Part shown: one piece after another, positions 1-64,000 of the stretch
Numbering within the stretch: the first letter of the stretch is position 1
Layout: the number at the start of each line of letters is the position of its first letter
Assembly (NCBI GenBank): GCA_025093555.1
Contig: JAIWNF010000014.1
Span: forward strand, 310,001-374,000
DNA length: 64,000 nucleotides
Reading direction: 5' to 3'
From: Circinella umbellata
Lineage: Eukaryota; Mucoromycota; Mucoromycetes; Mucorales; Lichtheimiaceae
Made by a program: the position numbers and the translations under genes
Notes under the pieces: generated by a model
Told to the model about the DNA's origin: nothing
What the model saw: the letters and a program-made list of their open reading frames with translations, nothing else
The model's database searches: none

Positions 1-1
1 G

Positions 2-91
2 CATGCTGATTATTTAGGAGGATATGTTGATCCTATGGGATCCCGCTCCCATTTTTCTCAAGGAGTTGATGTTACCAATACTGGTGCATAA
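2..91 (+). CDS. C-terminal end of an unidentified gene (5' truncated by the window)
   Basis: An open frame runs from the first bases to a TAA at 89-91 and gives 29 residues: HADYLGGYVDP, then a Ser/Gly-rich stretch, ending in VTNTGA. Codon use looks coding, with no low-complexity run, and the AT-rich sequence after the stop looks like a 3' UTR. The body of the gene lies outside the window, so no family can be named. It could also be a chance open frame at the edge. Confidence 0.45.
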   Translation, partial: HADYLGGYVDPMGSRSHFSQGVDVTNTGA

Positions 92-446
92 ATAATGCAA
101 AAAACCAAGGAAATACAAGAATCAACTCACATCATCCATCTTAACTTCGCTCTATTCAATCGTCATCAATTACTTTCTTTACTCTTTACATGCATCTCAT
201 TATTACTTATCCAACATACCACTGCATCTATTTTTTTTTGTAAATTTTTTTCATACTTTTTATACTCTTATTATCATTATCATCATCATTATTATCATTA
301 TTAACATTATCTACTATTATTATTAATTATTATATCCAATAAATTAATTTAAACAATCACATAAACTTAATTATTTTGCACTTACTGTTTATTTTTCTTG
401 TCTGAGAATCGGTTTAAACATCTACTTGAACATTTATATATCTCTG

Positions 447-743
447 TTGTAAACCATCCGCAGCGGTGGTTGTTACAAACTGCTAAATTATCATGATGAA
501 CAGTCTGGGTAACAGTTTCTGACAGTTAAATTGGCCAAATTGTGCAGCGGATGCTGTGAAAGAAAAATTTACAGTTTTGAAGTCAAGAAGCTGTAAAACT
601 TAACAGTTTTTATTAAAAATAATCAGGAATTGTTAAAACTTAACAGCGTTGTAACAACTACCGCTGCAGAAGCTGAGTATTAAAGAAGCTGTTAGTTTCA
701 AAATAGCATCGGCTTTAACAGCACCGTTGTGGATGGCCTTCAA
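447..743. mobile_element. MITE-like element with imperfect terminal inverted repeats
   Basis: The left end (from about 454) reads CCATCCGCAGCGGTG and the reverse complement of the right end (to about 736) reads CCATCCACAACGGTG: 13 of 15 matches, then GTTGTTA against CTGTTAA. A CAGCGG core recurs inside at about 545 and, inverted, at about 660. The element is about 0.3 kb and non-coding, rich in TTAACAG repeats. The CGCAGCGGT core also occurs in the Harbinger end at 23161, so a PIF/Harbinger-derived MITE is likely. No clean target duplication is visible. Confidence 0.55.
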
Positions 744-2209
744 GGTAAACATAAAGCAGTATTATAAAACATGATGTGTTAAAATCATACAAACAAATAT
801 GAATGTTTTTTTGGTCTAAACAGACAGGAAAATACCGCGTTACAGTAAATAGGGTGATGAAGTTTTTACCAACAGCACATGTGATTATTCTTTTTCTTCA
901 ACTATATATTCATTATTATTATGTTTTTAAAATGACATTGAAAAGCATACGAAAAAAAGAAGTGACGAGTTCAATTAGTGTATATGATTTTTGTTCTTAA
1001 ATTATGAGTCTTCTAGATATGAGACTTACTAAATGTGAATTTGTATAAACCTGTCACTCTTTAGTTCTATGGTGGTGTGATAAACAAATTCGACAGTTTA
1101 CTGCCGTAGTGTCACGTATAAATGATTTATTATATTGCCTTCTTTTATGGTAAGCTGTTTTAACGTAAACCTTATAAAGCATCATCACTTGTATTAGTTT
1201 CCGATCCATCATGTGTCTGGTAGTTTATTTATATCATCACTAGAGTAAGAAACATTGAGCTGCCTTTATAATGGTGGCAATAAATATATTTATAATTGTT
1301 CTTACCATTAAGATGTTACTACATTTGTATGTAATGTGCGTGTGTGTTTAATATAGATATACAAACACAAGTCATTGATAAGAAGTAAAAAAAGGTGGGT
1401 TGAATAGACAAAGTGATCACTTTTTTTTTCTTAAACGTGGATAGATGATATCTTAGAAAGTGCCTACCCTCATGATTATTTGAGGATATATTGAGTCAAT
1501 GAATACTGTAGTGACAATATCCTAACAGCGACATTTATATGATTTCTAGCTAAAAAAAATTAGAGACTACCAGTTTCGAATGAATCTTGCGGGAAATTTT
1601 TGTAGCAGATAGTTTGTTCCAATTTTAGATAACATATTATCCTGTGGTCAGGTACAATTCTTTATACTGTGACTAATGAATGTTTCAATACAAATTAAAA
1701 AGCAATTGAATATTTAAAATACTTGTCGTATGGATGGGAAAATAGGTAAATAAGGTAAGATAAATAAAAATGAGTAGAAACAGATAACAAAGTAGAAGTC
1801 TTGTGAGAATCAATTAGGTCTTTTATTATATGAAATAAAGTGTCCAGATAAAAAGATGATTTTTATACTATTTACTTTTAAGTCTATATTTATATTCTTT
1901 AGTATATAATTTCTCTATCCTACGATGATGGGTTCACTTGTTGTTTTAGTTTCAGTATATTAATATATGATATGTTTTATATTATTATTACTATTGGTAT
2001 ATGATTATTGTTATATGTTTCATTTGTTATGATTTGCTTAATATGGTATAATAGAGAAGTAACCGATATTATAATGTTTGAGTTAGATCATAAATTACTA
2101 TTAGTTTATATTATACCGTAACAACCCACCATAAAAAATTTGTACCATGATTAACTTCAAGTGATATTAATAATTGATATTAATCTTTGCCTTTTTGGCA
2201 AGGGCCAAA

Positions 2210-2769
2210 ATGCTTTTAATGCCAGAAAAGGATATTGATACTAATATAATAAAAGTGATGCAAACAACCTTGGACAAGAGCAGCATTGCAAAGCAGAGCC
2301 TTATACTGATAATATATTATTTGAGCCCAAATGCATAGTAAATGGTCCCATTTTAATATTTACCCATTCAGTGTATGGTGCTGCCTTAAAATGTTACATT
2401 TTGTTTTCTCCAGAAATGTGGGATGAGCAATGAAGACATAAGATGATAATAATTATTTGTTTGTAGAAGACAAAGGATTATGAGCTGGCACGTGATTTAT
2501 GATAGAACATTTTACAGCCTTTGTCTATTATGCATCATGCTTGGTATCACAAAATCCCCGACTATGATGTCGGAGTAAACCGCAAAAAGTTAGAATGTTC
2601 TACCCAACGCTTGATTATTAAGCAACTAATTTTATTATTGGGAAACAAACTTCCACTGTACTGGGACTTGTATGGAACGGAAAACTATAAATACGATTCT
2701 ATTGTTAAAAAAGGTATAAAAGGTCCATATAATTATCTTTTCCCCCTTAATTTACAAAGAAAAAAGTAA
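2210..2769 (+). pseudogene. Degenerate orphan coding relic
   Basis: Two neighbouring short frames have protein-like composition. A 42-codon frame starts at 2210 (MLLMPEKDIDTNIIK...) and an approximately 80-codon frame ends at 2769 (contains YDVGVNRKKLECS and WDLYGTENYKYD). They are in different frames with stops between them, as in a decayed gene or transposon passenger. I do not recognise the family. They may be chance frames. Confidence 0.2.
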
Positions 2770-3827
2770 AGTATAGAACACGGATCATTTTTAACTTTTT
2801 TATTGAAAAGTAAACCAGGTCACTATTTTTTTTTACAATTTGTACATAATCATAATAGAAAATACAAGTGAAAAACAGTTGACAAAGGTGTTAATTGCTC
2901 TGAATAACGTCATCATCACATAAAAACATGTTATAATCAAGGACTTAATGGTTTGTTAGCGTTTAAAACTGTATTTCCATTCTCTATTATTGTGAGTTGT
3001 ATATAGAGTATATTCATCATCAAAACATATAGAAAATACACTCTTTCAATAATCGTGGATGGGAAGAGATATAAGAAACGTTTTGTAAATGATAATAATA
3101 GCAGTGAGTACGATGTGCCGTTGTATAAATTTGTTGATTTGATTATGAGTCATTTTTTGGTTCGCTTCGTATTAGAATCCTAAAGGAGCAAGAAGCAGAA
3201 AATGAATGTGGGAGTACGTAAGCTTTTTACTACTTTTGGATACAATCATGTTACTTTCACTATCAGTGTATATAATATTCCTATTTATTATAATACAACC
3301 ACCAGTATTATTCACCAGGATCGCCATGTGTGTGGTGTAGATTGTTTGTGTTTAAATTGGTTGCTTTTTTTTGGGGGGGGGGAAGGAGGCAAAGAGTTTT
3401 TGTTATACAAGAGTTTGTTCAATCATCTGCTTCAGAGGGACTTTGAATCATCCCTCTTCACTAGTCATGTATATCTCTACAAGCCATCTTAACCACTATA
3501 GATACAGTTACCATGACATTAGTTTTATAATAACCAAAAGAGTTGGTTGGCGAAATTGAACAAATCAATGCTGAGAAATAATCAAAAACGTGCTCAGACA
3601 AAAGAAGGAATCGCCTGGGAAAACAAGAATCTCCCGCTCTGTTGGTTTGTTTTGACCCCAAAGGGCTTTGCCGTTTTCCTGCACTTGTAAAATTCGGACT
3701 TTTGCAAAAAAGAAGGGTTTCTAAAGTCCGGTTTTTCGAGGTTTATTTTCTTTTTTTTGCTCTTTGTTTCCATTTCTATATTTCTTTTTTTTACTTTTGC
3801 TTGTTTTATATATACATTATTTTAGCA

Positions 3828-5760
3828 ATGGTTTCTACATTTACAGGATCAATTGGACAACAACTTACAACAACAACAGGAGGGGGATCTTATTCACAAA
3901 CAGATAGCTCTCCTGATTGGGGCATTGATGACAATGCCCAAGAACTTTTAAATGAGGCGATTGCCAGTAACTATCGATCTCATGAAAATGTTTCCAATAA
4001 CAATAACAATGATGATAATAGTAATAATAATAATAAGCAAACCGGCTCAAAACGCAAATCAGCTATAGCTACTGATAAATTATCAGACGACAGTAAGATT
4101 TTTATTCCTCTATTTTTAAAGAATCAATTAATTTTCTAAGATTGAAAGAGGTCTTTTCTAAAAAAAAATCTACCTAAAAAAAAGGTTCTTCGACATCGTC
4201 TGCAGTCGAAAAAAGAAAAAGTAATAAAGGTTAGCCATATTTTTTCTTTGGAAAAAACCCCATTTTTTTCTTCAGTTGCGTTTTTTTTTCATGTTTGTTC
4301 CTTATTATTATAATAATAAAAATATGTACACATATATAGGTGGTAACAGTACAGGTGGCCCAAAAAGAGCAGGCCGCAGACCACTGGAAAAGACTGTACC
4401 CTCGGTAAAGTATTTTTCCCGGTTACCGTTTACATAGCACTTTTTTTGGGGGGGGGGAATGGGAAGGGGTTTATTTATATATTTAGCTCTTTGCACAAAT
4501 TTAAGAAGTGACAAAGGAAAAAAAAAACTAACAAGTAAATATTACATTCAAAAGGATGCACCATTGGATCCAAAACAAAAGCGCAAAGAACAAAATCGAG
4601 CAGCACAACGAGCGTTCCGTGAACGTAAGGAACGCCATGTGACGGAACTACAAGAACGAATTCGGGAACTAGAAGAAGAAAACGCATCACACAGCCACTT
4701 GGCAGAAGAAAATGCTCTTTTAAAAGAACAACTACTAAAACTTCAAGAGGAGAATTATACATTAAAGGGCACTCCTTTTACATTTGAATTCCCACCCAAG
4801 ACTGCTGGTATTATTCACGACGATGAATATCAATACAGAAGTAGCAATAGTACAACCAGTGACAGTTGTGGTAGTTTAAGTGTAACGGGTGATAAATCAT
4901 CCACCAGTAGCAACAATAGTGAGTCACCTTCCATGACATTGGATCATCTTTCTAGTTTGGAAGAAGATGACGATGAAGAAAGAGAAGCAGAGAAAGATCA
5001 ATTGCATCAACAGCAACAAATTCAACAATCTACACACGAGCAACAACAACAACAACAACAACAACAACAACCACAGCCACAACCACAGCTAGAAGCGTCA
5101 TCGTCTTCTTCTTCTTCATCACCACAGCAGCAAACAGAACAACAGCAACAGGATTTGTTGAACCAAGCAGCATTTACGTCATTCCAAAATGGCCAAGAAT
5201 TATCCATTGATGATTTACTTGCACCATTTGCTAATAATACTGATAACTTCTTTACCAACACAGCCACTACCTTCCAGAACAACAATATGTTATCCAAAGA
5301 TCAATTTGCATTTACCGATTATCGCGTACCTCAGTCAGCCGACAATTTTCTATTCCAAGCAGATTTACCGCCTCTCTTTGGTGGTGATGTAGACCTGTTT
5401 GGTTTATCTGCCCCTGCTCCAAATAATGATAACATCGATCCAATAACATTAACAAATATATCCAATCCATTTACAGCTACCACATCATCATCACCTACTT
5501 CACCGGCCACACCACCTATCGCACATACAAATTCAGGCTGTAACATCTTAAATCAATTACGAGAAGCCAAAGGACAAAATCCGAAAGCAATGGAAATCGA
5601 TCGACAGCTCAAAAATTATTGTCCAGACTTCGATCTTGATAACCTTTGTTGGGAACTTAAAGAGAAGGCAAAATGTTCAGAAAATAGGTTTTCCGAAAAA
5701 GATATGGGTCACATCATTGATTATTTTGAAAAGAAAGGTGATTGTGAAAGTGGCAAGTAA
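3828..5760 (+). CDS. AP-1-like bZIP transcription factor (Yap1/Pap1 type)
   Basis: Proposed exons are 3828-4092, 4185-4229, 4340-4404 and 4555-5760, giving 526 aa. The basic region (about residues 134-153, core NRAAQRAFRERKER) is the fungal AP-1/Pap1 signature with its extra Gln and Phe. It runs into a leucine zipper to about residue 195. A Ser-rich and poly-Gln middle (about 280-320) follows. The C terminus has clustered Cys at about 455, 482, 491, 499 and 522, resembling the cysteine-rich redox domain that controls nuclear export in Yap1/Pap1. By family knowledge it activates antioxidant and detoxification genes; regulation by disulphide formation is inferred from the Cys cluster. The first three exons are short and Ser/Asn-rich and rest on splice phase. 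The start is the first ATG after a long pyrimidine leader. It is convergent with the LMBRD2-type gene. Confidence 0.88.
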
Positions 5761-6180
5761 GCTTTAAATCCTTTTCCCCCCTTTGTCTTTTACGTTATAT
5801 ATTTCCTTTTTGTCTTTTCTCTCCATCCTATCAGATATATTTCTTTTGTATAACTTGCGCGTTTTTGTTCCCAACCTCCCCATCCTCTTCCACATTATGC
5901 ATCCATTCTTTTCTTTTACTCCTATATCTTCTGTTTTTTTTTTCTTTTATGTTAGTTTTTCTTTTTTTTTTGTTGTGTACAGAAAATGAAAAAATGAAAT
6001 AAATACATACGTATATAATATTTATAATAATAAAATAATATTAATTATGGTTGTCTTTTTATATTGATATAAAGAGGTGATATGATAAAATATATTATTG
6101 GTATTATATGATGTATTCAAACTACTACTGAATTAATTATTATTATTGTTATTGTTATTGCTATACTATATTATTTTAGT
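5761..6180. other. Convergent 3' region
   Basis: This is a T-rich 3' UTR after the bZIP stop, with an AAATAAATA polyadenylation-like motif near 5996, followed by simple AT repeats up to the stop of the minus-strand gene. No gene is seen. Confidence 0.6.
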
Positions 6181-9100
6181 TCAGGTGCCATTAAACATAT
6201 TATCATTGTTATGATTATTGGGATCATAACGTGTAAAAGGTTGGTGGTTGTTATCTCTAGGAATTCCGTTCGAAACGGAAGGTGAAGGAAATCGGTTATT
6301 ACTTGTGGGCGAGGGGGATCGTGATCGAGCAAACTGTTGTTGATCGGGTGAGATGTGTCGACCAAGCACCCTAGTGGTTCTACCGTTAAAGCCAGTTGGA
6401 CCTTGCTGTTTGTGATTATGGTGTTGTTGCTGCGGAACAATAATAGTCGGAGCTTGCTGTTGCGGTAGTAGTGCCGCTGATGATTGCTGTGGCTGTTGAT
6501 CCGGTAGTGGTTGAGCATCTTGATTCTTTTTTGTAAATAACGTGTTCAACTTTGATTTTAAAGTTTCTCCGAAAACTTGAAGCCCGGATTCTTCATCCGA
6601 CGATGATGCGGATGTATTATTGTTTTGTTGTTGTCTACTTGGACTACCGTTACTACTACTTGTAAACGAGTTGGGTGTTGTTCTACCAGATAATATTTCA
6701 TCAATACGTCGGTCTCTTTCTTGTCTGATATTAGAAGAAAGCGGTGTACGTTGATTATTATGACCAAGAGTATTCAAAGATCTTGAACTATTTGCACTGT
6801 GAACCGACGATGCACGGTTATATTTAGATGTATACGCCTGTGTATAATAATAAACAATGGGTGAGTTAGTTTGATTAAAATTTATGTGAAACAGATAAGA
6901 AACTTGATTAGATACTAAAATAAGTTGGGGTTGGGTTTGCGTTATACATACTCCTAATGCGTTTCTTGCTCGGCTCAATATACCCCTTTGGTTCAAAATA
7001 TCCGGGTTAATGCTACGTTCAATCATCATGCGTTCTATAATTGTCTCCATCAATATTTTGTTTGTTGTTTACATTGAATCATTTGCTTTTACTATATTTG
7101 ATTTTATTATATCTTTTCTACCTTCATTAATAAGTGCCTTTCCATCTGCAATGTCTGCACTGATCGCACCAGGTCCTTCAAAATCGGGATTTTCGTCATC
7201 ATTATCATATGGATCTTTAACACCACAAATACTTAAACAGCGCCCACCGACATTAAAATAAGCTGAAATAGCAGGGACTAAAATGACGACAGGAAACCAA
7301 TCTATAAATGTAGTACCCAAGAATGGTACTAAATCGGCATGTCCCATGAACTATTTATAGGAATCATGTTGAGTTGGAAAAATGTGGGTGAGCAGGCTTG
7401 GATTAGTTCTACATTGTCAGACACACAAAAGAGAATGATATATTTACCTGATTAAATACCGATTTCTCAGCACCATTTGAATTGCCTGCTAAATTGATAT
7501 AATTATAACACAAAGGAGCCCTGATTGAATAGAAATATAATAATGAATAAAGTGAGTGCTTTTCCAACACAACAATACACCACAACCTTATTTTTTTCTT
7601 AGCTCAACTTACATCATTTTACATAAATATCCAGTAAACCAAAGTAAACTATTCTCATCAGTGTGATGATTTGGAATAAGTAAATATAAATTGAAGAATC
7701 GAACTTTAAACAGAGATGTATACACACAAAGACACATATACGTCAATGTGAAGAATGCCATAAACTATAAGTGTATAGATAATCAAATTATTATTTTTGT
7801 ACATGTAAAAAAGGTACATTTCATTCTAATGTATTTACCTCTACAGTGGCATAATTAAGTCCGCAAGCTTTTAGCCCAATGGCTATCAAAGATATAACAG
7901 GATTTTTAACATTGAATACTAATTCTGACCATAAAATACAGATGCTAACCAAGGCACAAAAAACAGCCACACCACGATGAAATATCGGTTCGATCCGTAA
8001 AACCCACCACCATTCTATTTATATATACAATATGTAGACATTAAAAAGAGAGGAAAATAATGTATTATCTATGATAGAAAATTGTTCTATTACTTACCAA
8101 AGGAAGCCTTAAAATCATTCCAACGTGTGCTTTCGACAAGTGGTCTTAACGTTGAGTGAAATCGACTACGTGACATATTTCATTATTATAAAAAACAAAT
8201 ACCAATTCTATATATTCAAATCTTCTATTTATATATTTGACTTACTGATCTGTGTTGCTTTTATTCGAAATAATATCTTGAAGGTAAAAGGCTTCATTTA
8301 ACAAATTCTTCCATAATCTATAGCGACATTAAAGTAATATTCGTTTCAAATCTAAAACGGCACATTTTTTTTCGTATGGGGTTTTTTTCATCAATCATAA
8401 TTTAACTTACGCTAATTTTCTGTCTCGTAACCTTGAAGCAATAATCATATCTTTGGATAATTTAACTAAATATTCTTCAGTAATTGTTTGTGGTAATCGA
8501 ATAGAATTTTCTCGGTCTCCATAATCTTGGTCAAGTACGAATGGGAACCTTTGGATCATTTGATCCACACGGTTACGTACAAATGGGTCACTTCTTGCTG
8601 TACGTTCTTCAATGACATGCATCGTCTACATATCAATCATATTCAAAAATTCATTATTTCCTTTTTAAATATGCAAGTAAAGAGGAAGAAAGATATATAT
8701 GGGTAATCCTTAAATTCTATACCTTGGCTAACTCAATAAATTCCAATTCACTATCCATACAATCCTCTTTTGCTTTAGACGCATTTCCATATAGTTGGCG
8801 AAGATGACGCTTTGTATTTCCTGCAATCCATAACCTCCTAGGTACGGCTACTAAGCCATATCCCAAAAAGACAATCACTAAGAATAAGCCCCAACTATTC
8901 GCCATTGCCATAACATATCCTTGAATCTTTTCCCTATATGTACGAAAGATTTATATATATATATGTATAATGTTCAGCTATAAAAACAATAGTACTAATA
9001 GATAAAATATAGCGTCTGACATCCCCTGTATATAACAGTAATGAGTGTTTTACCTTGTATTATAACCACTACCAAATATGAGGTATAATAACCCAAAAAA

Positions 9101-9787
9101 TCCAATAGCAACATAAATCGAATAGAAACGAAGGTTGACCTGTATAGCTGATTTAATTCTCTGAGTAAATCCGAAATCACCTGTGTTAACATAGGCTTGC
9201 ATCATTGGAATCATCACCCTGGTTCAATAATCATGAATATGGGTGAGTTTTTTGATAAACGAAAGAGAAACGACACCAATAAGATAATGTACTCTTAATA
9301 TACTACGTTACCAAGTTAAGCAAAAGGATGTCCAATATAGTGTACGCCAAGCAACATACAGGAAGGCTTGTGATACATGCGAGAAAGGTGTTTTGCAATC
9401 ACCTTCACATTGATCATACACTGTCTAAACATATAATAATAACAATCTCTCATTTGTAAGATAATAACATTCTTGTTGTTCGATACAATAGTAACAACCA
9501 TGGTAACAGTAATAATAATATAAAAAAGTATATACCGATGAAATATCAAGTGGCAATAAGAGAACAATCCAGAAAGGAAAACACCAACCGATGATGCAAA
9601 CGGTAGAAACATACCAAGGTTGAGACCTTAAATTACCATAGCGCGAAACGGTAGCAACTGAAAGTATAAAAAGTGTTATAGTGCCAATAATTAGAAGAGC
9701 GTAATTATTCGGTTCATTATTATCTTCTATTGGTGTTGGTGCTGGTGATGGTAATGGGGATGGTGATAATGGAGGGTCGTCTTCCAT
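6181..9787 (-). CDS. LMBRD2: LMBR1 domain-containing protein 2 homologue (multipass membrane protein)
   Basis: Thirteen exons, in order: 9536-9787, 9312-9424, 9054-9218, 8723-8933, 8411-8625, 8246-8317, 8098-8165, 7839-8014, 7613-7764, 7448-7520, 7093-7350, 6952-7044 and 6181-6837, giving 834 aa with all phases consistent. The N terminus is Pro-rich, then come hydrophobic segments typical of LMBR1-like proteins. Family landmarks include SRYGNLRSQPWYVSTVC, VYDQCEGDCKTPF, HHTDENSLLWFTGYLCK and a late TM block ending FNVGGRCLSICG. Animal LMBRD2 proteins are about 700 aa; here the last exon adds a Gln/Asn/Ser-rich cytosolic tail of about 219 codons. The role in fungi is unknown; animal LMBRD2 is linked to GPCR signalling. 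The intron before exon 12 is only 48 bp. The start is ATG 9787 because the upstream frame has no ATG. Confidence 0.9.
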
Positions 9788-10563
9788 TATTGTTGTTGTT
9801 GAGAAAAAAATTAGAGGAAGAAAAGGAAAGAGAGTGGCAAACAAACAATGGTCTAAGTTTAGTAGCAATTATTTTGGTGCTTTGCATTGTCTGTTCTGAA
9901 ACTCAAAAATAAAATAAAATCGCCTTATTATCTCGTTTTCCGTCTTCAGGTGAGTTAATACTTTCCCATAGCAGCCCAGCATTGAGTATATTTTAACGAT
10001 CTAAGTTATGAATACTCAAACTTTCATATTGTAAAACGAGTGCCCGAGCTGTTCTTTCTGAAAGTTTTGTAATACAATCACTACTCGCTTTTGCAACTAC
10101 AAAGTTTTGACGGGGAATATATCTATTATTATTCTTTTTAATGTTTTATCAGAATGGTGTTCTTAACAATAAAATGACCATTGCTTTACGTTTACCGTAT
10201 TACAATTTAACTATTAAAATATCACGACAACATCGTTTCTTGTTATTATATTAACTTAACGGCAAGAAAGCAAAAATTCAAAGCAATCACGATTGGAGAT
10301 ATATGCTATCTTCTGGCGTCACCACGCTGAAACAACGATCATGTGATGTGCAAAAAGGGAGGGGTAAACTTATATTTTTTTATAGTTCTCTATATATGTA
10401 TATGTAAAAAGTACCATCTGTTAATGTTTATTCTAGAATATCTATATTAAAATACACTATATATGTACCATATAGTACATAGACAAATAGTTTTTAAAAT
10501 TGATTACATAGTAAGGGAATAGTAGAAGGAACGATAAGACAAGGGAGAGACAAAAAAAAGTAG
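9788..10563. other. Intergenic region upstream of the LMBRD2-type gene
   Basis: About 0.8 kb between the start of the LMBRD2-type gene and the stop of the oxidoreductase gene, both on the minus strand. It is AT-rich and would hold the LMBRD2 promoter and the oxidoreductase 3' UTR. No gene or clear repeat is seen. Confidence 0.55.
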
Positions 10564-11921
10564 TTAAATACGTAATACAACTTTGCCAACAGAACGGTGA
10601 GACTCAAGCCTTTTATGTGCTTGAACGCCGTCCTTCAAATCAAACAACTGACTATCCTTCAACACAGTCTTGATCTTACCATTCGCCAATAGAGGAGCAA
10701 TTTCCCCTGAAAATTTATCCCATGGAAAAGAAAGAACCATTTGATAAGTGCGAGCACCAAACAATTTACGACCAAGGATAGTAGCGCCCATACTTAGCCA
10801 ACCAGTTAAACCAATCTTTTCTGCTCCAATATGCTTAATTGGACCAACCGTTGTAGAAAAACTTCCTTCTTTTTTCAACGTATTGACAAGTTGATTATAA
10901 TAATCATCGCCACCAACACAATCGACAATTAAATCATAAGTTTCAGCTTCATCCTTGACTAAAGCATCCATTGCCTCTTTTGAAGTATAATCAACAACAC
11001 GATCCGCACCAATACTGCGTACCAATTCTGCATTCTTGCTACTACAGATGCCTACTACTTGTGTGTCAGGAATTGTTTTGGCATACTGAACAGCAAATGT
11101 GCCAACACCGCCAGAAGCCCCAAGAACAAGAACTTTTTTGACCCCCTCCTTGGGTAAATTACCCATTCCTGTAATAGCTTGATATGCTGTGCACACTATT
11201 AAATATATCCATTCACATAAATCATAAGTATTCATGTATAATAATGATAATGATAAAATATGTATTATTTTAAACTTACATGCGACACCAACACCGCCAG
11301 CTTCCTCAAAAGACAAGTGGTCTGGCTTGCTTACAATTACACCAGAGTCTTGTGATGCAAGAACCTATCACAATAATACTTAAAGCTTAATGGCGGTTTT
11401 TTTGTTATCATGAATGCTCTTTCTAGTACTTACATACTCAGCGTAAGAACCTTAACAATATAAAAAACCATACAAGAAATGTACAAGTTAGTCTAATTTT
11501 TCCTTTGTTCTTATTTTTTATACAACATACCGTTAGGTCCAATGGGCATTTTTAATGAGCCATATACAGCATCACCAATGTTAAATCCGGTTACTTTGGC
11601 ACCCTTATCAACAATAATACCAGAGTAATCACCACCAAAAACAAGGGGAGGATTTTTAGGTCCAGGAAAATTGCCTGCTCTGCCTTTTGCTTCTGCTTGA
11701 TTAACACCGGCCGCTTTTACTTTAACTAAAATATCAGCTGGGTGTGCCACTTCGGGCGTTTTTATTTCAACATATTTCAGAGATTCTTCAGGAGACCCAA
11801 ATTTAATAGCTTGTAATGCGTGCATCGTTTTGGGGATAGTTGGTTTGGTCATTGTTGTGTATGCAATTTTCTGAAAAGCAGAGACTTGGTTGTTGAGAAA
11901 AGTAAGATTCTTTTTATACAT
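10564..11921 (-). CDS. Zinc-less MDR oxidoreductase (quinone reductase / RTN4IP1-like)
   Basis: Exons are 11531-11921, 11434-11450 (17 nt), 11280-11364 and 10564-11195, giving 374 aa. The N-terminal GroES-like part contains VKVKAAGVNQAEAKGRAGNFPG and a GGDYSGIIVDKGAKVTGFN segment. The Rossmann part carries the NAD(P)H-binding GASGGVGTFAVQYAK (from about residue 190), followed by a family-typical GAD..VDY. The Cys ligands of zinc alcohol dehydrogenases are absent, so it belongs to the zinc-less quinone oxidoreductase branch, which reduces quinones or enones with NADPH. The first about 25 residues are basic and Ser/Thr-rich and could be a mitochondrial presequence. An alternative Met follows at MTKPTIPK, so dual localisation is possible. 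The substrate cannot be read from sequence. Confidence 0.88.
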
Positions 11922-13283
11922 TTCTTTTCACTTTAACAAAAAAAAAAAAAAGATGAAAAATTTGTAATCTTTTCAGTACAAAACCATCTATTTTATATTC
12001 AGTATTTAGAGTTAATAGAAAGCTACTGCCATGTAGCACTAGTGTAGCATAATACGGTCAGGGTACTTCAGAAAAATTTTGTGATTGTGATACAAAACAT
12101 TGGAGTCCTAACTTGGTAACCATTTATGTAATATGTTAACATTGATGGAAAATATAATATTACGAAGTAAGTAAACGTATACGTTGTCATAAAATAAGTG
12201 GTTATGAGTCGCCACGTAGACCAAAAGAAATTAAAAAAAGGTCATTCACTATATATCCATTCTACTAGAATTATTGGATATCTTTTTCTATCGCATCAAA
12301 GATATTTTTCTACTCAATATACTGGCTTCTATAAATAAACACGGATTTACCACCGAACGTTTTTAGTTCAGCTTCGTAGAAGCTTCTGAGAATAAAAGCA
12401 AGAACTTGGATATTCTTTATGCAGCTTAACATTTCTATTCGCGCTCTGTAGTCACACACACACATTTGGAGTTTAGACTTTTAAAAATGAGACATTACAA
12501 AACAGAAATATCTTATAACTTAATAATATATTTGTATAACGTCAACTAAGACAGCAAGTAATTACAGAAAGGCAGAAAAGGATTGAAGAGTAAAGTTGGT
12601 ACAAGACTTTGAATTCAGGCATCATAAGAAGAAATAAAGTTACTTCGTTCACCGTATACTTTTTTTTTATTAGACTGCCGAAACTGTCCATGTCCTTCCA
12701 GCCCTGTCTGTCTTGAAAGAAATAACGAAAAAAATGCCGGTTCTTTATTAATACCTACATTAAATGCTTCCTTCAAAAACGAGATCTTGGCGAAAATATT
12801 GACGCCGTAGACGAATACATCTAAATATACACTCATTTAACCATTCGATGCATCGATAACAACAAAAACCATGGCTTGTCACTAAATGATCAACAAATAC
12901 TCTGAATTGCTTGACGATGTTTGTTCATTATTAGTTACTGCTCGTGGCAATGATTTTATAAAAAAAAGATTTGAGTTTAACAAAGTACTCAAAACCATCA
13001 CTGAACTAAATTCAATAAGTATCAACATGGTTACAAGTTTATTTTTTGCTCAACAAAAGTTATCAAGATCAACGTCTACCAAAAGCTGAAACCCTCTACC
13101 TTGTCGTCGGTCAGTAAAAGAAGACACTCCAGTAGTATAGAGCTAATCACTATCTTCTGTTCTTAATTTTGAGTCAAGCAATGCGTCAGTATCAACTTAG
13201 AATTATCATTATCCGTGAGATTTACCTCCTTTCCTTTAGCGATAGCCGCTGACAATGAGTTTATTAAAGATCGTTGTAAATAG

Positions 13284-13786
13284 TGTTACGTCCCGTTCGG
13301 ATCGTACGTAATTAATAAAATATAAGAAATTCCGAGTAAAAGACTCAAGGAATAAGGAAAGTTATATCAATAACCTATCCAATAAAAAGAAAGATAAATA
13401 AAAGGGTGGTTTTTATAACAAGCCAATTTAACCGAACAAATAGTTGGGAAAATAGTTTACTTCAATAAAATTAAAGAGAGTGAACTAATTGTTGTTTTAT
13501 GTGAAAGGAAGAAACTATCCTTTTATATTAGTTATTTGAGTATCTAACTCCTTAATTCGAATCTTGCTCCAGGTAAAATCGAATCCAATTCAGGTAAAAT
13601 CAATCATGGTTACCAATAAAGATAAATCTCAATGGATGGAGGTAAGAGTTATTATTGTTTAAAAACTTCTGATATTTATTCGGTCAAGACAAAATATTTA
13701 TAATACTGATAGAAAAATAAATAAATGAAATATGAGAGAGGGAGAAAACAAAAAGAGAAGGGAAACTCCCAAATAAGAGGGTAACA
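13284..13786. mobile_element. Candidate solo LTR (503 bp)
   Basis: The segment begins TGTTACG and ends GGTAACA, so it has the TG...CA ends and a short terminal inverted repeat (TGTTAC/GTAACA) of retroviral-type LTRs. It is flanked directly on both sides by ATAG (13280-13283 and 13787-13790), consistent with a 4-bp target duplication. There is no reverse transcriptase or gag frame nearby, hence a solo LTR. A second copy would be needed for proof. Confidence 0.4.
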
Positions 13787-14669
13787 ATAGATTTGGATAT
13801 CCTATATAAATAAAACCATCCCGCTCATAAATAATATGTACCTTGATTCATAACTTGGAGCGAATTCAAAATCTGCCTTACATTTGTTATAACCATTATC
13901 AAATATATCCCACTCAATTCATTCTGTTCTCCTCAAAGATACAGTGTAAACAAGATAAATGGGACCATCAAAGCATTTTTCAAATCAAAGTTTTAACGCC
14001 AGCAAAGACTTTCATCTATCAATATCAAGTGAGAGTGCCTTGAGTGGACTATCCCGTCAAACACCCACGGAGTACTCATCAAGAACATGATACTTAGTGA
14101 CGACACCGCCCTTCCTAGAATGAAGTAGCTCTCATAAGTACCAACAATGGCAAGCCACGTTTTATATCGTACATCGACTACGCAATTAACTTGTTAGTTA
14201 AGCAAATAAAAATAAATTTAGCAAGCTCTTTCTTTGACTGACTTTGGCAACCCTTGTTGGATAGTATTCACAAACCTTATAGATCTCTTTCATATTGATT
14301 GATGTTTACCTCAAGTGGCATTGAAAAACAAGATACTTGTAACTAGAATTACTTCCATCAAAAACGTTTTTAAAATTATGTATTTATCATACATATAATG
14401 AGATTATTTTATATCCAAGTGAATTGACTTTTGAATAAATAAAATATATAACTTATCATTTGTTTACCTGATTTACAAATTATAGTGATTTAGACACTCC
14501 CAAAATTTCTGAATGAGCAGATCATTGTTGGTTTCGACAGGCGGAAAAGGTGAGAAGTGGACGAAAACTATAGCGGAAACTTTTCACTCAATAAAAATGC
14601 TTATAGAATTAGAAAATGAGAAGTTTAATCAAATGAGAAGAGTGAAAGTATATACAAATCATGAGATAT

Positions 14670-15327
14670 CACTACGGCTAAAATGAGTAGTAGAAATGAA
14701 TGGATTTCCATGAATCTGCATGATCACTATTGACATGAAATTCTATGAAATGTGTCAGTTCATGGAGATCCATAGATCTATGCAAAGTCATAGATACTCA
14801 GTCATATCCATTACCTAGTTTTTAAATGATATATATTTTACTTTATGAGCATATACATTATACTGCAGATATAACATGGTTGAGACCACTTCTACTATAT
14901 TATGATAGGCACTTTGAATAATAAAATTTTCTTTTTGTGGGTCATTAACTATGTGAGATAATGAGAAAAGTAGTAAAAGAAGTGCGTGGGAATAATACTT
15001 CTCGTCAAACGGTCATGGGTTCACGAAGTATAAGTATGCAATTTCATAGATCATCACTCATATTTACAAAGCATGCATTTTCATTCATATTCATAGGTAT
15101 TTTTTCATAGATATTTGTTCAGTTTTATGCAAATTCATATATCATTCAGAGCCATACATTGTCACTCAGATTCATTAATTTTGTAATAGAGATTCATGGA
15201 TTTATTTTTATGAAGATGAATAATTGTCTTTTTTCATGCATATTCATAGAGAAGCATGGCATTTCATAACATATAAATTCATATTCATAGAGAATTAGGT
15301 AATTGCATGCAATTTTTAGCTGTGGTG
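14670..15327. mobile_element. Non-autonomous TIR element with CACTA-like ends and internal hexamer array
   Basis: The left end is CACTACGGCTAAAA and the reverse complement of the right end is CACCACAGCTAAAA (12 of 14 identical). TAT stands on both sides (14667-14669 and 15328-15330), a 3-bp target duplication. The interior is dense in ATTCATAG/CTATGAAT-type motifs: mostly one orientation near the left end and the complement on the right, like subterminal transposase-binding repeats. It is about 0.66 kb with no coding frame. CACTA-type superfamilies have such ends and 3-bp duplications, but the assignment is tentative. Confidence 0.5.
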
Positions 15328-16142
15328 TATATATTCTAATGTTTCATCGTAACTGTATTTTCTGCTTGGTTATGTTGTATTATAAGAACACTGTCTCTTT
15401 ATGCCAGATGAATAAGAAATCATATTAAAATACAGACTTGAACAGACTCAATTGTAAAAGAGAAACTGAGCGCTCCGTCAACTTAAATTAAAGAATAAAG
15501 AGCGTATCATGGCTAACTCTATATACTTCAGATCAGTAACGGTAGTAACCTTCTCAATATTAAAGACTCATTTTAAGTATCTAGCTCTAATATCAATCAC
15601 CTACATCATTTAACTAACTAAGCCCCATAACTCATATAATAGAAAAGTATAAACACGTCGTGGTACGTAGCTATTATTTTAAAAAGATAACTTTATTCTA
15701 GTTTCTAAATTATTGTTAAAACATAAAAATTTTTACCTTGTCTATTTTTATTTCTCACTCTCATTAAAACCACCAAATATCACAGGCTGGTCTCGTTGTC
15801 ATTTCTATATATAGCCCAGGTGAGTGTCTTGTTAAATATTTTTTTTCAATAACAGCAATATACATATTATTACGCAACTGAATGCTTGATCGCCAAAGAA
15901 ACTGTTAACAAATAAGACCGAATGAAGTATAAACAAAAGATTAACATGGAATAATTCACTATCTATGTATTTTTAATATGTACTACTTTATTATTATATT
16001 ATCCAAAACAAAGAAAGTTTATCGCTATGATAGATATTGTATGTTTTTTCTTGACATTTCCATAATTATTAATATGTAAGACAATACTAATAATTATTTG
16101 CTTCCTATCTTGATATATTACCGTTTACATTAATCGACGTTT

Positions 16143-16691
16143 TTAAGGTCGATTGCTGTCTCTTGCGTGATAATTACCGCCTCCTGATAGGTGGGTGCCT
16201 CTCTTTGTCATATGGCTATCTTTAGTAGCATGTTGATCTCTTTTTCCAGCGTGGTTTTCATTTGTAGCATGTTGATCTCTTTTTCCAGAGTGGTTCTCAT
16301 TTGTAGCATGGTTATCTCTTTTTGTAGCATGATCATCTCTTTTCGTAGCATGAGTATTTCCAGTGGCATGCATATCCCTTTTTGTAGCATGAGCATCATC
16401 TCTTTTCGTAACATGAGTATTTTCAGTGGCATGAATATCCCTTTTTGTAGCATGAGTATTTTCAGTGGCATGAGTATTCCTTTTTGTAGCATGAGCATCA
16501 TCTCTTTTCGTAACATGAGTATTTTCAGTGGCATGCATATCCCTTTTGACAGCATCAACATTCCTGGAAGCATGGTTGTCTCGTTTAGTTTCTTGAGTGC
16601 TTCTTACTTCCATCGCTGGAGCAGCATCAACAGCGGAAATTGCTAAAATAGCCAGAGCTACAAATAATGCGAGCAAAGAAAAGTTGCGCAT
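16143..16691 (-). CDS. Secreted repeat precursor with 12 Kex2-type sites releasing His-rich peptides
   Basis: Single exon, 182 aa, starting at ATG 16691. That ATG precedes a clean signal peptide (MRNFSLLALFVALAILA, predicted cut near VDA-APA); an upstream in-frame ATG at 16757 would bury it. After a short pro-region there are 12 Lys-Arg pairs. Cleavage after each KR would give DNHASRNVDAV, DMHATENTHVT, DDAHAT (twice), NTHATENTHAT, DIHATENTHVT, DMHATGNTHAT, DDHAT, DNHATNENHSG, DQHATNENHAG, DQHATKDSHMT and an 18-residue tail beginning GTH. Ten of 12 have His at position 3, the ATCUN motif (free N terminus-X-X-His) that binds Cu(II) and Ni(II). The layout matches fungal Kex2-processed repeat proteins, a class that includes pheromone and cyclic-peptide precursors. 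No processing enzyme gene is adjacent. Metal chelation, signalling or a wall role are all inference. Confidence 0.85.
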   Translation of the reverse strand: MRNFSLLALFVALAILAISAVDAAPAMEVRSTQETKRDNHASRNVDAVKRDMHATENTHVTKRDDAHATKRNTHATENTHATKRDIHATENTHVTKRDDAHATKRDMHATGNTHATKRDDHATKRDNHATNENHSGKRDQHATNENHAGKRDQHATKDSHMTKRGTHLSGGGNYHARDSNRP

Positions 16692-19600
16692 AGCAGTAGA
16701 TAAGGGTGGACAAAGAGAAAAAAGTACGATATCTAAAGTTTGATCAAGCATTATCATATTTATATATGTAATTTTTTTAAAAAAAATCCCTGTGTTACGT
16801 TATCAAGTTGCAATCATTCCCACCACTTTTTTCTCCCGACTGCAACTGCTTTGCTGTCAGTGTACGTACGGTAATATTATTATGTTTTCAAAAAAAAAAA
16901 AGTAACATCGGAAACAGTCTTGATCACATTATTGATTGAGAAAAGCGTAAAAAAAAACTCACGAATAATGGATTGGGCTGTTACACCTTCACAAACCACT
17001 AATAGTAATGTATGGGAATACGGTTTATAGTGAGTTTTTAATTTTACAAACCTCGTGAGAAACGTTGTTAGGTTGCAGAATAAATTGTGGCGTTGAGGAT
17101 TAAATGTCAAAGTTACCGGAAAAGAGCATTATGGGAAACCGACGAGAAGGAAACGTTTTACAATAAAGTAACAAGTGGTATATCAGTATATATGTTGTTA
17201 TTAGTGGAACCAAAGGAATGTATCACCAGTTCCTTCGCATCACGGAATAATAATTGCGGTACGTAATTATAATATCGAAAATCATATATGTTATAACCGG
17301 TGGTTATAGCAGAACCATTAAACTGCGATACATTGTGTATGTGAAGTATTTGCTTTTGCTGGCCAAATGTGTAATATGTATTACTTTCTCACGAGCAAAA
17401 GGTATGATACTGAACTGTTATTAAAGCTTGCCTCTCCACTTTGTGTCTGTTTGTAAACTGGTGCTGGTGGTGATACGTTACCTAATAATCTAGATCATTT
17501 TTATTGAGAAATTAAAAGAAGAATAATATATACATCATTTAAATAATAAAAAGCATAATTTTTTTTGATATAATATTTATAGTGGCAGCAGAAAATTATG
17601 AAGGGGAAGAAAAGCGTTATGCCGTTTAGTCTTACTGTAATTAAGAAAAGAAGAATGATCAAAATCAAAGTTTGAAAAAAAACATGTCCTCCTAAACGAG
17701 AAAAACTTTTTATTTTTTTTTAATAATATGGTGTAACGTGTCCAGGTAACAAAAACAATATTTTAGGTCAATTATCTTATGCTATTAGTGTTTCGGTTTA
17801 TCTATATTGTTTAGTGTATCTAATATACATTTGTTTGTTACTACGTAATAGTAATAGTGATGTTCTACGTTATATAACAGTAAATATGCTACTCTTATCA
17901 CTTTTGCTCTCTCTATGTTGACCAGTCAAAGAACTTTTTGACTTTCTCTTGACATGTTTAGCATTATTAGTAAATAATACGTTGTAGTTTTAGAAGAGAT
18001 CATTCTTGCTTAATTAATAACTATTTTGATATCATACCCAATAAATCTGCTTTATATTGATAATTTAAAACCACCATGAGAAACTGACTTATTATATTTT
18101 CAAAATAGTATACAAGATAATGGCAAATTGCAAATGATAGCACTCACCAGTGGATTTTGTATCTCTAAACTTATGTTGTCTTTGTAAAGAAAATTTTGGA
18201 CAAGGGCTACTTGCTGAAACTTTGCTGTTATCGTTATTGTGCATAGATTTTGTTGCCATAGGAAGAATATTTTTCATTATGATACGTATGCTATAATTTT
18301 TTTCATGATATTTAGACATTCGTTTATCTTCTTTCTGCTGGTTTATAGTATGAAAAAACGAATTTCGTTTTTTTTTTGCGGAAAATTAGAAGTGATGCGA
18401 CTTAATGACAACCAGTCAAAACGTGCGAGTATCAGAAACTGTCGTCAACTTAATCAACTACTTTATATTACGTTGTATAATCGCTTTTCTAATTAAATAA
18501 TACGTGATATATAGCCCAAGATTTTTTATATAAAGTAGAAACTATTGATTGCGTAGCAGCTTGACTGATTATTCTTCTGCAAGTAAGGAGGCTTTGCTTT
18601 GTAAAATAGCCATTTTGATAATTCATGCAACCGACGTGCGAACGGTTGCTGTTTTTTATTTGTTCTGGGTGTATCATGTTGATAGAAATAGACTTATTTT
18701 GTCAGCATTACACTAAATAGGTGCTACTACAATTCACGCTCCGTGTATTTATTATTATTATTTATGCAGACTGGGTGACAAAACAAATAACATGGTTTTG
18801 GTATAGTATGTAATAGAACATCAAAAATAGTCATCACCGATAGCCATGTAAACAACAAAAAGGGATAGGCGCTTTCTTTACATGATATAAACTTTTTTAA
18901 AAGATATGAATTAGGAAAAGACGCCGAGTGTTTACATCAGGTTTGTGTTCAATAGTTCATAATTACAAATAGAGATGGTTTTTAAGCACGTAGAGTGAAT
19001 GTGGTAACAATAGTGACCAAGAATGGAAAAAAGGGAAGTTATACAAGTTAACATAGATACTATTGATCACACGCTAATATGTTACGTATAGTGGTATGTT
19101 ATTATGTCATGAGAGCATATAGTTATAAAGAGTAGTTTATTATTATGGGCATATACAGGGGTTACAGTAATGTATTAATAATTACGTATTACAAAAAAAA
19201 ACATTTTTTCACCACTTGCAAAGAATATATGTATAATTAAATACATAAAAAAAGCTGGTTCTAGACCTAGTGAAAATACAACTTATCTTTGATAAATAGC
19301 GATTAACATGATATGATAATAGTTAAGTGTGTTATCATTTGTTTGCTTCTTAATCTTATTTGATCATCATCACAAATACGAAATCTTTCCATTAACAAAC
19401 AAGGGAAAAGTATACTATTCGATACTACTATTAGGCGGCATAACTAAAGTCTTTTTGCGTCATCGACAGCATAAAATCTCAAGTTCAATAATTCTGTAAA
19501 TAATAATCAAAAAGTAGACGCCATCGTATGAACAAGTATTTATTCCCCCCTCCAATATTCTCAATATTACCTTACCTTAGCATACACATAACCTACGTTA

Positions 19601-20195
19601 CGTAACCTTATAGCACTTGTCTACAAATAGTATAATAGTAAAGGAGCAGAGACGGGTTTTTGGATAAAGTATACTTTTAATCGACAAATTGCTTGCATTT
19701 ATTAAGTTGTCTATGCAACAAAAAAATGGATAAAGCTCAGTAGAGGGAGATAAAGTTATTTTAATGCTGGAGCAATATCTTGTATCAGTATAAAACTATA
19801 CATAACAGCAACCAACCAGATTAGTTACTTTTTCTTAATCTATTTTTATTTGTGAAAGAAGAAAAGAAATCCTGCGAGTTAATGCAACATGTCTCTTTAA
19901 GGTCCAGTTTCTTTTCACTACTATTTTTGACAGTCTAATGTGCTTAAAACTCTTGCGAGAATTCTAATAACACTTATTCAATTAATTTGAATTACGAGAC
20001 GTCTTTTTCTCTGTTCATTTTATTTAGGTAAGAAGAGATGAAAAGACCATCGTCACGTATGTAATATATATATATATATATTGCTACGTGCGTGTGCTTT
20101 GACCTGGGATATTACATAATCAACTTTTCTCATACCAACGCTGCGATTTTCTTCGCAACGCATAGATTTGTAGCAGTAAGAACGTGGGTAGCATC
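16692..20195. other. Gene-poor tract upstream of the His-peptide gene
   Basis: About 3.5 kb of AT-rich sequence. A TATATATG stretch near 16760 could serve the His-peptide gene. A short (TA)n run lies at about 20066-20080. Small open frames on both strands (for example about 16880-17110 and 18092-18680) have biased composition and no recognisable motif. I see no RNA gene. Confidence 0.5.
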
Positions 20196-20375
20196 ATGGA
20201 TTATACTAATGTGGAGGCCGATCTCGACGAAGTAGCTAAAGAAGAAACCCGACAATATGAATTGATTTTAAACTATATTCGCGGGGAAGAATCTCATAGC
20301 AAGCCGGATTGTAATCCCAAGAGCAAAATGAAATATTTCTTTGTTTTGGGGCCTGAAGAACATGCTGATGTCTAA
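20196..20375 (+). CDS. Small orphan ORF, 59 aa
   Basis: The ATG at 20196 opens a 59-residue acidic and helical frame (contains EADLDEVAKEETRQYELILN), ending HADV and TAA. Composition is more protein-like than the neighbouring frames and lacks homopolymers. No domain is recognised. It may be a real small protein, one exon of a larger gene or a transposon relic. It lies tail-to-tail with the TMEM97 gene. Confidence 0.3.
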   Translation: MDYTNVEADLDEVAKEETRQYELILNYIRGEESHSKPDCNPKSKMKYFFVLGPEEHADV

Positions 20376-20754
20376 CAAGTCAACATTTTTGATAGTGCAA
20401 GTAGTACGTAACGTTTGAAGCTATTCCTCACCAAATGTTTAATTTGAGTATTTATTAATTATGGGATCCCGTGTCCGTTTCCAAGATGATCTACGGCTTG
20501 ATTTGGCGAATTAAACTGTCAAAGTTTTGCTTGAGAACATGTATTGTTGATTCTTAAAACGGACGCGTACTCATTTGAAATTTAGATCCCACAGAGGTCC
20601 ACGAAACGTTATACTATATATTTAGTTATGATAGTAATAGCAGCAACAGTGTTTTTTTTATTTAACAGAGTAAATTTAATAATGTACATCTACGTAATAT
20701 ATATTGTTGTTTTGTTGTGGACGGCTTTCATGAAAACGTCCTTTTTTCTCTCCT

Positions 20755-21459
20755 TTATTCGGTCTTGATACGGTGAACTGGGGAAATAGCATTGGTAACA
20801 CGAATGTAAGAATCAACCAAGATCATCAAAGGAAGAATAAGATAAGGTACATAGAATCCAAACAAGATCCAGATTTCATTTTGGCTAAGACCAAATTCAG
20901 TATTGTAGAACAATTCGGCAATAATGGGAACCATGGTAGTTGCAACATGGGAAGCGTAGACTGCATTTATACAAGACGACAAGACCTTTAACTTTACGCA
21001 AATATCCACCTTCAAAATTTTATAAATTAAACTTATATAATAACTTACCAATTAATGGAACACGAACATAGAGAGAATCTAATAATATTTATTATATCAA
21101 TTAATATTCTATGGCTTATATCTCTTCTATTCCTTAATGTTAGTTTATCCATAATAATACTTACTCTTATAAAGACCATAACAAGCAACGAAGAAGAATG
21201 GAAGTTGAAAAACCAATTCACATAAAGTAAGACCTTTGAACCATGCAATAGATTCGGTGGCACCCATGAAAGGATCTTTATAGGTTGCGACATACCATGC
21301 AAGAGTTTCTCTCAAAACTTTCGGTACCAGTTCAGGAGGAGCCAAAGCTTGAAGATCAATGGATAAAGTAATGGGGATATGAGTTAAGAAGTAAAGAAAA
21401 AAAACCAAATCCACAGGTCTCTTAAAAAGACATTGTTGAGATGTTTGATTCACTGTCAT
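20755..21459 (-). CDS. TMEM97: TMEM97 / sigma-2 receptor family protein (EXPERA domain)
   Basis: Exons are 21165-21459, 21049-21078 (30 nt) and 20755-20960, giving 176 aa, the usual family size. Four hydrophobic segments are visible. The first contains PVDLVFFLYFLTHIPITLSID, whose Asp and His-Ile-Pro features are typical of the EXPERA fold. A YASHVATTMVPIIAELFY segment follows in the third exon. The C terminus is short and basic (VHRIKTE). Family members are ER/endolysosomal four-helix proteins linked to sterol handling. The start is the ATG at 21459, since the upstream frame meets only non-ATG codons before the transposon. A 6.76 kb transposon island begins 84 bp upstream, so the original promoter is probably truncated. 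Confidence 0.87.
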
Positions 21460-21543
21460 TTCAATTGATGAGCAAGTATAACAGAAGAAGAGTATGTGAA
21501 TGAGAGACAAAAAAAAATCCAAAAACAGCAATAACGTCAGTTA

Positions 21544-21665
21544 CAGTGCCTCCACCCCCAATTTTCGCTTTCCAACAAACTGATTTCGTTTTGGTCTCCG
21601 ACTAATTTTCGTTTTTTCATTGGCTCATTTTTCGCTTTTGTCGGTTTCAAAGTTCCGCTTTTACA
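21544..21665 (+). repeat. Left terminal inverted repeat of the Tc1-type element
   Basis: Starts CAGTGCCTCCACCC and contains AACAAACTGATTTCGTTTTG followed by several TTTTCG(T/C)TTT subterminal repeats. It pairs with 28190-28305. Compared with the right end it carries an approximately 15-bp extra block (AATTTTCGCTTTCC) just inside the tip. Confidence 0.85.
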
Positions 21666-21669
21666 TCAC

Positions 21670-22335
21670 TCAACTAACACTTTTGCCTGCTTCAGTAATT
21701 CTAGTTTTCAAGTCTTCAGTGTCCTGAAACTGACTTCGCTTGACAGCACCTTTAACAAATGACCAAAAGTTTTCAATTGGATTGAGTTCAGGCGAATAAG
21801 GAGGAACGTATGTCGCCTTATAACCTTTTGCCTTAACCATTGTTGTTATATCTTGTGAGGTACGAATAGGTGCATTATCCATGACAATGTAGAAATTTTT
21901 CATTTCAGGAAACTTGTCCATTTCATCCAATGTTTTAGCAATGAATCCCATATAGTACGCAGTAACAGTTCATTCGGGCATCTTTTTACCTGCAGGAGCT
22001 TTTCTCTTTCGGCCTCCAGCAATCTAAGTCTTTTTGGGCTTTTGAGGCTCTCTGATATCAAGGGCAATGACATCGTTTGTTGTTATGGCTCCCAAAACAG
22101 CGTCAGTGATAGCACGATTGGTTGGTGTTTCAACAATTGCTGGTGTGCCTCTCACTGAACGAGCGAAAGGGCTTTTCATACTGATATTGAAACCAGCTTC
22201 ATCCACAAAAACACAGTTCTCGACATAATTCATATCCGAATTAATAGCCCATTCATGTGTCCACGTGTAACGTGCTTCAAGAATCTCAGGGCTATTTCGC
22301 GACACAGGTTGTAAAGTTACTCGCTTCATGGTCAA
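21670..22335 (-). pseudogene. Tc1/mariner transposase, catalytic half, with two nonsense codons
   Basis: One continuous reading frame on the minus strand is broken by two stops (near 22022 and 21972). It holds the DDE triad of Tc1 transposases: first Asp in FVDEAGFN, second in IVMDNAPIRTS, and Glu in PPYSPELNPIENFW. There are 34 residues between the second Asp and the Glu, so it is DD34E. The N-terminal helix-turn-helix half is missing here; a candidate lies about 5.6 kb away at 27950-28106, next to the right TIR. The orientation (start near the right TIR, end near the left) fits a Tc1 element split by later insertions. The copy is inactive as read. Confidence 0.85.
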
Positions 22336-22686
22336 ATTTGTGATGTTTGTTGGAATCTAATCAAGAAAACACGAGTAAATATGATAAGACTGTATTAAGG
22401 TCTTTATTATTCAAAAATAGAACGAAAAATATGAAAGGTTCTAACAATATCATGGTATATATAATGGTTACTCGAATTTAAAGAATAAGCTGTTATCTAA
22501 GGGTAATAAAAATTTTAATTGACCAAAGCATTATGTCTTTGTTCTTGTTCAATCCTAATAATTGGCTCATTGTTGAATTCGTTATCAATCTAGGTATTCT
22601 TCCCAGATGGGAGTTTGTAGACCCAATGGATTGTAATGATTTATTCTCGGTCCTCATAATTGAGTTGTAAATACTTGAGATCAGTC

Positions 22687-23040
22687 TTCACCTATTCCAG
22701 AAATCATGCTTCTCTTCTTCAGTCTCTTCTTCGGTACATATCAAGCGGGAAAGGTCCACAATCAAACTAAAATAAGTGCTGCCACCATTAGCTCTTCACC
22801 TATTCCAGAAATCATGCTTTTCTTCTTCAGTCTATTCTTTGGTACATATCAAGCGGGAAAGGTCCACAATCAAACTAAAATAAGTGCTGCCACCATTAGC
22901 TCTTCACCTATTCCAGAGATCATACTTCTCTTCTTCAGTCTCTTCTTCAGTACATATCAAGTGTGAAAGACCTTCAATCAAACTAAAATAAGTGTTGCCC
23001 CCATTAGCTCTTCACTAATTCTAAAATACCTACTTCTCTC
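22687..23040. repeat. 108-bp tandem repeat, three full copies plus a partial
   Basis: Copies start at 22687, 22795 and 22903, each beginning TTCACCTATTCCAGA, and a degenerate fourth starts at 23011 (TTCACTAATTCTAAAA). The first two are nearly identical and the third has drifted. Because 108 is a multiple of three, one frame reads as a 36-residue hydrophobic repeat, but there is no sign it is a gene. It lies between the Tc1 piece and the Harbinger end. Confidence 0.9.
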
Positions 23041-23160
23041 TCGCGTGAATTAAAAACCAAGCAAGTAAGATTATTGATTTTATTGAAGTCGCCCACATAA
23101 AGGAGATAATTTTGTATCCCAGACATACGTGGAATTTTTTTATGCGCGCGCGTACTATTA

Positions 23161-23275
23161 GAGCACTCGCAGCGGTCCTTGTAAAAAAAAGCTTGTAAAT
23201 TGAGACTTGTAACACTACAAGGCAAATACTCACAATGGTCCTTGTAAAATTAGCTTGTAAACTTGGACGTGTAAC
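23161..23275 (+). repeat. PIF/Harbinger terminal repeat with a second internal copy
   Basis: After a TTA trinucleotide (23158-23160, the usual PIF/Harbinger target) the sequence GAGCACTCGCAGCGGTCC begins. The 53-bp block to 23213 recurs at about 23225-23275 as ATACTCACAATGGTCC..., both ending TTGTAAC-like. This is a direct pair of terminal/subterminal repeats upstream of the transposase. The matching inverted end was not found downstream. Confidence 0.6.
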
Positions 23276-23379
23276 GTGAAAGTCATACCTCAGTGAAAGA
23301 AAGTGAAAAAAAAAGCATAGGGTTGAGTATTATTTTAGGTTGAGTTTTTTCTTTTTAATCTCTCTTCAATCAATTTTAA

Positions 23380-24142
23380 ATGGATCCCACTACCATAAAC
23401 GCCTTTAATCAAATCGTTCAACAAGTTGTATTACTTGACAACGAAATTCAAAGAGTTCGCGATGAAGAAGAAAGATCTGGGCCGTTCTCTTTTACATATA
23501 TCAAAGCAAATTAGAGCTCGAGAAGCTTACAAAGCTGGACGAAAATATACAGATCGTAAACGAGAAATCTTTGCAAAGCATCTGGAGGATGACTATTTTG
23601 ATGACGAAAATAGTACTTTTGATGATAAGGCTTTTCGACGTCGCTTTCGTATGGAAAAAAAGCTCTTTTTAATGATCTCAAATAAGCTAAAGGAAAATTA
23701 TCGCTGGTTTCAACAAAAGCATGATGCTGCTCACAAACTCGGATTCACTACTTTGCAAAAAGTATGCGCAGCAATTAGCATGTTGGCAAATGGAGGAGCA
23801 GCAGACCTGGTGGACAACTATTACCGTCTAGCTCCAAGTACTGCACGCGAAAACTTGCGCCAATTCTGCCGAGCCATCATTTCATCATATGGGGCAAAGT
23901 ATCTTCGTTCTCCTGGTGTTGACGATGTCAAGCAGTTGCTTGTTTGGGGGGAACAGCAAGGATTTCCGGGTATGCTTGGCTCGGTGGATTGTATGCATTG
24001 GCGTTGGAAAAACTGTCCGACTGGATGGGCTGGCCAATACACCAGTGGAAACAAAGGGGGTCCTTCGGTGATCTTAGAAGCTGCTGCTTCACAAGATCTA
24101 TCCATTTGGCACTCTTTTTTTGGTGTGCCTGGATCTAATAAT
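23380..24142 (+). pseudogene. Truncated PIF/Harbinger transposase (DDE nuclease, plant-transposon family)
   Basis: An N-terminal frame starts at ATG 23380 (MDPTTINAFNQIVQQ, ending in RVRDEEERS). A +1 shift near 23460-23500 leads into the long frame that ends at 24145. That frame includes FRRRFRMEKKLFLMI and the nuclease signature LGSVDCMHWRWKNCPTGW followed by YTSGNKGGPSVILEAAA and FFGVPGSNN, typical of Harbinger/ALP1-like proteins. The protein stops just after GVPGSNN, where intact relatives continue with DINVL and two further catalytic regions. So it is both frameshifted and 3' truncated at about 24143, where an unrelated ORF begins. Confidence 0.85.
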
Positions 24143-25209
24143 TAGTAAACACTTTACAAACTACTTGACAAAAACGAAAGTTTTTGACTGGAAATATGAA
24201 GACGTAATAAAGCAGCTGCTTGACCTTGGACTCCTTCCTACTGACGAAAATAATGATTTACAAAAACTTGGTTCAATATATAAACATATTGTAACTAAGC
24301 TAAAAAACGAAAATTCAGTAACATACTCAGAAGCCGAACATAGAAAAATGGCAAGTGTCATTAAATATATGGAATTCTTATGTACCGCTTCACCAATCAA
24401 AAAGATTATACGCGAAAAGAAATGGCAATATAGATATCAGCAAACCTTGGAGAATGAAGTTTTAGATGCTGCTACGGTGGAAGAAGACTCTTGGGAGACT
24501 AAGAAAAAGACTGCCGAGAAAAACTTTGAAAATCTATCAGTGACTGATAAATTCATTCATTTAGCCACATATTATGGCGAAGATGGAATATTGAACCTCC
24601 AACACACGAAACTTCCAAAACGATTCAACAAGTACTTAAAAAAGATGAAGGACGAAGCTGGAATTGATGTAAAACCTTTGGTTACTCTTGAAGAAAGGGA
24701 CATGTTGGTTGAAATTTCTAATTGCAAGAACACGTCTGAACTTGAGACTCTTTTATCAACATGGTACTCCAAGAAAAACTTATCTTCAAATTGTAAATAC
24801 ATCAGATTCGCTTTGTCTGCGAGTGTTGAGCTTTGGTCAACAAAGGCTTTGGTTAATAAAACTCAAGGTGAAGACTGGTATCGGCTACATGTATATTCAA
24901 ACGTGTGGGATAAGGCTTTCCTCGATGATGAAGAGCTTGAAACCAAGCGCTCTGAATGTGTGAGTCAGGGTTACGAAGATTTTAAAGGAAGCTAAAAAAG
25001 ACGTTAAACTACAACGATTGGACTTCATTTTACGTGATATGAATAATGACACTGATGTGTTGACAGTAGAAGAAAAGCCATCTGTAAAGGGCGTAAAGGC
25101 TGATATTAGAAAGGGAAATATGTTGAAAAAACATGCACTTTACTTATGGTCTAAACAAGTTGACAGCAGCGCGCTTTGTAATAATTATTGCTTGGCAATT
25201 ACATCATAG
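24143..25209 (+). pseudogene. Orphan ORF with D...ExK nuclease-like signature, frameshifted
   Basis: A Lys/Glu-rich frame of about 285 codons (ISKHFTNYLTKTKVFDWKY... to GYEDFKGS, stop 24995) is continued in another frame from about 24962 to 25209 (...KLQRLDFILRDMNN, then VLTVEEKPSVKG). The join points to a single-base indel near 24961-24990. The reconstituted region has the spacing LD - about 13 residues - hEEK, as in PD-(D/E)XK nucleases. ELWSTKALVNKTQGEDWYRLHVYSNVWDKAF just before it looks like a conserved core. I do not recognise the family by name; it may be a passenger gene of a transposon or a lineage-specific multicopy family. The nuclease idea is inference only. Confidence 0.45.
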
Positions 25210-25478
25210 TCATCATTGTCAAAATTAATCTAATCATTAATTATCATTATTATCATTATTATTATTACCATTACATATTATATTCCGCAATAGTTTTAGA
25301 AAACATATAAATACCCCATCATAATCATTAGATAAAAAAAACATTTTTACGTTATCCTTTATTATTTTTCTTCGTTATTCTATTTTATTTGGCTACAGTG
25401 TTATCTCCCTCCCCAGATATATTTCAACAATAGTTAATTTTTTTTTACTTACAACTACCTTCAATTTACTTTTCAGCG

Positions 25479-27509
25479 ATGCCATTCCAAACTGGTTCTT
25501 CATCCAGAAATCCTCTTGGTGCTCTTCACGATGAGGTAAAATAAGCATTGATTATACAAAAGTATCGAGCTATAAAATCACAAAGAGCATTTGTAACCAT
25601 ATTGTCCTTCTTATCCTTTTGTTATATTTCTTTCCATTAGTTCAACCCAACGCCATATTCAAACTCTCCCTTTGTTTCATCTCCAACCCCAAGTTTTTCC
25701 CGTCAAGCTTCTGCCATGTCTATCGATCGTGATCAATCAAGTACTATTGATGATAATGACATTGTGTCCGTTTCGAGTGTCGTATCTGAATACCAACACG
25801 ATTCATCCATCAAGAAAACTAGCTTTATATTTAAATATGGATACGGCCAACATTTTACCGATGATAAAGGTGCCCCTCGAATTAAATGCTTGGTGGGTAC
25901 TTGTAACCGCTATTTTGCTTCGAAGGATTCCTCTACTTCTGGTTTAGTCAAGCATTTGCAGAACAAGCATCAAATAACAGCAGATAATGGCCCACATACA
26001 GGTGCTAAGCGTTCTGGAGGTCCGATGGATTTGTTCGTCCAAGCAAAACGTGCCCGAGTTTTTACAGCTGATGATTTTATAAAGACATTTATCAAATTCA
26101 TTGTTAAAACCAAACTTCCATTTACCGTGGTCGAGAATGACGATTTACAAGAGCTCTTGAACATTGCGCAATCAGCAGCAGCAATGGAAATGGTAAAACT
26201 TCCAAGTACAGACACCATTACAAGAAAGGTATATTTTTTTACCTTCAGACCAAAGAAGAGTATGACTTTTACAAAAAAAAAACTGCGCAACTTGCTAGAT
26301 TCACTTCCTGTAATTTCTTGTACACTTGATGGTTGGACTAGTCCATCATATAATGATGCTTTCCTCGCGGTCACCGGTCATTGGATATCAACTTCTACTT
26401 GGACAATGCATGAAGTAATTCTCGGTTTCCAGCCATTGAATGGTCCTCATTCGGCAGCAACATTCTTGGAAATTATCAACGATTTCAACCTAGGTCCCAA
26501 GTTATTCACAATTACGACTGACAACGCATCCAACATGAAAAGAATGGCCCTGGAAGTAGAAAAATATGCTGAAGAAAAAGGATGGTAGGTTAACCATTAT
26601 ACAATATATCAAAACATATCAACATGACACTAATATAAATATACCTATCTATAGGCCGTTTCGTACAAGAAGCCATCATATACCGTGTCTTGGACATGTG
26701 TTAAATTTAGCCGTTCAAGATATTTTGAAGTGGGGTATGAATGAATCATATGTCGAGCAAGAAAATAACGACGATTCAGAAAGAGAAAACGAGCACGATC
26801 GTTTTGGGGACAATGGTGAACGACAAGTGATGAGCTCACTTATTAAGCTTCGAAAAGGCATAACAAAAATACGGTATGATAAACACTATTTTTTTTTTTT
26901 TTGCAAAAAAGTTGTTATTATCAGAAAATACTCATAAACATCCAATATCACAATAAATATAGGTCCTCACCACAACGAACAGAGAGATTTATGCGCGCAT
27001 AAGAAATACATTGCCCTCATGGAAAAGTTGGAAGCTATATCTTGTCAATGGCAAGGCACAAAATTTACAATTTATGGATCTCGGCTACTACCTTCTGATA
27101 CAATGCTTATATACAAAAAAGGAAGTTATAGTTTCCCAATCTCGTCAAGACACTCACCGGAGTTCTCTAAGCTCCTGTTGGTCATCCTTTCTCTAAACGA
27201 ACAGTGAAATTAAATTATGCCAAGTTCAACTTGATTCTGGAGGAAAAGTACAAAAACGAGGTTAGGACGCTGAACTTTGCTGATGATCTCTTTAATGAAG
27301 TTAGTTTTATAAGCAACAGCACCAACAGTGACGGAGAATACGAGGACGGGGATTATGAAGAAAATGAACCAGAAGATGAAGACTTTGTTGAAAATACAAA
27401 GGTGATGCTAGACGGGTTGAAGGAAGACGAAAAAGGTTTGAAGCGTTTTCATGACTGGGAGGATATGTTGTTGTTTGATTGCTCAAAGCGTAGAAAAACA
27501 AGAAAATAG
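25479..27509 (+). pseudogene. hAT-family transposase gene with BED zinc finger, 3' part decayed
   Basis: Exons 25479-25535, 25641-26584 and 26655-26873 join in frame. The product contains a BED-type zinc finger (IKCLVGTCNRYFASKDSSTSG followed by LVKHLQNKH; C..C...H..H) and the hAT catalytic core with CTLDGWTSPSYNDAFLAVTGH, ITTDNASNMKR and HHIPCLGHVLNLAVQDIL. An exon from 26963 begins SSPQRTERFMRA, then stops. Downstream sequence shows a shifted frame and an acidic frame to 27509. The C-terminal hAT dimerisation segment is not seen. So the gene is disrupted after the core. It sits inside the Tc1-bounded island. Confidence 0.8.
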
Positions 27510-27949
27510 TAGCATCATGTAATATGTATAGTTTAGCTCTAATATTATTCCTCAAGCTTTAATAAAGTATTGTGATATAGATACCAGTAATTAATTGCTT
27601 TTAGTGTGCTGCTACTCTCAAAGAATCAAATATTTAGAGTGTGCTTCCAATCTTCGCTGTTCCTGAAAGCAGGAAGTTAATAATTACATACTGTGATATT
27701 TGGCTTTTGAAAGTTGTCTTCGTGTTAATCCTTTATTAATAGATTTTAAAATAAAAATTAAATTTCAGATATTGGTTCCATAGGTAATAATAATGAAGAG
27801 CTATCCGTGAGCAATCACTATTATACACTTGAGATATTTACCAGCATTTGATATATAATGTTTATATTAATGCTTTTATAGGTAAATATCTACAATAAGG
27901 TGTGATCTAATTCGATAGTAAAAAAAAGAAGTATGCCAAATACGACATA

Positions 27950-28106
27950 TACTATTACATAAGATACCAGCTTTGTCAGGTGAGTTTATCGTTTCCGGCA
28001 GCCGGTCCAAAGGTGGTGGTCCCAATGAATGCCTTATTTTAATTTGGTTTCTTTGTCGAGACATATATTCCAATATGTTTTGACATGTGAGCACTCCAAA
28101 AAGCAA
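27950..28106 (-). pseudogene. Probable N-terminal fragment of the Tc1 transposase
   Basis: A minus-strand frame next to the right TIR contains MSRQRNQIKIRHS and GPPPLDRLPETINSPDKAG, which has the look of the DNA-binding start of a Tc1-like transposase before its helix-turn-helix. Orientation and position are those expected for the missing 5' half of the DDE frame at 21670-22335. Similarity is judged by eye only. Confidence 0.35.
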
Positions 28107-28189
28107 TCCAAAAAAGCCTCCTTGCCCTTTTTTAATCTAAAAACTCTGACAAACAGTCTCAACGTACTTTACAGTCGATCTCTTTATTT

Positions 28190-28305
28190 TAAAAGCGAAC
28201 TTTGGGAATGACAAAAGCTCTTACCAAAACGAAGATTGGGCTTTACAAAAACGAAAATTGGTCGGAGACCAAAACGAAATCAGTTTGTTGAGGGTGGAGG
28301 CACTG
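28190..28305 (-). repeat. Right terminal inverted repeat of the Tc1-type element
   Basis: Its reverse complement starts CAGTGCCTCCACCC and then reads CAACAAACTGATTTCGTTTT, matching the left end for about 110 bp. A TA dinucleotide follows at 28306, as expected for a Tc1/mariner insertion. Confidence 0.85.
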
Positions 28306-28421
28306 TATATGAAAAAGAATAAACCGGGCACACGTTCCATTAGGCACAACAGTTCTGTGAAATAATTGGGTTTTCAGCACACCCTAAACTCCTCTTTAAT
28401 AACGGAAAGGTTGTAGGCGAG

Positions 28422-29287
28422 ATGTCATTATCAATAACTCTCGTTCGTCATGGAAACACCGATGCCAACAATGAACGTTGGCTTCAAGGTCAAAAAGGTA
28501 GATAAAATACATTGCTTCTTGCATGTTTTGTAATCAGTGAGACTTTTGTGCTTTTTTTTCCTGTCTGGAATATAGATACGTTGTTAAACAAGAAAGGCCT
28601 TGAACAAGCTATTTTAGTGGGTCAGCGTTTATCTAGCGAAAAGTTTGATATAGTGTATTGTAGTGATCTTACTCGTTGTAAACAGGTAGGATATTCTTAA
28701 TATAATAGTATGTATATGTAGACTATTACAGCAGTAGGCTAAACGTTACTAGCTGAAAAACGATATTAATAGTTTTAATATCATAGACTGCTCAGAGCAT
28801 CGTTGATCATCATCCCACGATCCAAATAAAATATAGAGACGATATCCGAGAGCGTGGATTCGGATCTCTTTCCGGAAAACCAATCTCTTATCTCATGACC
28901 GAAAGCACGCGTCTTCGTAAATCCATGGATGATTTTGTCAAGGAACATGGTGGTGAAACTGCTGAAGTGTTTGAAGAACGAATTATTAAAGCTTATCATA
29001 ATATTTTGAAAGATGTTGAGAGTGAAGGAGATGGTATAAAACAAGTAGTGATAGTGACACATGGTGGGCCATTAAAAGTGCTTACGAAATATTGGATCGA
29101 AGAGGCACATTTCAAAGTAGATCCATCAAATTACGGAACACACGGAAACCATGGAAATACAGCGGTAACTCGTATAAATATTCCTAAGCAACATAATGGT
29201 CATAATGGTATTATTGAGATATTAAATTCTACAAATCATCTTTGTGATCAAACCGGTGGATCTTTGGACGCTCCGCCGTCTGTCTAA
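28422..29287 (+). CDS. Histidine phosphatase superfamily protein (phosphoglycerate mutase-like)
   Basis: Exons are 28422-28497, 28576-28685 and 28787-29287, giving 228 aa. The RHG catalytic motif lies at the N terminus (LSITLVRHGNTDAN), with the phosphohistidine at about residue 10. The second core Arg is in CSDLTRCKQTAQ, a Glu in RERGFGSLSGKP follows, and the second catalytic His is in VIVTHGGPLKVL. Size and motif order fit small PhoE/TIGAR/YOR283W-like phosphatases rather than glycolytic mutase. Substrate is unknown. The 5' flank is only 114 bp from the right edge of the transposon island, so part of its promoter may now be transposon sequence. It is convergent with the PAS kinase gene. Confidence 0.88.
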
Positions 29288-29664
29288 AAAAAATACATAT
29301 ACACCATAATAATTTTTGTCTTCCCTCTCTATTATACAAATCATTTTTTGTTTCTTTCATTTTTCTCTCTGTTAACTATAACTATGTAAATTAAGTAAAT
29401 TATATTCATAAGCATAACTTATTTATACGTTTTCAAAATATAGATATATGCAGATAGCAGTATTTATGGATATATATTGTAGCATAAAACTGTCAAATAA
29501 ATATGAATCTGTTTAACGAAAATTACTACTATAAGAATAAATAACATGTTGTAGTGTATATTAAAATTAAAATTTGTAGATGTGATTATATGGGTTGTAT
29601 GCATATCTAAAAAAAAGAAACACAAAAAGAACATAGATATAAATGGATAGATTCAAAATTACTG
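29288..29664. other. Convergent 3' region
   Basis: AT-rich region between the stop codons of the phosphatase (plus) and the PAS kinase (minus). It contains a T-rich 3' UTR and AAATAAATA-like polyadenylation motifs near 29497. No gene is seen. Confidence 0.55.
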
Positions 29665-32600
29665 TTATGGCGACGAAGAAGACGAAATCCAAGGATCCCT
29701 TAATACTTCATCTATGGTTGGTCTTGAATACACATCTCGACTAAGCATTTTGTGCAATAAATTCGTCGGTCCTAATTCCATGTAAAAAAAAAAGTCGATA
29801 ATAAATAATAATTGTGAGTACTCGTGACACTTCTTCCTACATGTATATTTTGTGAAGATGATAATTTACCGGGATAAGGTGGCTCACGTATCCGTAATTC
29901 ATCACCCAGAATATCATCAATCTCATTGAATGGCGTCTCTCGAAAAATTAATGTATACAGTAAAATACCCAAGCTCCATATATCTTGAGGAGGACCTGAA
30001 TAACTAATCCCTTGTAATAATTCAGGCGCCCAGTAATCCATTGTCCCGCAAAATGTTTCAAATTTTTTGTTTTCCCGATAATAAGCAGCGCTTCCAAAGT
30101 CAATCAAAACAGCTGTTCCTGATTCATCAAGAATGATATTTTCATCCTTAATATCTCGATGTACAATCTTGTTATGATGGAGATGGCGAACACCTTCTGC
30201 AACTTGTCGAAAAATAGTACGTGCTTCTTGTTCACTGATTGTTTCGTTTAATTCGATAAAGTCAAATAAATCCATACCATCGCCATGGAGTTCCATCACA
30301 ACGTAATAATATTCTTGGTCCTCCATGTGTGTTACTGACAAATGTTAGAATCATAAATTCAAAAGTAACATTTTCACACACACACACGCGCACACGCACT
30401 TTTTTCTTTACAAACAGAGAAATAAAAAACAAAGAGTACTTACAAAGGTGACAACAATTGGGATGCTGATTTGCTTTCAAAGTTCGCAAAATATGAATTT
30501 CTGCAGGTACCATATCACCGAAACGTCGATCACTAAATATGTGAATTAAATCAAAGCAAAAAAAAAAAAAAAAAAAAACAGCATTGGTAAATTTTTTAAT
30601 TCATCTTTTTTTTATTTATAGTTATTAAAATTATAGTTACCGCATCCATGAATCGACAATTATACGAGACTTTGTTATGGATTTAATAACCACCTTTTTC
30701 TATAAGAAAAAATCAAACATATTAGATTGGTATTTTATAATCGGGATAATATACACAAATTTTTTTTTTTGAAAATGTCTAATAGAACATACCTTTGTTT
30801 CATCATTTTTACAATACGCAAGCATTGCAGTTCCATAAGAACCTTCACCTAGACTGCTTTCAATTACATAGTTAGCGAGTGGATGTTTGTCTCCATCCGT
30901 TGGAAGAGGAGGTGGCCACTGGTGCTCCTGTTGTCCTTCTTGCTCCAGAATGATAGATTTATCTTCTTCAATAGGGTTCAAAATAGGATCCGGCACCGAT
31001 CGCATAGTTTGTTCTTCTTCCAATGGCTCTAACCCTTTCCGACTATTATTTCTTGGCAAAAAGATTTTCCTCAGAGATTGTGATACTGATCGACAACTGT
31101 CTTGATTTCCGTGATCACTTGATGAAGATGGTACAGGAGTCATTCTTGACTTGATTGCCGTATTATCTCGATCGTTGTCGCCATTGTTGCTATTAGTTGC
31201 ACCAAGTGGCGTTGAAGATAATTGCGCAACGCTTGCTTTACGTTTATTATTGCTATTACCACGTCGAATACTTTCCGAGTGGAGCCGATCAAAGCTAACC
31301 CAAATGCTAATCAGATCTTCCTCAGTACTTTCAATAGACCGCAATTGAAGTTGGACATCAAAGTGACTACCGTCACGATGTACGGCGTATATAGTGGGTA
31401 ACGTGTTATTACTTTGTGAGCTGACAGACAATCTTCGTTCTGTATCTTGTGATGATAAACCTCCTATTGTTATTGCCGAATCAACCAATGCTTTTCTACA
31501 TGCCTGGTTACCAACTACACTTGTTCCATTATTTCTCCAAAGTCCATCTTTACGCAATCCATTTAATATATCATGAAATTGTGGTAAAAGTTGAACAATA
31601 TTCATCTTTTCGACAATCATCTCAATATGTTGATATCCAAATAAATATTTTGCTGGAACAGGGCTAATGCTTTGAATGATACCGTCATGATGAATAGTGA
31701 GTAGTCCTGCAACGGCAGGTAAGGACGTAATTTTCAGTGACAAATAATTATCTTGTTCTTGGTGCAGCGTTGTCATGACTGGAAAAAAAGCACCGGATTT
31801 ATCTTGTGCACCAAAGAATTTCAATTGTTCAATAGACTTAAAATTAATTTCTGCTGATTTGTCTTTTCGTAATTGAGGTATCATTACATCAACTGGTTTT
31901 CCAATAGCTTGATCATTTTCATATCCAAATAATTCTTGTATTTTGCCAATGATATCTTTTATAACTCCCTGACGTTAATAACAATCCCCGATCCACGACT
32001 TAGTTAAATTTCAACAGAAATTATTCATTATGCTCTTTCGGTCATGTCAATTGAAAAAAAAAAAAGTAGATCTTACCTTGGAGTCTAGGTGTGCAGATAA
32101 TGTACTTTCACAAATTTCCTCAAATACCCAAATATATACAACTTGACCACCATCGCGTTCTTTTTCTTTAAGCCAAAGTGAAGCAGTTGACATTTCACCA
32201 TTGATTTTGACAATAGGAACCTTATATCCATTTTAACCCCACCCCCCAAGCAACAAAAAAAACACGTTATTTTGTATATGAGTTAAAAGGAAAAAAAAAA
32301 ACGATGCCTTTTTTTTTGAAAAAAAATCAATATGTTTATTTGTTTACTAACCACGTTGCCACATACTAAAATAGAATTCTTGTTATGCATCATTGTGTCT
32401 TTTCGATGGGATAAAAGTGTTTCAACTTGTTTTCGAAAAGGCTGCTGCAATATAGGTAGTATAGCTTTTCCAATATATGACTTGTTGATACCAAAACATA
32501 AACTGGCAATATCATTAAATAACAGTATTGTTCCATTTACACTGGTTGTAAAAATCGCTTGATTTTGTGGCAGGTATCGTGTGGGTGCATGAAGTGCTCT

Positions 32601-33661
32601 TTTATAATATGTTTCTGCTGCTGCTGTTGTCGTCGCGTCATCACTACTATTTGCTGTTACTGAAGAACGCGGGTTTGGTGATACAGAACCATGTGTGGAT
32701 TCATATATTGGCGGTAAGGAAGTTCCGCCTTGATCTGTAGAGCTCCGTGGAAGTGTTTGACGTCTTCCACTACTACTAAAATTACTGTTTGGTGTTGGTA
32801 ATAATACATTGCTATTATTTCCACTGCTACTACTCATGTTTAATATATCATACGAAAGCTGTTGCTGAATTACAGAATCTCCCTGTTGTAATAGCCCCTC
32901 TCGAAAAAAAGGTTGACTAACACTATCATAATCAATACTGGTTCTTGGTGTATTCTGAGCACTCCAGTAGTTTGTTTGCCAAGTATAAGTCATAGAACCG
33001 ATGTCAGGATGAGAAAACCGCCGAGTGACACGATCATCCAATTTATATCGAATTCTTTTAACAAAATCCACACCACGTTGTATCATATGTTTTCGACTTG
33101 TTTTATTTACTGCTGTCTTGTTCGTATTATGGTTACTATGGGAGCGAAGAAAGACCGGATTAAAACTATAGCTATAAAGTGATTCTTTGGAGAATCTAGC
33201 AATAGTATCATTTTCAAGTCCTGATGATGACTGTCCTGAATTGTCTTCACTATTTTGTCGTAGTCGCGCTAAACTTCGTTGAGAGTAATAATCTTCCATA
33301 TCTTCGTCTTCATCGTCCGTTGTTGTCGTAACAGCACTAGATAAAATTATTTTATCAGTTTTTTTTTTTTTAGCTTCTTGCTTTTTCTTTTTCTTTCAGG
33401 TGTTTTTTTTCCCCTCATTATTATTTACTTTTCAAAATCTCCATCTTGAGTACATAAATTACTATATTGTTCCGTATTTTTATCATTTACGCCATTATTA
33501 TAGTCTGATGTCCCGCTTGCAAAAGGAGCTTTATTAAAAAAAAAAAGTCTTTAATTTTAACCAATAAAAAAAACTCGCATTTTTATTTAAAAAGGTAAAA
33601 AAGGAGAAAAGAAGCAGAAATAGGTTTAGTGATTGTTACCTGATGAAGTAGTTGGGTTCAT
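29665..33661 (-). CDS. PSK1: PAS-domain serine/threonine kinase (PSK1/PASK family)
   Basis: Exons are 33640-33661, 33429-33528, 32352-33336, 32077-32220, 30793-31968, 30641-30693, 30444-30532, 29870-30334 and 29665-29771, giving 1046 aa in phase throughout. A Ser-rich N terminus is followed by PAS-like segments (SVNGTILLFNDIASLCFGI and later HHDGIIQSISPVPAKYLFGY). The C-terminal kinase has glycine loop LGEGSYGTAML, catalytic Lys in VVIKSI, HRDIKDENIIL, DFG in LIDFGSAAY and APELLQG. PAS kinases link nutrient state to glycogen, wall-glucan and translation control in yeast; that function is transferred from the family. The start and the first two small exons are the least certain. Runs of A/T in several introns could confuse automatic gene models. 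Confidence 0.9.
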
Positions 33662-36600
33662 TCCAGTGCAAACGTTCGCATTGTGTAAGAAGGAAAAAAG
33701 AAAAGCAGGGTGGCAACACGCTGCGGGGTTTTTTTAAGGAGGATGGATTATGCCGACAGGCTTGTATGTCATTATTTTTCTTTATTCCTCCGGCGCTCTC
33801 ATTTTTTTTTATCAAAGGTTACTTGGCTAAAAGTTATATATTATAAAGTCTAGCGGTGTAGTTACACAACAGAAAAATACATAAATATTAGAGCCTGGAT
33901 TCTTTGATTCGGAAATCTATACTTTTCAAGAAAAAGTCGCATGGATATACATTTCTCTATATACAAAACTCATTATATTGAATTGTCGCTGATAATAATA
34001 GTATATATAATTCATTCGCACTTTTGGTCCCTCCCCTAGTTTCCTCTTCTTTGTTATTATGAAGCATCGTGTATAACAAAATAGGTTATGTACATACAAA
34101 TCTACTGGTATATTATTATCGTTAAAGATTAAGATATGTATGGACTTATTTAAGTGATAAATCTTGGGCTTGGAAGAGCTTTATTGAGCAACGTAATCTA
34201 AAACTATCAACTTTGTGAACAATACAAGTGAAAGTAAGACATTATAAAAGTAGCTTTGGTTTTTTTTTATACTAAGGAGGGGATTTAGTAACTGTGCTAA
34301 AACAGAAGAATTAAAGATCTTGTTATATCTTATCTAGTAAAAAGTTCGACTCGTGGTAGTGACTTTTCGTGATACGCTATCCAACATTCTTGGAAGCCGC
34401 TATCTATAAGTTACACAGAAAATAGGTCAAGAAGAAAGCTTAACTAGCATGCAAATACGTATTTAATATTATAGATTCGAAAATCATTCCCCGAATATTG
34501 TTATTTTAAGTTAGCAGAAAAGAATAAGGGCAAATATATACAAATGTATATATATATATTTTTTCCTCTCCCTATGCCAACATATGAAAAAAAAAAAAAA
34601 AGCTTTATATGGGTAAGAGGGAAGGTAGGAATCAAAAGGCAACTCCGTATTGTTATTATTAATATAATTTTTTTCGGTCTGTGAGAGATTTAAACTTTTT
34701 TTTTTTTTTTTTGTTTACACAAGGAAAATTAGTCTAAACTTTTTGAATAGACCATGTTTTTGGTTTCGTCGGAGGAAATCAAATCCGGTTTATGATTGTG
34801 CTGTTTTTCGTTTAATACAATAATTTAAAACATGAATACATAGAAAGTAATAACAATTTAAAGTTAGAAATAAAAGAAGATAAGAGGAAAATGGCATCAG
34901 CACAAACTATGGTTAATGATGAAGACGAGGTCAGAGCGAGGTTGTCAGAAATGAATAATATTATATAAATTTTGTACTTTATTGTTCATATACTCATTTT
35001 ATACCACCTTTTTTTTTCTTATTGAAAAAAATTATTCTTTACTTGTACTGCCAATAAATATATAATACGTAATAATAATAAAGAATAGTACGACGTACCT
35101 GATTTGTGGGGTAAGATTTGATCACAACGTGGATAGAATATATATGTTACTATTATATTGAATAGATTATTTTCTGTGATCAAAATAAAAAAGAAAAAAA
35201 GCCTAAATAGTATACTACAACAGTTAAAGAAACACTCTATCTCCTAATATTATTGAATAGCAACGTGATACAAATCGTTGTTCGGAGATTCAAGAATAAC
35301 CCATTGAAAATACTGACGATCTCTGTAAAAAGTGATACTCAGTGATTTAGTTATAATACATGTGGACTATTAAGGTAATAAATGTGCCACTTTAGGCCCT
35401 GAATTTAATACTATACAGCTCTTTACGGACGACATTCCCAAAATGTAAAAGACCAGAATTACCATATTTAAATTTTGGTGGAGAAAAAAACAAATATGTG
35501 TTTATTTCTTACAAGTTTCAATGTCAATGCAAGTAAACAAGTACGCACGCACGCACGGGTTACTTAAAGGCAACCCCCTTATACACACCATTTGCCTAAG
35601 TACGTACATAACAATAATAATATAAATTTACCTCCCTTTCCTCTTTTCACTCCTGATGGTTTGCCAATATAGTTTCTCAGGCCGCCGTTTTATTTACCCC
35701 ACTTCAATACTATGTTTTTTTTCCCTTCATACTATTATCACATTTTCCCCCAGGGCTGATAATTTTTACTCTTAGTAGCTCCATCGTTATCCTTAATTAT
35801 TATTTTATTTTTTATTTTTTATTTTTTTTGCAAGGGGTTAAAGTAATATTTAAAGATATAGAAATATATTAAAACCATTTATTCCTCTTTTGTATATGAA
35901 ATATTCGTTATTTAGAAATCCTACCATTCCACTGAAAAAAAAAAGAACAAATAAATATATTCTATAAAATAAGAATTTCTTCTTCTGTTCTAGAACACAG
36001 GTTGATCGATTTATTTACAAAACCGCGTGGCAATATAATTTAGGTCATGCTAACACGGTCTGAGAAAGTGAAAAAAGAAATTTAGGGTTATTAGTATATG
36101 AAATCAATTATCTAAGCATTCTTCATAGGAAAAGAATGCAAGAAGTAACGGCCTGTTGACTCAATTAGGCAACTAGGATTAGCTGTGTTTGTTGTTTTCA
36201 AAAGCCGGGGGGAGGGTAGACTTGTCCCTTTTTATCAGGTATGACAAGAAAAAAAGTCTCCCCCCTCCCTAAAGGGTGATCATCCACTCATATTTTTTAT
36301 GCGCATATTAGTTTATATTACTATGTGTTTAACCCAGGCTTTATGTAAGAAAAAAGAAGGGTATTGTGGTTGATGGTAATTTGTTGTTGTTGTTTACATT
36401 GAGTCTTTTATAATCATAGTTTTATGTACTAGTAATAATAAGGGAAATCTATTTTGCTATATCTCACTGTTTGATACTCCATAAAAAATGAGCATTGTAT
36501 TTCTTAGACGAAAAGAAACATACTTTTTTAATAGTTTATCCTTTAAACGATAATACATATTATGTCATAAAAAGGAGAAAATTTTTCTGTAAGTAATAAT

Positions 36601-37371
36601 AATAAATAAGCTCATCAGCATAATGATTGAGCTAGGAAAAATTACATGTTGACATGAAAATCGTAGTGGCGGGCTAACAGAAAAATAAAATAAAATAAAA
36701 TAAAAAAACACATTCGTGACTTTGTGTTACTTGTCGATCATTCATGTAGACGGGCAAAAACACCCTTTCTTTTCCAGAAGCTGGGGTACAGAGTTAAAAC
36801 CTAAAGTAGACAATATTTGTTCGGTACGAGAAAAAAAGTTTTTTGGGGGGGGGGGAGAGGAAATATATGAAAGCAATATATGGAGATGCTTGCATTGGCC
36901 TTTAAAAAGGGCCGTTCAAAATGCTTTATTCGCTTTTTCTTTTCGCTTTACATTCCGTTTTATATCCAATTTTTTATCCCCTTCCATCCCACTCCAGTTC
37001 TCGTTCGCTTTATATTATTTCTCTTGCTTGTAATTACATTATAACGACTTTATTTATATAATTCAATCACACGTAAATTACAGTTTATTTTGTTATAAAA
37101 ATATTCTACATTTTAGATCAATAAGAAAACTTATTATCCCCACTATTACTTATTAAATATTACTTGAATCCCCCATTCTTTTCTTTTTTTTATCCAATAT
37201 CGACCTTTTGTTTTATATATCTGATCCTTTATTTACTACGTATTCTGTGCTATTATTACTTATTACAATTTTCTACTCCATTTTAAAGTCAACGACATTG
37301 GTCCCCCGATTTTACACCTATTGTAAAGGAGTTTTAGTGTCATTTTTCTCCTGCTTTTCTAAATTATCTTC
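33662..37371. other. Long intergenic region
   Basis: 3.7 kb between the PAS kinase (minus) and a plus-strand gene, so it holds two promoters. It includes long A/T homopolymers, a C/T-rich block at about 35620-35760 and one very small ORF (34891-34968). Other frames (for example 36716-37033) have repetitive composition. No RNA gene or transposon end is recognised. Confidence 0.5.
34891..34968 (+). CDS. Very small candidate ORF, 25 aa
   Basis: ATG after an A/G-rich leader (AAGAGGAAAATGG, a good initiation context) starts MASAQTMVNDEDEVRARLSE and ends NNII and TAA. The peptide is acidic-amphipathic and unlike the surrounding AT-rich sequence. A GT at 34930 after GACGAG could instead be a splice donor making this a first exon, but no partner exon is seen before 37372. 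Confidence 0.25.
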   Translation: MASAQTMVNDEDEVRARLSEMNNII

Positions 37372-38145
37372 ATGTACATTCCACCTAATCCCATTTTGAA
37401 TTACTACTCATTACCTGTACTAATCGATTCGCGCATTACCATTGCCGACCCGTTTTACATGTCTCAATCACCCTTACAAACATCGGATCAAGAAGACTTA
37501 TACATCAATGACCCTGATCATTCTCAAAAGTATTACAACATGATGGCCACGTTGGTACCTGAAGATGGAGTAGGAAATATGCGAAGACAATCGTCTTGTT
37601 CCTCGACTGTTACTATGGCAACATCCTCGTCTATATTGTATCCACCTTTACACCAACAAGCCATGTCAACTTCTACTTCTTCATCACCCTCCATTTACGG
37701 TCACAATAATTATTCTACTGCTGGTCAACAAGGTAATAGTCAAGAAGATGATGATGATAATGATAAGAAAGAAGAGGGCGAAAAAAAGTTGAATACATTT
37801 CAAGACAAGTTGGACACACTCTACGACGAATGGATTTCAGTAGATATTGTATATCGCTCGTTACAGACAGCATTTCCTGTCCGACCCTTAGTTCAGTTAT
37901 CCCCTGAAGAAAGATTAGAAGATATCGACCGAGAGCTTAGTATTGCTTACGATGATCTTATGACGCAGGTTAGACGGATTTATCGTAACATAAATCGGTT
38001 GAGCCGCGAAATGGCTCAGTGTAATGTTGAACAACGGCAGTTTCAAGAATTACAACGATTTCAACAACGAGTTTCGAATGTTCATGCAGCATCCAGTACA
38101 GGTTATTGTTTTCCACCTTCAGGAACAGGTTTAACTCCGCCCTGA
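37372..38145 (+). CDS. Unidentified 257-aa protein with C-terminal helical region
   Basis: Single exon. The N-terminal half is Ser/Thr/Gln-rich and disordered-looking, with an acidic block (EDDDDNDKKEEGEKK). From about residue 135 a structured, helical part follows (FQDKLDTLYDEWISVDIVYRSL, a Pro/Val segment, then LEDIDRELSIAYDDLMTQVR and a Gln/Arg-rich coiled-coil-like stretch). No known domain is recognised. The first ATG is at 37372; an alternative at 37459 (MSQSPLQ) removes a hydrophobic stretch. Its long CT-rich leader resembles other genes here. Confidence 0.7.
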   Translation: MYIPPNPILNYYSLPVLIDSRITIADPFYMSQSPLQTSDQEDLYINDPDHSQKYYNMMATLVPEDGVGNMRRQSSCSSTVTMATSSSILYPPLHQQAMSTSTSSSPSIYGHNNYSTAGQQGNSQEDDDDNDKKEEGEKKLNTFQDKLDTLYDEWISVDIVYRSLQTAFPVRPLVQLSPEERLEDIDRELSIAYDDLMTQVRRIYRNINRLSREMAQCNVEQRQFQELQRFQQRVSNVHAASSTGYCFPPSGTGLTPP

Positions 38146-39299
38146 AATTTGAGGGAAACAATAAAATGGTATCACCCGGATAAAAAAAAAAAAATCAAAA
38201 AAATCAAGCTTTTTTCTATTATTATTACACAAAAAAAAAACAAACAAACAAACACGCAGGCCATGGCCATTTAAACATTTTCTTCTATTTTTTTCCATTT
38301 TTTTCTATAGCATAATTTTAGGCAATTAATCTTTTCCTTCCTTTCCTTCTCCCCTCCTTTACTTCCGTTTTTGTAACGTTGATCTTTTTTATATCTTTTA
38401 TCCCTAAACAAATTATTTCATGTTAGAAAAAAAAAAAAGTATAGCCTACTTTCTCTCTCTCTCTCACACATACACACACTCACATATATATATGTATTAC
38501 ATTATAATTGATAGCGCGCGACTCAAATTTATATGAATTATCCAATCTTATCTTTTTCTTCTTATTTTTCTATACACGCATTAATAAACAAAAGAATCAC
38601 TATATGCTCTTCAATGACTACCTTTTTAAAGGTATGTAAAAAAAAAAAAAAAAAAAAAAAAAAATTGGCGGTTTTTTCTAAAAAAAAAAAAATGCTGGTA
38701 ATAATCCAACAGAACCTTCTTTTTTTTTCTTAATTGTTCTATTTGTTAAAAATACCCAGTGTTGGCCTAATTTGGATATGCCCTATAATTTTTTTTAAAG
38801 TTTGCTTTAAAGTGATCGACCCCCTGAACGAATTTTATATGTTCATCCATTTTTAATACGAAAATAATTCTTAATCCTTCAAATTGATAATAAGAGTTCT
38901 TCTTTCGGATCTGGACCTTTTCTCGGTCATTGATCCTATATTGGTAATATTATTTCACTCTTGCTGCTTTTATCTTTTACATGTAAATCAATGGGGGGGG
39001 GACCTTTTTTTTATTGATTTTTACTTGTAACATCTAAATCTATAATAATAATAATAATAATAATAAGAATAAGAATAATTATAATTATAATTATAATTAT
39101 AATGATAGCACCAATACGACAGTACTTGTTAGCGGTATCTGCTATATAGTTTTGTATATATATATATATATTTATGCGGTATGTACTGCATGCCATCCAA
39201 AAATTCTATCGGGAGTGCATTCCGAAAGAAACGGGAGTTGAGATTGTTAATATTTTTGTTTGACCCGTTTTTTATCCTGCACACATAATTATTACAAAT
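38146..39299. other. Intergenic region with simple repeats
   Basis: Downstream of the 257-aa gene: a poly-A run of about 28 (38637-38664), (TAA)n at about 39043-39064, AATTAT repeats at about 39075-39100 and (TA)n near 39157-39170. The polyadenylation zone of the upstream gene and the promoter of the next gene must lie here. No gene is supported. Confidence 0.6.
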
Positions 39300-40644
39300 A
39301 TGGAAGAAAAAAACGATCAACCTAATCAACAAAAATCAGTACAAGGGTGCATTTACTATTTAATTATTTATTTTTCAATACCAATCTATTAAATAATTCA
39401 TTTTTCATTTTTAAATAGAAAAGATGCTACTTTACAAGCATTAGGTAATGTAGCAGAGGGCATGCAATCAAGTTTTTCATCCATTTTTGCTGTAAGTGAA
39501 AATAAAAACAACAACAGAAGCTCATTAGGCATCGACAGAATAAGATTATTCAAAAATAAAATAAAATATACAGAGTTTCGAACAAAATCTACAAATGGCA
39601 CAATCAGTTACTGGTTTATTCGAACAGGTATTAAAAAACAGTATCAAAATCGGTTCGTATTTTTTTCTTCTCTATTAATGGTGATAAAGTAAACTGAAAA
39701 AATACCAACTCTTTTTTTGTTTTCTAATCATTTGGTATTATTAGAAACACAACTGGAACCCAATGAACAAGGGATACAATTAACAGTGTCAATCACCAAT
39801 ACCGTAAAAATCCCTGTTCCAGGTGTTCAATGTTCGATCACATTCCGATCAGATAGTGTTCATTGGTCACACTTGTCAACAACTCAAGAATCATTATCAT
39901 CCACTCATACTCCAGATATTCAAAAAAAACAACAACAAATATTTTCTATTTTCGATACAACCACTACATCAACACCATCATCATTATCAAAAGAAGAAGA
40001 AATTAAACCAGATTCAATAACACTTCCTCCATTATGTATACATACTGAAGTCTTACAAATTAAAATCGATCAACCCGTTCAATGCAATTCAGAAATTATA
40101 TTATATTTTCCAGGACCTGTACCTGAAAGTACTGTCCCGATTGAACATACATTTGGTATCTATTTAGTGGATCAAGTAAAGTATTCTATTTGTTTTCGTT
40201 TTTTGCAAGACTAGAAAGGGGATAATATGAAATTTTATTTTAGTTAAATAAACAATATATTGTTTTTATTTTAGCTTTCAAGGAAAGTATTAGCAGAAGA
40301 CTATAAAGGTAAAGCTATACAGTTCCGACCATGTTCTGCAGAGGCACTTCGACTTTTATTACAGATTCCATCATTTCAAGGTCTTGAGCCAGGATTATCC
40401 ATCATGCTACAGGAAACTAACGCACAAGAAGATTCAAAGGTATCACTTTTCTTCTATCTATATCACCCCTCACATCGAATCGTATATACTTATTTATTTT
40501 ATTCAATAGAAAAAGATTATTTGCAGAATCGAAGAATTTAACAAGAAAACATCGATGGCAAAAATTGCGTTTTATGTGGAATCAAGTGAAGCTCATGAAC
40601 TCTTGAAACTTTTAATTCATGAATTGGATATGTTAAACTGGTAG
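39300..40644 (+). CDS. Unidentified 309-aa protein
   Basis: Exons are 39300-39346, 39419-39491, 39574-39652, 39745-40175, 40275-40439 and 40510-40644, giving 309 aa. Phases fit at every junction, but the third intron uses a weak donor (GTTCGT). A helical N terminus (QALGNVAEGMQSSFSSIFA) is followed by a beta-rich middle (LEPNEQGIQLTVSITNTVKI, then VPGVQCSITFR) broken by a Ser/Thr insert. The C-terminal part is helical and ends HELLKLLIHELDMLNW. The middle could be an immunoglobulin-like or appendage-like sandwich, but I cannot name a family. It is 188 bp upstream of the GH16 gene, same strand. Confidence 0.65.
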
Positions 40645-40832
40645 TTATTATTGTTATCATTTATTTATCAGCAATAATAATAAAAAAAATGTTCCGAAAA
40701 CAAATAAGTCCCCATATAAATCGTTCCTAGTTTTTTTGGATCTTTTCACCTTTTTCTTTTTTTATTTAATCGCTACTGTTACTGTTACTATTGTTTTATT
40801 TTCAAATTATCGACATTGCTACTTAATATATT

Positions 40833-41366
40833 ATGAGGTCATTAGTATTTACAACTTCATTATGGTTATTCGTTTTGATTCATAAGGTCACACATGCATT
40901 CGAATTAAATCCAAACGCATACCAACAAAACCAAGATGAACGAGAAATTAAACAACACTGTCTCATATTTGAAGATCATTTCAATCGGTTCGATCTTCGT
41001 AAATGGCAGGTAATGTAGTATGAAATAGGAGAAAATGAGCTGATTCAAAAAGCTATTATGGTGGGGGGGGGAAGAAGGAGTCCGTGCGCAAAAAAAGAAA
41101 TAATCCATTTGTGTAACAAACCTCTCTTCACTAAACGATTTTTTTTTTTTTTTTTACTTTAGCATGAAATTACTTTGAGTGGGGGTAAAGTGTAACGATG
41201 AGAGATCTACGTGACGTAGGGTGGGGGGAGAAGAAGAAAAAAGAGATTTGGTGTGTGTGTGTTAACCTCATTATTTACTCTTTTTTATACTATTATCCGA
41301 ATATGGATATAACGCAGGTGGAAACTGGGAGTTTCAATGGTAAAAAGACAGTCGAAAAGTTGATTA

Positions 41367-41403
<37 letters not shown>

Positions 41404-43048
41404 AATATTTTATATTATTAACATACTACTCAATCTTTAGGTATACAAATAATCGCTCCAACAGTTTTGTTGAAGATGGCATTTTATATATTAAACCCAC
41501 ATTAACATCTGATTCTATTGGCGAACAAACGATGCGTGAAGGAGGTCGAATTAACTTATGGTAAGAAAATCATAGTAACACAAATTAGTTTTATTGCTAT
41601 TATTATTAGTATTATTATGTAGATCCTTCTCCCCCCCCTTTTTTTTCATTCTCTCCACTTTGTTTTATAAAATCGATTCTTTTTTTGTCCATATGATATC
41701 ATGATCTTCCTTTTTTAACACAAGAAAAAAATAAACTTTAATTGATATAGGTCAGGACAACCATCGGTCGGTTGTACAGGTATGGAAGTATACAGCTTTT
41801 CCCTAACTTTATTTACACGTTTTTTTTTTTTTTTCATTATGCTGTCTCATTATATGTAATGTAATTCGTATTTATCTGAAGTTTATGTATATCATTTTTA
41901 GATAATTCAAATTACGGTAAGATATCTCAGATCTACACTCTATTCTACATACATAGACACGCGTTACATTATACAAAAACAAAAAGTTCATGTTTTACAA
42001 AGTAATTAGACAAACTCATGTACACACCTTTATCATTATTTAAATTAGGTTGTGAACGTGTTGCTGGTACAGCATCTGGGGGTAATTATCTTAATCCGAT
42101 CCAATCTGCGAGACTTCGAACTATTGATTCAGTTTCAATAAAATATGGCAAAGTGGAAGTGCGCGCTCGGTTACCAAAAGGTGATTGGATATGGCCTGCT
42201 ATTTGGATGATGCCCAAACATTCTCAGTATGGCGAATGGCCAGCAAGTGGTAAGATCATTTATAATTTTTTGAAGAATGTTTATGTTTTATATATAAAGT
42301 ATTATAAATAACAAACAAACAATTCATGTACTAGGTGAAATTGATATTGTAAGCAAACTAGATAACTAAAAGGACAAGAGAGAATGAAAAATGTGCACTA
42401 AACGGACTAATATTATTATTTTAGGTGGAATCGCGTGGTAATACTCAATATCCATATGGAAACATAAGCACCATCGGGTCCACATTACATTGGGGCACTC
42501 ATTACACAACCAATAAATACGATTTGACAGCAGCTGAAGGCATATTAGACGATGGATCCACATTTGCGGATGATTTTCATACTTATGGGCTTGAGTGGTC
42601 AAAAGATGGATTAAGGACTTTTGTAGATGACAAAACTATTCTTCTAACTAATTTTGACCAAAGCTTTTTTGAACGTGGCGGATTCCCTGAAACATGGGCA
42701 AATCCTTGGCGTTCTGGTGATATTGGAGCACCCTTTGATTCAGAATTTTACCTGGTAGATCCAAAACTTTTTTTCTTTTATCTTTTTGCTAAACATAGCT
42801 TTAATTTGAAGCAAAACTTATTTTATTTGCTAACCCTTTACTACGTATAGATTTTTAATGTAGCGGTAGGAGGTGTCAATGGATTTTTCCCTGATGCACC
42901 TGGAAAGCCATGGCGTAATGATGATCCTCATGCTATTAATGCATTTTGGGATCACCGAGAAGAATGGTTGTCCACCTGGGGTGAAGATAATAAAAATGCT
43001 ATGGCTATTGACTGGGTCAAAGTTTGGAGTGCAGAAACCAATTGTTGA
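40833..43048 (+). CDS. Secreted GH16 glycoside hydrolase (beta-1,3-glucanase / glucan-binding type)
   Basis: Ten exons: 40833-41009, 41163-41184, 41318-41339, 41441-41560, 41751-41779, 41902-41916, 42049-42249, 42335-42348, 42425-42754 and 42851-43048, giving 375 aa. The signal peptide is MRSLVFTTSLWLFVLIHKVTHA. GH16 landmarks include YGKVEVRARLPKGDWIWPAIWMM, the catalytic E-x-D-x-x-E (GEIDIVESRG), and the family-typical AVGGVNGFFPDA and WDHREEWLSTW. It should cleave or remodel beta-1,3-glucan at the wall or outside the cell; the Trp/Tyr content is like animal and fungal laminarinases. Five exons are 29 nt or shorter, and one intron splits the catalytic motif after GEIDI. A long (TA)n lies in the third intron. 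Confidence 0.9.
41370..41401. repeat. (TA)n microsatellite in an intron
   Basis: About 16 TA units within the third intron of the GH16 gene. Likely polymorphic; it makes a spurious Tyr-Ile repeat frame. Confidence 0.95.
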
Positions 43049-43146
43049 ATTTTTTTAAATAAAAAGCTTTTTTTTTTATTTCGTTTATTTTTTTTCCCAT
43101 TTTTTTTTCAATATATTGAACCGAGTGATTATAAGTATATAATAAT

Positions 43147-45383
43147 ATGGATTGTAATTCAGATAAAAAGTATGTATATAACAAATCTGAAATACAATTG
43201 GATCAACAGCAACAGCAACAAAATGAACCACGTGTATTAATAGCCAAAGTTGACAATGTCAGTGTTGAAGAAGAAGAAGAGAAAATACTCGATCAACCCA
43301 TGTCAGAAGTAGCGGCAGAACAACTAGAAAAAAATCATGATTCTAATGAGATGGATCTGCAATCAAAATTAGAACAAGAACAACAAGAGGAACAACAACA
43401 GCTGGAGACATACCAATTGTATGCTTATGATTTCAAAGACAATGAAAAGACGTGTCAACTTTTGGGTTCAACAGGAACACGATATGATACCACAGTAAAG
43501 GAGACGCTAGAACAAGAAAAGAGCATATTTCAACAAAAAGTGAATCCACCACACGTTTATGATGGCAATAATCATTTTCGTAATGCAAAGTGGTCACCTG
43601 ACGGTTGTTGTTTATTATCCAATTCAAGCGATAATGCAATTCGTTTATTCAACTTGTGTGTGTAGTATATTGTGATTAACCGAATGATTTGAGGATGATG
43701 AAAGAAAGAGAAATTAATAATTATACTTATATATATATCTATAATGATAATAGGCCATATGAATTATTAGATCAACAGACAGGTAATATATTTATGAATG
43801 AGATGAGACGAAGAAGGCCGGAGGAGATATTAGCTCTTACAAGATTATTGATGTGTATGGGTGGGGGTTTTTTTTTATAGAATTAAGTGAACCTATCGAT
43901 CTCGCTACTAATTTTGGTGTACGTGAAGGAGAAGCTGTATATGATTTTGCATGGTTTCCATCAATGACGAGTCAAGGTTTGTCAGTATTGTGTTTTTATG
44001 TGTTTCTCGATACACATGGATACTCCAAACTAAAAAAAAAAAGTTGATTAGATCCTGCCACATGTTGTTTTGTAACATCAGTGCGTGATCATCCAGTACA
44101 TTTATGGGATGCATGTACTGGAGATCTAAGAGCATCCTATTCTGTAATCGATCATCGTGAACGATTTATTGGTCCAAATGTTATATCATTTAATTTGGAT
44201 GGATCACGGTAAGAATTTTTTTATTTCTATTAGGGAGCGGGAGAAAAATGTATTATAAGACTCATTTAGTATGTAAAAATTATAGGATATATTGTGGATA
44301 TGAAAATATGATTGAAATTTTCGATGTACAACGACCGGGACAAGTATCACAAAAGATTCCAACTATTCCACAAAAACGAACAAAAGAAGGACAAAAAGGT
44401 ATAAAGAGACGAACGACGAGCCGAATTTATATACAAATAAATAGTATAATAAATATGATTCTAACAAAGTAAAATTATTTATTAGGCATCATCTCATGTT
44501 TAGATTTCAGTCCGGATTATGCCGGTTTATATGCAGCAGGGTCGTACAGTCATAATGTTGGAATTTATGATGAAACAACTAATGACCTTTGTTTGAAACT
44601 TACTGGAATTAAAACAGGTGTTACTCAGGTAATAATAATTCAACCTGTTAGATGACTTTATTTCTTTGTATCATTTGTTTAAAGGGAACTTCTCTTGTTA
44701 ATATTTTTTTTTTCTTTTTCATCATTAAACAGGTCAAATTCTCAAATGACGGCAGTCAATTGTTTACTGTTTGTCGAGTGTCCAATGTAATATCTTGTTG
44801 GGATATTCGTAACACAACCGATGTTTTATACGATCTCCCACGCCCTGGTCAAACTAGCCAAAGAATTGCATTTGACATTGACCCAAGTGGAAAAGTACTT
44901 ACTACAGGTGACCAGGTAAAGACACAAATAAAATGTATTACTTTTAGATATAAATGTACACATGTTTTTAATTACTGTTGTATGAAATTATATAATTTTG
45001 TTAGAGTGGAAATATACTATTTTATGATATTAGTTCAGGTGCATCCGAAAATAGAGTTTTGAAAACTATTCATGCACATCAAGGTAAATAAGATTTATGT
45101 GGCTGGGTGGAGGAGGGGGGGGAGGTTACAGATAACTATTAAACTTTTTTTATACAATGTAGATTTATCAGTTTGTGCGACCATCAATCCAATGTACCCA
45201 TGGCTTATCGCTTCAGCTTCTGGACAAAGAAAATATACTATTGATGAAGACAATTCTAGCGATGATGATGACGAGGATAATGATAAAGATAGTTTACCGA
45301 TTGATAACTCATTAAAAGTATGGCGAATTCCGGGTCATACTGAATGGTTTTCATACCCAACAGCAGCAACAACCGAAAAATAA
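43147..45383 (+). CDS. WRAP53: TCAB1/WRAP53-type WD40 protein
   Basis: Exons are 43147-43655, 43754-43782, 43881-43976, 44052-44208, 44286-44398, 44486-44628, 44733-44915, 45005-45083 and 45163-45383, giving 509 aa. The N-terminal about 140 residues are acidic and Gln-rich; the rest forms a WD40 propeller. TCAB1-like landmarks: FRNAKWSPDGCCLLSNSSDN, YDFAWFPSM, TSVRDHPVHLWDACTGDLRA, IYCGYENMIEIFDVQRPG and GIISCLDFSPDYAGLYAAGS. In animals TCAB1 binds CAB-box RNAs, carrying scaRNAs and telomerase RNA to Cajal bodies; yeast Swt21 is a relative. The exact RNA partner here is unknown. Only 98 bp separate it from the GH16 stop. It is convergent with the PRPP synthetase gene. Confidence 0.88.
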
Positions 45384-45534
45384 AGTAACAAGTACTTGTC
45401 AAAATAATCCCTATGACAACCACTGCAGCTCCACCTTTATTATACGTATCATGTAACGTCAATATGTATAACAACCAAAAAAAAAGTTCTTTTTTTTTTA
45501 AAAAAAATAAAATTATCATTTTTATTTATTTTTT

Positions 45535-46972
45535 TTAAAAAAGTTCATGTGAAGGATCGAATAACATGCTAACACTTTCACCATTATGAATCCTCCTTAT
45601 GGCTTCAGAAAATAAAGGTGCTACTGGGAATGTTGCTATTTTGCTACAAAGTTTGGTATGTTCTTCTTGAGGTACGGAATCACTGACAATGACTTTATCA
45701 AGATAACTTTTTTCAATCCGGTCTAATGCATCTCCACTAAATATACCATGTGTACAAATACAATAAATTTCCTTTGCACCATTCTCATGAAGTAACTTGG
45801 CGGCCTTGATAATCGTAGTTCCCGTGTCAACAATATCATCTATAATTACTACTCTTCTCCCCCTTACATCTCCCACCAACATCAGATCATGTTTCTGTGG
45901 TTTATCAGGTCGGCGACGTTCTTTATGAATGAGTGCGAAATCCATATGTAATTTTTCGGCTATTGATGTGGCTCTATCATTTGATATAATTAAGTTCATT
46001 GATCAATTTTTTTTTTTTTTGATCAAGATAGAAAAGTGTGAAGATAGTAGTGAGAGAAAATATAGGGAAATAAATTATACCTTTTAGCACCACCAGCATC
46101 GGGAGATACGAGAACAACATCTTTATAATCATAGATATGTTGTTGAATATACTTTATCATAATCGGAAATGCCGATAAGTTGTCAACAGTGCAATCGAAG
46201 AATCCTTGATATTGTGGATCATGTAAATCGAGTGTAATAATATGATCCGCACCTGTATTTTTTTGTTTTTTGTTTTTTACATATATTATATAAGTCTTAC
46301 AGTATTAGCTATTTTAATCTGTCTAAAGGCTGAATCCAGTTATAATTATTATTTACCTGAACAAGTTAAAAGTTCCGCAACCAATGTGCCTGATCTAGCA
46401 ACCCACTGACGATAACCTCCACTTGTGGATGGATTATCATAAAATGAACCTGTGGGTCCTGTCATGGCACTACTTAGACGAAAGATCTCCTGACCCATGA
46501 GTTCGAGACCATTCATTTCTTCAGCTAACCTCGTGGCACCACCCGTTGTACCAAAATCGCCAGCTCTTGGAGTTGTAGGGTGACTACCTTTTGGAGTGGA
46601 AGGAATGGTCTTTGGTGTGGATGGTACTGTCATTGGAGGAGCTCGTGTTAAAGGTGCACCTTTTCCAAAGGGTGCGTCAGGTTGGCGTGAGTATGGGAAC
46701 AAAGGAATAACGGCAGTGACTTTTTTAGCTGATGCTGTTTTGCATGCTTGAATCATGATCAATAATTCCATGAAATTATCATTGACGTGACCACATCCTG
46801 ACTGGACAATGTAAACGTCTTGTTCTCGAACGGATTCATACAACTCCACACGGGTTTCGTTGTTGCTGAACTTTGCAAGAAAGGATTTTCCGGGCTCGCA
46901 TGATAGGCGGTCGCAAATACGTTGTGTAAGCGCTTGATGGGATGATCCACCGAATAAAACAATACCACGCAT
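45535..46972 (-). CDS. Ribose-phosphate pyrophosphokinase subunit with Pro/Thr-rich insert
   Basis: Exons are 46357-46972, 46081-46252 and 45535-45973, giving 408 aa. PRS features: N-terminal [38 protein letters not shown], the catalytic loop SPDAGGAKR and the PRPP-binding loop [13 protein letters not shown], all intact. It makes PRPP from ribose 5-phosphate and ATP for nucleotide, His and Trp synthesis. Standard subunits are about 320 aa; here a roughly 90-residue insert rich in TP-x-(K/R) repeats follows SRQPD, at the place where some yeast PRS subunits have non-homologous regions. Repeated TPK motifs suggest phosphorylation (inference). It starts 244 bp from the divergent BET1 gene. Confidence 0.93.
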
Positions 46973-47216
46973 GAAAAAAAAAAGAAAAGAGAGGATTTGA
47001 AGAAAAGAAGAAGAGAAGGAAGAAAAAGAAAAAGAGCAAAAAAAGATCAAGAGCTTGCTTTTTCTATCCAGGTGGGACCAAAAAAAAAAAAGTGACAAAA
47101 AAAAACATTTAAAGGATTGAAATGGTGCGATGCAACACATTACATCCTCCGCTCTCTCTTTTTTTCTTCCTTTTCTTTATTATTACACATATATATATAT
47201 ATATAATATTCTTAAT
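46973..47216. promoter_or_regulatory. Divergent promoter between PRPP synthetase and BET1
   Basis: The 244-bp region separates the two ATGs in opposite directions. It contains purine-rich runs on the PRS side (a long GAAAAG leader), a (TA)n stretch at about 47190-47203 and CT-rich sequence on the BET1 side. No specific factor site is recognised. Confidence 0.5.
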
Positions 47217-48021
47217 ATGTCACGACAATTTGGTTCACGCAGTGTAAGGTTGGCCAAAAAAAAAAGATAAAAGATAAAATAATAGTAAATGAACTTGACC
47301 ATTATCTTTTTTTTTTTTTGTAATGTCTAATAAAATAGTTTTCAATTTATTTATTAGATCATTTCAACATCTTCATAATCGTTCAGCCCTTTTGGGTGAT
47401 ACTAATAGAACACCATCACCATCACTCTTTGATAATAATTCTCGGTCATCATCTCCTGCGGGATTAATGAAAGAGCAAAAACTGAATGATACTGATTTGG
47501 AATTATTAGAAAGTCAAAGTGATGAACGTGTAACGGGTTTATCAGCCAAAGTACAAACGTTAAAAAATGTATGTCATATAAATTTCTTTCTTCTTCCACA
47601 CCTTCTTTTGTTTCACCACTACTACATGTTTGAAGAGGAGCTTTTCTTTTTTTTTTTTTGCCTTTATCTGCATAAACTAATATATAAATTCAATTACAAA
47701 TTCAGATTACTGGAAAAATTGGGGACGAGATCCGAGCAGGCAATAGCTTACTGGATACTATGGTAAGTTGATTAGAGATTATTTGTTGAAGACCAAGAGG
47801 AGGAGAATAGAAAATTTGCTTCAAGGGTATATCATACTTACTTGATAACCTATATATTTGCGTTTTAGAATAATCAATTTGGAGATACTGGTTCGGTTCT
47901 GGGAAAGACGATGCAGAATTTTAAAATTATGGCAGAAAAGGAATCCGGAGCAACAATGTGTTATTTAGTTTTGGTGATCGTCATAATGGTTATTATTGCA
48001 TACTACTGGTTCTTTAAATAA
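47217..48021 (+). CDS. BET1: BET1 SNARE (ER-Golgi transport)
   Basis: Exons are 47217-47248, 47358-47568, 47706-47762 and 47869-48021, giving 150 aa. A short Ser-rich N terminus precedes the SNARE motif (ESQSDERVTGLSAKVQTLKN, then ITGKIGDEIRAGNSLLDTM). A single C-terminal membrane anchor follows (CYLVLVIVIMVIIAYYWFF), ending FK*. This matches the tail-anchored BET1 layout, including the conserved KxGDEIRxxN core. BET1 pairs with Sed5, Bos1 and Sec22 in COPII vesicle fusion. The first intron needs a weak GTTGGC donor to keep phase; a GTAAGG just before it is out of frame with the next exon. Confidence 0.88.
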
Positions 48022-51000
48022 CATGTTAATCGCAAAAAAAAAAAAAATTATAATATATATATACCATAATATACAATACATATATAATATAACGATTACT
48101 ATTATACTATTAGTTGTAGGAGAGCATATACAGCACTAGAATTGGATGGAAAAGGTTATTAGGATGATTTATATGAAGAAAAAGCGTGTCATGATCTATT
48201 TGAAGGCTGTTGTTTTATTTCAAAATATTTTACTCCACAAATCTTATTGTGTCACTATTTTACATTCAAAGAGCTATAATTTTTTCCCTTAAAAAAAAAG
48301 GAGCACAAACATTGCGAGACAACTGTAAACAGTATGAATCATCTTCTTTGAGACATAAAAGATATAATTGTTTGTTCTCTCTTGATCTATATCAAGGATG
48401 AACTTCCCCTCTTTACAATTTCCATCCCACCATACTGATTCAGATACTTTATAAACTTACCTAATCACTCTAGCTCTACTTTCTTCTCTTTACGTACAGC
48501 GCTATTAGTGTTATAATAAACCTACATTCGAGATCAATCTGCTCTATGCTTTTCTGCTCTCAGCTTCTACTCTTCTACTCTTCTACTTTAAAACAAAAAA
48601 AAATACTACGTACTGTATCTGGTCTTTCTTGTTATACTTTCGTATTACCAGCATTCGGAATAACACATACTTTAAATTTCTTAAAATTGTGAATTTACGA
48701 GGATAGGAATTAGGATATATCATAAGTACAGCAATTTTTCACTAAAATATTTGGAAATCACACTTTGATAGTGCAGAATTGCTTGGGCTCCTTTTACACT
48801 AAATACAGAAAATGATTTAATTTTTCTTGAGCAATATTGTCATAACCAAATAGTTAATAAATCGACACTTGAATGTAGAAACAACGAAGCTATCAAGTTT
48901 ATCGCCCAAAGCTTTTATCGCCGCTAGAACAAGTGCAAAACCGTGCAGCAAAAAAGAATATCTGACAAGCGAAAAGTTTGACTGGAAACTTCTTGGATTT
49001 GCAACTTTCTTATCTTTTTAAGTTTAGTAAGCACTCTGTAATCGAATGAAATGCCCGAACTGATAAGAGTATGACAGAGTACTCACTCATGCTCGTAAAT
49101 TGAAAGTTTCTCGTGTAAACATGCAATAAATATCTCACATACGAGTTTAATTTCTTTCTGGTACCATCAAAAGAACTGTTCTATTATCATATCTATATAC
49201 GTTGACAACTCTTTGGAATGCAAGCGATTCCAATAATGGTTATAGAAAAGAGAAGCTCATTGTAATTGCTCTCTTTCCGTCGAACATGTAGAACTACGAG
49301 TATTATATGCTTTGGACCTCCAATAGATGATTCTACAGCAGTGATCATAGCTGCAACTTTTTAAGTATTATAGCACTATATAGATCCTGCAACTAGTATA
49401 ATGATATCCAGTTTTTGCAATATTTCTATTCTTTTCCGTCTATGTATAGAGTTTGTAAGCAAAAAAAAAAAAAAGTCCGAGACGTATTATAGTATACATA
49501 AGTACAGTAGTGGCTCGCTATAACGACTTGATGATTCTAATTACGGTAGTCGGGTAAAATATTACGTATCTATATGTGGAAAAGAAAAAAAGTAAGTTTT
49601 GAGGCATTGTATACAATATACTAATAGGCAACCTAGATATGATACATGTGGCAATTATAAAAATACTCTCTGTTAGATGTGTCTCATTTGGTTACATCTA
49701 TTTAAAATGCAAGTTGGTCATCATGTATCATAGACTTAACACTATGTACACTACGAAGTATGCAGACGTATTTAACAGAGGTACGTAATACATACTTTGG
49801 TAAATAAAAATTACGCACGTTTTTGTTATTATCGAACACAACACACTGACACAACTTAATTTATAATGACTTATTACTAAACCTTCGGTGTCTACTAGCA
49901 CAATGCGTGGTTGTTATGTTGATTGATGAGCATTTAACGTCTGTTATATGCACAACATATCTTGCACGTACAACAAATCTCTTGGTAAGTACTGATAATT
50001 GTAATAAAACACGGATTTGTCTTACTCATAAGTATATAGACATGTGTGTATGTGTGTGTATGTGTGTGTGTAGATGAGTGGATGAGCGAAAGTGTGTTCA
50101 ACTATGAAGTAGTATAGATTATTATTATTACTATGTTATATTTTTTATTATCATTATTTGTGTGTGTATATACGTGTGCTCTTTCACGACACAATCTTTC
50201 CTGATGAATAAAAGTATTCCAAACTTTATATAATGTCAGCTGCCACCATACAACAAAGAAAAAAACTCACGACTCGAGCTAATAATAGTCTGTCGCGTGT
50301 GCACAACAAGTGATCAACAACTCTATACACATACGGTTTTAACTGGTACTTTCGAATGAGAAAATGTAGTGCTCATATAATATGCAACTGACTATATCAA
50401 AGAAGTATTTTTCCATGGACTGTAATAAGACAGACTTTCAATTATATTCCGTCAAGTCATAAGAGAAAAAATATTATAGTTTAGACGGGCAAAAGAATAC
50501 TCAAGGTATAGTGCATTCACGTCAAATTTTGGTTTTCGAAAATAAAATGTATAAGTAATTGGGTTATTATTATTTGTACAATTGAAGTTCCTTTATTAGT
50601 AGGATAAACAATCAAACGCCAACAACACATGTCATATGTAGATAGGATAACTATTAGGGTGTATAGGTTAAAGCGAACTAAAACTTTTAAGACATGCGGG
50701 GTAAAAAGATTACCTGTAAAATAATAAAGCATAGCAACAAATTTTTATTTTTTGAAAAGGTTGCTATGATAATAAAGATGAAGTGTTGCTCTTTTTCAAT
50801 TATTTGAAAAAGTAATTGTGATGACATATGTATGTTTATATACATGTATAGTAAGTAGTTGGTACAACTACATTAGTGAATCCTCATTTAATCCGAGTAC
50901 AATAACTGTGGAGTTATATTAAGAACCCGCAGACAAGCTCGAACAAATTTATTTTTATGAACTGGGGGTAGTTCGCCAAGTAATCGACATATGATAAATT

Positions 51001-51315
51001 TATATGTCAGCAATTGATCTATAACCATAGTCAAAGTATATAAAAAAAAATAGTAAATTACATATGACACACAAAGCTCTTGAATAAGAAAAAAAAAATG
51101 GTTGCCCCACCTTCCGGATGTTCGGAATGCACACTTGTACAACCTTCTTATGTGCGTCTTATAATTGCCACTGTTTATTTATTTTTTTTCCACACCAAAA
51201 AAAATTGTGGCTTTTTTAATACAAACCCATCGAATATAAAGGCCCTTTTTTTTCCCTTCTCTTTCTTTCGTTATTCTTTAAATAATATACCGCATATATA
51301 AATATATATTACTTT
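48022..51315. other. Gene-poor interval between BET1 and PRS1
   Basis: 3.3 kb of AT-rich sequence with a GT-rich microsatellite (about 50042-50072) and no recognisable gene. Frames near 50517-51142 (minus) lack domains. An A-rich and then T-rich promoter-like stretch lies just before the PRS1 start. Confidence 0.5.
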
Positions 51316-53162
51316 ATGATGCTCAGAAACACAAAAATTTTGGCAGGCTCTTCACACCCTGAGCTTGCTAATTTGGTAAGCAAACGATTGGCTACCCCTC
51401 TTGCCGACACAAAACTTAAGAAGTTTAGTAACAAGGAAACTAGTGTCGAAATTGGTAATAAACGCAACTTATTTTTTTAAGGAGAAACCTCTTATAGAGG
51501 ACTTTCTATATAAAACAACTTGAGTAAGACAAGGAAAAAAAAGGAAGAAGAAAGCTAATGATATAAATGATAAAAATAATAATAATAGGTGTTTCTATTC
51601 GTAACGAAGATGTTTTTATTATTCAATCAGGGTCTCAAGAAATGAATGATAATATTATCGAATTATGTATCATGATTCAAGCTGCACGTATCGGTTCTGC
51701 TAAACGTGTTACAGCTGTTTTACCATATTTCCCATATTGTAAACAAAGTAAACGAAAAGGAAGAACTTGTATTACTGCAAAACGTATGTCTCGCATAAAT
51801 AGAAAAGGAGAAAAAAAAAAGAGTGAAAAGAAAAAAAAAATATATATATATATAAAATTACGCGATGAAAGTGAAACTGGACTGCTGACTATTTTATATA
51901 TGAAATAATTTGGATTATGCATAAAAAAAAAGTTGTTGCCAACATGTTAGCAGTAGCAGGTGTTGATCATATTATTGTAAGTAACATTTATGCAGATAGA
52001 AAACAATTATACCTACTATATTTAATATACCTAATCATAATTATTATTATAGACAATGGATTTACATGCTTCTCAAATGCAAGGATTTTTCCAAAGACCT
52101 GTTGATAATTTATATGCCGAACCAAGCATTGCTAAATGGATTACACAAAATGTTCCTAATTGGCAAGATGGTGTTGTTGTCAGTAAAAATGCAGGTGGTG
52201 CTAAAAGGTAATAAAAACTTATTTAAATATGAATAAACGAAAAAGGAGATATTAAAGGGAAAAAACCCGATTATTTATATTATTGTTATTATAGAGTGAC
52301 TTCACTTGCAGATGCACTTCGTCTTGATTTTGCACTTATTCATAAGGATCGAGCACGTGCAGGTCCCCAAGGTCACAATAGACCCTACAGTGGTATGCCA
52401 AAAGCAAATGGAAGCGTTCGCGTTGCTGAAGAGGATGAAGATTCTGTTAACAATATTGAAGTTGAGGAAGATATTATGATGGCTTCTATTTCTTCACTTA
52501 ATGAAGCTGGTTTAAATGGCGATGTTATGAATGCTGCTGTATCTGTTGTTGCCAATACTGAAGGTGAAGAAAGTACAATTACATTGGTTGGTGATGTCAA
52601 GGGTAAACCTGTATACCTTACAGTAAGTAATATATTTATTCAGTATTATGATTAGTATCACAAATTATGTATACTAACTAAGAATAATGTTAGGATGATA
52701 TGGTAGATAATGTTGGAACCTTTTTGGATGCGGCTGATCATTTGATGAAAAAGTGTGGTGCTGCCAAGGTATACATTATCGGAACTCATGGAGTCTTGAG
52801 TGGTGATGCCGTTGAAAAGATTCAAAATTGCGATAGTGTATACAAGGTAAATATTTTGAAAAAAAAAAAAGAACGGATTTCTTTGATTAAGAAAGTGAAA
52901 ATTTTAATTCATTGTTGTTGTTATTTTTAGCTTGTCGTTACCAACACGTTCCCTATTCCCAAAGAAAAATTGGAAAGATGTAGCAAGTTAGAAGTCATTG
53001 ACATTTCTTCTACTCTTGCTGAGGCAATAAGACGAACTGTAAGTATATATATATATTTATATTTTTATATAGTATAACCATAGTAACAATTGCTAATCGT
53101 TATAATTTTTTTATTAGCATAATGGTGAGAGTGTTAGTTACTTGTTCAATCATGTCAATTAA
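51316..53162 (+). CDS. PRS1: Ribose-phosphate pyrophosphokinase subunit, Prs1 type (diverged PRPP loop)
   Basis: Exons are 51316-51454, 51589-51783, 51933-51976, 52053-52207, 52295-52622, 52694-52846, 52931-53038 and 53118-53162, giving 388 aa. PRS hallmarks: [58 protein letters not shown]. Two catalytic features are altered: the loop reads SKNAGGAKR instead of SPDAGGAKR, and the PRPP loop reads [10 protein letters not shown] instead of DDMVDTxGT. An acidic insert of about 65 residues lies before the loop. The same deviations are known from yeast Prs1, which works in a heteromer. So this subunit may be regulatory or need a partner such as the PRS encoded 4.3 kb away. Two adjacent Met codons open the frame. 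Confidence 0.9.
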
Positions 53163-53687
53163 AGCAAGCAATTTATACAAAATTCATATATATATAAAAG
53201 GGTTTGAATCATTTAAAATAACATAACGCACACCTCCAAATCTCTTCATTTATCTAGCTATTTCATTCTCAACTCATTTACACACACATACTCCTTCCAT
53301 TACAATGCTTTTCTTACCCCCTCCTTTTCAACGTTCCACTTTGGAAAAGAAAAGAAAGGCAGAAAAATAATGAAATTCTTTCAACCCAAAAAAATTCAAC
53401 TGTTCAGGAGTTCGATTCTTTTCTTTTGCCTACTTGATTTATTTTTGAATTTCTTTATCACACACACACACACTATCCCTCCTTCCCTCTCTCTCTCTTT
53501 CGTTCTCTTTCTCTTTCTATCTTTTATAAAACTATACCTTTTAAAAAAAGAAAATATATTGAGAGTTGTATGTATATGTATAGTATTATCGGTTAATTAG
53601 TTATTTTAGAGACTCATTATGGATTGACTTTTTTTTTTTATCCATATATTTTTTCTTTTAAGAAGATTGAGAACAATAGTTTGCATA
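53163..53687. other. Pyrimidine-rich leader region of the BEM2-like gene
   Basis: AT-rich PRS1 3' flank, then CT-rich sequence with (CA)n at about 53460 and a CTCTCTCTTTCG run at about 53490-53520, ending in a T-rich stretch before the ATG at 53688. CT-rich leaders are common to several genes in this window and probably mark promoters. Confidence 0.55.
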
Positions 53688-56600
53688 ATGAAATCAAGAA
53701 AAACAAAACCATCGGCTAGCAACAAATCAGACGAACATCGTACTAGTGCATTATCGTTCTTTAAAAATCGATTGTTCAGCAGCCATGAAACTTCAGCAAA
53801 TAATTCCATAGCAACAGAGTCATCTACTTCCACATCTTCATCGCGTCCAATTTCGCGTAGATCGCCCATATCCATTGATATTCCAAAGTCAGCACAAACA
53901 ACCAGTTGGTCTACTTCAGTCGATCGACCCATCTCTAAATCGTTTGAAGAGCCAATGTACCTGGAAGTATCGCGCAGCACAAGTGATAGTAGCAGCAACA
54001 GCAGCAACACTGTCAAAAAAAACCCACGTCCTGTATCTATGATGGGTTTACGACGTATAACCACCGGTGGTAGTGATAGTTCTGTTACAAGTCCAACTGT
54101 TGTCAAACGACGAAAACCATCAGGTCATAGTGATAAAGATCGTTCTAGTTTGATTATTATAAAAGAAGGTTTTTTATACAAAAAGGCCGACTTTCGAGCG
54201 TTTCACAAGGCACATAATCACCGCGGATGGAAACTATATCGCATTGTTCTACGTGGACATAAACTCTATCTGTATAAACTGTCATCCGAATCACCGCTCC
54301 GATCACTTGTTCCTTCACCTAAGCATCATCGCCAACAACAACAGGCATCTTTAATTTCGCAACAGCAACAACAACAACAACAGCAGCAGCAGCAGGAGGA
54401 AGATCCAGTCATTATTCATCATCCCGCAGATCGTTTTCATGACGAACAATTACGCCGTAGTTACATATATGGAGCAAAATTCAAGGAAGGGAACAAAAAT
54501 GTTGATCTACTGATATTTTCAGAACAAGTTGTCGTTGGCACTTACATTGGACAACAACAATGGAGGGAAGAATTCAGAATTCCTCTTGATCATCTGCGTG
54601 TGGTAAAACGCGGTGACAAGTTAATATTTATAATCGAAAATGACAACAAAGAACGAATGTTTACATCATTTTCGAACGAAGTACAACTAGCTTGGATTAA
54701 TGCGTTTGAATCACAAGCAGGGCTACCAGAAAGCAACATCTGTAAAGAGGATGAAGAACGACAATTGCCTAGCGACAATACACAACTGCATGTAACCACT
54801 GATGCGAATGGCCGACGTATTATATTGGGTGGGACGATCAATGCATTGATTCACGAGTTCCTTACATCAGAAGAGCCTGACAAGGAATACATGAATGCAT
54901 TTCTTCTTACATTTCCCATGTTCACCAGTAGCGCAACAATACGTAGTATTCTTGAAGCTTATATATCACATACACCCCAAGTAGGCGGCCGCATCGTTGA
55001 CTTGGTTCAATTATACTGTACCCATTTTATGCAGGACATTGTGGGTGATGTTGCCAATGGATTGATATTACTTATGGAATCTTTGGAGGAAAATGAACAT
55101 ACTGATGATCAGCTGCGTGACAAAAGTATACGTACAAAGGAATTAGTATTAACTACTGTTAAACGCAATGGGGATGAGGCTGGTGGTGCCGGAATTACAC
55201 ATGAGGCATCTACAGATGCGACTGCTCCGCCTCTTACAATTGATGATGATGATGAAGAAGAATACTATTATGGTGAAACAAAGACAAATACCGTCGAGGA
55301 TATACCAGGGTTTGAAAAACGAACAGCTTCGTTGAATCGACAACGACCGGCTTCTGTCAATTTATCAAATATGCTAATCACAGGATTGACTACAGCATTA
55401 TTTTTGACCATTGATCCAGAATGTTTTGCCGAACAAGTATATTGGTTTCATTTTTCACAACAACGTCAACATGAATCCACATTAATGAACCCACTAACAT
55501 ATGTACCACGACCACAAACATCGCCCCAAGTTGTCAATTCACTCGTATTTACAACGGCATCACCCCACTTCTTGACGAAACTAATACGTAATCAAATTCT
55601 CATTGAATCACAACAAGAGGGTGATATTATTGGGTTGGGAACTGAGAATATGACATTGACACGATCCATGTTACTCGAACATTGGATTCGCGTTGGAATT
55701 GCATTAACAAAGTTGGGCGATATGACGGGTTGGTGTGCTGTTGCTACAGCCATCTGTTCTCTTGGTGTGATCCGACTCAAGGAGTCATGGAAGGCAGTAG
55801 AGCGTAACTTGGTTGCTACTGTGACACAACAATGGGTGGGAATGCTTGCAGAATATGGGCTATTTGCACAAGACATGTGGCTCGAAGGATGGGAAAAAAC
55901 GGTAGCCGTGGATGAATTTGCTCGTATCATGGATCCACCACTTTCAACAGAACAAGAAGGACTACCATTTTTTGGTACATTACGTCAAGCAGTAGACAGG
56001 CTCCGAAAACACCTCAAGAATGAATATGATGATGAACAACATACTATCAATTTTTCTAAATATTGGCGAATTTATCATGTAGTTCGACAAGGTCTTGATA
56101 CATGGACAGCCATGAATCATTGTCGTTTTCAAAAACAAGAAGGGCAGGTCCCTTCGTTCAAAATAGTGGGACCTCTACAAGCATTTTTTGAACATTCTGT
56201 TAATGATTTTATTTCAGTACCTCATGATTTTAAATATTTGCAAGAATGTTCATTGGCATGCGAACCGAGGATTTTTGGGCAGAGCTATGATCGACACCGC
56301 AAATTTGATTCGTTGCACGGAATAGATGTGGCGCCTCCCTCATCAGCCACGCTAACATTCCCAGAAATTCTAGAAGGATATACTTTATTTCAACAACAAC
56401 AACAACAACAACAGTATCAACCACAGCAATCATCGGATTCAGAATTTTCAACATCATCACGATCCCAACAACATTTACGCAAAAAAGGTTCTTGTACCAG
56501 TATCAAATCGGATGAAATGCTTGCTCCTACTACACCCATGAGTGCAACCAGTGCTCCTCATCGACCTGCTCCACATGACCATGGAAGATCTTCACCTCGT

Positions 56601-59600
56601 GTAACCCGAAGAAAAATGTTTCGTCGACGAACCTATAGTTTTCCACCTGGTGGTGCAGGTAGTACTACTAGCTGCAGTATGGGTACAGACACCGATACGA
56701 TTAACAGTAGTAGCAGCAGCACCAAAAAAAGTGAGGAGTATTCCGATACTTATCTTGATTCACTCCACAGCAAAACATGGCTTGGATCACTTATTTCACA
56801 CCGACACGGCAGTTATTCAGCTAAAGCAATTTTGGATGCAGTTCAGCTACGGAAAGATAAAGGAATGAATGATTGTACGTTAGTTGTAGAAAATGGTAAT
56901 TTGATACTTAAAGCATCGACATTAGTACAAGCTGATGATTCAGTGACAAAGAAATCATTAAAGAAAAGTGCATCAGGTGGGTTTTTGGCCCTGGCAGATA
57001 AAGGTAGTTCTGGTATTCGGTCACGATCAGGAACAATCACCAGCATGACCCCGACGACAAGTGAGAAACTTCAAAAGAAGGAGGAGGATGTATCAGAAAA
57101 CAGTAATAGAACCAGTAATAGTAACAATAATAGTAGCCGTAATACCAAAAAGGGTACACCAATTTTTGTAAATGTCAAAGCTGGTCGTCTGGAACGATTG
57201 GTGGAAGTTTTGGTAAACGGTGTTTCTCGATACGACAAAGATATGCGTGATCAATGGCATTTGTCATCACAAATTTTAGATCGAGAATTCAATCCTCAAC
57301 ATCTTGCTCTGGATGAAGAAGAGTATATCAATGTATTTTTTGTAACATATCGCAGCTTTTGTTCAGTTGTAGAATTGTTAGAACTTCTGAGAAATATTTT
57401 CACGGGCGCAGTATCGGCAGGTAGACTTGCAAAACAGCGAAAAACAATTGTGCTCGAAAATGTATTTCAGCCTTCAACAGGGACGGTGAACGCGACGACG
57501 ACAAACGACATTATTAATACAGAAGTCGATTTTGATTGGCGAGTAGTTGTTTCAATACAGCAACGTGTGGTTAGCTTGATGCTGCACTGGATGGAGGAAC
57601 ATTTTTACGACTTTGTAGATGAAATTGAAATTCTCAACCACATTGGTCGATTTCTTCAACAAGCACAAGATGCATTGGAAGCGTGGCGTACAGTAATTCA
57701 ACAATCAACAACGATTGCAGCAAATGATCAACATCTATCTTTGACAGCTGCAAAGCATATTGATCGACAACTTGAAGAGCTGCGAAAACAATTCATTTAC
57801 AAGATTTTAACGCCAAGTTATGATTTAAAAGCGATTGATTATGATATTGGATGCAGTCGAAACGTAGATGAGTTGTACAAACAATTGATGAGTGGGACAC
57901 AAGGTTTTCGCACGACGATAACACACGGTACACGAAAATCTATGGCATTCTCCTTGTCTACACAGCCAATGGAAGATGCACATAACACAAGTCTGGTGGA
58001 TCAGCAATCTGCATCAATACTTTTGAAACAAGCAGATCAATGCGTGCGCCAATTGTTTGCATCTGTGACCCTGCAGGACTGGATTCATACGTTCGATGTG
58101 TTCGAGGCACAATCAAGTGACTTATATGCATGGCTACCTTCCCACAAAGCTTCACAAACACCACCTATGTCAATGACATTGTCACCTGTACAAGATGCCC
58201 CAACAGCTCAGCCCACTGATTATCATATTCCACAGGATGATGTCATGATCTCTGATGTATTCACTGCTATTGAAGGAGCCCGTCGTTCTATTGTGTCACC
58301 ATCAGCGTTTTCAGCTGATGATCTACTATTAGCATTCCCAAGCTCTATTCAATATTTGTATTGCATGCATTTTATTATCCGGAGTTGGGTTATTCACGAG
58401 ATTACGTCCCGTAATATCGATTTCCAAACACGTGTGCAGCGGATCGACAAGTTTTTGCAAATGGTGGTGATTAGCAAATCAGCAACAGAGCGAATGGTAT
58501 TGTTTCCCGAACTCAGAGATGTCGAGGATCGCCCTAGACGAGTCCCTGGTTTTGTCGAATATGCAATTGCAAGTGCATTAATTAGTCCAGAAGTACGATT
58601 GTTTTCAAAGGCATGGATGTGTGTTGCACGTCAATATGGGCCACAACCACAGCAACAACCAGAGACATTGGAATGGCTACTCAGCCATGTACAACGGTCA
58701 ATCCACAATAATACTACTAATGGCGTGGACAGCAAAAAATCCGACAGTATGGTATTGCTAGTCCCAAGTGTAGGGTGGATATTTGATCGAATGTTAGAGT
58801 TATGTGCAGCAGTTCCGGACACATATAATTCCAACGAACACATGATTAATTTTGATAAACGGCGCTACGTGTTTCACTTCCTTCAATTGGTAATGAACGC
58901 ACAGATGGATCTTGAGGAGCAGGAACAACAACAAGAAGATAATGAAGATAGCACAACATTGAGAACAAAACAAAAAGAAGGGTATCTTTCTTTTATTATT
59001 TGTCCTCAAATGAATAAATCGACATGGAAGGATTTCAAAGATCATGCCAACAAGGAAAACAAACAAGGAGGATCAGCAGGAGTAGGCGGTGGGACTTCTA
59101 TATCATCTATTCGTGGAGCATCCGCAAAGGGACAACACGGAGTATTTAGCAAATTAGTGAGCGAACAACAAGAAAAACTAAAGCGAAATATTAAAGAACG
59201 GGATCGAATCGACAAGGAGTGGCGTGATTTACAACACAAACTACAGAAGCGACAGAACGAGCAAGCACGATATATAGAAAAGCAAGAACGAAAAAACCAT
59301 AAACATAGCAATAATAATCAGCCTCACTATCATCAACAACATTTGCCAAAGCTCAATTCCTTATTCCGTGGTCTTCGACCGACATCATTATCAACCTCAT
59401 CGTCATCAACATTCAACGCCTCCTCAATAGCAACAAAGTCTCTAACAGATCCCGCTGGTTCGGTTCGGTTTCAGACTGCTAAAGCATCAACAGTAATAAA
59501 CCTTATCCATTCCACAACCTCGGTAGCAAGTGCATATACGAAACGTGATCATGTGTTTCGGATAGTGACTGAAGAAGGAGGACAATCGTTATTTCAAGCC

Positions 59601-60750
59601 ACCAACCGCGAGGATATGGTCGATTGGATGCAGCAAATTAACAATGCGGCGCGAGAAGGTGCTGTAAAACGACGTAGTGTACTTGCTTCTGACGAACAGC
59701 AGCGAAATAGTCGATTCTGTGAAGAAGATCCTACACGTCGTGGAACGTCAGATGCAGCGACTAATATTCAAAAACTGAGCACAAGGAAGTCCGTTTATGG
59801 CGTAGAACTGGTTATCCTCATGAATGATGGCTCGGTACCGCTTTTAGTGGAAAAATGTATTGCGGAAATTGAAAAACGAGGTTTAGAAGAAGTTGGCATC
59901 TACCGTACTGCTGGCACTGGTTCGGTAGTCGAACAACTCAAGTCAGCGTTCAATTCAGATATGAGCAAGGTCAATCTTAGTGATCCTCAGTGGGCCGATA
60001 TCAATGTTGTGGCAGATGCATTGAAGCAATTTTTGCGTAATATACCGGGCTCATTAATGACGCATATTTATTATGATGAGTTTATCATTGCATCAGGTAA
60101 AGCTTTTGGGTTACCCTAATTATAGTAATACTACCATCGCTTTTGGGTTAGAGAATTACAATATACATGTGTGTCTGTGTTGAGTGTGGCGGTGGAAAGA
60201 AAATAGGTCATCATTTCATCGTACTAAAAAAAAAAGTAATAAATTATGTCACCATAGCAACTAACTAAATCCAATTTTAACTATAAAAATTATGGTAATG
60301 CCTGTCTTTCTTTTTGTTCTTTTTATATAATTTTACATAGCATCTGAAGACCATGATCAACGGGTTTACCTGATAAAGCAAGTTATTCAGAAACTACCAG
60401 ATCCTAATTATATTTTACTTAAGCGATTGATTGAGCATTTTGTCATGTAAATAAGACGGCTTACCAAATATAGCGTTTGACCAACTCTTTTTTTTTTTTT
60501 TGCTCATGCTCATTAATTTTTTTTCTACTATAGTGTCACGGATTTTGAAGCAACCAATCACATGTATGCAACAAATCTAGCTATTGTGTTCGGACCGACA
60601 TTGTTACAACCAGCTCCTGGTCCAGCCTCCTTTGCAACAACGATGTCTAATTTAGGGCATCATCAAACGATCGTAAAATATCTTATATTGCATTTTCATT
60701 ATTTTTTTGACATTGAAGAAGTAGAAGAAATTATAAACGATGATGATTAG
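53688..60750 (+). CDS. BEM2: BEM2-like Rho GTPase-activating protein with PH and RasGEF-like modules
   Basis: Exons are 53688-60096, 60341-60446 and 60534-60750, giving 2243 aa. Order: Ser-rich N terminus; PH domain (about 155-345, with a poly-Gln insert); RasGEF N-domain (GTINALIHEFLTSEEPDKEY, about 385) and a RasGEF-like catalytic region (about 560-870); a Ser-rich linker; a second RasGEF N-like segment (AGRLERLVEVLVNGVSRYDKD, about 1170) and a second RasGEF-like region (about 1440-1720); a split PH domain with a coiled-coil insert (about 1765-1995); C-terminal RhoGAP (about 2030-2220) with arginine finger in GIYRTAG. Yeast Bem2 (about 2170 aa) has a similar RasGEF-like plus PH plus RhoGAP layout and controls Rho1/Cdc42 in budding and wall integrity. 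Whether the GEF-like parts are active is unknown. Start chosen at the first ATG. Confidence 0.9.
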
Positions 60751-61771
60751 AAAAGAAAAAAGAGTATAAAAATTATTTTTATTTTCTCATGATTTGAGAT
60801 ATTGTAATAAATTGGTAGTGTGTTTTACGCAAACACAAACATATTTATAAACCCAAAGATATATTTGTGTTTTTTTTTTTGGTTAATGGTTGCTATGGTG
60901 TAACCAAGAAATGGATCGACGACTTTGAAGAAAAACTACAACTATAACTCCGAATTTGGCTTAGTTCAATTTCACCGTTGCAAATCCTTTTTTTCTTTTT
61001 GTAATTTTTCCAAACTTCTAAAAAAAAAAGAGTGAATAAAGAACAAAAAATATAGTTCAAAAAATTTAATAAGCCTAGGCCTTGTCCTTCCTTCTTTATT
61101 CAATTATAATTAAAATACTTTGTTCTATATTTCTTTACCCCTTTATGTATAAACAATTGCAATTGCGTTTCTGTTTTGTTTGATAATGAAGGGTTAAAAC
61201 TTGATTTGAAGTTCCTCAAAAAGAAAAAGAACGTCGATCCATCGGGTACTCGGGCTGGGTATACTATTTATGTGTTTTGTATCAAGCTTTATTTATTTAT
61301 TTGTTTATTTTTGGGGGGAGGGACTTTTTTCCCCGGATCCATTGAAATAGATATGTTAAACGTTATTACAAAGAGAAACTACAAATACAAAGAAGAGTAA
61401 CTACGCAATTGCTTAATGATTGAAAGTGATGAAAAGACCAATCGTTGCTCAATTTTGATTGGCACTAAAGTTGCTTTAAATCAAAAGTATGTAAATGCGT
61501 GCGTAAAATTAAAAAAAAGACGCCGCTCTGCACTTTGCAATTGATTAGTTTATAGAATGATGATATGCCAAGATTAATAGTAAAAAAAAAAAAATCTGCG
61601 GATAAAAGTCGGTGGGTTCTTATTTTCACAAAACGGAAATTACTTCTTTTCTTTCTTTCTCTTTCTTTTCTCACTTTTTGTAAACTTTTCTTCCCTTTCT
61701 TCTTTTCCCTTTCCTGGAATTTTAACAAACAAATACAAATCGATATCTTCTTCCTTCTTTCTTAATCTTTA
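60751..61771. other. Intergenic region
   Basis: Between the BEM2-like stop and the SWIRM gene. It contains poly-A/T tracts and a CT-rich leader (about 61640-61765) just upstream of ATG 61772. A small frame at 61176-61400 has no recognisable domain. Confidence 0.55.
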
Positions 61772-63377
61772 ATGAACTTGAATTCACTCATGAATAACGA
61801 TCGACTTTTGTCGCCACCAGTGACACCAAAACCTTATCCTTTAGATACCTTATCAAAGCATCAACAAAAACAGGAATTAGTTGAGCCAACCGAAATATAC
61901 ATTCCTCCAGTGTCACCTCCTACATTAATGGACTGTGTTTCATCATCTTCGACAGTATCAACAACAGCTTCAACTTCTTCTTATTATTCTCGCCATCCCC
62001 GTCAAAATAAGACGTTCAAGTTTCATCTCGAAAGAGAAAAAGCTTTACCATCCTTGCCATCCTCACAAGACACTCTTTATGTTGAAAAAGCAGGTGAAAA
62101 AGAAATAATCATTCCAAATTCACTACCACCACTCCGCAGCCATCGTCGTCAACGAAATGATCAAAAGAAAGTTATATTACAAAAAACAGCTACTTCGCCA
62201 ATGACAACTAAAGAAATACTTTTGTCACCTGCTACCTCTGCTGCTAAAGTGACTATCCCTACTTCAAGAATAAAAGAAATTCCACATCGCAGTCTTTCGC
62301 CCGATGGAGCTGAACATGCATTTTCATTATACTTTAATGCAGAGCAAGTACGTCGATATAGTATACAGGCCATGTCGCAGAAAAATGGACAAAGACAACA
62401 ACAACAACAACTACAATTACCACAAGACCGGGGAAAACATGCTTATTGTTTGGATTTAAGCAACAAAAACAATGGCACTTGTTGTCTCACGACTGGATAT
62501 CCCAATAGTAATAACAGTAACAACAGCGAAGAAACAAAAGCCCTATTAAAAGATGATCAACTGAGCCGCATGACATTAAAACGTCCTTTTGCACCTACAT
62601 TGGCTTCAACAGCGGATCGTCACATGAAGAAGTCCAGAACTGAAGCTGCTGCAGCATATGATCGCGTGGACGTCACCGTTGATGATATACTGATTTATGA
62701 TCCGGAATGGGTACCTCTTTATGATGTGTTTGACAGAAAGCCTAATGTCCGTCCCACCTACAAAGGTAAAGGTAAAAAATCAACCATATTTTCTTTTTTT
62801 TTTGTTCTCCTATTTACCATAGCAATGCGGGTTTATATTAAACGCACATACATTGCTACGACCTCATTGGCTGTGGTATAAATTTATTGTCGTGTGGCAC
62901 TTTTATTCTGCGCTAAAACTATTATAATACTTGTCACCGGGTGTAAGAAGTGCGTATGGAGAGAAAGGGTGATAGTGATGGGTGGGATGAATCATTGAGG
63001 AAATAAATTGATACCACTATCACCGCTATTGTTATCATGTATTTCTGACATATTTATATTTCATTTTCTCGCTTTCATCATCACCATCATATACAGCTAA
63101 CTCGCCACTTCAAATTGACCACATGGAATTCTATGATCAACTACATCCTTGTGAAGTTAATATTGCTTCTCAATTACGATTGCAGCCTAAACAGTATTTG
63201 ATGTGTAAACGTTCATTAATCCTCGGTGCCCAAGATTCTTATAAAAACGGTATGCCATTTCGAAAATCAGATGCTCAAAAGCTATGTCGAATTGATGTGA
63301 ACAAGGTCAGCCATTTATGGGCTTTATTTGCACGACTAGGTTGGCTCGAACCGCATACTCCTGTTTATCATCAATAA
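61772..63377 (+). CDS. SWIRM-domain protein (Fun19/Laf2-like)
   Basis: Exons are 61772-62765 and 63097-63377, giving 424 aa (a second donor at 62771 would add two residues). The first about 320 residues are low-complexity with SPP/TPxP motifs, Gln repeats and basic clusters. The C-terminal part contains DDILIYDPEWVPLYD, then a SWIRM domain (FYDQLHPCEVNIASQLRLQP and ILGAQDSYKNGMPFRKSD, ending LWALFARLGWLEPH). SWIRM is a helical DNA/nucleosome-binding module in chromatin proteins; small fungal proteins of this shape include yeast Fun19 and S. pombe Laf2. A role in transcription or chromatin is likely; partners are unknown. Confidence 0.85.
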
Positions 63378-63862
63378 TAACGAAAAATAACAATGATTTG
63401 AATATAAATTGATTGTTACTATATGTAAATACATTCCCTAAAATAACCAACTGAACTTTTGTTTCGTCGATCCATTTGGTTTTAGAACTTTTTTCTTTAC
63501 TATATCCTATCATCGACCTCTCTCTCTCTCTACCCCTTTCCTCCCTCCCCTTCCTTTTTCACATTAGGCATACCACCCTTTCTTCTTTCTTTGTATCTTT
63601 AAAATAACAGCAGAGATATAGCATACTTCTTCGTGTACAATCCTTCTTAATCCTCCTCGCAAAAAAAATTGAAAAGATCCAATTACACATATACTCTCTT
63701 CTCCTTTTCTTTATGTATATATATATATTATAAAACCTTTTTTATATACACAACGAAAAAAAAAAAAAGCTCATATTCTATATATTTTCTTCTGTATTCT
63801 TTCATTCATTTTCAATCCCACTCTTTTTTTTCTTTGTACTTTTTTTCACCACTAAAAATATC
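63378..63862. other. CT-rich intergenic region / promoter of the next gene
   Basis: After the SWIRM stop lies AT-rich 3' sequence, then a strongly pyrimidine-rich block (63520-63560 and 63640-63720) and a T-rich leader, the same promoter look seen upstream of other genes here. No gene is seen within it. Confidence 0.5.
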
Positions 63863-64000
63863 ATGCCCTTATGGAAAAAGTAATTCAAGCGTATCAAATG
63901 GATATATTTAGGCCTTTGATTACTTTTATATTTTTTTTTTAACCAAGTTCATTGTGAAACCAAGCCCAGCGAAACAGATTTTGCCATGGCGATTTATTTT
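63863..64000 (+). CDS. Possible first exon of a gene running off the window
   Basis: After a CT-rich leader, ATG 63863 starts MPLWK and is followed at 63880 by GTAATT, a possible splice donor. Two AG sites near 63963 and 63969 would keep the frame open to the window end. The product is unknown and the model is tentative. Confidence 0.25.

Follow-up and report, generated by a model that had tools for sequence, protein, structure and literature searches.

The gene that we describe here lies on the minus strand of the window (the whole stretch of 64,000 nucleotides from Circinella umbellata that was analyzed). It encodes a predicted protein of 182 amino acids plus a stop codon, and no intron is needed to read it (Table 1). 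When the same positions are translated from the plus strand, there are four stops. The predicted protein begins with a hydrophobic leader: the best 15-residue segment has a hydropathy of 2.95 (at residue 4), and the maximum past residue 30 is -0.83. The leader is followed by a pro-region of 14 residues, including its terminal KR, and then by the repeats. There is an alternative ATG upstream (at 16757), which would give a frame of 204 amino acids; because a TATA-like stretch abuts this ATG, we infer that the inner ATG at 16691 is the likely start. Apart from overlapping frames, there is no frame of at least 120 amino acids between positions 11927 and 21145 of the window. A Pfam search of the precursor (E <= 0.1) gave no family, and searches of the window with Rfam (at the gathering score) and ARAGORN gave no matches.

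Table 1. Features of the precursor gene and other features of the window. Positions are those of the window; products are shown with KR removed.
Feature	Position	Strand	Basis or content
Coding sequence of the precursor	16143..16691	-	Open frame; pN/pS of 0.23 between repeat starts
Putative signal peptide, residues 1-23	16623..16691	-	Hydropathy; likely cut between VDA and AP (our judgment)
Short pro-region APAMEVRSTQETKR, ending with the first KR	16581..16622	-	Sequence
Twelve predicted products	16146..16580	-	Sequence; tandem repeats of 39, 63, and 102 bp
Products 1-4			DNHASRNVDAV, DMHATENTHVT, DDAHAT, NTHATENTHAT
Products 5-8			DIHATENTHVT, DDAHAT, DMHATGNTHAT, DDHAT
Products 9-12			DNHATNENHSG, DQHATNENHAG, DQHATKDSHMT, GTHLSGGGNYHARDSNRP
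Second half of unit 1, decayed	16548..16562	-	NVDAV, versus NTHAT elsewhere; CAT to GAT, His to Asp
TATA-like stretch TATATAAAT	16758..16766	-	Sequence; 75 bases upstream of the start codon
Tandem repeat of 108 bp	22685..23015		3.1 copies, 92% matches; lies just ahead of the transposase frame
"Plant transposon protein" domain (PF04827)	23399..24142	+	E = 2e-35
Frame after PF04827	24078..24992	+	305 amino acids; no significant family
Single open frame of 2163 amino acids	53628..60116	+	RasGEF, RasGEF_N, PH, and RhoGAP domains together

Elsewhere in the window, the frame with the PF04827 domain encodes what is presumably a transposase of the Harbinger type, and the region from 23399 to 24992 is likely a DNA transposon.

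The precursor contains 12 Lys-Arg sites, with 12 predicted products downstream of them. Seven of the units have 13 residues (KR included) and are of the type D-x-H-A-T-x-N-x-H-x-T-K-R. The core [D/N]-x-H-A-T follows KR once and, in many units, recurs six residues later. The remaining units are a decayed 13-mer (unit 1), two of DDAHATKR, one of DDHATKR, and the C-terminal GTHLSGGGNYHARDSNRP. The predicted products would have 5–11 residues, except for the C-terminal one, which would have 18. Ten of the 12 start with X-X-His, and the other two start with DDAH. A preliminary description of this DNA had given the same coordinates, the same 12 sites and 12 products, and the same ten X-X-His and two DDAH starts, and our translation matched all of these, with the gene on the minus strand. 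The KR at the 12 sites is encoded by four different codon pairs (its constancy is partly by construction, as the repeat sites were picked by KR). The products are linear and free of cysteine, and tyrosine is found in product 12 only. Because units 5–7 duplicate units 2–4 as a 102-bp block, with seven base differences (five that change an amino acid and two silent), the repeats are not independent.

This architecture is that of the Kex2-processed repeat proteins (KEPs), which were found in nearly all of the fungi surveyed (PMC6339444). In Mucoromycota, the reported average is 9.15 per strain (357 in 39 strains), and the survey total is 7878 stand-alone KEPs, of which 2560 have no homologue (PMC7329392). 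Their functions are described as largely unknown, and their peptides are truly secreted in other fungi (PMC9769878); for early-diverging fungi, their role is said to remain to be determined (PMC6339444). As given in the surveys, a KEP has at least three similar repeats between KR, RR, or KK sites, and these make up over 15% of the protein (PMC6339444, PMC7329392); Umemura's rule adds a repeat length of at least eight residues (PMC7329392). The precursor has 12 KR sites, seven similar 13-residue units, and two identical 8-residue units. A KEP is also expected to carry an N-terminal signal peptide without a later transmembrane segment and to occur in an organism that encodes kexin; the hydropathy of the precursor peaks in the leader (2.95) and does not exceed -0.83 past residue 30. 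As in the KEPs of Le Marquer (2019) and Umemura (2020), a leader is followed by numerous short, nearly identical units with KR at their boundaries. The repeated core, D-x-H-A-T, is not among the core motifs named in the cited parts of that literature (the EDYXI, DADAATXYV, YVW, SPPHKT, QKLKVD, XSDW, and HH types).

The genome encodes two kexin-type proteins, each with a Peptidase_S8 domain and a P-domain. For both of these loci, the best match is the solved yeast kexin (E = 1e-108 and 1e-95), and furin also matches both. The two paralogues (L002 and L003) are on contigs C170 and C1; in each case, the P-domain extends into another frame, which has a hydrophobic stretch that, in our judgment, resembles a membrane span. 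Coprinopsis likewise carries several kex2 genes (PMC9769878). There were also 26 matches to S10 carboxypeptidase regions in the genome.

Two other groups of fungal precursors, the alpha-type pheromone precursors and the dikaritins (ustiloxin type), share the leader and the KR-bounded repeats. Unlike the alpha-type precursors, none of the 12 products has the STE13 signature (X-A/X-P) after KR, and unlike the dikaritins, 11 of the 12 products lack tyrosine. A scan of 20 of the 35 frames in the window showed no UstYa protein, and a genome search for UstYa/DUF3328 gave zero matches, but none of the control genomes gave any either.

The arrangement of KR and KRxxH is not due to chance. The window has 260 stop-to-stop frames with a length of 60 amino acids or more, and among these the precursor frame ranks first for the number of KR (12, followed by 10 in the 2163-amino-acid frame) and for the number of KRxxH (10, while the next best has 1). 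Shuffling the order of the codons for residues 25–182 (5000 times) gave at most six KR and three KRxxH. If KR was kept fixed and the residues of the products were shuffled (20,000 times), the number of products with His at residue 3 averaged 1.95 and reached 8 at most, as compared to the 10 observed.

The differences between the repeats also bear on whether this frame is translated. We compared the starts of the 12 repeats, taking KR and the next five codons of each. In the precursor frame, pN/pS was 0.23; the remaining sense frames gave 1.18 and 1.68, and the antisense frames gave 1.19, 0.75, and 1.37. These ratios are pairwise sums across related, non-independent repeats and give a direction, not a probability; in the alignment, the additional GCT codon was dropped from both DDAH units. 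The ratio was 0.10 without residue 2 of the products, 0.34 without the KR columns (versus 1.32 and 1.82 for the remaining sense frames), 0.17 without either, and 0.25 without the block copy (units 5–7; versus 0.97 and 1.60). The signal was weaker for the internal halves of the units (0.62, versus 0.82 and 1.19 in the other sense frames). Codon usage was not decisive, with a log-likelihood ratio per codon of 0.09 in this frame and 0.08 in one antisense frame. Only in this frame are most of the changes between repeat starts synonymous, so we take it to be, very probably, a real gene under constraint. Given the leader, the 12 KR-bounded repeats, and the frame-specific constraint, we are highly confident that it encodes a genuine KEP-type precursor, as had been proposed, and processing at the KR sites as laid out in Table 1 is probable.

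From the known biology of KEPs, the leader would take the precursor into the endoplasmic reticulum. In the Golgi, kexin would cleave it on the C-terminal side of every KR, a Kex1-type carboxypeptidase would then trim KR, and the resulting short peptides would be secreted. By known chemistry, a start of Asp/Asn/Gly-X-His would expose a free amino group, two amides, and an imidazole, which together form an ATCUN site. Proline at residue 2 blocks ATCUN and glutamine or glutamate at residue 1 caps the amine; neither occurs in any of the products. The preliminary description was right that the predicted cut would create an N-terminal X-X-His, and tight binding of Cu(II) would arise through this cleavage in 10 of the 12 products; the two DDAH products, with His at residue 4, would not form the site. 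Most of the longer products have a second His, which could coordinate an additional metal ion. Provided that cleavage occurs as predicted, the chemistry of the ATCUN reading is sound, and it seems reasonably likely that they would bind Cu(II) with micromolar or better affinity.

There are precedents for such sites in animals. Hepcidin starts with Asp-Thr-His and binds Cu(II) (PMC9779829, PMC4850187), and the reported log K of 12.9 for DTH-NH2, versus 7.7 for native hepcidin, shows tighter binding by the short ATCUN peptide (PMC4850187). As with hepcidin-25 of vertebrates, which is released by furin, a proprotein convertase would expose a free Asp-X-His; unlike hepcidin-25, which is a single disulphide-rich hormone per precursor, there would be about twelve linear, cysteine-free peptides, so this is an analogy only. 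Albumins start with DAH or DTH and have a log K of about 12, and the N terminus of histatin-5 is printed as DSHA (PMC7701195). These share the Asp-X-His start with our products, and histatin-5 shares the following Ala as well, but they are animal proteins and not kexin repeats, and we do not claim a relation. Abaecin-2 from ants is a disordered ATCUN peptide, described recently in a preprint, that is reported to help another peptide to inhibit bacteria while also shielding bacteria from copper (PMC13308032).

Is metal binding what these peptides are for? The preliminary description had suggested that selection acts on His at residue 3. In part, this agrees with the repeats: the aligned His is the only product residue without a replacement across all 12 repeat starts (10 in strict register), and residue 2 varies freely (six kinds: N, M, D, T, I, and Q), so that pN is 0.00 at the aligned His versus 0.64 at residue 2. 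On the other hand, Asp1 (10 of 12), Ala4 (11 of 12), and Thr5 (10 of 12) are nearly as constrained, and an ATCUN site has no need of them. In nine internal halves (residues 7–11 of eight 13-mers and the matching part of the last product, chosen by eye), His is present in eight, Asn in six, Ala in five, and Thr in five, and no ATCUN site would form there. His is therefore the most constant residue in the starts and in the internal halves alike, and the rest of the internal halves is more loosely kept. Counting starts and internal halves together, His is found at 20 of 21 sites and its neighbors at 16 and 15 of 21, which is not a significant difference (Fisher p = 0.18 and 0.09). Because the neighbors are nearly as constant, His3 is not singled out for ATCUN, and the claim that selection keeps it for metal is not borne out in that form. 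Also, the spacing from KR to His is two residues in 10 of the units and three in the other two (which are duplicated and identical), so a constant spacing holds for most of the units only. The internal His can be lost, because unit 1 carries Asp there. Overall, the pattern of conservation fits with the N-terminal five residues mattering most and the second His mattering too.

Cu(II) is reported to be bound less tightly when the residues at positions 1 and 2 are acidic (PMC7701195), so the Asp-rich starts are not expected from selection for the tightest site. The surroundings of the gene do not point to copper either. The scan of 20 of the 35 frames gave no gene with a link to copper, and the matches to copper transporters (Ctr) are on contigs C143, C145, and C167, while the window is on C46. 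No yeast-type copper element (CuSE or Mac1 type) was found in the 2 kb upstream (16692–18701); across the window, there were 67 CuSE-like motifs (versus 55.8 expected, a count reached by 6 of 100 shuffles) and 2 Mac1-like motifs (versus 3.5 expected). Given the acidic starts, the two products with His at residue 4, the conservation of Ala-Thr, and surroundings in which no copper link was found, we think it doubtful that metal binding is the purpose of the peptides.

In the foremost alternative, the peptides would act by their shape or sequence on a receptor or another target, as a self-signal or as an effector when the fungus meets other organisms. D-x-H-A-T would be the recognition core, with His as a contact, Asp1 would suit the kexin cut, and any metal would be incidental. 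This would account for the conservation of the entire core, instead of His alone, and for the way that Asp1 marks the cut: it follows KR in 10 of 12 cases but is found at the corresponding position of only one of the nine internal halves (Fisher p = 0.002). Also, the KEPs that have been characterized are mating factors, virulence factors, and modulators of mutualism, and act mostly in biotic interactions (PMC9769878). However, variation at residue 2 and in product length is unexpected for the ligand of a single receptor, the sex pheromones of Mucoromycotina are reported to be apocarotenoid (PMC6339444), and the STE13 signature is absent. We consider action on a receptor or target to be a serious possibility, although a tentative one.

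It is rather improbable that the protein is instead a repeat protein of the wall or matrix, rich in His, Asp, and Thr, that is secreted uncut or partly cut. The KR sites would then be spacers, and the His residues would jointly form a low-affinity polymer for Zn, Cu, or Ni, or one that responds to pH. The 145 residues past the pro-region do include 20 His, which are kept equally at terminal and internal sites. But KR is maintained at 12 sites via four codon pairs (in part by construction), Asp1 occurs mainly after KR, and the genome has its two kexin genes.

A search of 5.8 billion proteins with the whole precursor gave 1996 candidates, none at E <= 1, and a search with residues 25–182 gave 2256 candidates, none at E <= 10. 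The lineage is present in this collection: an exon for ribose-phosphate pyrophosphokinase matched Circinella minor at 100% identity over 75% of the query, which puts this DNA at or near that species (Mucorales, Lichtheimiaceae) and bears out the earlier placement in Mucoromycota, albeit from one exon only. The same exon matched Zychaea mexicana (81%), Fennellomyces (73%), and Lichtheimia (66%), and its best E-value was for an ENA protein (83% over 96%). The absence of homologues is nevertheless weak evidence because annotation easily misses small repeat genes. In the genome, the precursor gene was the only match at E <= 0.001 among the five best candidates, which were the ones scored, so diverged precursors could be missed. 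A second match (E = 0.1, in a search to E <= 10) lies in a 1336-amino-acid frame, and its 65 matched residues have no KR-x-x-H repeat. By these searches, the gene is single-copy in the genome and without a detectable homologue. That it is a recent lineage-specific or decaying repeat expansion, open by chance and without present function, would be in line with this lack of homologues, with the partly recent repeats (the 102-bp block), and with a synonymous-only codon score unlike that of neighboring genes (-0.10, versus 0.02 to 0.05 in six training frames), but it is very unlikely given the pN/pS well below 1 in the precursor frame only, the hydrophobic leader, the TATA-like stretch, and the 12 KR sites.

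Taken as a whole, we put at about even the chance that this is a Kex2-processed repeat protein that yields secreted Cu(II)-binding peptides. A copper role for them is plausible, and the function that we would predict as most likely is the secretion of small peptides that bind Cu(II), either to handle copper outside the cell or to interact with other microbes in a copper-dependent way. The most novel form of this idea is that one gene encodes a family of copper peptides that are activated by kexin, with about ten secreted Cu(II) chelators, no such sites before cutting, and affinities or targets that are tuned by the residue between Asp and His and by the length of the tail. We consider this form to be unlikely, but it makes a concrete chemical prediction, namely an N-terminal Cu(II) site that would appear only after the cut.

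The class itself is known, and an ATCUN KEP would be a new variation on it: among the literature matches listed, none described an ATCUN KEP, and only a review of histatins combined ATCUN with Kex2. If the copper reading is wrong, then the precursor is another orphan KEP, without a match in the protein collection that we searched. If it is true, then early-diverging fungi would have a polyprotein system for copper peptides that is convergent with the release of hepcidin by furin, and this would provide a class of mechanism for some of the orphan KEPs and a route of copper handling in Mucorales.
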